In this document: piece after piece, positions 1-64,000 of the stretch
Numbering within the stretch: the first letter of the stretch is position 1
How the letters are laid out: each line of letters begins with the position of its first letter
NCBI GenBank assembly: GCA_015654535.1
Contig: JAATGU010000055.1
Coordinates: forward strand, 31,536-95,535
Direction of reading: 5' to 3'
DNA length: 64,000 nt
From: Bacteroidales bacterium
GTDB lineage: Bacteria; Bacteroidota; Bacteroidia; Bacteroidales; Bacteroidaceae
Notes under the pieces: generated by a model
Seen by the model: the letters and a program-made list of their open reading frames with translations, nothing else
Told to the model about the DNA's origin: nothing
Database searches by the model: none
Translations under genes and position numbers: made by a program

Positions 1-16
1 AGTAAATACCGATAAA

Positions 17-2089
17 ATGAGGAAAAGTCATTACATACCTAACATTGTATTTACAGGACTAAAAATTCAGGGAAGAACTCAGAAAACGTCCTTGGAAAAT
101 TTGAAAGTATTATCATTAAATCCTTCAGAACGAAATGTCACTTTTCAATTTGCAGCCATCGACTACACAAATCCTGATGAAATAAACTATGCATACAAAC
201 TAAAAGGTTTGGAAGAAAACTGGAACTATGTAGATAAAAACCGTACAGCCAACTATATTAATCTACCTCCGGGCAAATACGAACTACAAATACGTTCTAC
301 TAACGGTGACGGAGTATGGACCAACAATATTCACAGTTTGTCCATACACGTTTTACCTACATTTTGGGAAACCTATTGGGCTTGGCTATTGTATGCACTT
401 CTTTTCGTCGGTTTTACATTGATAACTGTTTACATACTGTTCTATATATATAGGTTACGTCATCAGGTAAACATAGAACAACACTTGGCCGACATCAAAT
501 TAAAATTCTTCACAGATATTTCTCATGAACTTCGTACACCACTAACTCTGATTTCGAGTCCCGTCAATGAGGTTTTGGAATCCGAAAAGCTTTCTCTGAA
601 AGCACGTAACCACCTTACACTAGTACAAAAGAACACAGAGCGTATGTTGCGTTTGGTAAATCAGATTTTGGATTTCAGAAAAATTCAGAATAAAAAAATG
701 AAGTTACTCATAGAAGAAACAGAAGTATCGGCATTGTTGAATAAAATAATGGAAAGTTTTAATCTGATAGCAGAAGAGAAGCATATAAACTATAGCCTAC
801 AAACAGATGGTAAAGCCATATATGCATGGATTGACAGAGACAAATTCGAAAAGATACTCTTTAATTTGCTATCTAATGCGTTCAAATATACTCCTTATGG
901 TAAATCTGTTACAGTAAGATTAAGCAGCGAACAAGATCGTTTATCCATTTCTGTGACCGACGAAGGAACGGGAATTGAACCGGGTAAATTGACATCTCTG
1001 TTCCAACGTTTCGAAACACTGGTCAAGAATAATATATTACAACCTTCATCAGGCATCGGACTTTCATTAGTTAAAGAATTAATTGAGCTGCATCATGGAG
1101 ACATACAAGTGAAAAGTGAATTGGGAAAAGGTAGTGAATTCAGTGTAAGTCTGCCATTGGGCCGAGAAAGCTATGAAGCTGATGGACAGACAGAATTCAT
1201 CATGAGTGATAGTATCGAGATGAATAATCAGCCTCAAGCGCAGCTTGAATGCAATAGAGAATTGTCAGAATGCTCCTATTATGCTGACGAAGAAGAAGTT
1301 TCCATCTTAATTGTAGAAGATAACCATGAATTTAGAAGCTTCCTGCGAGATATTCTTAATACAAACTACCAAATAATTGAGGCTTCCAATGGACAGGAAG
1401 GAGTAGAAAAAGCCTTGCAGTTTATTCCCGACCTAATTATCAGTGATATAATGATGCCAATTATGGATGGTCTCGACATGGTAAAAAAAATAAAAGAAGA
1501 TCATAATACTTGCCACATACTAATTATCTTGTTATCTGCAAAGTCTTCATTAGATGATCGTATTACAGGGCTTGAACAAGGCATCGACGATTACATTACC
1601 AAACCATTCAGTTCATCTTATCTTAAAGCACGAATTGCGTCTTTACTTAAGCAACGAAAATTACTTCAAGAAATGTATATGGCTAATTTGTCCAACAAGA
1701 AGACAAGAAAAACCTCAAGTCTATTTTCTCCTTCTACACCGCAAGTTACACCTTATGACGAGCTTTTTATTCAACAAATTATGGCTTTCATGGAAGAGCA
1801 GATGGACAACTCTAAGCTTACAATAGATGAAATAGCAGAGAACCTGATGCTAAGCCGCACAGTTTTTTACAGAAAGTTGAAATCTATTGTAGGCCTTTCA
1901 CCTGTTGACTTCATTCGTGAAATAAGGATAAAACGTGCCGCACAGCTCATAGAAACTAAGGAATTTAATTTTTCACAAATCGCATACATGACAGGATTCA
2001 ATGACCCGAAATATTTCAGTAAGTGCTTCAAAAAACAAATAGGAATCACCCCCTCAGAATATAAAGATGAATTACATGAAAAGCAATAA
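17..2089 (+). CDS. Hybrid two-component system sensor/regulator (Y_Y_Y, HisKA, HATPase, receiver, AraC HTH); probably 5'-truncated by the window edge
   Basis: Y_Y_Y-like segment (YKLKGLEENWNYV...LPPGKYELQIRSTNGDGVW), histidine kinase H-box FTDISHELRTPLTLISSP, receiver (LIISDIMMPIMDGLDMV), C-terminal AraC HTH (FNDPKYFSKCFKKQIGITPSEYK). The N-terminal beta-propeller is missing, so the gene probably starts upstream of base 1. Confidence 0.93.
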   Translation: MRKSHYIPNIVFTGLKIQGRTQKTSLENLKVLSLNPSERNVTFQFAAIDYTNPDEINYAYKLKGLEENWNYVDKNRTANYINLPPGKYELQIRSTNGDGVWTNNIHSLSIHVLPTFWETYWAWLLYALLFVGFTLITVYILFYIYRLRHQVNIEQHLADIKLKFFTDISHELRTPLTLISSPVNEVLESEKLSLKARNHLTLVQKNTERMLRLVNQILDFRKIQNKKMKLLIEETEVSALLNKIMESFNLIAEEKHINYSLQTDGKAIYAWIDRDKFEKILFNLLSNAFKYTPYGKSVTVRLSSEQDRLSISVTDEGTGIEPGKLTSLFQRFETLVKNNILQPSSGIGLSLVKELIELHHGDIQVKSELGKGSEFSVSLPLGRESYEADGQTEFIMSDSIEMNNQPQAQLECNRELSECSYYADEEEVSILIVEDNHEFRSFLRDILNTNYQIIEASNGQEGVEKALQFIPDLIISDIMMPIMDGLDMVKKIKEDHNTCHILIILLSAKSSLDDRITGLEQGIDDYITKPFSSSYLKARIASLLKQRKLLQEMYMANLSNKKTRKTSSLFSPSTPQVTPYDELFIQQIMAFMEEQMDNSKLTIDEIAENLMLSRTVFYRKLKSIVGLSPVDFIREIRIKRAAQLIETKEFNFSQIAYMTGFNDPKYFSKCFKKQIGITPSEYKDELHEKQ

Positions 2090-2179
2090 TCTAAAATTCA
2101 TCCTTTTCTACCGGATATTGCGTAAGCTAATAAAAAAAAATACATATTATTGCATTCAAAATCTAAAACTTAAATTAGA

Positions 2180-4657
2180 ATGATAAAAAATTGGAGTTTT
2201 GCCGGGTTACTGGCATTCGTCTGCGTATTCACACAGGCACAACAAAGGGAAAATGAATGGAAACTGTGGTACAAGCAGCCTGCCGCCCGTTGGGTAGAAG
2301 CGTTACCATTAGGTAACGGACGTCTGGGAGCCATGGTATTTGGTGACCCCTCTAAAGAAGAGTTTCAATTAAACGAAGAAACCGTATGGGGTGGTTCTCC
2401 ACACAACAACACAAACCCCAAAGCTAAAGATGCTCTTCCTCAGATACGGCAGTTGATCTTCGAAGGAAAAAATAAAGAAGCACAAGCTTTATGCGGCCCT
2501 GCGATCTGTTCCCAATCGGCTAACGGTATGCCTTACCAAACAGTGGGTTCCCTTCATCTGGATTTCGAAGGTATGGAAAATTTTAGCAATTATTATCGTG
2601 ACTTAGATATTGCCCATGCTGTAGCCACTACCCAATTTACTGTAAATGGAGTAACTTACACTCGCGAGGCTTTTACCTCCTTTACAGATCAGTTACTTAT
2701 TATAAAGTTAACCGCATCACAAAAAGGAAAAATATCTTTTAGCGCTAAATATTCAACTCCATACAAACCAGAAGATATTGTAAAAAGCATTTCTTCTCAG
2801 AATGAATTACAGCTAGATGGAAAAGCCAACGACCATGAAGGTATCGAAGGTAAGGTGCGGTTCACATCACTAGCTCGTATTGAGCAAGACGGTGGAAAGA
2901 AAACAATAATAGGAGATTCATTGATTAACGTTAAAAACGCAAATAGTGTAACATTATATGTTTCCATCGGAACAAACTTCGTTAACTACAAAGATGTATC
3001 GGGTAACTCATTAGCAAGAGCCCGAAAATACATGCAGAATGCAGGTAAACCTTTTGAAAAAGCTAAGGAGGAACACTGCTGTTTCTATTCCAAACTGTTT
3101 AACCGGGTATCACTCGATCTAGGCCGTAATGAACAAGCCAAAAAACCTACTGATATAAGAGTGCAAGAATTCAGTACGCAATTCGACCCCCAAATGAGCG
3201 CACTTTACTTTCAGTTTGGACGTTATCTATTGATTTGCAGTTCACAACCAGGTGGACAAGCTGCCAACTTGCAAGGGATATGGAACTACAAACTAAGAGC
3301 GCCATGGGACGGGAAATATACCACTGATATTAATGTTGAAATGAACTATTGGCCTGCTGAAGTTACCAACCTGCCCGAAATGCATGAACCATTTATACAG
3401 TTGATAAAAGAAACGGCAGAACAAGGAAGATCAAGTGCTGCCATGTATGGCTGCCGAGGGTGGACTCTCAATCACAACACAGATATTTGGCGTTCTACCG
3501 GAGCTGTCGATGGACCAGCATACGGAATATGGCCTACATGCAACGCTTGGTTTTGCCAACACTTGTGGGATAGATATCTGTTTTCTGGAGATCAGAATTA
3601 TCTCAAAGAAGTATATCCGCTAATGAAAGGAGCCTGTGAATTTTTCTTGGATTTTCTTGTCAGCGAACCTAAAAATAAATGGCTTGTAGTAGCTCCGTCT
3701 TATTCACCAGAGAACAAGCCTACTGTTAATGGAAAGAGAGATTTCGTTATTGTTGCAGGAGCTACCATGGATAACCAGATGGTTCATGATTTATTCAGTA
3801 ACACACTGGAAGCTGCTAAACTGATGAAAGACAACGATGTATTTACCGATAGTTTGAAAAATGTAATAGCCAATCTGGCGCCTATGCAAATTGGTCGTTG
3901 GGGACAGCTGCAAGAGTGGATGGATGATTGGGACAGTCCTAGTGATAAACACCGCCACACATCCCACCTATGGGGATTATATCCGGGAAGACAAATCACA
4001 TTCTATCAATATCCCGAGCTGATCACTGCAGCAAAAGAAACATTAAACGCCCGTGGCGATCACTCAACAGGTTGGTCCATGGGTTGGAAAGTATGTTTCT
4101 GGGCACGCCTTGAAGATGGAAACCATGCATATAAACTAATAACAGAACAACTTCACCCAACGATCGAAGAATCCGGACAAAACGGAGGAACTTACCCTAA
4201 TCTCTTTGATGCACATCCACCTTTCCAGATTGATGGAAACTTTGGTTGCACGGCAGGTATAGCAGAAATGTTGATTCAGAGTCACGCTGGAGCTGTACAT
4301 TTACTTCCTGCTTTGCCCGATGTATGGAATCGGGGAACGGTTAAGGGATTACGTTGCAGAGGTGGTTTTACATTAGAAGAAATGAATTGGATAAACGGTA
4401 ATGTAAAAACGGCTAAAATATATTCTTCTATCGGTGGCATACTTCGCTTGCGCACATCAACGCCACTTTTATTAAATGGCAAGGAATTAAAGCAATCCAC
4501 CAGCATTACATGCAACAATTCATTGTTACAATTACAAACAATCAGCAAACCACTGATTAGTAAGAAAAAAACAGTAAAAGAACCAGAACCTAAAAAGCTA
4601 TATGTTTACGACATTGAAACTCAGGTAGGAAAAAGTTACATATTTACAACAAAGTAG
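2180..4657 (+). CDS. GH95-family alpha-L-fucosidase/galactosidase-like glycoside hydrolase, secreted
   Basis: Motifs [18 protein letters not shown], [32 protein letters not shown], and [25 protein letters not shown] are typical of GH95; N-terminal signal peptide. Confidence 0.93.
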
Positions 4658-4671
4658 TTATAATATTTAAA

Positions 4672-4708
4672 AGCCGGACCAGCAAATAATAAGATTTCTG
4701 GTCCGGCT
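4672..4708. terminator. Hairpin between convergent genes, likely bidirectional terminator
   Basis: agccggaccag (4672-4682) and ctggtccggct (4698-4708) form a perfect 11-bp stem between GH95 (+) and pectate lyase (-). Confidence 0.7.
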
Positions 4709-4728
4709 CGTTGTATAGTCGCATGTTA

Positions 4729-6318
4729 TTATGGTTTATCCAAGACATTTTGCATTGCCGTGATATGCTCAACAAGACTATTCAAATAAACCTCTAGATT
4801 TGTATACCCTACCTTGTTCAATGAAGTAGCAACACCGTCAGAAGCTTGATGAGGATTTAGATTATTCTTTACTTCCCAAACATCAGGAATACCATCATTA
4901 TCAGAATCCTTTAATTCATCTGCACTTACTCCTCCGTTACTTAGTTCGGGCCATGGGCTAACACTCCCTTCGGGTATTACATCAGCAGGATTATCAATTA
5001 GCCCTGGGACTTGATCGGCATCAATAGATTTACTACCTACATATGTGGCAGTTCCTTCACGTGTTTCTTTAACAATCCTTTCGTCAATTATGTCTCTGTA
5101 TTTAGAACATCCTGCATACAATAATACCTTTTCAAATGCTTGCTTCGCAGTATGGGTTGTAACAGAGTCTACTATCAATGGTTCATTTAAACGAATCGTA
5201 TCTCGGGTAACCGATGTAAACAGCCCATCACACGAAGCGTTTTCAATTTGCTCGTAAATGCCTTTTGTCCAATTATCATTGGTCACTTCTTCCGAACCTT
5301 CCATGACGTTTCCTTGCACATAAAATTTCCCCCATACGTGCTCCATCGGTTTCCATGCATTAAATGTCCCATCTGTTCTAGTGCAATATTTTGTAGTCCG
5401 TATGCCAATAGAAGCGATTCGATGCCCAACAGTTCCTTTTTTAGGAGTTGCCGGACCAGGTTTATAGTAATTATTTATAATATTAACTTTCATACCTTCA
5501 CCTCCATAACATCCGTTCCCAGCCCAATTATAGAAAACATTGTTCCTTAGATCCATATATTCCTTCTGCTGTGTAGCTGGTCTAGGACCAAGCCGAGGAA
5601 CCCGACTCTCATGATGGGCCATCAAGTTGTGATGAAAGGAAGCTCCTGCTCCACCCCAATTACCACCGTACCCATGCTTACCTTTACTATGCCCTGAAGA
5701 GCGAAGACTTTCAGAAACAATACACCACTGAACTGTTAAGTTTTCACCTCCATACACAGAACAGCATTCATCAACAGACCAACTGACGGAACAGTGATCA
5801 ATGATAACATTTTTATTTTCTATGCCCCCGAGTCCATCGGGCTCACCTTTACCCTCGTTACCAACCCGGAAACGCAAATACCGGATAATAATATTATTAG
5901 CCTTGATGGTCACTGGATATTTTGCAATGCAAATGCCTTGGCCCGGAGCTGTTTGTCCGGCAATAGTTAAATCATTGCTACTGATATCCAAGTTATTTGC
6001 TAGAAAAATTGTTCCTGCTACATCAAAAACAACGGTACGTGGTCCTTTTTGTGATAAGGCATACCGCAATGTTCCTTCTTTGTTACTATCTTCAAGCGTA
6101 ATTACATGATACACTTTCCCGCCGCGTCCACCAGTGGTATTCATTCCAAAGCCTTCGGCACCGGAGAAAGCTAATAGCTTTCGCTCTATTTTAAGATTTG
6201 GTGTCAGTTTTTCAGAATATCCAGACGAATACCAGTTTGTCTCTGCACATGCTCCCCAAAGAAACGAAGGGAAAGCAGCCATGCATAAAATTGCTTTACA
6301 ATAAATATATTTATACAT
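4729..6318 (-). CDS. Secreted pectate lyase (PL1-like) with C-terminal TSP3-like calcium repeat
   Basis: AFSGAEGFGMNTTGGRGGKVYHVITLEDSNKEGTLRYAL...TIAGQTAPGQGICIAKYPVTI...IDHCSVSWSVDE is typical of Bacteroidetes PL1-type lyases; C-terminal DSDNDGIPDVWE repeat. Confidence 0.9.
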   Translation of the reverse strand: MYKYIYCKAILCMAAFPSFLWGACAETNWYSSGYSEKLTPNLKIERKLLAFSGAEGFGMNTTGGRGGKVYHVITLEDSNKEGTLRYALSQKGPRTVVFDVAGTIFLANNLDISSNDLTIAGQTAPGQGICIAKYPVTIKANNIIIRYLRFRVGNEGKGEPDGLGGIENKNVIIDHCSVSWSVDECCSVYGGENLTVQWCIVSESLRSSGHSKGKHGYGGNWGGAGASFHHNLMAHHESRVPRLGPRPATQQKEYMDLRNNVFYNWAGNGCYGGEGMKVNIINNYYKPGPATPKKGTVGHRIASIGIRTTKYCTRTDGTFNAWKPMEHVWGKFYVQGNVMEGSEEVTNDNWTKGIYEQIENASCDGLFTSVTRDTIRLNEPLIVDSVTTHTAKQAFEKVLLYAGCSKYRDIIDERIVKETREGTATYVGSKSIDADQVPGLIDNPADVIPEGSVSPWPELSNGGVSADELKDSDNDGIPDVWEVKNNLNPHQASDGVATSLNKVGYTNLEVYLNSLVEHITAMQNVLDKP

Positions 6319-6341
6319 TAAATTATTATTTAAAATTCATA

Positions 6342-6467
6342 TTACCACCATCTCGGATCACTCACTTTACTTGCACCAGTCAATATCACACATTCTTTAA
6401 CATAAAAATCGCCATTAAGAGGATTTACAAACAAATCTTCAGATGTCATATCCAATGTCACCGCTAT
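6342..6467 (-). pseudogene. C-terminal remnant of a DUF5123-like PUL surface protein
   Basis: Minus-strand reading frame IAVTLDMTSEDLFVNPLNGDFYVKECVILTGASKVSDPRWW*; the ending resembles that of the intact neighbour (...IYKLGIGDPRWAKTVTP*). An in-frame stop lies immediately upstream. Confidence 0.65.
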
Positions 6468-6485
6468 CTAATAGCTTACAAATAA

Positions 6486-6516
6486 AGGATGTGTTGATAT
6501 AAACACAACACACCCT
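6486..6516 (-). terminator. Putative terminator after the susC/susD/DUF5123 operon
   Basis: aggatgtgttg (6486-6496) and caacacaccct (6506-6516) pair with one non-canonical position, just downstream of the minus-strand operon end. Confidence 0.4.
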
Positions 6517-6565
6517 TTTTGTGAAAAATGTCTGACGAAGTCTCACGACTTCTGTTGACTATGTT

Positions 6566-8722
6566 TTAAGGCGTTACAGTCTTAGCCCATCTCGGGTCAC
6601 CTATACCCAGCTTGTAAATTTCGTGGTTACGAACTGCATCCGTGTTTTTGTAATAAAGACCGTCGAGGTTGTCAACTTCATGCATGTTCGGATCCGGGTT
6701 TGCATAAGGCGGATTCGGATTTGTCATCAGGTCAGTCGGCGAAATTCCAGCTTTGCCTAGGTGAACTTCCAACTCGTCCTTACCGGGAAGGTTATAGTCT
6801 GCCCAGAAACCGGCACTGTTTTTGCTGGCACTGAATGCAGAAGAGGAGAAAATATTTCCGTTGATTAAGTTCGTGTTCGTTGAGTAGTTATTTTCGATAT
6901 CGAATGTAATTTCACCTGAACCATTAATCTGACGAATATCCATACCTTCCATGTACAAGTTACGAGTGTCACCGTCTTTCTTTGTCAAGATGAAGAGGTT
7001 CTTCTTCACCGTGATCTTACTTCCGCCCGGCAGGTAACGTAAGTCGAAAATCTTACGACCGGAAGAGCGGGTACTGTAATTTATAAACGTATTGTTTTCC
7101 AACGTAATGTTGTATTGGATATTACTAGGCCATGAAAGATCCTTCCCATTATCTGTAAAGAAGCAGGTACGTGGAGAATCATAGAACGTATTATTGCGGA
7201 AAATCATGTTCTCGAAAATATTGGATTTACCTGTACTAGGAGTACCGTCGCCGGCAATCCATGCATAACCACGGCCATTATTGTCATAATAACCGCAATT
7301 ATAGAACAAACAGTCTTCTACAATAAACTTCTCAAAATTCTTACGATTAGTACCTTGTACACGAACGAAACCACGGATCATGCGTTGGAATGTACAGTTT
7401 CTTAATTCAAACGATTGAAGTGTAACGGCCATACCGTTAGAATACATATTAATGAAGTAGTTACCGGTTGCGCTGCCGTCGCCATAATTTGTTGCTAGCG
7501 GACAATCGAAATCAATGTCTTCGAAGATAAGCGATTTGATGTTGATGCCGCCAAGTTCACCAGATTGTGGTTGGCGACCAAACATAAAGTTCATTGCCTG
7601 AGCTGCTCCATTGATTGAAGACATACCATTCATTAACACTTTGGCACGGCCGGTTCCTGCTTTGGTACGCAGGGTCAAACCTTTACACAACGACACGTTG
7701 GTTGCAAAATAGTAAGTCTTTCCGCCTTCCAATTCAAAAATAGTACCTTCAGCTAAAGAAGAGTCGCTGTTGTAGTTGGATAAGATAGTGTCAAGGCGTG
7801 AGGCATTATATTTAGTTGCTCCGGGAATGGTGTCGTTGGGATCGCAGAAGTGTTTAATAAGGATAGGTTCCCCCGGTTCACCATCCATACGGATAACACA
7901 AGTATTGTAGATGGCATCCCAATGAACAGGAATATTCTTATTTTCTGCATTGATTACGTACACACTGTTTTCCTCCAGACCATCTACGTCGATGTAACCA
8001 CGTTCAAAGTCTGCGGAAGTAATGGTATAATTTTTCCATTTCCCAGGTACGGTTGCGTTAGGATTGGTAGGAGATGCTTCAATAGTAATAGTCTGCATTA
8101 CGAAATTACCATTTTCATCAACTTCAAAATTGGTTTTGAAAGTACCGTCGTCACCTGATGTAGCATAGGCACGGTCAATATTGATGCGGAAAGTAGTCTT
8201 AGTGACTTCGTTTACTACTATTACTTCAGGAACATTGTATCTATCTCCGGTCGTGATTCCCAGATAGTCGGCCCATTGACGTCCGTTACCATAGCCATAC
8301 CACTTAGAGTGGTAGCCTTCACCTTTTTTAGAAAGAGTTCGAATGGCAAAACGATAATCAGTACTGTATTGAAGATCTTTTATCAAAAGATCGGTCACTT
8401 CGGCATCAACAATCGTATCAAACAGAATATAGTCAGGGTTTTCCCAATCTTCAGCCAAACCGGAAGAGACGTTAGCTTGCAAAGCCATCTTGATCTCATA
8501 ACCGGCGCAATTTTTCACTCCATACCAATAAAGCTGGATGTCGTTCAGATCAACAGCTTGACATCGATACGGGTCAGAGTCTCCCTTACCCGTATTGTCA
8601 TCTTTACGGAACATTGTCATGAACTCTCTTTCAGAATTACTGCTCACCACCTCATCATCCTTACAAGAGAAGATTGATATGGAAGAGAGGAGCATTAGTA
8701 TGTAACATAATTTATTTTTCAT
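6566..8722 (-). CDS. DUF5123/DUF4957-like surface lipoprotein with fibronectin III-like N-terminus and beta-helix
   Basis: Lipoprotein signal (LLSSISIFSCKDD), FN3-like segment (YSTDYRFAIRTLSKKGEG), beta-helix style NNTFYDSPRTC / ENNTFINYSTRS, C-terminal GDPRW. Positioned after susCD in a pectin-type PUL. Confidence 0.8.
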   Translation of the reverse strand: MKNKLCYILMLLSSISIFSCKDDEVVSSNSEREFMTMFRKDDNTGKGDSDPYRCQAVDLNDIQLYWYGVKNCAGYEIKMALQANVSSGLAEDWENPDYILFDTIVDAEVTDLLIKDLQYSTDYRFAIRTLSKKGEGYHSKWYGYGNGRQWADYLGITTGDRYNVPEVIVVNEVTKTTFRINIDRAYATSGDDGTFKTNFEVDENGNFVMQTITIEASPTNPNATVPGKWKNYTITSADFERGYIDVDGLEENSVYVINAENKNIPVHWDAIYNTCVIRMDGEPGEPILIKHFCDPNDTIPGATKYNASRLDTILSNYNSDSSLAEGTIFELEGGKTYYFATNVSLCKGLTLRTKAGTGRAKVLMNGMSSINGAAQAMNFMFGRQPQSGELGGINIKSLIFEDIDFDCPLATNYGDGSATGNYFINMYSNGMAVTLQSFELRNCTFQRMIRGFVRVQGTNRKNFEKFIVEDCLFYNCGYYDNNGRGYAWIAGDGTPSTGKSNIFENMIFRNNTFYDSPRTCFFTDNGKDLSWPSNIQYNITLENNTFINYSTRSSGRKIFDLRYLPGGSKITVKKNLFILTKKDGDTRNLYMEGMDIRQINGSGEITFDIENNYSTNTNLINGNIFSSSAFSASKNSAGFWADYNLPGKDELEVHLGKAGISPTDLMTNPNPPYANPDPNMHEVDNLDGLYYKNTDAVRNHEIYKLGIGDPRWAKTVTP

Positions 8723-8743
8723 ATCGTATTATTTTCAATTCGA

Positions 8744-10732
8744 TTATTTGGTATAACCATAATAGTTTTTATACACACCGGCACTGCGCTGAATTGCTGC
8801 ATTCGGATAAGGGAGGATGTAGCGTACTACCGGTAGGTTTGTAGGTCCTGTTTGTGAATAGGTCTCACCGTCTTTTACAAGATAGATATTACCTCCGCGG
8901 TCACCACGTATAAAACCGTAGAATGAGAAAAGACATTGGTCTTTCGGACATCCGTCAGTATCATTCCACCATCCGTAATAGTCTCCCGCTGTCCATTCCG
9001 AACCTGGATATTTCTCAGACTTGTATGGGTTGTAGAGTTCCAGAATATCCAGTGCGGTATTGGGATATACATTTATGTTATTCGGATTACTGGTAATCTT
9101 GTAATAGATTGTATAAGGCAGATAAAGTTCTAGATAACCAGGTTTGCCGTCGTATTGTTCTACTGCCTCAATATGGTCTGAAGTACCTGCTGCATTTTCG
9201 GCTACTGCGTAGTAGCGTAAGAAACTGTAATAAAGCACTTCGCCATATAAATTGTTACGAACCAAGTCTTTCCAGCGCATATTTTCGCCACAGAATTCCC
9301 ACTTACGTTCGTTGAGAACAGCTTTCAGAAAGTTCTCTTTAGAACCGGAAGCAGAGGCAATGTAAGTGTCCACCTTGCTAACATCGGTAAATGCCCGGGC
9401 ACGTACCTGACGAAAAGCTTCAATCGCTTTAGTACCATTAGCGCCACTTACACCGTCTTCCAATTCGTTAACAGCTTCGGCATACATCAAAAGTACGTCA
9501 GCATAGCGCATATAAGGATAGTTAATACCTGTATTGTCATCGCTGCCAGTACCCATAGTGCTACCTGAACTTGCCCAGAACTTGGACCACTTGTTGTTGA
9601 ATACCGTGTAGTCAGTGAGGATCGACGGAGTACCGTCATACAGGTAATACCACATACCGTTCACATAGTCACGACGGATATCTTCGTCGTCAAATGAGTA
9701 ACGGTAGAAAGCATTTAGACGGGCACTGCCGCCACTCTTACCCCAAATGTTCTTGCCGGAGGTTGCACCTTCATAGTTTTCACCTTTCGGACCTTGAATG
9801 TAACCGATGCTACCGCTTGAGTTCTTAGCGAACGGAATCTCGAAGATGGGGTCGTCATTGTTGTTTACAACATAGTTACACTCGTTGATAAATACTTGGC
9901 GATAAGGGAGTGTCAAAGAGTGAGTACCGGAAGAAATAACAGAGTCGCAGTATGCTTGAGCTACTCTATAGTAATCTTGATAGTTAGTTGGGCGTTGCAT
10001 GGTACCATAGCTGTTAGGATTGTCTTTGTCCGGACGAAGTGAATAGCCACCGCAAGTCAGAGCCATACGAGCAATCATTCCCCAACAGAATTCTTTGGAT
10101 ACGCGCTCCACACCATCACTCAAGTCTTGGGCGAATGACATGTAGGGAGCAACGCCTTTCAGGTCCTCAATCAAAGCCTTATAAATCTCTTCACGATCTT
10201 CAACAGGCATTACAAAGTCTTCTACCTCGTAATTGGGAGTTAAAGAGAAAGGTATATCACCAAACATTACAACGAGGTCATGATAGAACATGGCACGAAT
10301 CACTTTTGCTTCACCTAATTGTTGCATCAGTTCTGCATCCTCTGTACTAAAAAGAGGGCTGTTCTCTAGACCATAAATAAAATTATTGGCATATTCCACA
10401 CCTTGGTAAGCTGCTGTCCAATATTTGTTGATATCTCCTCCTAGGCTATTGCAGTCAAAACGGCGATAACTATTATCAGTTGCAACTTCACTAGTAGATA
10501 TTGACATATCCACATCACTATTCAAACAGAAAGTGCTTAAATAAGCGCTACCATAGGTGTTCTCATTCAATAGCTGGGCGTAAACACCATTCAAGGCACG
10601 GTTGATTTCGGTCTTTTCGCTAAAAACATACTCGGTGTCATATTTCGAGATGGCATCCACCTTTAGGAAATCATTGCATGAAGAGAGGCCAACCGTAATC
10701 AGACCAGCGATAAGAATATTTTTAATTTTCAT
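8744..10732 (-). CDS. SusD/RagB-family nutrient-binding outer membrane lipoprotein
   Basis: LSSCNDFLKVDAISKYDTEYVFS start, RYADVLLMYAEAVNEL and ERKWEFCGENMRWKDLVR motifs; adjacent to SusC. Confidence 0.95.
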   Translation of the reverse strand: MKIKNILIAGLITVGLSSCNDFLKVDAISKYDTEYVFSEKTEINRALNGVYAQLLNENTYGSAYLSTFCLNSDVDMSISTSEVATDNSYRRFDCNSLGGDINKYWTAAYQGVEYANNFIYGLENSPLFSTEDAELMQQLGEAKVIRAMFYHDLVVMFGDIPFSLTPNYEVEDFVMPVEDREEIYKALIEDLKGVAPYMSFAQDLSDGVERVSKEFCWGMIARMALTCGGYSLRPDKDNPNSYGTMQRPTNYQDYYRVAQAYCDSVISSGTHSLTLPYRQVFINECNYVVNNNDDPIFEIPFAKNSSGSIGYIQGPKGENYEGATSGKNIWGKSGGSARLNAFYRYSFDDEDIRRDYVNGMWYYLYDGTPSILTDYTVFNNKWSKFWASSGSTMGTGSDDNTGINYPYMRYADVLLMYAEAVNELEDGVSGANGTKAIEAFRQVRARAFTDVSKVDTYIASASGSKENFLKAVLNERKWEFCGENMRWKDLVRNNLYGEVLYYSFLRYYAVAENAAGTSDHIEAVEQYDGKPGYLELYLPYTIYYKITSNPNNINVYPNTALDILELYNPYKSEKYPGSEWTAGDYYGWWNDTDGCPKDQCLFSFYGFIRGDRGGNIYLVKDGETYSQTGPTNLPVVRYILPYPNAAIQRSAGVYKNYYGYTK

Positions 10733-10752
10733 ATATAATCAGTTTTTATGTA

Positions 10753-13700
10753 TTAGAAAGTAATATTTGCTCCAAACACGAAACTGCGGCTACGCGGATA
10801 ACGGTTGTAATCCATGCCGCATGTCAAACCGGTTTGCACATCAACTTCAGGATCGTAACCGGAGTAACCGGTAATGATGAAGAGGTTAGTACCACTGACA
10901 TAGAGACGGAGTTTTGACATGCCCCATTTATTAGATAATTGCTTGGGCAAGGTGTAACCTAGGGTAATGTCTTGGCAACGAAGGAATGAACCATCTTCGA
11001 TGAAGTAAGAATGGGTAACCTTGTTGGTAACGTCAGTCGGATTCCATAATGTCTTACCGGCATTCAACTCTTTATAAATATCTACAGAACCATCAATGTA
11101 GGTATTCTTATACATAGATTCACCGTCTTCCCGTACATAAGTCCAGCGATTGTTAAACTTAGTAAGTACGTTGTAGAAATTTTGGCTGTTACCTTCTGAT
11201 GAAGACAATTGGTAAGCAGTAGCATTGTTCACGTCGAAATCATACATATAGTTGAAGTTGGCTGTGAAATCAAAGCCTTTCCATTGTCCGCTCAAACCGA
11301 AACCTCCTTGGAATTTTGGGTTCGTATTACCAATCACAGTACGGTCATCTTCCGTTATTTTACCATCTGGTTTACCGTCTGGTCCGCTAATATCTTTGAA
11401 CTTGATTTTGCCTGGAAGAGTAGCCACACCAGAGTTACTATCATTGAACACATTATTAATGATAGTACCTTCTTTGGGAACGGCCAGAAAACTCTGATTA
11501 GGATCAAAATCAAATTCATCGAAACTATACAGTCCGTCATAAACGAAACCATAAATCAAACCGACTTGGTCTCCCACCTTTAAACAGTAGTCGTTATAAC
11601 TTGATTTCCAACGGTCGTTTTGATCCCAAATCACATCGTCTGTATTATTCAGTTTGTCTACTTTCATCTTGTTGAAACCGAACGCCAAGTTACCGCTCAA
11701 TACATAGTCTTTGCCACGAAGGATATCTCCATTAATAGTTAATTCGAAACCTTTGTTAGTAACCTGACCGATGTTTTGCATCTGTTGAGTATAACCGGTT
11801 GTTGAAGGAACGTCTGACTTGTAGAGCAGGTCTTTAGTCGTATTCCAATAAACTTCCGGTGTAATGGTCAGGCGGTCGTTGAACAGGCCTAAGTCAAAGG
11901 CCAAGTTGCGAGTCAGGGTAGTTTCCCATTTAATTTTAGTGTTAGGGAAAGTACTGCCACCTGCATTGCCATACCATTTTTCGCCGTTTTCAGTAGCTTC
12001 ACCGAAACCCGGACCACCGGTGGTATTTACAGCGTAAAGATAACGCCACATATCATTGTCAATACGGTTGTTTCCTGCCATACCGATAGCAGCGCGTAGT
12101 TTTAGATTGCTGATGAAGGGATTGTTTTCTAGGAAACTTTCTTTGGATAGTACCCAGGCACCCGAAATCGAAGGGAAATACCCCCATTGTTGGCCCGGAG
12201 AGAACTTTGTGGAACCATCGGCACGGAACGTACCCGAAACCAGATATTTGTGATCGTAGTTATAGCCAGCTTGACCAAAAAAAGAGGCTGTGCGCTCGGG
12301 AGTAGAAAGAGATGATGTTGATTCCCATGGTGTTCCCAAACCCATATTGTTGAGAGCTCTTTCAGAAGAGATGCTGCGTGGGAAATAACGGTTTTTCATA
12401 TAGCTCTGCTTAGTTTGACTGTGCTGGATTTCCTGACCTAATAAAAAGGAGAAGTTGTGTAAGTGATCAATGTCGAAACCGTAAGAAGCCGTATTGGTCC
12501 ATGTATATTTTTCTGTACGCTTGTCTGTAATTTCTGCTACCGGCAGTTTTTTATTATCTTGGCCCTCATCAGTCATGGCACCATAGAAGCGATTTTCATC
12601 GTTGAAAGAAATGAAATGAGTACCTTCTGTACGCAAAGTCAAACCTTCTATGGGTTTCCACTCCAAACTGAACTGGTTCGTATAGGCATAAGAATGCTTT
12701 TTCAGCGTATTTTGGTCGATATCGCTTTTGGGGTTAGTGTACTCGAAGACAGCCTCATCATCAGGGTCAACCGTCACAGGATCCCAGAAAGCGAACTCGC
12801 GTAGGCCGTTGGTCGGACGATAGCGGAGTACGTCGATGATACCACCACTACCAATCTTATCACCGCCGGCACCGGTATCACGGCGGTAAGTAAGTTTCGG
12901 ATTAAGCGTCAAGGTTAAATCCTTGGTAAGCTGAATGTTCATTTTGATGTTCAAGTTGGTACGACGAACGCCGGATCCTATAATAATACCGTTGTCTTCG
13001 GAGTTAGTAAGAGAAGCGTTGAAGCGGAACTTCTCAGTACCTCCTCCTACAGTAAAGTTGGTTGAATAGTTAAATGGAGTCTCACTCATTACTTCGTCTT
13101 GCCAATCGTGTGTTGTAGCACGCTTATAGATGTCAAGATCAAGTGGGTTACCGAAGTTAGCACGATAATACTTTGCGTTAGAACTACGAGTACCGTTTGC
13201 AGCAGCCCAGTCGTACTGATAACGTACGAAATCGTACGTATCCATCAGGTCAAGCTTCTTAGCCAGTTTGCTTACTGACATTTGCGTATTAAGGCCAACT
13301 TGCACCTTGCCTTGATGAGCCGATTTGGTAGTTACTATAACTACACCATTACCACCCTTTGCACCATAGATAGCTGTTAAAGAAGCATCTTTCAGCACGT
13401 CGATAGATGCGATATCTGTCGGCGGAATGTCGCTAATATTATCTGTCTGGAAACCATCGACAATGTAGAGTGGTTCATTGCTTTGAGTCACTGACGTTCC
13501 ACCACGTACACGAATATTAATATCTGCACCAGGAGCACCGTCAACCGTAGTTACCTGCACACCGGCAATTTTTCCTTGTAAAGCAATAGCTGCTGAAGTA
13601 ACTGGTACGGCTGCCAACTTAACGCCCGAAATAGAACCTACTGAACCTGTTAAATCCTTACGTGCTCTACTTCCGTAACCAATTACAACAATTTCTTCGA

Positions 13701-14034
13701 GTGCCTGTGAGCCTTCTTTCAGGGTAATTTTTAGTTCTTTACCGGCAATAACGTCCACTTCCTGAGTTTCCATGCCGATATAAGAGATAACTATTTTATT
13801 CCCTTTGCCGACACTAATAGAAAACTGGCCATCCAAATCGGTGATAACACCGTTTGACTTATTTCCTTTTTCCACCACAGAAGCGCCAATAATTGGCTCA
13901 CCCTCCGAATCGCTTACATTGCCTTTTACCTTAATGTTTTGAGCCGCTAATCCAACGGGAAACATCAACAGTATAAACAATAACCATACATAATACTTGT
14001 TTTTCATTTTGAAAGATTTATAGTTTAACATCAT
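10753..14034 (-). CDS. SusC/RagA-family TonB-dependent transporter (true start may be the internal Met at MKNKYYVW)
   Basis: Carboxypeptidase-regulatory-like domain (VKGNVSDSEGEPIIGASVVEKG), plug (EEIVVIGYGSRARKDLTGSVGSISG), PLYIVDGFQTDNISDIPPTDIASIDVLKDASLTAIYGAKGGNGVVIVTTK. Confidence 0.97.
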   Translation of the reverse strand: MMLNYKSFKMKNKYYVWLLFILLMFPVGLAAQNIKVKGNVSDSEGEPIIGASVVEKGNKSNGVITDLDGQFSISVGKGNKIVISYIGMETQEVDVIAGKELKITLKEGSQALEEIVVIGYGSRARKDLTGSVGSISGVKLAAVPVTSAAIALQGKIAGVQVTTVDGAPGADINIRVRGGTSVTQSNEPLYIVDGFQTDNISDIPPTDIASIDVLKDASLTAIYGAKGGNGVVIVTTKSAHQGKVQVGLNTQMSVSKLAKKLDLMDTYDFVRYQYDWAAANGTRSSNAKYYRANFGNPLDLDIYKRATTHDWQDEVMSETPFNYSTNFTVGGGTEKFRFNASLTNSEDNGIIIGSGVRRTNLNIKMNIQLTKDLTLTLNPKLTYRRDTGAGGDKIGSGGIIDVLRYRPTNGLREFAFWDPVTVDPDDEAVFEYTNPKSDIDQNTLKKHSYAYTNQFSLEWKPIEGLTLRTEGTHFISFNDENRFYGAMTDEGQDNKKLPVAEITDKRTEKYTWTNTASYGFDIDHLHNFSFLLGQEIQHSQTKQSYMKNRYFPRSISSERALNNMGLGTPWESTSSLSTPERTASFFGQAGYNYDHKYLVSGTFRADGSTKFSPGQQWGYFPSISGAWVLSKESFLENNPFISNLKLRAAIGMAGNNRIDNDMWRYLYAVNTTGGPGFGEATENGEKWYGNAGGSTFPNTKIKWETTLTRNLAFDLGLFNDRLTITPEVYWNTTKDLLYKSDVPSTTGYTQQMQNIGQVTNKGFELTINGDILRGKDYVLSGNLAFGFNKMKVDKLNNTDDVIWDQNDRWKSSYNDYCLKVGDQVGLIYGFVYDGLYSFDEFDFDPNQSFLAVPKEGTIINNVFNDSNSGVATLPGKIKFKDISGPDGKPDGKITEDDRTVIGNTNPKFQGGFGLSGQWKGFDFTANFNYMYDFDVNNATAYQLSSSEGNSQNFYNVLTKFNNRWTYVREDGESMYKNTYIDGSVDIYKELNAGKTLWNPTDVTNKVTHSYFIEDGSFLRCQDITLGYTLPKQLSNKWGMSKLRLYVSGTNLFIITGYSGYDPEVDVQTGLTCGMDYNRYPRSRSFVFGANITF

Positions 14035-14427
14035 AAATTTTATTTCTTTTTCGTGCCAATGTGTTTCAGGGCAAAGATCTAAATTACTAAATAATCAAAG
14101 GGGGAAAATTTATCTGAAAAGGAGTAAAATAAATACAGTGCATTCCCAAATGAAGAAATTTTATACACAGACAGACTTTAAGTAAGCTTTCAATAATTCA
14201 AACGAAGTTCTATTTTATAGAATCACAAGTTCTTTTAAGTTATTAGATTTTTTTTTCAGTCATAATCTGAAAATAAAGCATTGAAAAATAGGTATATAGT
14301 GGCAAAAATCTTACATTTGTAATGTCTAATCATAACATTTTTCCGGAGTATTTGATTCATCCATAAAAGAAAAGTCCGTTCCTGGTGGAAACCCTCATCG
14401 TAATAAACTCTGTAAAAGATTTCCTTT

Positions 14428-14655
14428 ATGTTAGTCTGCTTCCTGAAAATGTACCAGTTAGGTCAATGTACAAACGTTTTTTTCATGGATAATACGAAGA
14501 TTCATGTATGTGACAATAAGCGAATCTTCCGTCACAAAGTTTTTGCTGGTATCGCCCCTAATTTTTATGTCGAATTCGGGTTAAAAGAAGATCCAATGAA
14601 TGGCTGGCGAAAACGTTTGCATTCTAATATTATCCGGTTTTTTAGATTAGGATAA
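14428..14655 (+). pseudogene. IS982-type transposase relic
   Basis: GQCTNVFFMDNTKIHVCDNKRIFRHKVFAGIA resembles the IS982 family DDE-region pattern (GxCTGIxFIDSTxxxVCxNxRIxxHKVFxGxA); the remainder is degenerate and short. Confidence 0.6.
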
Positions 14656-14692
14656 TAACATTCTCATATAAATTGCTTGCTTTGTATCTTAG

Positions 14693-16843
<2,151 letters not shown>

Positions 16844-16905
16844 TCGATTGATTTAAAGCTTATTATATCTAAAAAAGAAAACTTTAAACATTAGAATAAT
16901 ACCCT

Positions 16906-17050
16906 TGAGTGGTGTAGATGGTGTACTAAAAAAGACTTTATTCTGGTTTCAGAAATCAAATTTCAAAAAAACTGCAAGATGCAGAATTTTTAAAAATTGA
17001 TTTTCAGAAAGAAAAAAAGCTTATTTTTAGTACACCATCTACACCACTCA
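16906..17050. repeat. 145-bp long palindromic intergenic element
   Basis: Perfect 26-bp inverted arms tgagtggtgtagatggtgtactaaaa (16906-16931) and ttttagtacaccatctacaccactca (17025-17050); centre ctgca-aga-tgcag (16972-16984); interior imperfectly palindromic about the same axis. Confidence 0.85.
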
Positions 17051-17106
17051 CATTTCTATCATGCTCATTTACAGCGAAAAAATATGTCCAGAGATCTTGA
17101 TTGAAG

Positions 17107-17143
17107 AGTCCAGAGATTTTAGGAGAAATCTCTGGACTTTTTA
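17107..17143. terminator. Terminator-like hairpin with T-tract
   Basis: agtccagagattt (17107-17119), 6-nt loop, aaatctctggact (17126-17138), then TTTTT. Confidence 0.55.
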
Positions 17144-17387
17144 AAAACTATTCTTTTTAAATTTTCAGCCATTCATCAATCATTGCTCAACCATTCATCA
17201 ATGCTTTTTATTTATTGAAGAATGGATTGTAAAGTGCCATTGAATGTTCAGAATTGCTTTTTTATATAGAGATTATATAATTCACTAAGAATAAGTATGG
17301 TACATGAAATTAAGAACCGAAAAGGTGGTTGCTACTATAGTCACAGCCGACTAGTTCAGACCTTTTTTTCTCTTTTTCGCTGAAAGA

Positions 17388-17419
17388 TTTGCATATTTCA
17401 TGAAAACTATATACTTTTG
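17388..17419 (+). promoter_or_regulatory. Bacteroides-type promoter for tRNA-Met/Ile2
   Basis: TTTG (17388-17391), 20-bp spacer, TACTTTTG (17412-17419), matching the TTTG/TAnnTTTG consensus. Confidence 0.65.
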
Positions 17420-17444
17420 TACCCGCATCCAAATAATGGAGCAT

Positions 17445-17518
17445 GGGCTTTTAGCTCAGTTGGTTAGAGCAACAGACTCATAATCTGGAGGTCCTTGGTT
17501 CAAGCCCAAGATGGCCCA
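17445..17518 (+). tRNA. tRNA with CAT anticodon (elongator Met or Ile2)
   Basis: gggctttTAGCTCAGTTGGTTAGAGC-aaCAGACTCATAATCTGG-AGGTC-CTTGGTTCAAGCCCAAG-atggcccA; anticodon loop CTCATAA; G1-C72 pair (not initiator type). Confidence 0.92.
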
Positions 17519-17520
17519 CC

Positions 17521-17597
17521 TTCAAAAAATAAAAGCACTTACAGAGATTATTTGTAGGTGCTTTTTGCTTATCACTAACTTTTGTAGATGGAACTTA
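17521..17597 (+). repeat. Left direct repeat flanking hipBA (terminator plus relic start codon of the downstream methyltransferase gene)
   Basis: Shares 47/48 nt (atttgtaggtgctttttg[c/t]ttatcactaacttttgtagatggaactta; 17550-17597 vs 19276-19323) with the right copy, plus weaker similarity upstream. Confidence 0.88.
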
Positions 17598-17704
17598 GGT
17601 TCCCTATGATATCCTTATGTTGATTATAAACGTCTATAATTCCAATATTTCTCATTATTTTGTTAATTGTGGTTACATGATGGATATAAACAATGATATT
17701 TTGG

Positions 17705-17735
17705 TTTGAATATTGTGATAATTTCATTAACTTTG
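17705..17735 (+). promoter_or_regulatory. Bacteroides-type promoter upstream of hipBA
   Basis: TTTG (17705-17708), 19-bp spacer, TAACTTTG (17728-17735). Confidence 0.6.
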
Positions 17736-17762
17736 TAAGTGCTAATATAATCGCAATATAAA

Positions 17763-18098
17763 ATGAATAATCAAATAAACGATAATATATTATCTCTTAT
17801 AAGTAAAACACCAGACACATTGCTCTTGGGCATTGCCGGGCGTGTTAAAGAGAGACGATTAGAAAAAGACTTGACGCAAAAAGCTCTTGCTACTAAAGCA
17901 GGAATCTCTTTTGGTTCTTATCGACGTTTTGAGTCCTCCGGGGAGATTTCGTTACGTTCATTGGTGATGATTGCTTTTGCATTGGATATGGCCGATGAGT
18001 TTGATGCTTTTTTCAGTATCCGAACTTATCAGAGTATGGATGATTTATTGAAAGCGGATAAGAATAAACAACGCAAGAGAGGAAGCCGCAATGAATAA
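17763..18098 (+). CDS. HipB-like XRE-family HTH antitoxin/regulator
   Basis: VKERRLEKDLTQKALATKAGISFGSYRRFESSGEISLRSLVMIAFAL HTH; overlaps the hipA start by 8 nt. Confidence 0.85.
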   Translation: MNNQINDNILSLISKTPDTLLLGIAGRVKERRLEKDLTQKALATKAGISFGSYRRFESSGEISLRSLVMIAFALDMADEFDAFFSIRTYQSMDDLLKADKNKQRKRGSRNE

Positions 18099-19200
18099 TA
18101 AATCTGTAGTAGAAGTTTATTTAGGAGAAAACCGAGTGGGACGTATCGCCCTTACTTCCGATGGTTTATGTGCTTTTGAGTACGATGGTGAATATTTGAA
18201 AACAGGAGTTTCCATCTCTCCATTCTTTATGCCGTTAAAATCAGAACTTATAATTGCCAAACGTGATCCGTTTAGTGGTGGCTTTGGAGCTTTTGATGAT
18301 AGCCTCCCCGATGGATGGGGAAATCTTTTACTTGATCGTTTTTTGCAAGAGAAAGGAATTGATCCTTATAGATTAACAATTCTTGAACGTCTTTCGCTTA
18401 TTGGAAGTATAGGACGTGGAGCATTGGAATACCGGCCGGACAAAAGTATCGTCGCAAACGATGAATTTCTGAATTTCGACAAACTCGCTGCTGAAGCGGA
18501 AAAAATATTGAGTAGTAAAGAGGCTGACGGTTCAGTGGATATGCTATATAAATGTGGAGGTTCATCTGGTGGAGCACGCCCAAAGGCATTTGCCAAAGTG
18601 GACAATCGGGAGTGGCTTGTGAAATTTAAGGCTACATCCGATCCGCAGAATGTTGGAGAGATAGAATATAACTATTCACTGCTTGCCAAAGAGTGTGGAA
18701 TACGAATGCCGGAAACACGGTTGTTCGATGGCAAGTATTTCGGAGTAGAGCGTTTTGACCGAACTCCTGAAGGGAAAATACATACAATCAGTGCTGCGGG
18801 GCTTCTTCATGCTAATTATCGGATTCCGAGTCTTGATTATTCGATTTTGCTAAAGGTTTGTCTAAACCTTACCAAAGACATGGAACAGGTCTATGATATG
18901 TTTCGTTTGATGGTTTTTAATGTAGCCATAACCAACAGAGACGACCATGCTAAAAACTTCTCCTTTCAACTCATTGATGGCAATTGGAAACTCTCGCCTG
19001 CCTATGACTTGTTGCCAAGCAGTGGCTTTAACGGCTATCATACTACAACTATAAACAGTAAAGGAGAGCCTGTACTTGCCGATATAATGACTTTGGCCGC
19101 TGAGGTAGGCATAATCAAACCCAAAGCTACACAGATTATCGAAGAGGTAATCGATAAGTGCCGTGCTCGTAAAATGTTGAAATATAGATTAAACCTATAG
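18091..19200 (+). CDS. HipA-family kinase (type II toxin-antitoxin toxin)
   Basis: HipA N1-like region (LPDGWGNLLLDRFL, GSIGRGALEY), SSGGARPKAF, VKFKATSD, FNVAITNRDDHAKNFSF, LSPAYDLLPS. Confidence 0.93.
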   Translation: MNNKSVVEVYLGENRVGRIALTSDGLCAFEYDGEYLKTGVSISPFFMPLKSELIIAKRDPFSGGFGAFDDSLPDGWGNLLLDRFLQEKGIDPYRLTILERLSLIGSIGRGALEYRPDKSIVANDEFLNFDKLAAEAEKILSSKEADGSVDMLYKCGGSSGGARPKAFAKVDNREWLVKFKATSDPQNVGEIEYNYSLLAKECGIRMPETRLFDGKYFGVERFDRTPEGKIHTISAAGLLHANYRIPSLDYSILLKVCLNLTKDMEQVYDMFRLMVFNVAITNRDDHAKNFSFQLIDGNWKLSPAYDLLPSSGFNGYHTTTINSKGEPVLADIMTLAAEVGIIKPKATQIIEEVIDKCRARKMLKYRLNL

Positions 19201-19248
19201 TGTTTGAAACGATTGTATATTCTTTATAATATTTATAAATGTATAATA

Positions 19249-19323
19249 TTCAAAAACAAGAGTGCTTGCAGAGATATTTGTAGGTGCTTTTTGTTTATCA
19301 CTAACTTTTGTAGATGGAACTTA
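19249..19323 (+). repeat. Right direct repeat flanking hipBA (overlaps start of the methyltransferase gene)
   Basis: See left copy 17521-17597; the hairpin arm differs in sequence but still pairs through G-U wobbles (agtgcttgca / tgtaggtgct). Confidence 0.88.
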
Positions 19324-20495
19324 CTGACGTAACAATTAAATTTATTAAGGAGCATCTAGCTGATGATCCTTCAATGTTAGCTCTTCAGGCAAATAAATAT
19401 CCTGGCGTGAATATGATTGTAGCTATATCTCAAATAGCTGGTAAAAAGATGATTGTGGAGAAAATACCTTCTTGGAGTAAGGTAGAAGGATTAATCTATC
19501 CAAAGCATCTTTCCCTGGAGCAATGTTCATCTGAAGCAACGGCTCGCTATAAGTCTTCTTTAGTAAAGGGCTCTTCTTTAGTGGATCTTACTGGAGGGTT
19601 TGGCATTGATTGTGCTTTTCTATCTGTGCATTTTTCAAAAGTAACTTATGTAGAACGTCAGCAGGAGCTGTGTGATGTTGCTGCTCCTAATTTTACTTTA
19701 TTGGGTTTAACTCATATCCTTGTTGTGAATGGAGATGGCGTTGATTATCTTTCTCAGATGGAAGAGGTGGATTGGCTTTACATAGATCCTGCAAGAAGGA
19801 ACAGGCAGGGTGGAAAGGCAGTTGCCATAGAGGAGTGTGAACCTAATGTTGCTGAACTTTCGGAGCAATTGATTCATAAAGCTGGGCAGGTAATGATCAA
19901 ATTATCACCGATGCTTGATCTTTCACTGGCATTGCATCATTTACCATTTACTAAAGCAGTGCATGTTGTGTCGGTAGCCAATGAGTGTAAGGAATTACTT
20001 ATAATTCTTGGCAAGGAACGGCAAAACCTTAGAATTCCTATCCACTGCGTGAATATTTTGAAAAATGGCAAAACTCAGACTTATTCATTTAATAAGGAAG
20101 AAGAGTCGGAAGGTTGTGAATATGCTCAACAAGTCAGGCGTTTTATTTATGAACCGAATGCTTCTATATTGAAAGCTGGAGCTTATAAGAGCGTTGCCCG
20201 GAGCTATCATTTAAAGAAACTACACCCTAATAGTCACTTGTATACTTCAGACGATCAGATACTTAAATTTCCTGGAAGAATCTTTGTGTGTGACTCCGTC
20301 TTTAGTCTGAATAAGAAGGAGATAAAAACTAATTTGAGGGAAATAAAAAAGGCTAATATTACAGTTCGTAACTTTCCTCTTTCAGTAGCAGAACTGCGCA
20401 AACGTTTGAAACTATCTGATGGAGGAGAAGTCTATCTTTTTGCAACGACTTTAATGGAGGGACAAAAGGCGCTAATAAAGTGTCACAAATTGTAA
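19314..20495 (+). CDS. Class I SAM-dependent methyltransferase with THUMP-like C-terminal domain
   Basis: VDLTGGFGIDCAFLSVHFSKVTYVERQ, DWLYIDPARRNRQGGKAVAIEECEPNV; C-terminal NFPLSVAELRKRLKLSDGGEVYLFATTL. Confidence 0.82.
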   Translation: MELTDVTIKFIKEHLADDPSMLALQANKYPGVNMIVAISQIAGKKMIVEKIPSWSKVEGLIYPKHLSLEQCSSEATARYKSSLVKGSSLVDLTGGFGIDCAFLSVHFSKVTYVERQQELCDVAAPNFTLLGLTHILVVNGDGVDYLSQMEEVDWLYIDPARRNRQGGKAVAIEECEPNVAELSEQLIHKAGQVMIKLSPMLDLSLALHHLPFTKAVHVVSVANECKELLIILGKERQNLRIPIHCVNILKNGKTQTYSFNKEEESEGCEYAQQVRRFIYEPNASILKAGAYKSVARSYHLKKLHPNSHLYTSDDQILKFPGRIFVCDSVFSLNKKEIKTNLREIKKANITVRNFPLSVAELRKRLKLSDGGEVYLFATTLMEGQKALIKCHKL

Positions 20496-20570
20496 CTACT
20501 TAATATTTAAAATTTCAATCAACAAGAAGTGACTAAATTACATTAATTAGAGCATATTCAATGTTTTTTA

Positions 20571-21749
20571 TTGAAAAAGAGTATCTTTGCAGCCTTAATA
20601 CATATACAAACGATGGCAATAGAAATAAAACAAGTCTCTAATAGAAAGGAGCTTAGAGCTTTTATTCGATTTAACTACGAACTATACAAAGATAATGCTT
20701 ATTCTGTTCCAGATCTTTATGATGATATGCTTAATACATTTAATAAAGAAAAGAACGCAGCTTTTGAGTTTTGTGAAGCAGAATATTTTTTAGCATATAA
20801 AGATAATAAATTAGTGGGACGGGTAGCTGCGATTATCAATAAGAAGGCAAACGAAACCTGGAATAAAAAGGATGTCCGCTTTGGATGGATTGATTTTATT
20901 GATGATATAGAGGTCTCTGAAGCACTGCTTAAAGCAGTGGAGCAATATGGAAAAACTCATGGAATGGAGAATATTCAAGGACCTTTGGGATTTACGGATT
21001 TTGATGCGGAAGGGATGTTGATTGAAGGATTTGACCAACTCAGTACCATGGCTACAATCTATAACTATCCATACTATTCAGAGCATATTGAGAAATTAGG
21101 ATATGTAAAAGATGCTGATTGGGTGGAATATCAAATATATATTCCTAAAGATGGGGTACATGATAAACATCAACGCATTGCGGATTTAGTTCAAAAAAAA
21201 TATAATATTAGAATTAAGAAATATACCTCTGGCAAAAAGTTGGCTAAAGATTATGGTCAAGCTATTTTTGAATTAATGAATGAGGCATATAGTCCTTTAT
21301 ATGGTTATTCTGCGCTTTCTCAAACTCAGATTCAGCAGTATGTGAAAATGTATCTTCCAATCCTTGATTTAAAAATGGTTCCTCTTATTATCGATCAAGA
21401 TGATAAGCTGGTTGGAGTGGGTATTACTATGCCTTCTTTATCTATCGCATTGCAAAAAGCGAAGGGAAGACTGCTTCCATTTGGCTGGTTTCATTTAGCA
21501 AGAGCATTGTTTTTTGGGAAAAGCAGGATTGTTGACCTTCTTTTGGTAGCAGTCAAACCAGAATATCAAAACAAAGGGGTTAATGCATTATTATTTTCAG
21601 ATTTAATTCCTGTTTACCAAAAAGAAGGTTGTATATTTGCCGAAAGCAACCCTGAGTTAGAGATGAACGGAAAAGTTCAGGCTCAATGGGAATACTTTGA
21701 AACAATTCAACATAAACGCCGGCGTGCATTTGTGAAGAAAATAAATTAG
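20571..21749 (+). CDS. GNAT-like N-acetyltransferase (likely start at the internal Met of MAIEIKQV, about 20613)
   Basis: [81 protein letters not shown]. Confidence 0.75.
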
Positions 21750-21775
21750 TTAGCCATTTAGGTAGATTAAGAATT

Positions 21776-23638
21776 ATGGAAGAAAAAGTTGAAGGAATGC
21801 TCCAAGTAGGAGAATATACAGAGGAAAATATTCGAACGCTCGACTGGAAAGAGCATATTCGTAGACGTCCCGGTATGTATATTGGGAAGTTAGGTGATGG
21901 TTCACATTCGGACGATGGTATCTATGTACTTCTAAAAGAAGCAATGGACAATTCTATTGATGAATACATGATGGGATTTGGAAAGACAATTGAGGTTACA
22001 GTTGCTGATGGAAAGGTACTTGTGCGTGATCATGGGCGGGGTGTTCCCTTAGGAAAAGTAGTGGATATCTCTTCAAAAATGAATACCGGAGGCAAGTATG
22101 ATTCCAAAGCATTTAAAAAATCTGTGGGGCTTAATGGCGTTGGTATTAAAGCTGTAAATGCTCTCTCTAGCTTTTTTCGCATATCTAGCTTTAGAGAAGG
22201 AGAGGTGAAAACGGTTGAGTTTGAAAGAGGATATATTATTAAAGATTCTCCAATAACGAAGACAGAAGAGGATAATGGTACATTAATCGAATTTATTCCA
22301 GATGATACGATCTTTAAAGGCTACTTTTACCAAAAGGAGTATATTGAACCTTTGTTAAAGAATTATGTATTTCTTAATTCTGGGCTAATTATTATCTTTA
22401 ACGGAAAAAAATTTCACTCTCGTAATGGATTGGTGGACTTGTTGAATGAGAATATGACTACCGAATCGCTCTATCCTATCATCCATTTGAAAGGAGATGA
22501 TATTGAGATGGTTCTTACACATAGTAATCAATATGGAGAGGAGTATTATTCTTTCGTTAATGGACAACATACTACTCAAGGAGGGACGCATCTTACCGCT
22601 TTCCGTGAAGCGGTTACGAAAACAATAAAAGAGTATTATGCTAAAAACTTTGATTACGCCGATATTCGTAGCGGTATGATTGGAGCAATTAGCATAAAGG
22701 TTGAAGAACCTGTTTTCGAATCTCAAACGAAAACAAAATTGGGTTCTAAGGATATTGGTCCGGATGGGCCGTCTGTTGGTAAATTTATTGGAGATTTTGT
22801 AAAACGTGAATTGGATAACTTTTTGCATATCAACCGTGATATTTCAGAAACTTTACTCCAAAAAATACAAGATTCAGAAAAAGAAAGAAAGGCGATTGCA
22901 GGAGTAACGAAGTTAGCCAGAGAACGTGCTAAAAAAGCAAATTTGCACAATAAGAAATTACGTGATTGCCGCGTTCACTTAAATGATCCGAAGGGAAAGG
23001 GACTCGAAGAATCCAGTATTTTTATAACTGAGGGGGATTCTGCAAGCGGATCTATCACCAAAAGTCGTGATGTAAACACACAAGCAGTGTTCAGTCTTCG
23101 GGGAAAACCGCTCAATTCTTATGGATTAACGAAGAAAGTTGTTTATGAGAATGAAGAATTTAATTTGCTTCAGTCGGCATTAAATATTGAAGATGGCATT
23201 GAAGCATTACGTTATAATAAGGTTATTGTGGCTACTGATGCAGATGTTGATGGAATGCATATTCGTTTGCTTTTAATCACTTTTTTCTTGCAATTTTTCC
23301 CTGATCTGATTAAAAAAGGGCATGTGTATATTTTACAAACGCCTCTTTTCCGTGTCCGTAATAAGAAGGAAACAATTTATTGTTATTCGGATGATGAACG
23401 AATAAAGGCGATCGATAAGCTTGCTCCTAACCCCGAAATTACTCGATTTAAGGGATTAGGAGAAATATCACCAGATGAATTTAAGTATTTTATAGGTAGA
23501 GATATGCGCCTGGAACAGGTGTCTCTTCGGAAAAATGATTTGGTGAAAGAACTTTTAGAGTTTTACATGGGAAAGAATACCATGGAACGCCAAAACTTTA
23601 TAATAGATAATTTGGTTATTGAAGAAGATGTAGCATAA
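21776..23638 (+). CDS. parE: DNA topoisomerase IV subunit B-like protein
   Basis: [83 protein letters not shown]. Confidence 0.92.
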
Positions 23639-23644
23639 ACATAT

Positions 23645-24097
23645 ATGAGACGAGCAATATTCCCAGGAACTTTTGATCCTTTTACCGTCGGTCATTACTC
23701 GGTGGTAAAACGTGCTTTAACTTTTATGGACGAGATTGTGATAGGTATTGGTATTAATGAAAATAAAAAGACCTATTTTCCAATAGAAAAACGAGTAGAA
23801 ATGATTTGTCAATTATATAAAGATAATCCTCAAATAAAGGTGGCATCTTATAATTGCCTAACGCTTGACTTTGCTCAGTCTGTTGATGCAAAATTTATTG
23901 TCCGCGGCATTCGCACGGTAAATGATTTTGAATATGAAGAAACAATTGCTGATATTAATAGGCAATTGGCAGGCATTGAAACTATTTTGCTTTTTACAGA
24001 GCCGCAGTTAACTTGTGTTAGCTCTACCATTGTAAGAGAACTTTTGCAATATAATAAGGACGTTAGCTGTTTTGTTCCTCATGGAATGGGCATCTGA
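23645..24097 (+). CDS. coaD: Pantetheine-phosphate adenylyltransferase
   Basis: [58 protein letters not shown]. Confidence 0.96.
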
Positions 24098-24114
24098 GAA
24101 TAAATGATTATTGA

Positions 24115-25689
24115 ATGAAAAACTTATATCTTTCTTTTGTCTGTTTGTTTGCTGTTACTATGCAGGCACAAAATTACGGAACTGTTGCTTCTCGTAAACT
24201 GCATATGGCAGAATTTGCAATTAATAACCTTTATGTTGATAAAGTCAATGAAGATAAGTTAGTTGAAGAAGCAATTATTAAAATGCTGGCTACCCTTGAC
24301 CCTCATTCTACTTATGCTAATCCTGATGAAGTAAAAAAACTCAATGAATCTTTGCAGGGTAACTTTGAAGGTATCGGTGTTCAATTTAATATGGTTGAGG
24401 ATACTTTACTTGTAATTCAGCCTGTTTCTGGTGGACCTTCTGCAAAGATGGGTATCTTGGCAGGAGATCGTATTGTAATGGTTAATGATACTGCCATTGC
24501 TGGCGTAAAGATGAATACTGATGAGATTATGCGACGTCTTAAAGGACCAAAAGGTTCTATTGTGAATTTAAAAATACTAAGAAGAGGTGTCGATGAATTG
24601 CTTAAGTTTACTGTTCAGCGTGATCGTATTCCTATCTTTAGTTTAGATGCTTCTTATATGCTTCAAGATAAAATTGGTTATATTCGAGTGAATCGATTCG
24701 GGGCTACTACTCCGGATGAATTTGCTAAAGCACTGAAAGATTTGAAAGCTGAAGGAATGACGGATTTAGTTCTTGATTTGCAGGATAATGGCGGAGGCTA
24801 TCTTAATGCAGCCATTGATTTGGCAAATGAGTTTTTGGGAGAGCAAGAACTAATAGTATATACTGAAGGTCTACGTACTCCTCGCAGTGAATTCTTTGCT
24901 AAGGGAAACGGTTCATTTCCAAAAGGAAGATTGATCGTCTTAGTCAATGAGTTTTCTGCCTCTGCAAGTGAAATTTTATCCGGAGCCATTCAAGATTGGG
25001 ACAGAGGTATCATCGTGGGACGTCGTTCATTTGGAAAAGGATTAGTGCAGCGCCCTATTGATTTACCAGATGGATCAATGATTCGTTTAACTGTTTCTCG
25101 TTATTACACTCCTGCTGGGAGATGTATTCAGAAACCGTATGAGAATATAGAAAAATACAATATGGATTTGATTAATCGTTATAATAAAGGCGAAATGATG
25201 AATTCAGATAGTATCCATTTTCCTGATTCATTAAAATACAAAACGAAGAAATTGAATAGGATTGTTTATGGAGGCGGAGGGATTATGCCCGATTATTTTG
25301 TACCGATTGATACGACCCTTTTTACAAATTATCACAGAAGTCTTGTGGCTAAAGGGATTATAATGAATGCAACCATGAAGTACATTGATAGTCACCGTCA
25401 AGAATTGAGGAATAAATATAAAAAGTTTCGTGATTTTTATGATAAATTTGAGATAAATGATTCCTTCATGAATGAAGTAGTTGCTATGGGTACTGAAGCA
25501 AAAGTGGAAGTGAATAAAGAACAACTAAAAATATCTGAACCAATGATCAAGATTCAGCTAAAAGCTCTTATAGCTCGTGATTTGTGGGATATGAATGAAT
25601 ATTTTCATGTGATGAATGCTACAAATGAGAGCGTACTGAAAGCCGTTCAAATATTGCAATCGGGAGACTACGAGAAAAAACTTAAATAA
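24115..25689 (+). CDS. S41-family C-terminal processing peptidase with PDZ domain
   Basis: DPHSTYANPDEVKKLNESLQGNFEGIGVQFNM, PDZ segment, LVNEFSASASEILSGAIQDWDRGIIVGRRSFGKGLVQ. Confidence 0.94.
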   Translation: MKNLYLSFVCLFAVTMQAQNYGTVASRKLHMAEFAINNLYVDKVNEDKLVEEAIIKMLATLDPHSTYANPDEVKKLNESLQGNFEGIGVQFNMVEDTLLVIQPVSGGPSAKMGILAGDRIVMVNDTAIAGVKMNTDEIMRRLKGPKGSIVNLKILRRGVDELLKFTVQRDRIPIFSLDASYMLQDKIGYIRVNRFGATTPDEFAKALKDLKAEGMTDLVLDLQDNGGGYLNAAIDLANEFLGEQELIVYTEGLRTPRSEFFAKGNGSFPKGRLIVLVNEFSASASEILSGAIQDWDRGIIVGRRSFGKGLVQRPIDLPDGSMIRLTVSRYYTPAGRCIQKPYENIEKYNMDLINRYNKGEMMNSDSIHFPDSLKYKTKKLNRIVYGGGGIMPDYFVPIDTTLFTNYHRSLVAKGIIMNATMKYIDSHRQELRNKYKKFRDFYDKFEINDSFMNEVVAMGTEAKVEVNKEQLKISEPMIKIQLKALIARDLWDMNEYFHVMNATNESVLKAVQILQSGDYEKKLK

Positions 25690-25706
25690 CTAAATACTGT
25701 AATCTC

Positions 25707-28604
25707 ATGAATACAACAAATAACAATTATAATCACGTTGGACTTAATGATAAACAAGTCATTGAAAGCCGCGAAAAAAATGGGGTTAACTTGTTAACAC
25801 CTCCTAAACCAGTTTCTCTTTGGAAACTTTATTGGGAGAAGTTTGATGATCCTGTTATACGTGTGTTGCTTGTTGCTGCTATATTTTCATTGTTAATATC
25901 TGTAATTGAGAATGAATATGCAGAGACAATAGGTATATTTTTTGCCATTTTTTTAGCAACAGGAATTGGCTTCTACTTTGAATATGACGCAAGTAAGAAA
26001 TTTAAGTTGCTGAATGCTGTCAATGAGGAGACTGCTGTTAAAGTTCTTAGAAACGGTAAAATACAAGAGGTTCCGCGTAAAGATGTGGTGGTTGGCGATA
26101 TTGTTTTATTGGAAACGGGCGAAGAGGTCCCTGCAGATGGTGAGTTACTTGAGGCTATTTCAATGCAAATTAATGAATCTAGCCTTACTGGTGAACCGCT
26201 TGTGGAGAAAACAACGGTTGAAGAAGATTTTGATGAAGAAGCTACTTATCCTCCTAATAAGGTGATGCGTGGCACAACGGTGGTTGATGGCCACGGCGTA
26301 ATGAGAGTTTTAGGAGTAGGAGATGCTACTGAAATAGGTAAAGTTGCAAAGTTATCTACTGAACAAAGTTCCGAACCTACTCCGCTTAATATTCAACTCA
26401 CTAAATTGGCGAAGTTTATAGGAATAATAGGTTTTTCGGTAGCGATACTTACTTTTCTCATTTTCTTTATTAAAGATGCCTTGCTCATTAGTTCTATTGA
26501 ATATGAAGGAATTCTTTACGATAATCTAATTGGTGCTAAAATTATTTCTATTGCTGCTATTTTAGGATTAATGATTGCTACGATTAAAATGTGGATGCCA
26601 CATAAATATTCTTTAGCAATTAATAAATGTGCTGCATGGATTTGGTCTTTGATAGGGATTATTTTCTTTGTGTTGGTGAGTGTGTTGGCTTTTATGGCTT
26701 ATGGTATAGATAAAAATGAGTTAAATAACTGGCAGGCGTATGTTGCCATTTTCCAAGTTGTGCTGAAATATTTTATGATGGCGGTTACCCTAATTGTAGT
26801 GGCTGTACCAGAAGGTTTACCGATGAGCGTGACTCTTAGTTTGGCTTTAAATATGCGTCGGATGCTTTCCACAAATAACTTAGTTCGTAAAATGCATGCT
26901 TGTGAAACGATGGGAGCGGTTACTGTAATTTGTACCGATAAAACGGGCACACTTACTCAGAATCTAATGCAAGTACATGAAACTAATTTTTACGGATTAA
27001 ATAAGGGAGCAGAGCTGATAGATGATGAAATAAGTAGATTGATACAAGAAGGTATTAGTGCAAATTCTACAGCCTTTCTGGGTGAGGCAGCTGAAGGACA
27101 AAAACCAAAAGGCGTTGGGAATCCTACAGAGGTTGCATTGCTTTTATGGTTGAATGCACAAAATAAAAATTATCTTGAATTAAGGCATGGTGCTCAAGTA
27201 CTTAATCAGCTAACGTTCTCCACTGAACGGAAGTTCATGGCCACTTTGGTGCACTCTGTACTTCTTAATAAAAAGATTCTTTATGTGAAAGGTGCTCCTG
27301 AAATTGTTTTAGGTAAATGTAAACAAGTAATTTTAGGAGAAAAAACGGTTAGTACTGCAGAATATCGCTCCATTGTTGAGGCTCAATTACAGGGATATCA
27401 GAATATGGCAATGCGTACATTAGGATTTGCATATAAAATAGTATCGGCTGATGCACTTGATGATTGTCTGGCTTTGACTGCTGCTGATGATCTTAATTTT
27501 CTGGGTGTTGTAGCTATCTCAGATCCTATTCGTTTAGATGTCCCTGCTGCTGTTGCGAAATGTCAGTCTGCTGGGATTAATGTTAAAATTGTGACTGGAG
27601 ATACTCCGGGAACCGCAAAAGAAATAGCTCGCCAAATTGGGTTATGGACGGAGGCTGATACGGATTGGAACCATATTACAGGAGCAGAGTTTGCTGAGTT
27701 AAGTGATAAAGAATTATTGGAACGAGTATTGGATTTGAAAATAATGTCTCGTGCTCGTCCTACAGATAAGCAAAGGTTGGTGCAATTATTACAACAAAAA
27801 GGTGCTGTTGTTGCTGTGACGGGAGATGGGACTAATGATGCTCCTGCACTGAATTACGCACAAGTGGGACTGTCCATGGGAACAGGAACATCTGTAGCGA
27901 AAGAGGCTAGTGATATTACTCTGCTTGATGATTCATTTAATAGCATCAGTACCGCGGTGATGTGGGGACGTTCTTTGTATAAGAACATTCAACGTTTTAT
28001 ATGTTTTCAACTGACCATTAATTTTGTTGCTTTGCTTATTGTCTTACTTGGGTCTTTAGTAGGAACACAATTGCCTTTGACGGTAACGCAAATGCTTTGG
28101 GTAAATCTTATTATGGATACTTTTGCCGCTTTGGCTTTAGCTTCTATTCCTCCAAGTGAATCTGTTATGTTGGAAAAACCACGTAAGAGCACTGATTTTA
28201 TTATCACCAAAGCAATGCGATATAATATTATAGGAGTTGGAATGGTCTTCTTGGTTTTATTGATGGGAATGATTAGTTACTATATGGGAGATGATGGAAT
28301 GATGACTGTACATAATCTAACGATTTTCTTCACTACTTTCGTGATGTTGCAGTTCTGGAATTTATTTAATGCGAGAGTATTTGGTACGAATGATTCTGTA
28401 TTTAAAGGTTTCTCAAAATCCTATGGATTAGAGATTGTACTACTTCTCATTCTTGTTGGACAAATTTTAATAGTACAGTTTGGTGGTAAAGTTTTCCGTA
28501 CAGAACCTCTTAACTGGCAAAGTTGGTTTCTAATTATCGGCTTAACTTCTATTGTTTTATGGGTAGGTGAGTTTATTCGATTGATAAAACGTTTGAAAAG
28601 ATAA
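25707..28604 (+). CDS. Calcium-translocating P-type ATPase (PMCA-like)
   Basis: TGES-type INESSLTGEPLVEK, ICTDKTGTLTQNLM, VVAVTGDGTNDAPALNYAQVGLSMG, VAVPEGLPMSVTLSLA. Confidence 0.95.
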   Translation: MNTTNNNYNHVGLNDKQVIESREKNGVNLLTPPKPVSLWKLYWEKFDDPVIRVLLVAAIFSLLISVIENEYAETIGIFFAIFLATGIGFYFEYDASKKFKLLNAVNEETAVKVLRNGKIQEVPRKDVVVGDIVLLETGEEVPADGELLEAISMQINESSLTGEPLVEKTTVEEDFDEEATYPPNKVMRGTTVVDGHGVMRVLGVGDATEIGKVAKLSTEQSSEPTPLNIQLTKLAKFIGIIGFSVAILTFLIFFIKDALLISSIEYEGILYDNLIGAKIISIAAILGLMIATIKMWMPHKYSLAINKCAAWIWSLIGIIFFVLVSVLAFMAYGIDKNELNNWQAYVAIFQVVLKYFMMAVTLIVVAVPEGLPMSVTLSLALNMRRMLSTNNLVRKMHACETMGAVTVICTDKTGTLTQNLMQVHETNFYGLNKGAELIDDEISRLIQEGISANSTAFLGEAAEGQKPKGVGNPTEVALLLWLNAQNKNYLELRHGAQVLNQLTFSTERKFMATLVHSVLLNKKILYVKGAPEIVLGKCKQVILGEKTVSTAEYRSIVEAQLQGYQNMAMRTLGFAYKIVSADALDDCLALTAADDLNFLGVVAISDPIRLDVPAAVAKCQSAGINVKIVTGDTPGTAKEIARQIGLWTEADTDWNHITGAEFAELSDKELLERVLDLKIMSRARPTDKQRLVQLLQQKGAVVAVTGDGTNDAPALNYAQVGLSMGTGTSVAKEASDITLLDDSFNSISTAVMWGRSLYKNIQRFICFQLTINFVALLIVLLGSLVGTQLPLTVTQMLWVNLIMDTFAALALASIPPSESVMLEKPRKSTDFIITKAMRYNIIGVGMVFLVLLMGMISYYMGDDGMMTVHNLTIFFTTFVMLQFWNLFNARVFGTNDSVFKGFSKSYGLEIVLLLILVGQILIVQFGGKVFRTEPLNWQSWFLIIGLTSIVLWVGEFIRLIKRLKR

Positions 28605-28611
28605 ACAAAAG

Positions 28612-29226
28612 ATGGATGGTAATACTAAAAATCTGATTATTGATTTTGGGGGTGTACTCGTTAATTTAAATCATTCACGATGTATTGATTCTTTTAAATC
28701 TATCGGAGTTGATAGTATAGAAGATATGTTAAATCCATATTTCCAACAAGGTTTTTTAGGGAAGCTTGAAAAAGGAGAGATCACTTCTGATCAATTTCAT
28801 GATGAATTGAGAAAGAGCGTTGGAAAGGAACTTACTGATAAGCAGATTGATGATGCGTGGAATAGTTTTCTTGTGGAGATTCCTTCTTATAAATTGGATC
28901 TTTTGTTAAAGCTTCGTGAACACTATACTGTTTACTTATTAAGCAATACGAATGAGATCCATTGGGAAATGTCTTGCAAACGTTTTTTTAGCTATAAGGG
29001 CTTTCATGTAAATGATTTCTTTGATGGAATTTATCTTTCTTATCAATTACATCAACTTAAACCATCGAAAGAAATTTTTGAGATGATGTTGCATAAAACA
29101 GGAATTAGTCCTGAAGAAACATTTTTTATAGACGATGCCGAAGCTAATTGCAAGATGGCCGAGTCTTTTGGTATTCATACATATATGCCCCTGCCAGAAG
29201 AAGATTGGGGGCATATTTTTAAATAA
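28612..29226 (+). CDS. HAD-superfamily hydrolase (HAD-IA type)
   Basis: LIIDFGGVLVNLN, YLLSNTNEIH, KPSKEIFEMML, FFIDDAEANCKMAESFGIHT. Confidence 0.9.
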   Translation: MDGNTKNLIIDFGGVLVNLNHSRCIDSFKSIGVDSIEDMLNPYFQQGFLGKLEKGEITSDQFHDELRKSVGKELTDKQIDDAWNSFLVEIPSYKLDLLLKLREHYTVYLLSNTNEIHWEMSCKRFFSYKGFHVNDFFDGIYLSYQLHQLKPSKEIFEMMLHKTGISPEETFFIDDAEANCKMAESFGIHTYMPLPEEDWGHIFK

Positions 29227-29233
29227 TGGAAAG

Positions 29234-30163
29234 ATGAAGATCATTTGCAATCCACAAGATGATGTAATTGAATCCTGTGTTGCAACAATAGGTTTTTTTG
29301 ATGGTGTGCATGCAGGGCACCGCTATCTTATAGATCAAGTTAAGGCAGTTGCAGCAAACGAGGGACTGCATTCAGCCTTGATTACTTTTCCTGTTCACCC
29401 ACGTCAGGTGATTGATGCTGATTATAGTATGGAGTTGCTCTCTACTCTTCAAGAAAGAATTGAGCTTTTGGGTCAAACAGGCGTAGATTATTGTTTTCTA
29501 TTAAACTTCAATACTCAGATAGCAAAACTTACAGCAATTCAGTTTATGTCTGATGTGCTCCAAAAACAATTCCATGTGCAAACTCTGATTATTGGTTATG
29601 ATCATCGTTTCGGGCATAACCGTAGTGAGGGCTTTGAAGATTATTGCCTTTATGGCAAAGAGCTCGGTATGGAAGTCCTTCGTGCGCAAGCATATATGGG
29701 AAGTGATCAAAGCATTAGTTCCTCTGTGATTCGTACTGCTCTTTTATCGGGAGAATTAGAGGCCGCAAATTCTTATCTGGGGTATAATTATTATTTGGAT
29801 GGTGTGGTTGTAAGTGGGCATAGATTGGGACGTACGATAGGTTTCCCTACTGCAAATATGGTTGCTGAGCCTGAAAAGCTTATTCCCGTAGATGGAGTTT
29901 ATGCTGTTCGTGTTATAGTGGAAGGCGAAAATTATATTGGCATGCTTAATATAGGGAAGCGTCCTACGGTAAACAATGGAACAAACCGTACGATCGAAGT
30001 GAATATATTTCATTTTTCAGCCGATATTTATGGCAAAATAATTCGAGTGATTTTTATTCAACGAATCCGATCAGAATCAAAATTCGATGGAATTGAAAAA
30101 TTGATTGCTCAGCTTCACAAAGATCAGATAAGAGTTGAAGAAATATTTAAAAATCAGGTCTAA
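29234..30163 (+). CDS. ribF: Bifunctional riboflavin kinase/FAD synthetase (ORF track start 29135; ATG at 29234 is more likely)
   Basis: VATIGFFDGVHAGHRYLIDQV, GYDHRFGHNRSEGF, SSSVIRTALLSGE, GHRLGRTIGFPTANM, GVYAVRV, GMLNIGKRPTVNNG. Confidence 0.95.
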   Translation: MKIICNPQDDVIESCVATIGFFDGVHAGHRYLIDQVKAVAANEGLHSALITFPVHPRQVIDADYSMELLSTLQERIELLGQTGVDYCFLLNFNTQIAKLTAIQFMSDVLQKQFHVQTLIIGYDHRFGHNRSEGFEDYCLYGKELGMEVLRAQAYMGSDQSISSSVIRTALLSGELEAANSYLGYNYYLDGVVVSGHRLGRTIGFPTANMVAEPEKLIPVDGVYAVRVIVEGENYIGMLNIGKRPTVNNGTNRTIEVNIFHFSADIYGKIIRVIFIQRIRSESKFDGIEKLIAQLHKDQIRVEEIFKNQV

Positions 30164-30422
30164 TCCAATTGGTTACATCTACATTAATGATTTTAATAAG
30201 CGTGAAATGATAGATAGGAGCACATTTTTTGTTGCTTTACTTTTATTTATTAATACTAATGTAACTTATTTCAAGGGAGATTTGTTTTAATTTTAATTTA
30301 AAAAGATTAAATATATTGTTTAGTAGCAAAAGATTGTTATATTTGTATTCATTTAGAAGTAAAAAAAAAATAATTTTTTCTGAGGTTATCAGAGAAAATG
30401 ATATAATGGTTCGGGGAATAAT

Positions 30423-30848
30423 ATGAATACAATAACAAAAGATGTTTTTCTTATAGATAAAGTAAAGCACAAAGAAAAGGCCGAATGGATAAGACGTATT
30501 ATTAGATCGCAGATAGGCGTTTTTAAAATATCTGTTGATACTTCCACTATGCTGATGACGGTTGAATATGATCCGGATGCTATTTCTCCATCAACGATGC
30601 AAACTTTAATTCGTTCAGTAGGATGTGATTTGATAATAGATAAAGTGGAGATTCATCAGATCTTACAACAAAAGCGCAAATTTCGGCGGAATATTTATTT
30701 CTTTGCCGTAGCTACTGTAGTTTTCTTGCTCTCTTTCATTTCTGGAAATATTTACATAGAAATTGCCGGAGGCCTTATTTTTGTCTTATTTTTGTCTTTA
30801 ATGGTGAAAAAGCAAAGGAAGCTTTTTACATATCTTCCTTTGCTTTAA
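30423..30848 (+). CDS. Short HMA-like domain plus two TM helices; resembles the N-terminus of a heavy-metal P-type ATPase but lacks CxxC and all catalytic domains
   Basis: GVFKISVDTSTMLMTVEYDPDAISPSTMQTLIRSVGCDLIIDK followed by TM segments; no DKTGT, no HMA CxxC. Confidence 0.6.
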   Translation: MNTITKDVFLIDKVKHKEKAEWIRRIIRSQIGVFKISVDTSTMLMTVEYDPDAISPSTMQTLIRSVGCDLIIDKVEIHQILQQKRKFRRNIYFFAVATVVFLLSFISGNIYIEIAGGLIFVLFLSLMVKKQRKLFTYLPLL

Positions 30849-31251
30849 AAGCTAAAGCATACATTCTCATTTGTTTGACCATAGACAATAATCCATTGCT
30901 TCTTGTTGGGGAGAGATGCTCTTTTAGTCCTATTTTGTCTATAAAATAAAGATCGCTTTCCAGAATTTCATTGGGTGTGTGGCCGGATACAATTTTAATT
31001 AGCAAAGCAATAATCCCTTTTACGATCAGTGCATCACTTTCTGCCCGAAAGAATAACTTTCCATCTACTTCATTTGCTTGAAGCCAAACTCGACTTTGGC
31101 AACCTTCAATAAGATTTTGTTCTGTTTTATATTGTTCATCAAGAGGTTGTTGTTCGTTGCCTATATCTATTAGTAATTGATATTTATCCATCCAATCATC
31201 AAAGTCACTAAATTCTTCGATTACCTGATCTTGCAATTCGTTGATAGTCAT
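30826..31251 (-). CDS. SufE-family Fe-S cluster assembly protein
   Basis: DWMDKYQLLIDIGNEQQPL, NLIEGCQSRVWL, FRAESDALIVKGIIALLIKIVSGHTPNEIL. Confidence 0.93.
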   Translation of the reverse strand: MTINELQDQVIEEFSDFDDWMDKYQLLIDIGNEQQPLDEQYKTEQNLIEGCQSRVWLQANEVDGKLFFRAESDALIVKGIIALLIKIVSGHTPNEILESDLYFIDKIGLKEHLSPTRSNGLLSMVKQMRMYALAFKAKEDM

Positions 31252-31272
31252 ATTAATTCTATTTTCCTTAAA

Positions 31273-32274
31273 TTATTTTTCATTATACACTACTTCTAAA
31301 ACGGTTTGTCCCACAGCTTTGAGTGTGGAGCGATCTATCACATCCATATTATCACTAACTGTGTGCCAGAAATATCCAAAACCTCCTTCATTACTGCTAC
31401 GGTCGGTTGGGATGATGTCTATACTCGGAATCTGAGCAATGCGGTTGACAAATAAATGATCATCTGTAATTTCTCCTCCGTCTTCGTTGATAAAGTAACT
31501 ACCATAGCCAAGTGCTTCGGCTTTGCTCCATACTTTCTTTACCACAGACTTTGCAAATTGGTTGGAATATATTTCCCTATAGAAAGTTGCTCCTTTGCCT
31601 CCAACCATATCAAGAAGAATACCAAAGCGAGCATTATATCTATCCAAATGAGGATTGTGTGCCCAATATTGAGTTCCTAAACACCAACTTTCTTCTTTAT
31701 GTTCACCTTTGTAAAATTCCGGTGTGCCATAATCTTCTGCATCGAAAAAAATGATATCTACACCAATTAAAGGAGCTTTTTTACCCATCAGACGAGCCAT
31801 TTCAAGTAATACACCGACACCACTTGCTCCATCATTGGCTCCTAAAATAGGCGTATGATGTTTGGACTCATCTTTGTCATTATCTGCCCAGGGACGGGTG
31901 TCCCAATGAGCAAAGAGAAGTACACGTTTTTTGGTTTCAGGATTGAAAGATCCGATAATGTTCCGAGCTTTTAAAATGGTACCGTCGTAAGCTACAAGAT
32001 CGGCGTATTGGTTTGTGACGTTGGCACCGAACGAGGCCAGTTTCTTGGCCAGATATTCTCCGCAAGCTATATGCTGTTTGGTATTTGGCACCCGGGGGCC
32101 AAAGTCCACCTGTGCTTTAACATATTGATATGCACTATCTGAATTAAAGTCCGGAGCCTTAATAGCAGGGGCTTCCTCTGCTTGTTTAGCGGTGGATTTA
32201 TTGTTGTTCATTCTGCAGGAAGCGCAGGCAAACAGTAAAGTTGCCGAGGCTATTATAAAATAATACTTTTTCAT
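31273..32274 (-). CDS. M28-family lipoprotein (glutaminyl cyclase/aminopeptidase-like)
   Basis: FACASCR lipobox; VDFGPRVPNTKQHIACGEYLAKKL, LLFAHWDTRPWADND, GANDGASGVGVLLEMARL, DIIFFDAEDYG. Confidence 0.9.
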   Translation of the reverse strand: MKKYYFIIASATLLFACASCRMNNNKSTAKQAEEAPAIKAPDFNSDSAYQYVKAQVDFGPRVPNTKQHIACGEYLAKKLASFGANVTNQYADLVAYDGTILKARNIIGSFNPETKKRVLLFAHWDTRPWADNDKDESKHHTPILGANDGASGVGVLLEMARLMGKKAPLIGVDIIFFDAEDYGTPEFYKGEHKEESWCLGTQYWAHNPHLDRYNARFGILLDMVGGKGATFYREIYSNQFAKSVVKKVWSKAEALGYGSYFINEDGGEITDDHLFVNRIAQIPSIDIIPTDRSSNEGGFGYFWHTVSDNMDVIDRSTLKAVGQTVLEVVYNEK

Positions 32275-32376
32275 TCTTCAATATTACGTTGTTTTCTAGT
32301 GCTCAAAAGTACAAATCTTTCGGGAGATAACGTTTTTTTTCTACTAAGAATTTACAAAATTATAGAGTTAGACCAG

Positions 32377-33285
32377 TTATTCAAATTTTACCTTTGCTCC
32401 TTTATTTTCTACTGTTAGCGTAACTTCTCCGCCACAGATTAGCGGCACATTGCTAACAACATGACCTACAGGGAAATCAAAGCAAACCGGATACCCGTAA
32501 GGATTCACCATCTCTGCTATCATTTCATAAACTTTTTTGCCGATGGAAGAATCTTCTTCATACTCTGTAAACTGTCCCACGATTAACCCGGAAATTTTTT
32601 CCAATATGCCACCCAATTTTAGATTATTCATCATCCGGTCAATATGGTAAGGTCGCTCTCCGATGTCCTCGATAAAAAGAATCGTATCTTCTGCCGGAAA
32701 GTCGTAAGGAGTCCCTCGTAGTCCGTAGAGCACAGAAAGGTTTCCACCGCGAAGGATACCCTTGGCATTTCCTTCTATATTCAGCTTATGTTCGGGAGAT
32801 TGATAAGAGGGCAATTCTCCGAACAGCAGACTTTTAAGTAGTAGTGAGCAAGGATCAGTTGGAGGCTCTACGGCAAGATGTCTTGCCATCAGTGAATGGA
32901 TGGAGGCATACCCTTTATACTGAAATAATTCGTGAAGTAATGTTACATCACTATATCCTAATAACCATTTAGGATGTTCGCTAAACTTGGTAAAATCTAA
33001 TTTATCTATCAAATGAATAGCTCCATAACCTCCCCGACTACAAAGAATTGCTTTTATTTGTTTGTCGTTCATTGCAGACTGAAGATCAGCAGTACGTTGC
33101 TTTACCGTGCCTGAGAATCGTCCGTGCTCCCCTGCCGCATATTTCCCTGTTACTGCTTTCAATCCCCAGGATTCCAGCGCTTTTTTTGCTCCTTTCAAAA
33201 AGTTATTATCGATCTTTCCGGCAGGAGAAATAATAGTTACCTTATCTTCTGTATGAAGAAAAGGAGGAAATTGTAACATCTTCAT
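32377..33285 (-). CDS. LD-carboxypeptidase (S66 family)
   Basis: IISPAGKID, AILCSRGGYGAIHLIDKLDF, LLGYSDVTLLHELF, GGNLSVLYGLRGTPYDF, LFIEDIGERPYHIDRM. Confidence 0.93.
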   Translation of the reverse strand: MKMLQFPPFLHTEDKVTIISPAGKIDNNFLKGAKKALESWGLKAVTGKYAAGEHGRFSGTVKQRTADLQSAMNDKQIKAILCSRGGYGAIHLIDKLDFTKFSEHPKWLLGYSDVTLLHELFQYKGYASIHSLMARHLAVEPPTDPCSLLLKSLLFGELPSYQSPEHKLNIEGNAKGILRGGNLSVLYGLRGTPYDFPAEDTILFIEDIGERPYHIDRMMNNLKLGGILEKISGLIVGQFTEYEEDSSIGKKVYEMIAEMVNPYGYPVCFDFPVGHVVSNVPLICGGEVTLTVENKGAKVKFE

Positions 33286-33563
33286 GTCTCTATTTTTTGC
33301 AAATTTACATTAAAATCCGAGATTAAGAGATATTAAGTAAAGAAAGTATGTGAGTTAAGGACATATTTAATTATTGTTTAATGTATATCTTTCTTTTAAA
33401 AACAGCTTTTTAAAAGGATTTAATTCTATTGATGTAACAAATTGAAAGTAAAAAGATCTAGATATGGCATTAGCTGTAAATACCGACTTCCCTTTTGATT
33501 ATTTAAACTCCAATTCACAATAAGTTCATTTTTTTTTTGCATATTTGCTAAAAATCGTTCAAT

Positions 33564-34484
33564 ATGGAAGCAATAAGAAATTTTAACCAATTAACAGATC
33601 ATTTGAAGAATTTGAAAAAACGTAAACGTATTGCTGTGGTTTGCGCAAATGATCTTAATACGGAATATGCTATTGCACGTGCTCTTGATGAGGGGATCGC
33701 TGAATTTATTATGATAGGAGATTCTTCTATTCTTGAAAAATATTCAACTCTTAAGATATATCCAGAGTTTGTGAAAATCATTCACATTGAAGATCCTGAT
33801 GAGGCAGCACGCGAAGCGGTACGCATTATACGTGAAGGAGGTGCCGATATTCTGATGAAAGGAATTATAAGTACAGAAAATCTTTTGCATGCTATCTTAG
33901 ACAAAGAAAAAGGCTTGTTGCCGCAAGGAAAAGTCTTGACCCACTTAGCAGTTATGGAAATCCCTTCGTATGACAAATTCCTTTTTTTCTCCGATGCGGC
34001 TGTGATCCCCCGCCCCACCCTGCAACAGCGTATCGAAATGATTTGGTATGCCATCCGCACTTGTCACAGTTTTGGTATAGAGCAACCTAAAATTTCTTTG
34101 ATTCATTGTACGGAGAAAGTCAGTGCTAAATTTCCTCACTCATTAGACTACGTCAATATTGTGGAACTAGCCGAAGCGGGAGAGTTTGGGGATGTAATAA
34201 TTGACGGCCCTCTTGATGTAAGAACTTCCTGCGAACAAGCGAGCGGTGATATAAAAGGAATAGTTTCTCCGATTAATGGGCAGGCCGATGTATTGATATT
34301 CCCTAATATTGAGTCGGGAAATACTTTTTATAAAAGTGTTTCTCTTTTTGCCAAAGCTTCTATGGCGGGATTGTTGCAAGGTCCTGTTTGTCCTGTGGTA
34401 CTACCTTCAAGAAGTGATTCAGGACTTTCCAAATATTATAGCATTGCAATGGCGTGCCTGACTTGTAATGGAGGTCAGATATGA
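33564..34484 (+). CDS. Phosphate butyryltransferase-like phosphate acyltransferase
   Basis: AREAVRIIREGGADILMKGIISTENLLHAIL, VIIDGPLDVRTSCEQASGDIKGIVSPINGQADVLIFPNIESGNTFYKS; overlaps the butyrate kinase gene by 4 nt. Confidence 0.9.
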   Translation: MEAIRNFNQLTDHLKNLKKRKRIAVVCANDLNTEYAIARALDEGIAEFIMIGDSSILEKYSTLKIYPEFVKIIHIEDPDEAAREAVRIIREGGADILMKGIISTENLLHAILDKEKGLLPQGKVLTHLAVMEIPSYDKFLFFSDAAVIPRPTLQQRIEMIWYAIRTCHSFGIEQPKISLIHCTEKVSAKFPHSLDYVNIVELAEAGEFGDVIIDGPLDVRTSCEQASGDIKGIVSPINGQADVLIFPNIESGNTFYKSVSLFAKASMAGLLQGPVCPVVLPSRSDSGLSKYYSIAMACLTCNGGQI

Positions 34485-35542
34485 AAATCCTTGCAATCAA
34501 CCCAGGCTCTACGACTACAAAGATAGCCGTATATCAGAATGAAAATCGGCTGTTCGTCAAAACATTCTATCACTCTACGACAGATCTGTCTCCTTTTCCT
34601 ACGATTCTTTCCCAATATGAATTTCGTAGAGATTTAATTATTAATGAGCTGAAAGAGGAAAGTCTTTTTTTTCAATTTGATGCAATTGTAGGACGTGGTG
34701 GTTTACTAAAACCCATTTCAAGTGGAGTATATGAAGTGAACGAGCTGATGAAAGAAGATCTTCGGAATGCATCGATGCAGCATGCGTGCAATCTTGGCGG
34801 ACTTCTTGCCGAAGAGATTTCCACACTTATTCCCGGATGCAAGGCTTATATTGCCGATCCGGTGGTAGTGGATGAGTTGGAAGAAATTTCACGCATTTCC
34901 GGTTCTCCTCTGCTTCCCCGTTTGTCTGTTTTTCATGCGCTCAATCATAAGGCGATTGCTCGTAAATATGCCCGCAGTATTCAGCGTAATTATGAAGACT
35001 TAAATTTGGTAGTTGCCCATTTGGGTGGAGGGATTACTATTGCTGCTCATCGGAAAGGGCAGGTGATTGATGTGAATAATGGATTAGATGGCAGTGGTCC
35101 TTTTTCTCCTGAAAGAGCTGGAACGCTTCCTGCAGGGCAATTAGCTGAACTTTGCTTTAGCGGGAAATACACGGAGCATGAAATTAAAAAAATGCTTAAT
35201 GGGCAAGGTGGATTAATGGCTTACTTAGGTACAACAGATGTGCAAGCTGTTATTAAAAGGATTGATGAAGGAGACCGGAAAGCTGAATTAATATTGAAAG
35301 CAATGCTTTATAACGTGGCAAAAGAAATAGGTGCTATGTGTGTGGTTTTGCGGGGAAAAGTAGACGCTATTGTTTTAACCGGCGGGATAGCATATAGTAA
35401 TTATTGTGTGAGTAATCTGAATGAACAGATCAGTTTCCTTGCACCTATTAGTGTTTTCCCAGGTGAAGATGAAATGGAAGCTTTAACCTTTAATGCTTTA
35501 GGGGCCTTGAAGGGAGAACTAATTTGTAAAGAGTATATTTGA
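34481..35542 (+). CDS. buk: Butyrate kinase
   Basis: MKILAINPGSTTTKIAVYQNE, VGRGGLLKPISSGVYEVNELM, VVAHLGGGITIAAHRKGQVIDVNNGLDGSGPFSPERAGTLP. Confidence 0.94.
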   Translation: MKILAINPGSTTTKIAVYQNENRLFVKTFYHSTTDLSPFPTILSQYEFRRDLIINELKEESLFFQFDAIVGRGGLLKPISSGVYEVNELMKEDLRNASMQHACNLGGLLAEEISTLIPGCKAYIADPVVVDELEEISRISGSPLLPRLSVFHALNHKAIARKYARSIQRNYEDLNLVVAHLGGGITIAAHRKGQVIDVNNGLDGSGPFSPERAGTLPAGQLAELCFSGKYTEHEIKKMLNGQGGLMAYLGTTDVQAVIKRIDEGDRKAELILKAMLYNVAKEIGAMCVVLRGKVDAIVLTGGIAYSNYCVSNLNEQISFLAPISVFPGEDEMEALTFNALGALKGELICKEYI

Positions 35543-35624
35543 ATAGCGATTTAACGCGCACAATCAGGCTTGGGGTTATTTGCTTGCTAGGTTCAAACAG
35601 GGAAGCCCAAAATTTGATCAGAGG

Positions 35625-35648
35625 AAAAAGAATGCCGTAAAGGCGGCA
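35625..35648 (-). terminator. Intrinsic terminator for the minus-strand membrane protein gene
   Basis: Minus strand: tgccg-cctttа-like loop-cggca followed by ttcttttt (plus strand 35633-35637 pairs with 35644-35648). Confidence 0.55.
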
Positions 35649-35651
35649 CCC

Positions 35652-35966
35652 TTAAAATTTGTATGTCCGTTTTGGATTTTTTGGAAACCATCCCTTTTTT
35701 ACTCTTTCTTCTTGTTCAAACACTTCTTTAATTGTCCAAAAAGAGGAGAAAGCAAATACGCCTAATATAGAAGAAATAAAAACATCTTCTGTATTAAATG
35801 AAATAGCTACGCCAATTATTCCTAACAGCAAAAATATCCACCAACATTTTGTTCCCCAATAATATTCTGCTTTAACCACAATTGGATGAAAGAGACCAAT
35901 AATAAGAAAAGTACAAATGCCAATGATAATTCCTGCAAGATGATAGGTACTCAAAAATTCTGTCAT
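35652..35966 (-). CDS. Small membrane protein of unknown function
   Basis: 104-aa ORF with about four hydrophobic segments; followed by a terminator-like hairpin. Confidence 0.6.
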   Translation of the reverse strand: MTEFLSTYHLAGIIIGICTFLIIGLFHPIVVKAEYYWGTKCWWIFLLLGIIGVAISFNTEDVFISSILGVFAFSSFWTIKEVFEQEERVKKGWFPKNPKRTYKF

Positions 35967-35972
35967 TTCAGC

Positions 35973-36437
35973 TTATTTTTCTAACCTAATTGGAATCTCT
36001 TTTTTAATACTTTGTTCCAAAGAGATTAATGTTTCAGTAGCTGTGACGCCTGGAATCTCCTGCATTTTTGAATTTAAGAGCTCCATTAAGTGCTCATTAT
36101 CACATGCATATACTTTGGTTAGCATAGTATAAGGGCCGGTAGTGAAATGGCATTCTACAATTTCAGGAATTTTCTCCAATTGTGCTACTACATTCTTATA
36201 CATAGAGCCCTTCTCTAATTTAATTCCAACATAAGTGCAGGTCCTGTATCCTAAGCTTTTAGGGTTTACATGATATCCTGAACCAATTATTACACCCATA
36301 TCTATCAATCGTTGTACACGTTGGTGAATAGCTGCACGTGAAACACCACATTCTGCAGCAACATCTTTAAAAGGAATACGAGCATTCTGCGAAATTATCT
36401 CCATAATTTGTCTGTCAAGATTGTCTATCTTTTCCAT
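35973..36437 (-). CDS. Lrp/AsnC-family transcriptional regulator
   Basis: MEKIDNLDRQIMEIISQNARIPFKDVAAECGVSRAAIHQRVQRLIDMGVI. Confidence 0.95.
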   Translation of the reverse strand: MEKIDNLDRQIMEIISQNARIPFKDVAAECGVSRAAIHQRVQRLIDMGVIIGSGYHVNPKSLGYRTCTYVGIKLEKGSMYKNVVAQLEKIPEIVECHFTTGPYTMLTKVYACDNEHLMELLNSKMQEIPGVTATETLISLEQSIKKEIPIRLEK

Positions 36438-36574
36438 ATGTATGACTATAAGTTCTTGTTTATATCAAAAAGAAAGCAAATATAGAGAAATATTTTAGTT
36501 TACCTATCATTTATTTAAAATAATTCATTTCTATGTTTCAAAATAACGAGTTTCCTACAAAATATAACAGAAAA

Positions 36575-36600
36575 AGGGATGCTCGGTTAAAAACATCCCT
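36575..36600 (-). terminator. Terminator hairpin downstream of the FKBP gene
   Basis: agggatg (36575-36581) / catccct (36594-36600); on the minus strand followed by TTTTTC. Confidence 0.55.
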
Positions 36601-36622
36601 TCTTCTATTAGCTGTATTTTAT

Positions 36623-37489
36623 TTACTTCACGATTTCAAGTAATTCAACTTCGAAGATTAAAGCAGAGAAAGGTTTAATTTGACCAGATTCTCTTGAACC
36701 ATATCCTAATTCTTGAGGAACATAGATAGTCCATTTTGACCCGACAGGCATCATTTTTAATGCTTCAGTCCATCCTTTAATTACTTGGTTGGCAACAAAA
36801 GTAGCAGGCTCTTTGCGTTTGTATGAACTATCAAATTCAGTTCCGTCAATCAAAGTACCTCTATAATTTACTTTTACCTTAGACGTATCTGAAGGTATTG
36901 CACCAGTGCCAGCTTTTTCAATTTTATATTGAAGTCCGTCAGGAGTGGTTACGATTCCAGCTTTTGATTTGTTCGCTGCAAGGAATGCTTCTCCAGCTTT
37001 TTTGTTAGCGCCGTAAGTTTTTTCCATAGACTTGCTCTTGATAGCCTCCATGTTCTTTTGGGTATACTCTTGAGCTTGCTTCATCGTCATTTTACCACCT
37101 TTATTTAAAGTTCCAGCAATGAAACCAGCCATAAAGTTGTCTACACTGATTGTTTTAGTTGAATCTGCGCCAAATAGTTCGTGGTTGATACCTTTAACCA
37201 TCTGATTTTTGATTTGTTGACCAATTTGAAGACCTGCAAAATATGCATTTTCTTTTTTACTTGTCTTTTTTACACCGTCATTCAATCCCTTGATAAATTC
37301 ATCCATGTAGGTAGTGTCCATTTCCATTTTTCCTACTAAGTAGTCTTTCAAACCTTGAGTCTGACTCATACCGATAGAATAAGATAAAGAATCAATATCA
37401 GTCTTAAGATTTGCCTTAGGACTTTTTCCTGTACATGAAGCAAGCGTTGCAGTAGCAGCGATCATCATAAAAATACTAACTTTTTTCAT
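36623..37489 (-). CDS. FKBP-type peptidyl-prolyl isomerase lipoprotein
   Basis: LASCTGK lipobox; FKBP_N region; VKVNYRGTLIDGTEFDSSYKRKEPATFVANQVIKGWTEALKMMPVGSKWTIYVPQELGYG. Confidence 0.95.
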   Translation of the reverse strand: MKKVSIFMMIAATATLASCTGKSPKANLKTDIDSLSYSIGMSQTQGLKDYLVGKMEMDTTYMDEFIKGLNDGVKKTSKKENAYFAGLQIGQQIKNQMVKGINHELFGADSTKTISVDNFMAGFIAGTLNKGGKMTMKQAQEYTQKNMEAIKSKSMEKTYGANKKAGEAFLAANKSKAGIVTTPDGLQYKIEKAGTGAIPSDTSKVKVNYRGTLIDGTEFDSSYKRKEPATFVANQVIKGWTEALKMMPVGSKWTIYVPQELGYGSRESGQIKPFSALIFEVELLEIVK

Positions 37490-37507
37490 TTTGTTTTTAA
37501 GTGTTTA

Positions 37508-38092
37508 TTATAAAACTTGAATTAATTCTACATCAAACATTAATGTACTGTGAGGAGGAATCATTTCTCCTGCACCCTTAGCTCCATAAGCTAAATCAGA
37601 AGGAATGTAAAGTCTCCATTTGGAGCCTTCAGGCATTAATTGGAGTGCTTCCACCCATCCTGGGATAACCTGATTAACACCAAAAATTGCAGGTTCGCCC
37701 CTTTTTATAGAGCTATCAAATAAAGTACCATCAATTAATGTTCCTTCATAATGACATTTCACCTGGTCGGTAGCTTTCGCTTTTTTTCCGTGTCCTTCAG
37801 TAAGAATTTCATATTGTAATCCGCTGGGTAGTGTGACTATCTTATCATTCTTTTTGTTCATTTCAAGAAACTCTTTCCCTTTTTCTATATTTGCAGCACT
37901 CATTTTGGTTTCGAGTTCAGCAAAATATTTACTCACAATCTCTCTTGCTTCAGTATGACTGATTGCAGGTTCTTCTCCATTTAAAACTGTTTTGATTGCT
38001 TGGGTAAAGTCATCGATATTGATACCTTGAGCACCCATGCTTAAAAGATTTTGGCCTATTCCTAAACCGATAGCATAACTAAATTTGTCCAT
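37508..38092 (-). CDS. FKBP-type peptidyl-prolyl isomerase (ORF track extends to 38146; MDKFSYAIG start favoured)
   Basis: VKCHYEGTLIDGTLFDSSIKRGEPAIFGVNQVIPGWVEALQLMPEGSKWRLYIPSDLAYG. Confidence 0.93.
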   Translation of the reverse strand: MDKFSYAIGLGIGQNLLSMGAQGINIDDFTQAIKTVLNGEEPAISHTEAREIVSKYFAELETKMSAANIEKGKEFLEMNKKNDKIVTLPSGLQYEILTEGHGKKAKATDQVKCHYEGTLIDGTLFDSSIKRGEPAIFGVNQVIPGWVEALQLMPEGSKWRLYIPSDLAYGAKGAGEMIPPHSTLMFDVELIQVL

Positions 38093-38272
38093 ACTTAAAT
38101 TATAAGCGTTATCAAATGGCCTCTTGTATTTTAAGCAAACTAACAATCAGTAGCTTACAAACAGTAACTAACAAAAAGCTCACAAAAGTAAGAGTTTTAT
38201 TTGAATGAATCTTCTTTTATTGCTTTAATTTTTCTTATTTTTGTGACAACGTTTAATTAGGAGGGCATTTTT

Positions 38273-38986
38273 ATGAAAAATTTAGTCTTTTTGTCAGGTG
38301 CGGGAATAAGTGCAGAGAGCGGAATTACCACATTTAGAGATGCTGGTGGTTTATGGGATCAATATCCGGTTGAACAAGTGGCTACTCCTGAAGGGTATGC
38401 AGCTAATCCAGAGTTGGTCACTAATTTTTATAATGAGCGCCGAAAGCAATTGATTACAGTAGAGCCTAATAATGGTCATAAACTCATAGCAGAATTAGAA
38501 AAGAAATTCAACGTTACGGTCGTTACTCAAAATATTGATAATCTTCATGAACGAGCAGGTAGCTCAAGAGTGATTCATCTTCATGGTGAACTAACTAAAG
38601 TTTGCTCTTCTTTTGCACCCAATGATTCCAGATACATCCGAAACTTAAGCCCTCAGGAATATGAAATTAAAATAGGAGACTTGGCTCCCGATGGCTCTCA
38701 GTATCGTCCTTTTATTGTATGGTTTGGAGAAGCGGTTCCTAAAATAGATGAGGCTATTCAATACGTTGAGCAGGCAGCTATTTTTGTGATTATTGGTACT
38801 TCGATGAATGTGTATCCGGCAGCAGGATTGCTCAATTATGTGCCCACAGATTCAGAGATATACCTTATCGACCCCAAAGACGTTAATGTAGATAGTCGTC
38901 GTCATCCTATTCATGTGATACACAAAGTCGCTTCGGAAGGAATGGTTGAGCTGACAAAGATATTAACTGTGAGTCATGAACTCTGA
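38273..38986 (+). CDS. Sir2-family NAD-dependent protein deacylase
   Basis: FLSGAGISAESGITTFRDAGGLW, VVTQNIDNLHERAGSSRVIHLHGEL, RPFIVWFGEAVP, VIIGTSMNVYPAAGLLNY. Confidence 0.95.
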   Translation: MKNLVFLSGAGISAESGITTFRDAGGLWDQYPVEQVATPEGYAANPELVTNFYNERRKQLITVEPNNGHKLIAELEKKFNVTVVTQNIDNLHERAGSSRVIHLHGELTKVCSSFAPNDSRYIRNLSPQEYEIKIGDLAPDGSQYRPFIVWFGEAVPKIDEAIQYVEQAAIFVIIGTSMNVYPAAGLLNYVPTDSEIYLIDPKDVNVDSRRHPIHVIHKVASEGMVELTKILTVSHEL

Positions 38987-39046
38987 TTTCAACTTTTCAA
39001 TTTATTATTTGTTCATTCTATTATAAACATTAAAAAAAGGAAGATC

Positions 39047-39211
39047 ATGAAGAAGTATTTCTGCATTGCCTGCGATTACATTTACGATCCTCAAAAAGGG
39101 GATCCTGATACTGGAATAGATCCTGGAACAGCATTTGAAGACCTCCCTGAAGATTGGACTTGTCCTCTTTGTGGAGTTGGAAAAGAAGATTTTGAACCAG
39201 TTGAAGAGTGA
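39047..39211 (+). CDS. Rubredoxin (54 aa, absent from the supplied ORF track)
   Basis: Translation [54 protein letters not shown], with both CxxC iron ligand pairs. Confidence 0.95.
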
Positions 39212-39220
39212 TAAATTCGA

Positions 39221-40960
39221 ATGGGCAAATTACCAGATGGTAGTTTGCCTCTTTATATATTTAGCCAGATAAAAAAGAATCGCAAAATGATAGAGACAAT
39301 ACGGATATATTGTAAAAATAGTGGCACGTGCAATGAATTTCCAATAGGAAGTTCGCTTTTACAGATTTATAAAGGATTAAATTTTGATTCCCCTTACCAA
39401 GTAGTAAGTGCAAAGGTTAATAATCGAGCTGAAGGGCTAAACTTTCGTGTTTATAATAATAAAGATGTAGAGTTTATGGATCTTAGAGATCCTTCCGGTA
39501 TGCGGACTTATGTTCGTTCGCTCTGCTTTGTTTTATGTAAAGCGGTGAATGAGATCTTTCCACAAGCAACTATTCGTCTCGAACATCCTATCTCCAAAGG
39601 CTATTATTGCAATCTTCTTATCGGGCGTTCTATTACATTAAATGATGTGGAACGAATAAAGAAGAGGATGCAGGAAATAATAGCAGAAGATATTCCATTT
39701 CATCGGATAGAGTGCCACATTACGGAGGCGGTAAGAATCTTTAGTGAACATCACATGTTTGATAAAGTAAAATTATTAGAAACGTCAGGCGCGCTTTATA
39801 CCTACTATTATACGCTTGGCAATCATATTGATTATTATTATGGGAGTTTGCTTCCCCGGACCGGATACATTAAACTGTTTGATGTGGTAAAATACTATGG
39901 AGGAGTATTACTTCGTATTCCTAATAGAGAGAATCCGGCTATTATGGAAGAGGTAGTGAAGCAAGAAAAAATGCTCGACGTATTTAAAGAATATATGAAG
40001 TGGAGCGATATTATGGAGATGAAAAATGTAGGTGACTTCAATGTTGTTTGCAATGAAGGAAATGCTACTGATATTATTAATGTAGCAGAAGCCTTACAGG
40101 AAAAAAAGATTGCTCAGATAGCTGATACGATTTATCAGCGTGGAGAAAAAGGCAACCGGATCAAAATAGTACTTATTTCAGGTCCCTCTTCATCAGGTAA
40201 GACTACATTTAGCAAACGACTTTCGGTTCAATTGATGACAAATGGGCTTAAGCCCTATTCCATTTCACTTGATAATTATTTTGTAGATCGTGAGCAAACG
40301 CCGCGGGACGAAAGAGGAGATTATGATTATGAGTCTCTTTATGCACTCGATCTGAAACTTTTTAATACTCAATTGCAGGCCTTGCTTGGAGGTGAAGAGG
40401 TGGAACTGCCAGTCTATAATTTCACTTTGGGTAAGAAAGAATATAAAGGGAATAAACTTCGGATTGACGAACATATGATTCTTATCTTAGAAGGTATTCA
40501 TGCGTTAAATCCTGAATTAACTCCTCAGATTCCGCCTGAGAATAAATTTAAAATATATGTTTCCGCTTTAACCACTATTTCTTTGGATGATCATAATTGG
40601 ATACCTACTACAGATAACCGCTTGCTTCGTCGCATTATCCGTGATTATAATTATCGAGGGTATTCAGCTAGAGAGACAATTTCCCGTTGGCCAAGTGTGC
40701 GGGCAGGAGAGGAGAAGTGGATCTTTCCATATCAGGAAAACGCAGATGTGATGTTTAATTCTGCCTTATTATTTGAGTTGGCTGTCTTGCGGCGCCATGT
40801 AGAGCCAATACTAATGGATGTTCCCCGAAATTGTGCTGAGTATGCGGAAGCTTACCGACTGCTGAAGTTTATTAAATATTTTGTAGCAGTACAGGATAAG
40901 GAAATTCCGCCAACGTCTCTTTTAAGAGAATTTCTTGGAGGTAGCAGTTTTAAGTATTAA
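39221..40960 (+). CDS. Nucleoside (uridine) kinase-family protein with N-terminal TGS/ThrRS-like region (start may be the internal Met MIETIRIY)
   Basis: VLISGPSSSGKTTFSKRLSVQL P-loop, SLDNYFVDREQTPRDERGDYDYESLYALDL, ILEGIHALNPEL. Confidence 0.88.
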   Translation: MGKLPDGSLPLYIFSQIKKNRKMIETIRIYCKNSGTCNEFPIGSSLLQIYKGLNFDSPYQVVSAKVNNRAEGLNFRVYNNKDVEFMDLRDPSGMRTYVRSLCFVLCKAVNEIFPQATIRLEHPISKGYYCNLLIGRSITLNDVERIKKRMQEIIAEDIPFHRIECHITEAVRIFSEHHMFDKVKLLETSGALYTYYYTLGNHIDYYYGSLLPRTGYIKLFDVVKYYGGVLLRIPNRENPAIMEEVVKQEKMLDVFKEYMKWSDIMEMKNVGDFNVVCNEGNATDIINVAEALQEKKIAQIADTIYQRGEKGNRIKIVLISGPSSSGKTTFSKRLSVQLMTNGLKPYSISLDNYFVDREQTPRDERGDYDYESLYALDLKLFNTQLQALLGGEEVELPVYNFTLGKKEYKGNKLRIDEHMILILEGIHALNPELTPQIPPENKFKIYVSALTTISLDDHNWIPTTDNRLLRRIIRDYNYRGYSARETISRWPSVRAGEEKWIFPYQENADVMFNSALLFELAVLRRHVEPILMDVPRNCAEYAEAYRLLKFIKYFVAVQDKEIPPTSLLREFLGGSSFKY

Positions 40961-41035
40961 ATCCTTATGCAAATTGCATGCTATATCGAACTATTCATTA
41001 AATTTGTAGCGAGTTTAAGGTATTAAATAAAAAGA

Positions 41036-42502
41036 ATGGTGCAAGGTACTCATCAGATACAATCACAACAGCAGATACAGACGCTCTCTCCGCAGCAAAT
41101 CCTAGTGGTGAAATTGTTGGAATTACCGGCGGTGGAGCTAGAAGATCGTGTGCGTGCTGAACTTATGGAGAATCCAGCTCTTGAAGAAGGAACATCAGAA
41201 GATGAAACTGCTGAAGAGAATTTGGATAAGAATAGTCTGGATGAAGATTCTTCCATAGATTCTAGTGAGGATTATTCATTAGGTGACTATCTTACAGAAG
41301 ATGATATCCCTGATTACAAACTTCAGGAAAATAGTCGTTCAAGAGAAGGACAAGCAGAAAATATTCCATTCTCCGATGTTACTTCCTTTTATGAAATTCT
41401 TAAAGAACAGTTGGGAGAAAGAAATTTAACGGACCATCAGCGTGAATTGGCGGAATATCTTATCGGTTCTCTTGATGATGATGGGTTGTTGAGAAAAAAC
41501 CTGTATAGTATTGTTGATGAATTGGCTATATATGTGGGTATCAGTGCTACTGAATCAGAATTAGAGCAGGTACTTAAGATTGTGCAGGATTTTGATCCTG
41601 CAGGGCTTGGTGCCCGGAATTTGCAAGAGTGTTTGTTAATACAAATCAAACGTAAGGAAGATTCTCCCATAAAGCAAACCGAAATTAATATCATAGATAA
41701 GTGCTATGATGACTTTACCCGTAAGCATTGGGACAAGATTATGCAGCGACTAGGACTTTCTGAAGAAGAATTCAATGAAGCGCTTCATGAAATAACTAAA
41801 TTAAATCCTCGTCCGGGTAGTTCGCTCGGAGAGACAATTGGGAGGAACCTTCAACAGATAGTGCCCGATTTTATTGTAGATACGTATGATGATGGAACAA
41901 TTACTTTGAATCTCAATAATCGCAATATTCCGGAATTAAGAATGAACCGTAATTTTGCAGAGATGTTAGAGGAGCATACTAAAAATAAAGCGAATCAATC
42001 TAAAGAATCTAAAAATGCAATGCTTTTTTTGAAACAAAAGGTTGATGCTGCACAAGGATTTATAGAGGCGGTGAAGCAAAGGCAAAACACACTTGTCACA
42101 ACGATGCAAGCTATAATAGATTTGCAGCGTCCGTTTTTTATAGAAGGAGATGAATCACTTTTAAGGCCGATGATTTTAAAAGATGTGGCTGATCGCGTAG
42201 GTCTTGATATTTCAACAATTTCTCGTGTCAGCAATAGTAAATATGTCCAAACAAATTATGGGATATTTTCATTGAAGTACTTCTTTGGGGATGGCTTCAC
42301 TACTGAAGATGGTGAAGAAATGTCATCCAGGGAGATTCGGTTGATTTTGAAGGAACATATAGATAATGAAGATAAAAAAAAGCCTTTAACCGATGATGAA
42401 TTAAAAGAAATTCTTAATAAACAAGGTTATCCTATTGCCCGCAGAACGGTTGCTAAATACAGGCAGCAACTTAATATTCCGGTAGCGAGGCTTAGAAAAT
42501 GA
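41036..42502 (+). CDS. rpoN: RNA polymerase sigma-54 factor
   Basis: QQIQTLSPQQILVVKLLELPAVELEDRVRAELMENPALEE; LKDVADRVGLDISTISRVSNSKYVQTNYGIFSLKYFF; RPON box YPIARRTVAKYRQQLNIPVARLRK. Confidence 0.96.
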   Translation: MVQGTHQIQSQQQIQTLSPQQILVVKLLELPAVELEDRVRAELMENPALEEGTSEDETAEENLDKNSLDEDSSIDSSEDYSLGDYLTEDDIPDYKLQENSRSREGQAENIPFSDVTSFYEILKEQLGERNLTDHQRELAEYLIGSLDDDGLLRKNLYSIVDELAIYVGISATESELEQVLKIVQDFDPAGLGARNLQECLLIQIKRKEDSPIKQTEINIIDKCYDDFTRKHWDKIMQRLGLSEEEFNEALHEITKLNPRPGSSLGETIGRNLQQIVPDFIVDTYDDGTITLNLNNRNIPELRMNRNFAEMLEEHTKNKANQSKESKNAMLFLKQKVDAAQGFIEAVKQRQNTLVTTMQAIIDLQRPFFIEGDESLLRPMILKDVADRVGLDISTISRVSNSKYVQTNYGIFSLKYFFGDGFTTEDGEEMSSREIRLILKEHIDNEDKKKPLTDDELKEILNKQGYPIARRTVAKYRQQLNIPVARLRK

Positions 42503-42520
42503 TAAATAGAAAAATGATAA

Positions 42521-43144
42521 ATGAAAATACAAAAAAATAAAATTATAATTTCAGCTAAAGTCATCTCCGCTGTATTCAATCCTTTTATAGTACCGTTTAT
42601 AGCATTTTTGGTTTTGTTCGTCTTTTCTTATCTGAATATGCTTCCTTTAGTATATAGATTGATTGTATTAGGCATTGTTTATGCCTTTACTATTCTAATG
42701 CCCGCTCTTGCTATTTTCTTTTTCCGCAAAATCAATGGTTGGGGAATCACAGCATTCAGGGACAGGAAAAAACGTTTTGTTCCTTATTTACTGACAATTA
42801 TTTGTTATATGGCTTGTCTGCTTATGATGATGAGAATGGGTTTACCTCGTTATATGTCTGGGATTATAGTTGCAACGCTGATGGCTACGATACTTTGCAT
42901 TGTTATAAATCTTAAATGGAAAATTAGTGAACATATGACTGCCATGGGGGGCGTTGTAGGAGGATTAATAGCTTTTAGCTTTATGTTTAATTATAATCCA
43001 ATCTTTTGGCTATGTTTTTTTATACTGGTTTCCGGCGGATTGGGATCTGCACGGATTTTGCTACGCCACCATACTTTGCTTGAAGTACTAACCGGCTTTT
43101 TGGTTGGATTCCTTTGTGCTCTTTTTGGAATATTATATCTTTAA
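42521..43144 (+). CDS. PAP2-like membrane protein
   Basis: Multi-TM; SGGLGSARILLRHHTLLEVLTGFLVGF resembles a PAP2 C-terminal motif; directly follows rpoN. Confidence 0.65.
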   Translation: MKIQKNKIIISAKVISAVFNPFIVPFIAFLVLFVFSYLNMLPLVYRLIVLGIVYAFTILMPALAIFFFRKINGWGITAFRDRKKRFVPYLLTIICYMACLLMMMRMGLPRYMSGIIVATLMATILCIVINLKWKISEHMTAMGGVVGGLIAFSFMFNYNPIFWLCFFILVSGGLGSARILLRHHTLLEVLTGFLVGFLCALFGILYL

Positions 43145-43173
43145 TTATAAAAACATATTAAAAACCACAACTT

Positions 43174-43554
43174 ATGAACTTTCCCGAAAATTTAAAGTAC
43201 ACCAGCGAACACGAATGGATTCGTGTAGATGGAGAATTTGCTTATGTAGGTATCACAGATTATGCACAAGATCAATTAGGTGACATTGTGTTTGTGGATG
43301 TACCAAGTGTTGGTGAAAAATTGGCAAAAGGGGCTGTTTTTGGAACTATTGAAGTTGTAAAAACTATCTCTGATTTGTTTCTTCCTGTGTCCGGTGAGAT
43401 TATTGAGATTAATGCTACTCTGGAAGATAACCCTGAGCTGGTGAATTCAGATCCATATGGTGAAGGGTGGATTGTTAAAATAAAACTATTTAATGCTTCT
43501 GAGTTGGATGCTCTACTTGATGTAGTTGCTTATCGTAAATTGATTAATGAATAA
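43174..43554 (+). CDS. gcvH: Glycine cleavage system H protein
   Basis: [41 protein letters not shown]...[20 protein letters not shown]. Confidence 0.97.
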
Positions 43555-43564
43555 ATAAAGAACA

Positions 43565-44071
43565 ATGAATCCGATAGTAAGCATAATAATGGGGAGCACC
43601 TCAGATCTGCCAATTATGGATAAAGCGGCTGCTTATCTTAACGATATGGAAGTGCCTTTTGAAATAAATGCATTGTCAGCTCATCGCACTCCTGAAGCAG
43701 TGGAAGAGTTTTCTAAGAATGCAAAATCACGAGGAATAAAAATAATTATTGCTGCGGCAGGTATGGCAGCTCATCTTCCGGGTGTTATTGCGGCATCTAC
43801 AACTTTACCTGTGATTGGAGTGCCTATTAAATCTACCTTAGAAGGTATAGATGCTTTACTCGCAATTGTTCAGATGCCTCCCGGAATACCTGTTGCTACA
43901 GTGGGGATCAATGCTTCATTGAATGCAGCGATTCTTGCTGTTGAAATTCTTTCGCTCACTGATAAAGAACTTGAGGCGAAATTCGCATCCTACAAAGAAG
44001 GCTTAAAGAAGAAGATTGTGAAAGCAAATGAAGAGCTGAAGGAGGTCAGATATCAGTATAAGACAAACTAA
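43565..44071 (+). CDS. purE: 5-(carboxyamino)imidazole ribonucleotide mutase
   Basis: VSIIMGSTSDLPIMDKAAAYL, ALSAHRTPEAVEEF, IIAAAGMAAHLPGVIAASTTLPVIGVP. Confidence 0.97.
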   Translation: MNPIVSIIMGSTSDLPIMDKAAAYLNDMEVPFEINALSAHRTPEAVEEFSKNAKSRGIKIIIAAAGMAAHLPGVIAASTTLPVIGVPIKSTLEGIDALLAIVQMPPGIPVATVGINASLNAAILAVEILSLTDKELEAKFASYKEGLKKKIVKANEELKEVRYQYKTN

Positions 44072-44146
44072 AATGACTATATAGAGGGTAGGCAATGACT
44101 TTTTGAATACCCTCTTCAGTTTACGAACTTTAACCGAACGAAACAG

Positions 44147-45988
44147 ATGGATTATTTTAATTATTCTCGTCGCAGATCATCGGAAGTAAATATCGGCGGT
44201 ATCTCTCTTGGGGGAGAGAATCCAATTCGTATTCAGTCGATGACGAATACTTCCACACTAGATACCGAAGCAAGTGTCTCTCAAATAAAACGGATTGTAG
44301 ATGCTGGGGGGGATTATGTACGGCTGACTACGCAAGGAATCAAGGAAGCGGAAAATTTGAAAGAAATTAATATAGCACTTCGACAATCCGGATATATGGT
44401 ACCTTTAGTCGCAGATGTTCACTTTAATCCTAAAGTTGCCGATGTGGCAGCCCTTTATGCCGAGAAGGTGAGAATTAATCCTGGTAACTATGTAGACGCT
44501 CCTCGCACCTTCAAAATCTTGGAGTATACAAAGGAAGAATATGCACAGGAATTGAAAAAGATCCGTGACCGCTTTGTTCCTTTTTTGGATATATGTAAGG
44601 AGAACCACACTACTATTCGTGTTGGGGTAAATCATGGTTCATTATCCGACCGCATTATGAGTCGTTATGGTGATACTCCTGCGGGAATGGTTGAATCGTG
44701 TATGGAATTTCTTCGAATTTGTACGGAAGAACATTTTATGGCGGTTGTAATTTCAATTAAAGCTTCTAATACGGTTGTAATGGTCAGAACCATTCGCCTA
44801 TTGGTGGCTGTGATGGAAAAAGAGGGAATGAATCTTCCTATTCACCTTGGAGTAACCGAGGCGGGAGATGGAGAAGATGGGAGAATAAAGTCGGCTCTTG
44901 GAATTGGTGCGTTATTGGTTGATGGAATTGGCGATACCGTACGGGTGTCACTAAGTGAAGACCCTGAAAAGGAGATTCCCGTTGCCCGGAAGTTGGTTGA
45001 TTATGTGGCAAATCGGGCGAATCATCCTTATATCCCGGGAGTGGAAACTGATGGCTTTAACTATCTGGCTCCGGTACGTCGTAAAACGTGTGCGGTGAAG
45101 AATATAGGAGGAGACCATCTTCCTGTAGTCATAGCCGATCGAATGGATGGACAAACGGAATATGATCCTCAGTTTACACCCGATTATATTTACGCAGGCC
45201 GTGAATTACCTCAGAACCTTTTGAATGTGGGTTATATTCTGGATGCGGATGTGTGGAGCGGTAAAGAGAATACGTATCCTGCCTTTAATTTCAATAATAT
45301 CGCCGCGCTCAAGGGATCAGGTGCGGACTTGAATTTCCTTTTTCTCCCTTATATGGCTTTGACCGATGAGCTATTAGAGGAATTAAGAGGCATGAAAAAC
45401 GTGGTTCTCATCTCGCAGAGTAATCATCCCAATAGGATAGGAGAACATCGTGCGTTTGTTCACTCACTGATGTCGGCAGGCTGTGAACTTCCGGTGGTCT
45501 TCTTCCAGCATTATGCGGAAGATGAGGCTGAAGATTTGCAGATAAAGTCGGCGGCAGATATTGGAGTGCTTATCTTTGATGGCTTTTGTGATGGTATTTA
45601 TCTCTTTAATCAAGGAAGCCTAAGCCATGCTGTGATAGACGCGACCGCCTTTAGTATTTTGCAAGCCGGACGTATTCGTACGAGTAAGACGGAATTTATT
45701 TCCTGTCCGGGTTGTGGTAGGACGCTCTTTAATCTTCAAGCCACCATTGCTCGCGTAAAAGCAGCAACGAACCACTTAAAAGGTTTAAAGATTGGCATTA
45801 TGGGCTGTATTGTGAATGGTCCGGGAGAAATGGCCGATGCCGATTATGGCTATGTTGGCGCTGGTCGTGGCAAGGTGAGCCTTTATAAAAAGAAACAATG
45901 CATTGAAAAGAATATTCCTGAAGAGGAAGCTGTGGAAAAGCTTATAGAGATTATTAAACTCAACGGAGACTATACTGAAAGGGAATAG
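44147..45988 (+). CDS. ispG: (E)-4-hydroxy-3-methylbut-2-enyl-diphosphate synthase, long form with insert domain
   Basis: NPIRIQSMTNTSTLDTEASVSQIKRI, VGVNHGSLSDRIMSRYGDTPAGMVESCMEF, ISCPGCGRTLFNLQ, GIMGCIVNGPGEMADADYGYVGAG. Confidence 0.96.
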   Translation: MDYFNYSRRRSSEVNIGGISLGGENPIRIQSMTNTSTLDTEASVSQIKRIVDAGGDYVRLTTQGIKEAENLKEINIALRQSGYMVPLVADVHFNPKVADVAALYAEKVRINPGNYVDAPRTFKILEYTKEEYAQELKKIRDRFVPFLDICKENHTTIRVGVNHGSLSDRIMSRYGDTPAGMVESCMEFLRICTEEHFMAVVISIKASNTVVMVRTIRLLVAVMEKEGMNLPIHLGVTEAGDGEDGRIKSALGIGALLVDGIGDTVRVSLSEDPEKEIPVARKLVDYVANRANHPYIPGVETDGFNYLAPVRRKTCAVKNIGGDHLPVVIADRMDGQTEYDPQFTPDYIYAGRELPQNLLNVGYILDADVWSGKENTYPAFNFNNIAALKGSGADLNFLFLPYMALTDELLEELRGMKNVVLISQSNHPNRIGEHRAFVHSLMSAGCELPVVFFQHYAEDEAEDLQIKSAADIGVLIFDGFCDGIYLFNQGSLSHAVIDATAFSILQAGRIRTSKTEFISCPGCGRTLFNLQATIARVKAATNHLKGLKIGIMGCIVNGPGEMADADYGYVGAGRGKVSLYKKKQCIEKNIPEEEAVEKLIEIIKLNGDYTERE

Positions 45989-46193
45989 TTTTTAGCGAAA
46001 GTTTCTCTTTTAAAATAAGAAAAACTTTATAGTTTTCACTTTTCTATGATAATAAACACTCATTATAGTAGCGTTTATTGCATTTATGAGATTTATTTTA
46101 ATGAAGTGGAGCATAGAAGCAATATTCTTGAGGTACGGACACATTTATCTGATAATGAGGAAGTAATAGCTATTTTTAAACGTTTCTTTAATT

Positions 46194-46324
46194 CAGGCGC
46201 GTAGGGTGCGTAGGGTTTTTCTTAGACTTTATATACTAATATAGATAGATATGATTTATATAATAGTATCTATAGTATAGGGGTTAAGAAAACGCCTCCG
46301 CACCCTACGCATCCTACGCGCCTG
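46194..46324. repeat. 131-bp palindromic intergenic element
   Basis: 22-bp arms caggcgcgtagggtgcgtaggg (46194-46215) / ccctacgcatcctacgcgcctg (46303-46324) with one mismatch that would be a G-U pair in RNA; AT-rich, partly palindromic interior. Confidence 0.82.
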
Positions 46325-46499
46325 TCACCAGTTTCAATTCCTTTGCTTTGTTTTTTTCTGTTTTACCCCTGCTAAAATGTCTCTGGACTTCTTGTTCAAT
46401 ATGTCTGTACTCTTTGAGGAAAATGTCTGGACTTATTTTTTAAGAGGTTCTTTATTTTGACAGGATACCGATTGATTATCAAACTCAAAAATTTAAATT

Positions 46500-46536
46500 T
46501 AGCCCCTGATCTCATTGGGATAGAGATCAAGGGCTA
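46500..46536 (-). terminator. Terminator hairpin downstream of the minus-strand S41 peptidase
   Basis: tagcccctgatctc (46500-46513) / gagatcaagggcta (46523-46536) stem. Confidence 0.55.
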
Positions 46537-46593
46537 AGTTCAATACATATAGTTATTTTTAAAAAATTGTTGTAGCTTAATCACACGCAGATT

Positions 46594-48255
46594 TTACTTT
46601 ATCTGAGTTTGACTCAATATCTTTTTATATTTGTTTGTATCATTAACTAATTCTAAGGCTTTTTTCAGTTCATCATCACTTTTCATCCGGTAAATAATTG
46701 CTCCTTTTTGGAACTGATAACGTTTGATAATCTCAGTTGAAATAAGCGATTTAATATCTTTTGAAAAATGATTCAGGTCACTGTTTAAGTTATGACTAAG
46801 TTTTTTCTCCAGAGCTTTAAACTCTTCTGTGGCATCGTATCCTTCAAAATCAGCAACTTCTTTAAGGTTTTTAAGGACCTTATCACTTTGGCGGTCGTAT
46901 TTAAAGTCTGATTTTTCCACAAGAGCTATGAACTCGTTGTATTCACTATCTGTCAATTCAAATTTTGCAGCAAGAGGAATAGTTGGATGCTTCAAGCAAT
47001 AGTTTGTGGCATATTCAAAAATCAATTGGTCATTAACCAGATAGTAAAGAATGTTCGGTATTTTTTCTGGTTTAATTTCCACATCTGGCAAAATGCCTCC
47101 TCCATCACGAACTTCTCTTCCTGCGGCAGTATGGAATACATTGGTCAAACTATCAGGTACTCGCCCTACACTTCCGTCTTCATTTCTGTGTTTATAGTCA
47201 ATAGCCTGAACGCATCGTCCGCTAGGGATATAATATTTAGCCGTTGTTACTTTCAGGCTGCCTCCGTAAGGCAAATTTCTGGTAGTCTGTACAAGTCCTT
47301 TCCCAAAAGTTCTTGTGCCCATAATTACTGCGCGGTCCAGATCTTGAAAAGCTCCTGCAAGAATTTCGGAAGCAGAAGCTGATGAATTGTTTACTAGCAC
47401 AGTGATAGGAATATCTGGATCGATGGGTTCACGCAGTGTTTTATAGGTTCTGTCCCATTGCTTCATTTTACCTCGGGTAGAAACTATTTCTTTTCCTTTA
47501 GGGAGAAACATGTTTGCTATTTCAACCGCTTCATCGAGTAATCCTCCACCATTATTGCGTAAGTCGATCACCAATGAAGTAATTCCTTTTTTCTTTAGAT
47601 CAAGAAAAGCGGCTTTGAACTCTTTGGCAGGCTTTCCGGTAAAAGAACTTAGCTGAATGTAACCCGTATTATTGGCTTCTACACTGTAATAAGGAACTGC
47701 AGGGATTTGTATTGATTCGCGGGACAACTTAAACTCTAATTCCTTTTTTGCCCCGGGGCGTTCTACTTTAATTGTGAAATTTGTGCCTACCAACCCTTTT
47801 AAAAGTTCACTAACCTTGGCTACTGATTTACCTTTTAAATCTATTCCGTCAATCTCTAGGAGGATATCACCGGCTTTTAATCCTGCCTTTGCCGCAGGCA
47901 TTCCTTCGTAAGGTTCTGCAATGGCAACTCTTCCTTTGTAATAAGTAATAACAGAACCAATGCCTCCATAGCTTCCTTTAATCATCAGGTCAAGATCACC
48001 CATATCCTCTTCAGGATAATATTCTGTATAGGGGTCTAATGCTTCGAGCATTGCATCTATGCCAGTTCGAACGGCTTTATCCGGTTGAATGGTATCTACA
48101 TAAAACAGATCAATCTCTTTATAAACAGCATTGAAGATATCTAGGTTCTTAGCTATCTGGAAGTTTCTGTTATCATCTTTAAAACTGGAAAAGGAAAAAC
48201 CTAGCAGAACGACTCCAACTAGGATTGCGATCTTTTTGTTAAGGACTTTTTTCAT
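46594..48255 (-). CDS. S41-family C-terminal processing peptidase with PDZ domain
   Basis: DPYTEYYPEEDMGDLDLMIKGSYGGIGSVI, PDZ domain, LVNNSSASASEILAGAFQDLDRAVIMGTRTFGKGLVQ. Confidence 0.95.
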   Translation of the reverse strand: MKKVLNKKIAILVGVVLLGFSFSSFKDDNRNFQIAKNLDIFNAVYKEIDLFYVDTIQPDKAVRTGIDAMLEALDPYTEYYPEEDMGDLDLMIKGSYGGIGSVITYYKGRVAIAEPYEGMPAAKAGLKAGDILLEIDGIDLKGKSVAKVSELLKGLVGTNFTIKVERPGAKKELEFKLSRESIQIPAVPYYSVEANNTGYIQLSSFTGKPAKEFKAAFLDLKKKGITSLVIDLRNNGGGLLDEAVEIANMFLPKGKEIVSTRGKMKQWDRTYKTLREPIDPDIPITVLVNNSSASASEILAGAFQDLDRAVIMGTRTFGKGLVQTTRNLPYGGSLKVTTAKYYIPSGRCVQAIDYKHRNEDGSVGRVPDSLTNVFHTAAGREVRDGGGILPDVEIKPEKIPNILYYLVNDQLIFEYATNYCLKHPTIPLAAKFELTDSEYNEFIALVEKSDFKYDRQSDKVLKNLKEVADFEGYDATEEFKALEKKLSHNLNSDLNHFSKDIKSLISTEIIKRYQFQKGAIIYRMKSDDELKKALELVNDTNKYKKILSQTQIK

Positions 48256-48298
48256 ATTACTGTTTTTGAATCGGGCATAAAAGTAAATGATTAACTCT

Positions 48299-49285
48299 TT
48301 ATTCCGATATAATAGTGTTAATATTTAACTTTATTTCATCCCATTGCTTCTTTGGCATGCTTGTACCTATCACTTGAATAACGTTTCCCGACAGAATAGA
48401 ACCAATATTTGCACATTTTTCTAGCCCATATCCGCAGGTTAATCCGTAAAGGAATCCAGCGGCGAAGTAATCTCCCGCACCGGTTGTGTCTACTACTTTC
48501 CTTACGTGAATGGCTTTTGCATATACTTCTTCGGTGCCTTTTTTTATATATGATCCATTTGCTCCAACCTTAACGATTGCAATGCTACACATGCCGGAAA
48601 TAACGTCTAAAGCTTCTTGAGGCTCTTTCCCGGTAAAGGATTTTGCTTCTTCCTCATTGGCAAATACGATATCTACATATTTATTGATTAGTAAAGTGAA
48701 GAACTCTAAATCATTAGCGACCACATTGTAGCTAGCCATATCTATACAAATTTGCAATCCTACTTCTTTGGCTAATTCGATAGCGTGAATAATCATTTCG
48801 TGATCTTGCACCAAATATCCTTCGATCAGTAAGTAAGAATAACCTCTGAACATGTCGAGAGTCAGGTCATCAGCCTTTAGTGATGATGCAGCTCCCAGAT
48901 AAGTCCCAAAAGTTCTTTCTCCGTCTGGCGAAATAAATGTAGAAGCAACCCCGGAAGGTAGTTCACTCATCAATAATTTCTCTTCAATGCTATTTTTAAT
49001 AAGGTTTTCCCGATAGAATTGCCCAAATTTGTCATTTCCTACTTTTCCTATAAATCCAGTTCCGGCACCAAGACTTGCTAAACCTAAGATTGTATTTCCA
49101 GCAGAACCGCCAGTGGCTATATGAGTTTTCATCTTAGCAAACTTGTCGTTAATCTGTTGAAGTTTAACTTCGTCAATTAGTTGCATGCTTCCTTTAGGCA
49201 ATCCCATTTCATAAAGAATATCATCATCTTCCAGTGTTGCAAGAACGTCAACAAGGGCATTGCCTAATCCTATTATTTTATCCAT
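48299..49285 (-). CDS. PfkB-family carbohydrate/adenosine kinase-like
   Basis: GLGNALVDVLATLEDD, TGGSAGNTILGLASLGAGTGFIGKVGNDKFG, VVDTTGAGDYFAAGFLYGL. Confidence 0.92.
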   Translation of the reverse strand: MDKIIGLGNALVDVLATLEDDDILYEMGLPKGSMQLIDEVKLQQINDKFAKMKTHIATGGSAGNTILGLASLGAGTGFIGKVGNDKFGQFYRENLIKNSIEEKLLMSELPSGVASTFISPDGERTFGTYLGAASSLKADDLTLDMFRGYSYLLIEGYLVQDHEMIIHAIELAKEVGLQICIDMASYNVVANDLEFFTLLINKYVDIVFANEEEAKSFTGKEPQEALDVISGMCSIAIVKVGANGSYIKKGTEEVYAKAIHVRKVVDTTGAGDYFAAGFLYGLTCGYGLEKCANIGSILSGNVIQVIGTSMPKKQWDEIKLNINTIISE

Positions 49286-49365
49286 TCAGTATTTTTTTCT
49301 GCAAAGATATTGCATAATTCAATAATTCCTATTACTTTTGCAACGCATTTTGAAAAAAGAAATAT

Positions 49366-49439
49366 TCTTCGATAGCTCAGTTGGTTAGAGCATCTGACTG
49401 TTAATCAGAGGGTCGTAGGTTCAAGTCCTACTCGAAGAG
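49366..49439 (+). tRNA. tRNA-Asn (GTT), followed by encoded CCA
   Basis: tcttcgaTAGCTCAGTTGGTTAGAGCATCTGACTGTTAATCAGAGGGTCGTAGGTTCAAGTCCTACtcgaagaG; CCA at 49440-49442. Confidence 0.96.
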
Positions 49440-49466
49440 CCACTTTCCTTGTTCAATATGTTAAAT

Positions 49467-49540
49467 TCTTCGATAGCTCAGTTGGTTAGAGCATCTGACT
49501 GTTAATCAGAGGGTCGTAGGTTCAAGTCCTACTCGAAGAG
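49467..49540 (+). tRNA. tRNA-Asn (GTT), second tandem copy
   Basis: Identical tRNA sequence to the first copy; 3' flank is CAT rather than CCA. Confidence 0.96.
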
Positions 49541-49599
49541 CATAAAGTCTGCATTTGGTTGTGGACTTTTTTGTTTTTACCATTTAATCTATTTGCCTT

Positions 49600-50124
49600 A
49601 TGCATCCATTATCTCAGTTTAGTTACTGCCCCAAATGTGGATCTTCTCACTTTGAAGAGCATAATGAGAAATCAAAGATTTGCCAAGAATGTGGCTTTAT
49701 CTATTATTTTAATCCTTCATCTGCCACCGTTGCTTTTATACTAAATGAAAAAAAAGAGTTATTAGTCTGCCGACGTGCAAAGGATCCTCAAAAAGGAACA
49801 TTGGACTTGCCGGGAGGTTTTATTGATATGAATGAAACAGCCGAAGAGGGAGTTTCACGGGAAGTTCTAGAGGAGACAGGATTGAAAGTTGATGTAGCTA
49901 CTTACCTCTTTACATTGCCTAATATTTATATTTATTCAGGCTTTCCAGTACATACACTGGATATGTTTTTTCTTTGTAAGGTAACAAACTCCTCTTTTAT
50001 TGAAGCAAAAGACGATGTTGCCGAATCTTTTTTTCTTCCTTTAGATAGGTTAAATCCGGAAGAGTTTGGCTTAGATTCAATCAAAAAAGGACTTTCTCGT
50101 TTTCAGGCAGCACAACTACTTTAG
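49600..50124 (+). CDS. NUDIX hydrolase with N-terminal zinc ribbon
   Basis: YCPKCGSSHFEEHNEKSKICQECGF ribbon; GGFIDMNETAEEGVSREVLEETGL Nudix box. Confidence 0.93.
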   Translation: MHPLSQFSYCPKCGSSHFEEHNEKSKICQECGFIYYFNPSSATVAFILNEKKELLVCRRAKDPQKGTLDLPGGFIDMNETAEEGVSREVLEETGLKVDVATYLFTLPNIYIYSGFPVHTLDMFFLCKVTNSSFIEAKDDVAESFFLPLDRLNPEEFGLDSIKKGLSRFQAAQLL

Positions 50125-50183
50125 GAACTAAAGGGATTAATCTATTTTTAGATTTTTTACCATCCTTCATACTTGCAAACCCA

Positions 50184-53100
50184 ATGGAAGGTCGTATTTT
50201 TGTAAAAACTATTAATATGAAAATAAGAAGAGCCCTGTTTATCTTTCAACTAGCTTGTAGCTTTCCAATAGTTATGTCTGCTCAGCAGCCTCTACCTATA
50301 AATTCTTCTATACGGTCGTTTGAGAATGGAAAAGATTTTTTTCAGCAAAAAAACTATTCATCGGCTCGTCAGGTTTTGAGATCGTTTGTACGGCAAAAAG
50401 AAGATGCAGACTTAATTCAGGAAGCGGACTATATGCTGGCCTGTGTTTCCTATGAGTTAAATGAGAAAAATCGTATTGCCCAGTTGCGTAACTATCTGGA
50501 TAAATATCCCGATTCCCGCTACGCTAATCGAATAAATTCCTTAATTGCCTCCGCTTACTATTTCGACCAAAATTATGAGGAAGCGATAACTATTTTTAAT
50601 CGCTGTAAACCTTATGAACTAAGTATTGAAGAGTGTCAGGATGTGACTTTCCGTATGGCAATGGCTAATCTGAAAAAAGGAGATCTGAGTCAGGCTGCTA
50701 CATGGTTTACTACCTTGCGCCACACTGGAACAAAATATTCTGTTGATTGCACCTATTATCTGGCTTATATTGCTTATACAAAAAAGAATTACGATGAAGC
50801 ACTTCCGGCTTTTCTCTCTTTGAAGGAAGATCAGAATTATGGAGAATTGGTTTCTGTTTATATTGGTGAGATTTACCTAAAACAAAAAAAATTCTCAGAT
50901 GCTGAGAATGAAGCGAAACAATTCATCAACAGGTATCCTCATGCTAAACAAATAGCTCAGATTCACCGTATCTTAGGAGAATCCTATTTTTATACGCACC
51001 AATATACAGAGGCTGCGGATGCTTTTAATCAATATATTGTTGAAACGGAGACTCCTTCTCGGGAAGCGCTTTATTTACTGGGCCTTTCTTATTACGAAAC
51101 GAAAGTATATTCTCAGGCAGCCGAAACCTTGGGTAAGGTTGTTTCTACTAATGATGGATTGACGCAGAACGCTTACCTTCATTTAGGATTCTCCTATTTA
51201 CAACTAGTAGAAAAGAGTAAAGCGAGAATGGCTTTTGAACAAGCTTCTTCTGTGGATTATGATTTAAAAGTAAAAGAGCAAGCTCTTTACAACTATGCTT
51301 TGTGCATCCACGAAACTTCGTATTCTGCATTTGGTGAGTCGGTAACAGTTTTTGAACGCTTTCTGAATGAATTTCCTAACTCTGTTTATGCGGAAAAAGT
51401 GAGCGACTATTTAGTGGAGGTCTACATGAATACCAAAAGTTATGGAGCAGCTTTGAAGTCGATTGAAAAAATAACTCATCCCGGTACTCGTATTATGGAA
51501 GCCAAACAGAAAGTATTGTTCCAATTGGGTACGGAGAGTTTTGCGAATGCTAACTTTAGTCAGGCAATCAACTATTTTGACCAAGCACTTGAGATTGGAC
51601 AATACAGCATACAAACCAAGGCTGATACTTATTATTGGCGAGGGGAAGCTTATTATCGCCAAGGTAAATATACTCTGGGAGCGCAAGGTTACCAGAACTA
51701 TTTGCAGTTAACCCAGTCCAAGGGGACAGAAATGTATTCATTGGCGCATTATAACTTGGGATATACTTATTTCAAGCAAAAAAATTATCCTACTGCGTTG
51801 GCATGGTTCATAAAATATGCTGCCTTGGATAATAAAGAGGAAGCAAAGACCGTGCTATCTGATGCTTATAACCGTATGGGAGATTGTTATTTCCATTCCA
51901 GAGAATTTACCGCTGCCCGGCAAAGTTATGCGAAAGCAGTGGCTACAGATCCTTCTGTGGGTGATTATGCTCTTTATCAAGAAGCCTTTGTGGCTGGATT
52001 GCAGAAAAATTATGCTGAGAAAGTTAGCTTATTAGATCAATTAATGCTGAAATATCCTTCTTCACAGTATATGGATGAGGCACTTTATGAGAAAGGAAGG
52101 GCATATGTATTGCAAGGAAATAATCAGCAGGCCATTTCTTCATTTAAAGAATTGGTGGAGCGGTTTCCTGCGAGTTCTTTGAGCCAGAGAGGAGCCAGTG
52201 AGATAGGACTTTTGTATTATCAGGATGATAATTATGACTTAGCTATTCAGGCTTACAAGAAGGTGATTACTGCCTATCCGGGAAGTGATGAGGCTCATCT
52301 GGCTTTACGGGATTTGAAATCTATTTATATTGATATCAATAAAGTCAATGAATTTGTTGCTTTTGCTCAGACAGTTTCTGGCTTAGGTACCTTTGATGTC
52401 ACAGAACAAGATTCTTTGACTTATCTGGCTGCGGAAAAAATTTATTTGAAAGGAGATACAGAGCAGGCTAAAGCTAGCTTTTCCTCTTACTTGCAAAGTT
52501 TTCCTTCCGGAGCCTTTAGTCCCAGTGCTCATTATTATTTGTCCACCATCTTTGCAAATGAAAAAAACACGGCAGCGGCTTTGGTACATTCAGGCAAAGT
52601 ACTTGAATATCCCGATAATCAGTTTTCAGAAGAAGCAATGATTTTGAATGCCGATCTTTTGATGAGTGTGAAAAAATATCAGGAAGCTTTACCGGTTTAT
52701 CAACGACTTAAAGGGAAATCCTCAACAGCAGAAAATCGTTCTCATGCTCAGATAGGGATCCTTCGTAGTGCTTATTTGGGAGGAGATCAAAAAGAAGCTA
52801 TTATGTCGGCTACGGAATTGCTCTCTAACAAGAAGCTTTCACCGGAGTTGGTTAGTGAAGCGACTTACTATAGAGCCAAAGCCTATTTAGCTCAGCACGA
52901 CGACAAGGCTGCAATAAAGGATTTACAAGAACTCGCAAAAGATGTCCGCACACTTTATGGCGCTGAGGCAAAATACTTAGTAGCTCAACTTTATTTCAAC
53001 GCGGGAGATACTGCTTTGGCAGAAAAAGAAGTTTTAAATTATATTGATCAGAGCACTCCTCATGCTTATTGGTTAGCACGCAGTTTTGTTTTACTTTCGG

Positions 53101-53225
53101 ATATATATGTTGCACTGAACAGAAAACTTGATGCCAAACAATATCTGCTGAGCCTGCAACAGAATTATACAGTGAAAGATGATATTCAGGAAATGATTAG
53201 CAGCCGTCTGAACAAACTAAAATAA
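50184..53225 (+). CDS. Tetratricopeptide-repeat protein (likely start at internal Met about 50217)
   Basis: Many TPR-like units (ADTYYWRGEAYYRQGKYTLGAQGYQNYL, YDLAIQAYKKVITAYPGSDEAHLALRDL); signal peptide near MKIRRALFIFQLACSFPIVMSAQ. Confidence 0.9.
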   Translation: MEGRIFVKTINMKIRRALFIFQLACSFPIVMSAQQPLPINSSIRSFENGKDFFQQKNYSSARQVLRSFVRQKEDADLIQEADYMLACVSYELNEKNRIAQLRNYLDKYPDSRYANRINSLIASAYYFDQNYEEAITIFNRCKPYELSIEECQDVTFRMAMANLKKGDLSQAATWFTTLRHTGTKYSVDCTYYLAYIAYTKKNYDEALPAFLSLKEDQNYGELVSVYIGEIYLKQKKFSDAENEAKQFINRYPHAKQIAQIHRILGESYFYTHQYTEAADAFNQYIVETETPSREALYLLGLSYYETKVYSQAAETLGKVVSTNDGLTQNAYLHLGFSYLQLVEKSKARMAFEQASSVDYDLKVKEQALYNYALCIHETSYSAFGESVTVFERFLNEFPNSVYAEKVSDYLVEVYMNTKSYGAALKSIEKITHPGTRIMEAKQKVLFQLGTESFANANFSQAINYFDQALEIGQYSIQTKADTYYWRGEAYYRQGKYTLGAQGYQNYLQLTQSKGTEMYSLAHYNLGYTYFKQKNYPTALAWFIKYAALDNKEEAKTVLSDAYNRMGDCYFHSREFTAARQSYAKAVATDPSVGDYALYQEAFVAGLQKNYAEKVSLLDQLMLKYPSSQYMDEALYEKGRAYVLQGNNQQAISSFKELVERFPASSLSQRGASEIGLLYYQDDNYDLAIQAYKKVITAYPGSDEAHLALRDLKSIYIDINKVNEFVAFAQTVSGLGTFDVTEQDSLTYLAAEKIYLKGDTEQAKASFSSYLQSFPSGAFSPSAHYYLSTIFANEKNTAAALVHSGKVLEYPDNQFSEEAMILNADLLMSVKKYQEALPVYQRLKGKSSTAENRSHAQIGILRSAYLGGDQKEAIMSATELLSNKKLSPELVSEATYYRAKAYLAQHDDKAAIKDLQELAKDVRTLYGAEAKYLVAQLYFNAGDTALAEKEVLNYIDQSTPHAYWLARSFVLLSDIYVALNRKLDAKQYLLSLQQNYTVKDDIQEMISSRLNKLK

Positions 53226-53234
53226 GAATCGTAT

Positions 53235-54899
53235 ATGAAACAAATGAATAATATGCTGTTTACAGCAGCTCTTTTGTCTTTGTCACTTAATAGCGTGTTT
53301 GGACAAACGGCAAAGAAAGATACAACGCTTAATCGTACGGTTGTTGTTGAAAAAGAATATAATCCCGATATTATGGATGCATCTAAAGTAAACGTGCTTC
53401 CTAAAGTAAAGGAACCTTCAATTACTAAGAAGGCAATAGAATATAATCTGTCGCTGCTCCCTTTTACATCGCTGGATTATGTAATGCAACCTATTACGCA
53501 GAGTCTGGATCAGGCAAAAGCAAAGGCTGGGTATGCTCGCTTGGGATATGGTAATAACGGGAATGTGGATGCTAAATTCAGTTATTTATTTAATCTTTCC
53601 AAACGTGATAACTTGGGGGTATCGGCTAGTCTGGATGGAATGAACGGTACTCTAAAATTACCCAAAATATTTGAAACGACCTATCAAGGAAAGGATTGGA
53701 AATCCCGATATTATAAAACAAAACTGGATGTGGACTACCAGCACATATTTGATAAGTCTATTTTTGACGTAGCTGTTAATATGGGAACAGATAACTTTAA
53801 TTATTATCAGTTAAACCAAACTGGTTTGATTAGCTCTATGCCAACAGATAAGCAACATCATTCTAAATGGAGCCTTCATGCAGGTATTAAATCCAATGAT
53901 AAGAACTTGCCTTTGCAATTTCTGGCGGAGACTAATTTCCTTTCTTTCAAACAATCTTATCCTGATGAATTGACTGAGAGAATATGGCGCACAAAAGGGG
54001 ATGTTTATGGAATGATTAATGAGCAACAGCGTGTGGGGATTAAGGCTGAGATGAATAATGTATTTTATACATCCGAAGATTATAAGAACTATTCTTCAGT
54101 TGAATTAAATCCTTATTACGCATTTTCTAATGAGTCATGGAAAGTCAGACTTGGCGCACATGTGGACTTCTCTTTTGGAAAAGGAAAAAGCATTCAGGCT
54201 GCTCCTGATTTGGAAGCACAGTATCTTTTTTCGAAAAGTTATGTTGCCTATATGAAAATTGGTGGTGGCAGAGAGCTCAATGACTTTCGTCGGTTGGAGT
54301 CTTTAAATCCTTATATTTATTTTCAACCATTTAATGATTCGTACAATCAGCTGGATGCCATTTTAGGATTGAAAGCAAATGTGGGAGAAGGTTTTTGGTT
54401 TGATGTTTTTTCAGGATATAGTGTAGTTACAGATGATCTTTGTTTTTTTAATTTGAATAGTAACGCATCTGGCATTGCTAAACCTTATGCTGAGACAGCC
54501 GATACTAAACATTTTTATGTCGGCTCAAACTTAAAATATAGCAAAGGCATTGCTGACCTCTCCTTAAAAGGAACTTATTATTCCTGGAAAGATAGCAATG
54601 CCGCATTTATGTTGATGAAACCTAAATTTGATTTGCAATTTAATGCAGATATAAAGGTTCTTCCCCAACTGACAATCGATGCCGGATATTGGTATATTAG
54701 TCGTAATAATGTAGAGACCTATAGTTATTCGAAACTTGATCCGATCAATGACTTAAGTTTGGGTGCTACATATAGTCTGTTTAGAGGGGTATCAATCTTT
54801 GCGCGCATAGATAATCTTTTAAATCAAACCTATCAGTATAATTATTCTTATCTGGCACAAGGAATAAATTTTCTTGGAGGATTATCTTTCCAATTTTAA
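53235..54899 (+). CDS. Outer-membrane beta-barrel protein (TonB-dependent receptor-like)
   Basis: Signal peptide; DTTLNRTVVVEKEYNPDIMDASKVNVLPKVKEP; alternating amphipathic strands; LSLGATYSLFRGVSIFARIDNLLNQTYQYNYSYLAQGINFLGGLSFQF C-terminus. Confidence 0.8.
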   Translation: MKQMNNMLFTAALLSLSLNSVFGQTAKKDTTLNRTVVVEKEYNPDIMDASKVNVLPKVKEPSITKKAIEYNLSLLPFTSLDYVMQPITQSLDQAKAKAGYARLGYGNNGNVDAKFSYLFNLSKRDNLGVSASLDGMNGTLKLPKIFETTYQGKDWKSRYYKTKLDVDYQHIFDKSIFDVAVNMGTDNFNYYQLNQTGLISSMPTDKQHHSKWSLHAGIKSNDKNLPLQFLAETNFLSFKQSYPDELTERIWRTKGDVYGMINEQQRVGIKAEMNNVFYTSEDYKNYSSVELNPYYAFSNESWKVRLGAHVDFSFGKGKSIQAAPDLEAQYLFSKSYVAYMKIGGGRELNDFRRLESLNPYIYFQPFNDSYNQLDAILGLKANVGEGFWFDVFSGYSVVTDDLCFFNLNSNASGIAKPYAETADTKHFYVGSNLKYSKGIADLSLKGTYYSWKDSNAAFMLMKPKFDLQFNADIKVLPQLTIDAGYWYISRNNVETYSYSKLDPINDLSLGATYSLFRGVSIFARIDNLLNQTYQYNYSYLAQGINFLGGLSFQF

Positions 54900-54906
54900 C
54901 AATATA

Positions 54907-54978
54907 CTCCACCTTATAATATAAAAAGCGTCTTTTTTTATAAAATATAGTAGATTCTTTCTATATTATAAGGTGGAG
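54907..54978. repeat. 72-bp palindromic intergenic element
   Basis: Perfect 17-bp arms ctccaccttataatata (54907-54923) / tatattataaggtggag (54962-54978). Confidence 0.75.
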
Positions 54979-55075
54979 AAATAAGTTTTTTCTACTTTTG
55001 CGGGCGAAATTTAAATGGAAGGGACCTGTTTATCAGAAAAAAAAATAGATTCCTCTAATTGCAAAAGAGAATATT

Positions 55076-57421
55076 ATGCACAAAAATCTTGTTATTGTCG
55101 AATCTCCTGCTAAAGCTAAAACGATTGAAAAGTTTTTAGGAAAGGATTTTAAAGTCCTTTCTAGTTATGGTCATATTCGAGATCTGAAAAAGAAAGAATT
55201 TAGTATTGATATTGAGAATAATTTTGAGCCTGAATACGAAATCCCCATAGAGAAGAAAAAGTTAGTTAGTGAGTTAAAGGCTGAGGCGAAAGATGCGGAA
55301 ACAGTATGGCTAGCTTCCGATGAGGACCGTGAAGGAGAAGCTATTTCCTGGCATTTATACGAAGTGCTGGAATTGAAGCCTGAAAACACAAAACGAATTG
55401 TTTTTCATGAAATTACTAAAACTGCTATATTAAAAGCAATTGAGCAACCTAGAGAAATTGATATTAATCTGGTAAATGCCCAGCAAGCTCGCCGAATACT
55501 TGATCGTATTGTAGGATTTGAACTTTCTCCGGTTCTTTGGAGAAAAGTGAAACCAGCTTTGTCGGCAGGACGTGTCCAGTCTGTAGCCGTGAGACTCATA
55601 GTGGAACGCGAACGTGAAGTTCAAGCTTTTCAAGTAGAGGCTTCTTATCGTGTTACCGCAGTCTTTTTAGTTCCTGACTTGGATGGTAAGCTAGTAGAAA
55701 TGAAAGCGGAACTTGCTCATCGGTTGAAAACAAAAGAAGAAGCTAGGGTTTTGTTGGAAACTTGTAAAAATACCATATTCACTATTGAAGATATCAGTAT
55801 GCGTCCGTCGAAAAAAACTCCGGCGGCTCCATTTACTACTTCAACATTACAACAAGAAGCAGCACGTAAACTTGGATTTACAGTAGCCCAAACAATGTCT
55901 GTGGCACAGAGACTATATGAATCTGGAAAGATTACCTATATGCGTACTGATTCTGTGAATCTTTCGGACTTTGCTGTTTCGAGTGCTAAAGAAGCAATCA
56001 CTCATATTATGGGCGAAGAGTATGTAAAACTTCGTCATTTTGATACAAAAACTAAGGGCGCTCAGGAAGCTCATGAAGCTATACGTCCTACTGAGATGGA
56101 GAATCAAGTGATTGACGGAGCCTCTCAGGAGAAAAAACTTTATGATTTGATCTGGAAACGTACCGTAGCTTCACAAATGGCAGATGCTCTACTGGAAAAA
56201 ACAACGGCTACTATTGCCTTAAATAATTCCACTGAGAAATTTATAGCAGTAGGCGAGGTAGTGAAATTTGATGGTTTCCTTCGTGTTTATAAAGAGTCTT
56301 TTGATGACGAAAATGAGCAGGAAGACGAAACTCGTTTGCTCCCTCCGATGAAAAAGGGACAGTTGCTAGATAGTAAAGAGATTGTTGCGACCGAACGATT
56401 TACTCAGCATCCTGCAAGATATACTGAAGCCAGTCTGGTTCGTAAATTAGAAGAACTGGGCATCGGGCGTCCTTCTACTTTTGCTCCTACCATTTCTACC
56501 ATTCAACAGCGTGAATATGTTGAAAAGGGAGATAGAGAAGGAGTGGAACGTTCTTATGAGCAATTGCTGTTAAAAGCATCTTTAATAGAAGAGACAACCA
56601 AAATAGAAATTACCGGAGCAGAGAAATCAAAGCTGTTCCCTACGGATGTAGGTCTTGTGGTAACTGATTTCTTAACAGAATATTTCCCTGATATACTTGA
56701 TTATAATTTCACGGCAAATGTTGAAAAAGAATTCGATGAGGTTGCTGATGGAGAAAAGCTATGGACAAAGACCATGGAAGATTTCTATAAAAAGTTCCAT
56801 CCTTCTGTTGAAAGTACTTTGGCCATTAAGAGCGAGCATAGAGTTGGTGAACGGCAATTGGGTATTGAACCTAAAACAGGTAAACCTGTTTCGGTGAAGA
56901 TTGGCCGCTTTGGTCCGATGGTACAGATTGGATCAGTGGGTGATGAAGAAAAACCTCGTTTTGCTCAGATGAAAAAAGGGCAATCACTCGAAACTATCAC
57001 GTTGGAGGAAGCATTAGAACTCTTTAAGTTACCTCGCACTTTGGGGGATTTTGAAGATCTGATAGTAACGATTGGCTCTGGCCGTTTTGGCCCGTATATA
57101 CGACATAATGCTAAGTTTATTTCTCTTCCTAAAGATGTTGATCCAATGAAGATCACTTTAGATGAAGCGATTGTATTGATAAAGGCAAAGCGGATAGCTG
57201 AGGCTCAAAAGATAATTAAACAATTTGAAGAAGAACCTGAAATCCAAATTCTTAATGGTCGCTTTGGTCCTTATATTGCCTATAAAGGAACAAATTATAA
57301 AATTTCTAAAGAGGTAGTTCCACAAGATTTAGACTTACCCACTTGTCTGGAAATTATCAGATTGCAAGATGAAAAGCCTGCGACTTCAAAACGAGGTCGA
57401 TTCTCGTCAAAGAAAAAATGA
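55076..57421 (+). CDS. topA: DNA topoisomerase I
   Basis: LVIVESPAKAKTIEKFLGKDFKVLSSYGHIRDL, LASDEDREGEAISWHL, ALSAGRVQSVAVRLIVERERE, ITYMRTDSVNLSD; C-terminal repeats GRFGPYI. Confidence 0.97.
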   Translation: MHKNLVIVESPAKAKTIEKFLGKDFKVLSSYGHIRDLKKKEFSIDIENNFEPEYEIPIEKKKLVSELKAEAKDAETVWLASDEDREGEAISWHLYEVLELKPENTKRIVFHEITKTAILKAIEQPREIDINLVNAQQARRILDRIVGFELSPVLWRKVKPALSAGRVQSVAVRLIVEREREVQAFQVEASYRVTAVFLVPDLDGKLVEMKAELAHRLKTKEEARVLLETCKNTIFTIEDISMRPSKKTPAAPFTTSTLQQEAARKLGFTVAQTMSVAQRLYESGKITYMRTDSVNLSDFAVSSAKEAITHIMGEEYVKLRHFDTKTKGAQEAHEAIRPTEMENQVIDGASQEKKLYDLIWKRTVASQMADALLEKTTATIALNNSTEKFIAVGEVVKFDGFLRVYKESFDDENEQEDETRLLPPMKKGQLLDSKEIVATERFTQHPARYTEASLVRKLEELGIGRPSTFAPTISTIQQREYVEKGDREGVERSYEQLLLKASLIEETTKIEITGAEKSKLFPTDVGLVVTDFLTEYFPDILDYNFTANVEKEFDEVADGEKLWTKTMEDFYKKFHPSVESTLAIKSEHRVGERQLGIEPKTGKPVSVKIGRFGPMVQIGSVGDEEKPRFAQMKKGQSLETITLEEALELFKLPRTLGDFEDLIVTIGSGRFGPYIRHNAKFISLPKDVDPMKITLDEAIVLIKAKRIAEAQKIIKQFEEEPEIQILNGRFGPYIAYKGTNYKISKEVVPQDLDLPTCLEIIRLQDEKPATSKRGRFSSKKK

Positions 57422-57459
57422 AAAGGATTACTTTTTAAAGATTGATCATACAAGAAATA

Positions 57460-57496
57460 AAAGAGGTATCCTCAGTAAGGAAACCTCTTTTTCTTT
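57460..57496 (+). terminator. Intrinsic terminator after topA
   Basis: aaagaggt...tcct cagta agga...acctcttt hairpin followed by T-rich tract. Confidence 0.65.
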
Positions 57497-57532
57497 CTTT
57501 GCACCCCTCACGTTCTTTTTAATCTTATTATT

Positions 57533-58165
57533 ATGGATATAATAGACGTACATACCCATCATCTTAGAACAAATATATCGCAATTTATTTATAGTTGCAT
57601 GCCTACAGATTTTTCTCCACAAAAAGGTGGTTATTATTCTGTAGGTATCCATCCATGGAAAATTACTTCTGATGTCATAGCTGGATATGAACAATTGGAA
57701 AAGATCGCTCGTCATCCACAAGTCCTTGCAATAGGTGAAACTGGTCTGGATAAAATGATTCGGACGGAATTGTCTTTGCAACAGAAAGTGTTTGAGTTCC
57801 ATATTAATTTAGCCGAGATTCTTCATAAACCGCTTATTATTCATTCTGTAAAAACATCGAATGAAATTATTCAGTTAAAGAAAAAATTTCAGTCCAGATA
57901 CCCTTGGATTCTTCATGGTTTCAGGGGGAAAAAAGAACTTGCGGAACAATTAACCGCACAAAATATCTACCTTTCTTTTGGAGAAAAATATCAGGAAGCC
58001 GCCCTTAACAGCATTCCTTTAAACCGTCTTTTGCTGGAAACAGACGAGAGCGATAAAGAGATCTTTCAAATATATGAGGCGGTGGCCCAAAGTCGCTCAG
58101 TACCTATAAAAGAATTAATTGCACAAGTGCAGCAAAACATTGCTCAACTGTTTTTTAATCAATAA
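57533..58165 (+). CDS. TatD-family hydrolase-like protein
   Basis: MDIIDVHTHH, YYSVGIHPWKI, AIGETGLDKMIRTELSLQQKVFEFHINLAEILHKPLIIHSVKT, LLLETDESD. Confidence 0.88.
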   Translation: MDIIDVHTHHLRTNISQFIYSCMPTDFSPQKGGYYSVGIHPWKITSDVIAGYEQLEKIARHPQVLAIGETGLDKMIRTELSLQQKVFEFHINLAEILHKPLIIHSVKTSNEIIQLKKKFQSRYPWILHGFRGKKELAEQLTAQNIYLSFGEKYQEAALNSIPLNRLLLETDESDKEIFQIYEAVAQSRSVPIKELIAQVQQNIAQLFFNQ

Positions 58166-58233
58166 GAGTTGTTTGTTCGAGTAAAGTGTCGTACTTTTGT
58201 ACACATAAACTTTATAAATAAAAGAATCATTCG

Positions 58234-59526
58234 ATGAATTTTGTAGAAGAATTAAAATGGCGTGGAATGGTGCATGATATGATGCCCGGCACAGAAGAGT
58301 TATTGGCAAAGGAAAGAGTTACTGCATATTTAGGTATTGATCCAACTGCTGATTCGTTGCACATTGGACACTTATGTGGAGTAATGATGCTGCGACACTT
58401 CCAACGCTGCGGTCACAAGCCGTTAGCTTTGATAGGCGGTGCTACAGGCATGATTGGAGACCCTTCCGGAAAATCGGCCGAAAGAAATTTGCTAGATGAA
58501 AAAACTTTATTTCATAACCAGGAATGTATTTAAAAACAATTATCAAAGTTTCTCGATTTTGATTCCAATGAGCCCAATGCTGCTGAACTCGTCAATAACT
58601 ATGACTGGATGAAGAACTTTTCGTTCCTTGATTTTGCCAGAGAAGTAGGAAAACACATTACAGTGAATTATATGATGTCTAAAGATTCAGTTAAAAGAAG
58701 ACTGAGTAGTGAATCAAGTGCAGGTTTATCTTTTACGGAATTTACCTATCAATTACTCCAAGGTTATGATTTTCTGCATCTATATGAGAGCAAAGGTTGT
58801 AAGTTACAAATGGGGGGCTCTGATCAATGGGGAAATATTACTACGGGAACAGAGTTAATTCGCCGTACTAACGGAGGGGAAGCTTTTGCCCTGACTTGTC
58901 CTTTAATCACTAAAGCAGATGGTGGGAAGTTTGGTAAAACAGAGTCCGGTAACGTGTGGCTAGATCCAAAATATACCTCTCCTTATAAATTTTATCAATT
59001 TTGGCTGAACGTAAGTGATGCGGATGCTTCCAGATATATTAAGATATTTACTTCTATTGATAAAGAAGGAGTGGATGTATTGACGGCAGAACATACAGCA
59101 GCACCTCATTTACGTATACTTCAAAAACGTTTAGCTAAAGAAGTGACTATTATGGTTCATTCCGAAGAAGATTATAATGCAGCCGTTGATGCTTCAAACA
59201 TTCTCTTTGGTAATGCGACGTCTGATGCTTTAAAGAAGCTGGATGAGGATACTCTTTTGGCTGTTTTTGAAGGCGTTCCTCAGTTTGAAGTGTCTAAAGA
59301 TGCACTTTCGGCAGGAGTAAAAGCAGTAGACTTACTAACCGAATTTGCTCCGGTATTTCCATCTAAGGGAGAAATGCGCAAGTTGGTTCAAGGAGGTGGA
59401 GTGTCAGTTAACAAAGAAAAATTGACTACCTTTGATGAATTAATTCATGCAGACACGTTATTGAATAATAAGTATTTATTGATTCAAAAGGGGAAGAAGA
59501 ATTATTTCCTGATCATCGCGAAATAA
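58234..59526 (+). pseudogene. tyrS: Tyrosyl-tRNA synthetase reading frame interrupted by one in-frame TAA (58531-58533)
   Basis: ORF 58234-58533 (HIGH-type [10 protein letters not shown]) and ORF 58609-59526 ([14 protein letters not shown]4-like C-terminus) are in the same frame. The bridge reads [40 protein letters not shown], with no indel. Confidence 0.9.
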
Positions 59527-59542
59527 AAAAGAGCTTAAAAAA

Positions 59543-59574
59543 TTTGGAAGATATGGCTGATAAAGCTATCTTTG
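59543..59574 (+). promoter_or_regulatory. Bacteroides-type promoter for tRNA-Gln
   Basis: TTTG (59543-59546), 20-bp spacer, TATCTTTG (59567-59574). Confidence 0.6.
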
Positions 59575-59606
59575 CATCGCTTTTGGAAACAAAGCGCATT
59601 TAAGTT

Positions 59607-59677
59607 TGTCTCATGGTGTAATGGTAGCACTACAGTTTTTGGTTCTGTCAGTTCAAGTTCGAATCTTGGTGAGACAA
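59607..59677 (+). tRNA. tRNA-Gln (TTG), followed by encoded CCA
   Basis: tgtctcaTGGTGTAATGGTAGCACTACAGTTTTTGGTTCTGTCAGTTCAAGTTCGAATCTTGGtgagacaA; anticodon loop TTTTGGT; CCA at 59678-59680. Confidence 0.92.
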
Positions 59678-59909
59678 CCAAAATAAAGGTCTTGATTATC
59701 GCAATGATAATTGAGGCTTTTTTATTTACTTTTATTTAAGTGAAATAAACAATCCAATCGTATTTATTTGTAATCCCAAAAATCATAATTATTATGAAAT
59801 GGAACAAAAATACCATGTATTAAGAACAATTTTACCACACAATAACTAATTCTTTTACTAACTTTGCATTGTTTCGCTTAATCTTGGTTACTAAAAAACA
59901 ATATAAAAG

Positions 59910-60752
59910 ATGAAGACAAATTATGAAATTCGTTATGCTGCGCATCCTGAAGATGCAAAAAGCTATGACACAAAAAGAATCCGTAGAGATTTTCTGATCG
60001 AAAAAGTATTTACTCCGAATGAAGTAAACATGGTGTACTCTATGTATGACCGTATGGTTGTAGGTGGTGCAATGCCTTGTGGTGAGGTTTTGAAACTGGA
60101 AGCTATTGACCCTTTAAAACAGCCTATCTTTCTTCGCAACCGTGAAATGGGTCTGTATAATGTAGGAGGTCCGGGTGTTGTTAAAATAGGAAAGGATCAA
60201 TTTGAATTAGACTTTAAAGAGGCACTTTATTTAGGCTCCGGCGATCGTGAAGTGACATTTGAAAGTAAAGATGCAAAACATCCTGCTAAATTTTATTTCA
60301 ATTCATTGACAGCTCATAGAAATTATCCGGATAAGAAAGTTACAAAAAAAGATGCTGTTGTAGCTGAAATGGGTTCACTAGAATGATCCAATCATCGTAA
60401 CATAAACAAGATGATTGTTAACCAAATTTTGCCTACTTGTCAAATACAAATGGGTATGACGGAACTTGCTCCGGGAAGTGTTTGGAATACGATGCCGGCT
60501 CACGTTCATTCTCGTAGAATGGAAGCTTATTTTTACTTTGAAGTGCCCGAAGATCAGGCTGTTTGTCACTTCATGGGACAAGTTGATGAAACGCGTCACA
60601 TTTGGATGAAGGGAGATCAGGCTGTTCTTTCTCCTGAATGGTCAATTCACTCTGCTGCCGCAACTCACAATTATACATTCATTTGGGGAATGGGTGGCGA
60701 AAACTTAGATTATGGTGATCAGGATTTCTCAGCAATTACTGATCTTAAATAA
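59910..60752 (+). pseudogene. kduI: 5-keto-4-deoxyuronate isomerase reading frame interrupted by one in-frame TGA (60384-60386)
   Basis: ORFs 59910-60386 and 60411-60752 are in the same frame. The bridge reads [59 protein letters not shown], matching KduI architecture. Confidence 0.9.
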
Positions 60753-60773
60753 TAACTTATAAACTATAAGACA

Positions 60774-61553
60774 ATGGTAAATTTTTCATTAGAAGGTAAA
60801 ATAGCACTTGTAACAGGTGCTTCTTACGGAATTGGTTTTGCGTTGGCTACAGCTTTCTCAAAAGCTGGAGCGACAATTGTGTTCAATGATATCAATCAGA
60901 CGTTGGTAGACAAAGGGCTTGCTGCATACAAGGCAGAAGGTATCAAAGCTCATGGTTATATATGCGATGTTACTAACGAAGAAAAGGTTAATGCTTTTGC
61001 TGCTCAGGTGGAAAAAGAAGTAGGTGTCGTTGATATATTAGTTAACAATGCCGGTATTATCAAACGTATTCCTGCATTAGAAATGACAGCAGCTGAATTT
61101 CGTCAGGTAATTGACATAGACTTGAATGGCCCATTCATTGTATCAAAAGCGTTTGCACCTGGTATGATTAAGAAAGGTCACGGAAAGATTATCAATATCT
61201 GTTCAATGATGAGTGAGCTTGGACGTGAAACTGTTTCAGCTTATGCTGCGGCTAAAGGTGGTTTGAAGATGTTGACTAAGAACTTTGCTTCTGAATGGGG
61301 TGAATTCAACATTCAATGTAATGGCATTGGCCCGGGTTATATTGCAACTCCGCAAACAGCTCCGCTTCGTGTACCAGGAAATCCTTTCAATGAATTCATT
61401 ATTGCTAAAACTCCCGCTGCCCGCTGGGGAACAACGGAAGATTTGCAGGGTCCGGCAGTATTCTTAGCTTCTGATGCATCTAACTTTGTAAACGGACATA
61501 TTCTGTATGTTGACGGTGGTATTCTGGCTTATATTGGTAAACAACCTAAATAA
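60774..61553 (+). CDS. kduD: SDR-family 2-deoxy-D-gluconate 3-dehydrogenase / gluconate 5-dehydrogenase-like
   Basis: KIALVTGASYGIGFALATAFSKAGA, NNAGIIKRIPALEM, INICSMMSELGRETVSAYAAAKGGL; directly downstream of kduI. Confidence 0.9.
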   Translation: MVNFSLEGKIALVTGASYGIGFALATAFSKAGATIVFNDINQTLVDKGLAAYKAEGIKAHGYICDVTNEEKVNAFAAQVEKEVGVVDILVNNAGIIKRIPALEMTAAEFRQVIDIDLNGPFIVSKAFAPGMIKKGHGKIINICSMMSELGRETVSAYAAAKGGLKMLTKNFASEWGEFNIQCNGIGPGYIATPQTAPLRVPGNPFNEFIIAKTPAARWGTTEDLQGPAVFLASDASNFVNGHILYVDGGILAYIGKQPK

Positions 61554-61604
61554 TAATTATATATACCTACGTGCCGGTGTACCTCTGGAAAGAGATTCAT
61601 CGGC

Positions 61605-62870
61605 ATGTTCGTTTATATCCCCATTATAGCTTACAAAATGAAAAAAGCATTCTATTTATGTTTAGCAGTATTGACTGCTGTTTCTTGTTCTGCCAATAAG
61701 ACTGTGAGTGTCACAGTAACTAACTCTTCTGCTATCAATAGAGAAAAGGAAATGGTAGAGCTTTCTATGAAAGAAGTTAATAATAAAATCCATTTAGCAG
61801 ATACTGCTCAAGTAGTGATTTTAGATAAGAATGGTCAGCAGGTTCCTTATCAGATTACGTATGATGAGAAACTGATTTTTCCTGCATCAGTAAAAGCCAA
61901 ATCATCTGAGGACTATATTATCCAATCGGGTATTCCTGCAATAGTTAATACTGTCTCTTGCGGAAAACAATATCCTGAACGTGTAGATGATGTGGCTTGG
62001 GAAAATGATCGTATTGCTTTCCGTACATATGGCCCTGCACTGCAAGCCACAGGAGAAAAAGCTTATGGATATGATATCTGGGTGAAAAATAGCGAAGAGC
62101 CTGTTGTAGAAGCAAGATATGACATGGAACTGAATGATAGTACAGTAGCTAAAATAGCACACTTGACGAAGACAGACCCCGCGGCTGCTAAAGCTTTAAG
62201 AGACTGTACCACTTATCATGTGGATCATGGGAATGGGCTTGATTTTTATAAAGTAGGCCCTACTTTAGGAGCTGGAACCTCTGCTTTTTTAGTAGATGGA
62301 AAGATAGTTTACCCATATTGTTACGCTACTCAAGAAGTTTTGGACAATGGTCCTTTACGCTTTACAGTAAAGCTTGTATATAATCCTCTCACCATCAAAG
62401 GTGATGCTTCTATAGTTGAAACCCGTGTCATTTCTTTGGACGCAGGTTCGCAACTCAATAAGGCAGTAATTTCTTTCACTAAAACGAAAGAATCTTTGCC
62501 TCTTGCCACTGGCATTGTTCTTCACAAGGGAAGTAACGATTATGTGATGTCTGCTAAAAAGGGCTATATTGCTTATGCAGATCCCAAAGACTCTGTTAAC
62601 GGGCAGATCTTTGTTGCAGCAGTTTTCCCTGCAAATGTAAAGGAAACAAAGGTTGTGCCATTCTTAGGAGCTGAAGCTTCTTCTAAGATCAAGGATGATG
62701 CTATTGGTCATGTATTAGCTATCAGTGATTATGAACCAGGATCAGCCTTTACTTATTACTTTGGTGCAGGCTGGAGCAAGTGGGGATTTAAGACTTCCGC
62801 CGAGTGGTATAAATATGTAGATGAATATGCGCAGAAGATACGTACACCGCTAACTGCTAAAATCAAATAG
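61605..62870 (+). CDS. DUF4861-like secreted lipoprotein (likely start at internal Met about 61638)
   Basis: MKKAFYLCLAVLTAVSCSANKT lipobox; VTVTNSSAINREKEMVEL; WENDRIAFRTYGPALQATGEKAYGYDIWVKN; adjacent to kduI/kduD. Confidence 0.75.
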   Translation: MFVYIPIIAYKMKKAFYLCLAVLTAVSCSANKTVSVTVTNSSAINREKEMVELSMKEVNNKIHLADTAQVVILDKNGQQVPYQITYDEKLIFPASVKAKSSEDYIIQSGIPAIVNTVSCGKQYPERVDDVAWENDRIAFRTYGPALQATGEKAYGYDIWVKNSEEPVVEARYDMELNDSTVAKIAHLTKTDPAAAKALRDCTTYHVDHGNGLDFYKVGPTLGAGTSAFLVDGKIVYPYCYATQEVLDNGPLRFTVKLVYNPLTIKGDASIVETRVISLDAGSQLNKAVISFTKTKESLPLATGIVLHKGSNDYVMSAKKGYIAYADPKDSVNGQIFVAAVFPANVKETKVVPFLGAEASSKIKDDAIGHVLAISDYEPGSAFTYYFGAGWSKWGFKTSAEWYKYVDEYAQKIRTPLTAKIK

Positions 62871-62896
62871 TAAAGTTTATATGTATCCCTATTAAA

Positions 62897-62930
62897 AAGC
62901 TGCTTCGGACTCTCGAAGTAGCTTTTTTTA
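62897..62930 (+). terminator. Intrinsic terminator after the DUF4861-like gene
   Basis: aagctgcttcg (62897-62907) / cgaagtagctt (62914-62924) followed by TTTTT. Confidence 0.7.
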
Positions 62931-63097
62931 TGTTCGCCCATCACGAATGTATGATCTGACGTGCAGAAACAGGATTTCAGTGATCCGGCGAAGATAAAAA
63001 ACTAATTCTCACCTTTCTTTTGCAAATAGACAATGTCAGCTAATGTAAGATAGCACAAATCTCTTATCTTTGTGTTTGATCATAAAACAGTAGACTA

Positions 63098-63685
63098 TTG
63101 GCTAATTTAGAGAAAATACAGGAGAATATTAGCTCAATCATAACTCTTAATCAAGAAGAATGGTTGGCAGTAGCCGCTGTCCTAGAAACAAAGCTTATTA
63201 AGAAGAATGACCTATTCTTGCAAGAAAATCAAATTTGTACTTCCATTGCATTTGTCGATAAAGGGGTATTGATTTATTATAAAACGCTTGATAATGCGAA
63301 TGAGGTTACTACAGATTTTGCTTTTGACAATGAATGGGTAACAAATAATCATAGCCGCTTAAACGCCACACCCTCCTTACTTAATATTAAAGCTATTGAA
63401 GATTCCGAGCTTTTAGTTATACAGCAAAAAGACTTATTGAACCTTTATGATAAAATCCCGAGATTGGAACGCTTTGGCCGCATCCTGATGGAACAAGCAT
63501 ACATAAAACTAGTAGAATTAAGTGTCGACCTGCAAACATTATCCGCAAAAGACAGGTATAGCAAACTATTACAAAGCTATCCTGAAATACTCCAAAGAGT
63601 TCCACTCTACCACATTGCGAATTATTTAGGTGTTGCCCCCAAATCTTTAAGCCGTATTCGCAATACTATTTTCTCTAAAAAATGA
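63098..63685 (+). CDS. Crp/Fnr-family transcriptional regulator (non-ATG start in the track)
   Basis: KKNDLFLQENQICTSIAFVDKGVLIYYKT cNMP-binding-like fold; C-terminal VPLYHIANYLGVAPKSLSRIRNTI. Confidence 0.85.
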   Translation: MANLEKIQENISSIITLNQEEWLAVAAVLETKLIKKNDLFLQENQICTSIAFVDKGVLIYYKTLDNANEVTTDFAFDNEWVTNNHSRLNATPSLLNIKAIEDSELLVIQQKDLLNLYDKIPRLERFGRILMEQAYIKLVELSVDLQTLSAKDRYSKLLQSYPEILQRVPLYHIANYLGVAPKSLSRIRNTIFSKK

Positions 63686-63763
63686 TTTGGTAACAAATGC
63701 GGAGCAATTGAATGATTATCTCTTCTGATATTTGCACAATATATTAATCAAACAAATATCAAA

Positions 63764-64000
63764 ATGAATAAAATTTTAATTTGTTGCACTCTCACATTCT
63801 TCTTGTCCATATCTAATTTGTATTCACAAGAAACCACCCAAAAGGAACATAGTTACGATGTAAAGCAAGCATTAGAAGTCGAAAGTCTATTTCCGATGTT
63901 TATCACAGGAGGATTTCATGCTGCATTAGGATATCGGTATGATAAGTTCAGAGTAAGAGTTAGCGTAATCAATGGAGGTAAGTATAACGCAGAAGAAGCC
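63764..64000 (+). CDS. Secreted/outer-membrane-like protein, truncated by the window end
   Basis: Open frame MNKILICCTLTFFLSISNLYSQETTQKEHSYDVKQALEVESLFPMFITGGFHAALGYRYDKFRVRVSVINGGKYNAEEA... runs off the 3' edge; signal peptide. Confidence 0.6.
   Translation, partial: MNKILICCTLTFFLSISNLYSQETTQKEHSYDVKQALEVESLFPMFITGGFHAALGYRYDKFRVRVSVINGGKYNAEEA

Follow-up and report, generated by a model that had tools for sequence, protein, structure and literature searches.

A Bacteroides palindrome as a probable orphaned origin-like site from a primase-helicase islet

A long palindrome at positions 46194-46324 of a 64,000-nucleotide stretch of Bacteroides DNA (the window, meaning the whole stretch analyzed here) raises the question of what kind of element it is. 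The sequence-only reading of the window had grouped it with a second palindrome at 16.9 kb in a fast-diversifying family of foldback elements. On the evidence presented here, it is probably the origin-like site of a primase-helicase islet, present as an orphan copy. The locus contains the following features.

46001..46193, + strand: 3'-end relic of a BT4734-like PrimPol/VapE/DUF3874 gene, corresponding to about residues 641-694 of the protein encoded on contig C18, with a frame ...SSVYCIYEIYFNEVEHRSNILEVRTHLSDNEEVIAIFKRFFN that reaches the palindrome (tblastn 46% identity, E 1e-4; alignment of 12 copies and C18; translation).
46194..46324, no strand assigned: palindrome of two GC-rich arms (65-70% GC) and an AT-rich centre (21% GC), from fold and composition.
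46196..46213, + strand: 9-bp repeat units GGCGCGTAG and GGTGCGTAG of the left arm, from sequence (9-bp period in 11 of 15 positions).
46296..46322, - strand: three 9-bp units GGCGCGTAG, GATGCGTAG and GGTGCGGAG of the right arm, the same as behind the intact C18 gene.
46379..46433, + strand: three direct repeats with consensus ATGTCTGGACT (46379-46389, 46401-46411, 46423-46433) at exact 22-bp spacing, at the right end of the shared unit.

The palindrome itself is confirmed. Its 23-nt arms (46194-46216 and 46302-46324) lie 85 nt apart, are 96% complementary, and fold with a z-score of about -10. The predicted energy is -38.9 kcal/mol as DNA (z -10.3) and -66.2 as RNA (z -9.1), neither of which was equalled by any shuffle. 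The window contains 18 exact 14-mer inverted-repeat seeds within 300 bp, compared with none in 18 of 20 Markov-simulated windows and 1 and 4 in the remaining two. The arm motif GYGTAGNNNGYGTA has 8 matches in the window with at most one mismatch, against a shuffle mean of 1.3. Across the genome, the motif was found 21 times, mostly in palindrome arms. A further inverted repeat, CTCCACCTTATAATATAAAAAGCGTCT, is located at 54907-54978 of the window (27-nt arms, 89% complementary, 18 nt between them) and is unrelated to the families studied here.

The strong RNA fold would be expected of an RNA-level element, such as a transcription terminator or an mRNA 3'-end stabilizer between genes, and the gene context is mostly tandem or convergent (30 tandem, 9 convergent and 6 divergent sites in relatives; 9, 5 and 3 in the same genome). 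Such a role is very unlikely, given that the stem has no T tract behind it, encloses a large AT-rich centre, and in relatives adjoins a separate terminator-like hairpin. In addition, some sites lie between divergent genes, and the 9-bp repeats and the coupling to the VapE C-terminus described below would be left unexplained. An Rfam scan of the window returned tRNAs only.

The window is part of contig C87 in a 4.13-Mb genome of the genus Bacteroides, a draft in which repeats break contigs. As had been proposed, both palindromes belong to families, with 13 loci in this genome for the window palindrome and 10 for that at 16.9 kb. At nearly all 13 loci, the decayed 3' end of a protein gene is found to the left of the palindrome; to its right are three ATGTCTGGACT-like repeats, 22 bp apart in nearly all copies. 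Homology between copies has a fixed right end just past the third repeat and a variable left end, extending from none to about 260 bp. Retrotransposon-like 5' truncation was rejected as a cause of the variable left ends, as a reverse transcriptase is not part of the unit. The intact parent gene is present on contig C18, where it encodes a 700-aa protein with BT4734-like_N primase-polymerase, VapE helicase and DUF3874 regions, and the palindrome begins 4 bp past its stop codon; the end of the contig falls within this palindrome, in which C18 begins. The window site is regarded as orphaned because its gene has decayed to the last ~50 codons. The closest named relative of the islet gene is that of Bacteroides luti (63%).

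Within the family, palindrome centres are near-identical and flanks much more diverged. An active invertible switch was considered, since 5 of the 13 copies (C23, C91, C141, C151, C18) have their centre in the opposite orientation with respect to the flanks. Clusters of ATGTCTGGACT repeats also occur without a palindrome at C11:55362, C110:18508, C141:36543, C134:263 and other positions of the genome; on C110, the repeats abut a gene relic, as would be expected had a palindrome between them been lost by deletion. The exact loop sequence of the window palindrome has no match in all other GTDB species, and window-family DNA has none at E<=1e-6 in 60 other genomes of the genus.

The second palindrome can be traced to a different islet.

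16906..17050, no strand assigned: orphan of a second islet type with its parent at contig C159 (better-preserved members 82-97% identical to the C159 parent; same class in relatives).
17074..17144, + strand: TCCAGAGAT-type repeats beside this palindrome, of the same type as at 46.4 kb, from sequence.

The C159 parent palindrome sits behind another BT4734/VapE gene and is followed by AAACATGTACA repeats 22 bp apart and an HU-HIG gene. The two elements of the window represent one structural class, in agreement with the sequence-only reading, and their arms share a 9-bp tandem repeat (GGCGCGTAG GGTGCGTAG at the window palindrome, GGTGTAGAT GGTGTACTA at 16.9 kb). This repeat is the part of the proposed common arm layout that stands; the 14-position alignment put forward for it is not significant, as its 9 of 14 matches are at chance level (reached by 22% of composition shuffles). 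Nor does the single arm mismatch, described as a G-U pair, inform on pairing, because it is G-T on the + strand yet A-C on the - strand. The families do have diverging, still-complementary arms, but they are not stand-alone foldback elements: each is tied to a different BT4734/VapE primase-helicase islet (C18, C159), in which the palindrome immediately follows the gene.

This association extends across the genus. We surveyed 42 such genes in 41 Bacteroides genomes for inverted repeats with a score of at least 14 and a centre of 20-140 bp, located from -60 to +300 of the stop codon. A palindrome was present at the stop codon of 17 of the 42 genes, compared with 3 of 146 control genes, and was not detected there in the other 25. 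Internal arm repeats were found at 15 genes and 2 controls, with a period of nearly always 9. Palindromes typically span 114-154 bp and start between -45 and +21 of the stop. Arm sequences differ between islets (GTGATAGGA, AAGTGGGAG, GGTGTCAGA, GGTGTACAT, GTGGCAGGA and others), each arm having two or three 9-bp repeats, in which a GGTG core is common; these repeats are 56% GC, the palindrome centre 25%. Outside the genus, a palindrome was observed at only 2-3 of about 12 loci of the wider family.

In two relatives, the orthologue of the C18 islet (protein 62-63% identical) is followed at the corresponding position by a different palindrome. Six relatives with 75-78% DNA identity to the window genes were compared. 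Orphan palindromes are numerous in all six, and many are paired in two slots, A and B, followed by three repeats at 22 bp. Slot A arms are of type P1 (GGTGGCAG) or P2 (GGTGTCAG), and slot B arms of type P3 (GGTGGAGA) or P4 (GGTGTACA/GGTGTAGA). The site of the window palindrome, behind a C-terminal protease gene, holds such a unit in 6 of 6 relatives, from an unrelated palindrome family; this may reflect replacement or a hot spot.

Several units contain or adjoin mobile elements. In genome G124, IS110-family transposase genes are present inside three palindrome units (L211, L212, L213); the L211 copy interrupts palindrome A within its left arm (AGGTGGCAG / element / GCAGTGGCAG). In genome G003, a DDE_Tnp_1 (ISAs1-like) element occurs in or near the 22-bp repeats four times (L120 3300-4760, L221 1510-2845, L209, L210), and that of L120 is flanked by repeated GTACATGATT, derived from a repeat. 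Group II intron reverse transcriptase genes (RVT_1 and GIIM) directly adjoin palindrome A in two units of the same genome (L209 1560-2963, L210 1554-2957).

Insertions of the IS110 and ISAs1-like kind, as attracted by REP sequences, would fit a population of REP/BIME-like or MITE-like dispersed repeats moved by a transposase, as would the intergenic dispersed copies, the paired palindromes, and the one fixed and one variable end of the window family. We nevertheless regard this origin as unlikely. The Y1/RAYT transposase (PF01797) was absent from the window's genome and from G026, G003 and G122, in a search that found it in 5 of 14 controls. The units measure 131-141 bp with an AT-rich centre, rather than being 20-40 bp palindromes with a GTAG or CGTC foot; no terminal repeats or target duplications were seen, and many sites are common to several species. 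A parallel exists with REPtrons, in which dispersed intergenic palindromes are tied to a RAYT gene carrying the same palindrome beside it, and protein and palindrome co-evolve (PMC3733652, PMC8266576). The Bacteroides palindromes are likewise dispersed and intergenic, with a partner gene that has the same palindrome and co-evolves. They differ from REPtrons in having no Y1 transposase, far longer units, a primase-helicase partner, and internal arm repeats.

Arm complementarity has been kept despite divergence, as the sequence-only reading held. Arm differences were counted at the six orthologous sites that have them: of 88, 70 were paired double changes, 16 were one-sided and 2 unpaired; these counts are pairwise and the comparisons not independent. 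The overall pairing figure is biased because arm pairs were found by complementarity, the orthologous-site count less so. At one site where the arms are P4 in G026 and P3 in G122 and G076, the centre in G026 still most resembles its orthologues, and the arms therefore changed without replacement of the centre. Conversion of orphan arms to match the resident initiator is unsupported in G026, where the orphans are P3/P4 although the initiator genes found for that islet type are all P1/P2.

Agreement between arms need not imply strand folding, because the arms hold two or three presumed protein-binding repeats, and template-switch correction of imperfect palindromes could also produce it. A purely mutational account on the latter lines, with no function, would accommodate the position-specific agreement of arms whose internal repeats differ (e.g. 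GGTGGTAGAGGTGGCAG in both arms), as well as the inverted centres of some copies. It is highly improbable as the whole explanation: it does not account for the 9-bp repeats common to the arms, for the small number of discrete arm types, or for their match to the VapE C-terminus.

This match is confined to the end of the protein. In twelve type-2 proteins (76-97% identical), alignment columns 52-676 show no grouping by arm type (within-minus-between 0.008, 0.003; p=0.26), but columns 676-706 do (0.38, permutation p=5e-5). The arm-type-dependent residues are presumed to fall in a recognition helix and wing. Orthologous islets of different type are 85-98% identical in nucleotide sequence, but identity drops to 37-76% within a cassette that extends from about -90 to +190 relative to the stop; no dip was seen in a same-type control comparison. 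The exchanged cassette comprises the last ~30 codons of the gene and the palindrome, with the 22-bp repeats outside it. Because the exchanged codons adjoin the palindrome, linkage in one recombination tract could explain part or all of the association between C-terminus and arm type. Recognition is favoured, short of proof, by the recurrence of the same few arm types at independent orphan sites.

The protein is a presumed replication initiator. An AEP primase-polymerase domain is present (BT4734-like_N, E 1.6e-36 and 7.8e-31; PADLOC PrimPol match of 7e-35 in the B. luti ortholog), followed in the same protein by an SF3-type helicase domain (VapE-like_dom, E 7e-32 and 2.5e-31), which phage helicase families also match. 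A winged-helix-like domain is presumed at the C-terminus. The sequence pattern of this region is conserved; a single-sequence model was poor (pLDDT 46), with a helix-helix-strand-strand order and no significant fold match. The islets encode this initiator and an HU-type (HU-HIG) protein, to which one islet type adds DUF4248 and an amidase. The amidase is related to phage lysis proteins, and neither it nor DUF4248 has a role in the model proposed below (L114 4603-9283, L146 6100-8040, L294). Islets often lie beside capsule or glycosyltransferase genes; some are on plasmids and others chromosomal. No viral contigs carrying the C18 protein were found. Small 'Bacteriophage sp.' records with a VapE-like gene were not used as evidence of a free form because they are unverified linear scaffolds without annotation.

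With an HU-type partner encoded next door, the C-terminal domain might instead bind the arms as an autoregulatory operator that controls the islet rather than its replication, and every binding-site argument applies equally to this case. We consider it quite unlikely: the palindrome is behind the gene, not at a promoter, its inverted repeats flank an AT-rich centre, and the same protein contains a primase and a helicase.

Comparison with known systems points to replication. The alpha primase of phage P4 is of the Toprim type, unlike the AEP type here, and in the Rep/ori system of SaPIs the primase is a separate protein. To our knowledge, no 9-bp inverted-repeat palindrome behind the gene has been described in the P4 and SaPI literature. 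Resemblance is found in the VapE-type helicase, for which a VapE-like structure, 7pds, is the only PDB match. In P4, the C-terminal winged helix of the primase/helicase initiator reads short origin repeats (PMC4234260). The nearest counterpart is the Sulfolobus plasmid pRN1, in which a ~100-bp stem-loop behind the PrimPol-SF3-winged-helix gene (ORF904) is the origin; it is necessary in cis, sufficient when moved, and requires stem symmetry, while its sequence is poorly conserved (PMC4234260, PMC3869888). The same layout is reported for the Bordetella phages BPP-1, BIP-1 and BMP-1 (PMC4234260, PMC3869888). As in these systems, the Bacteroides islets combine an AEP PrimPol, an SF3 helicase and a (here presumed) C-terminal winged helix in one protein, directly followed by a stem-loop of ~100 bp with a short stem and large loop, the structure of which outlasts its sequence. 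The Bacteroides islets differ in being chromosomal (some on plasmids), in having a BT4734-type primase domain, and in having arms built of 9-bp tandem repeats, where pRN1 has no iterons. Also unlike pRN1, they have many orphan copies, and initiator tip and palindrome are exchanged together.

Since the Bacteroides palindromes share the pRN1 layout, the best reading of the window palindrome is as a putative orphaned origin or initiator-binding site. A mechanism can be fitted to what is observed directly: where the palindrome lies, how it is built, that its arms co-vary, and that it is exchanged together with the last ~30 codons of the gene. The C-terminal domain of the initiator would bind the inverted 9-bp repeats, two helicase assemblies would load facing each other, the AT-rich centre would melt or extrude a stem-loop, and synthesis would be started by the primase domain. 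GC-rich inverted 9-bp repeats round an AT-rich centre would suit such face-to-face loading. The window copy has the same repeat units as the palindrome of the intact C18 gene, and the C18 product should still bind it. Against the model are the 25 of 42 genes lacking a stop palindrome and the P3/P4 orphan arms of G026, for which no matching initiator genes were found.

A broader proposal, which we offer tentatively and judge more doubtful than probable, is that the chromosomes of Bacteroides carry interchangeable initiator-origin cassettes. A winged-helix tip and its cognate palindromic origin would be exchanged as a unit, each genome would have ten to twenty orphan origins served in trans by its initiators, and lock-and-key diversification (a chromosomal incompatibility system) would drive the fast turnover of arms. 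If the origin-like reading is true, it would provide a role and a cis-acting site for the widespread, unexplained BT4734/VapE-HU islets of Bacteroides, and would extend the pRN1-type stem-loop origin to the chromosomes of gut bacteria. It would also yield a natural protein-DNA recognition series of four arm types and four matching C-terminal segments in nearly identical proteins, with which initiator-origin specificity and its fast turnover would be directly testable.
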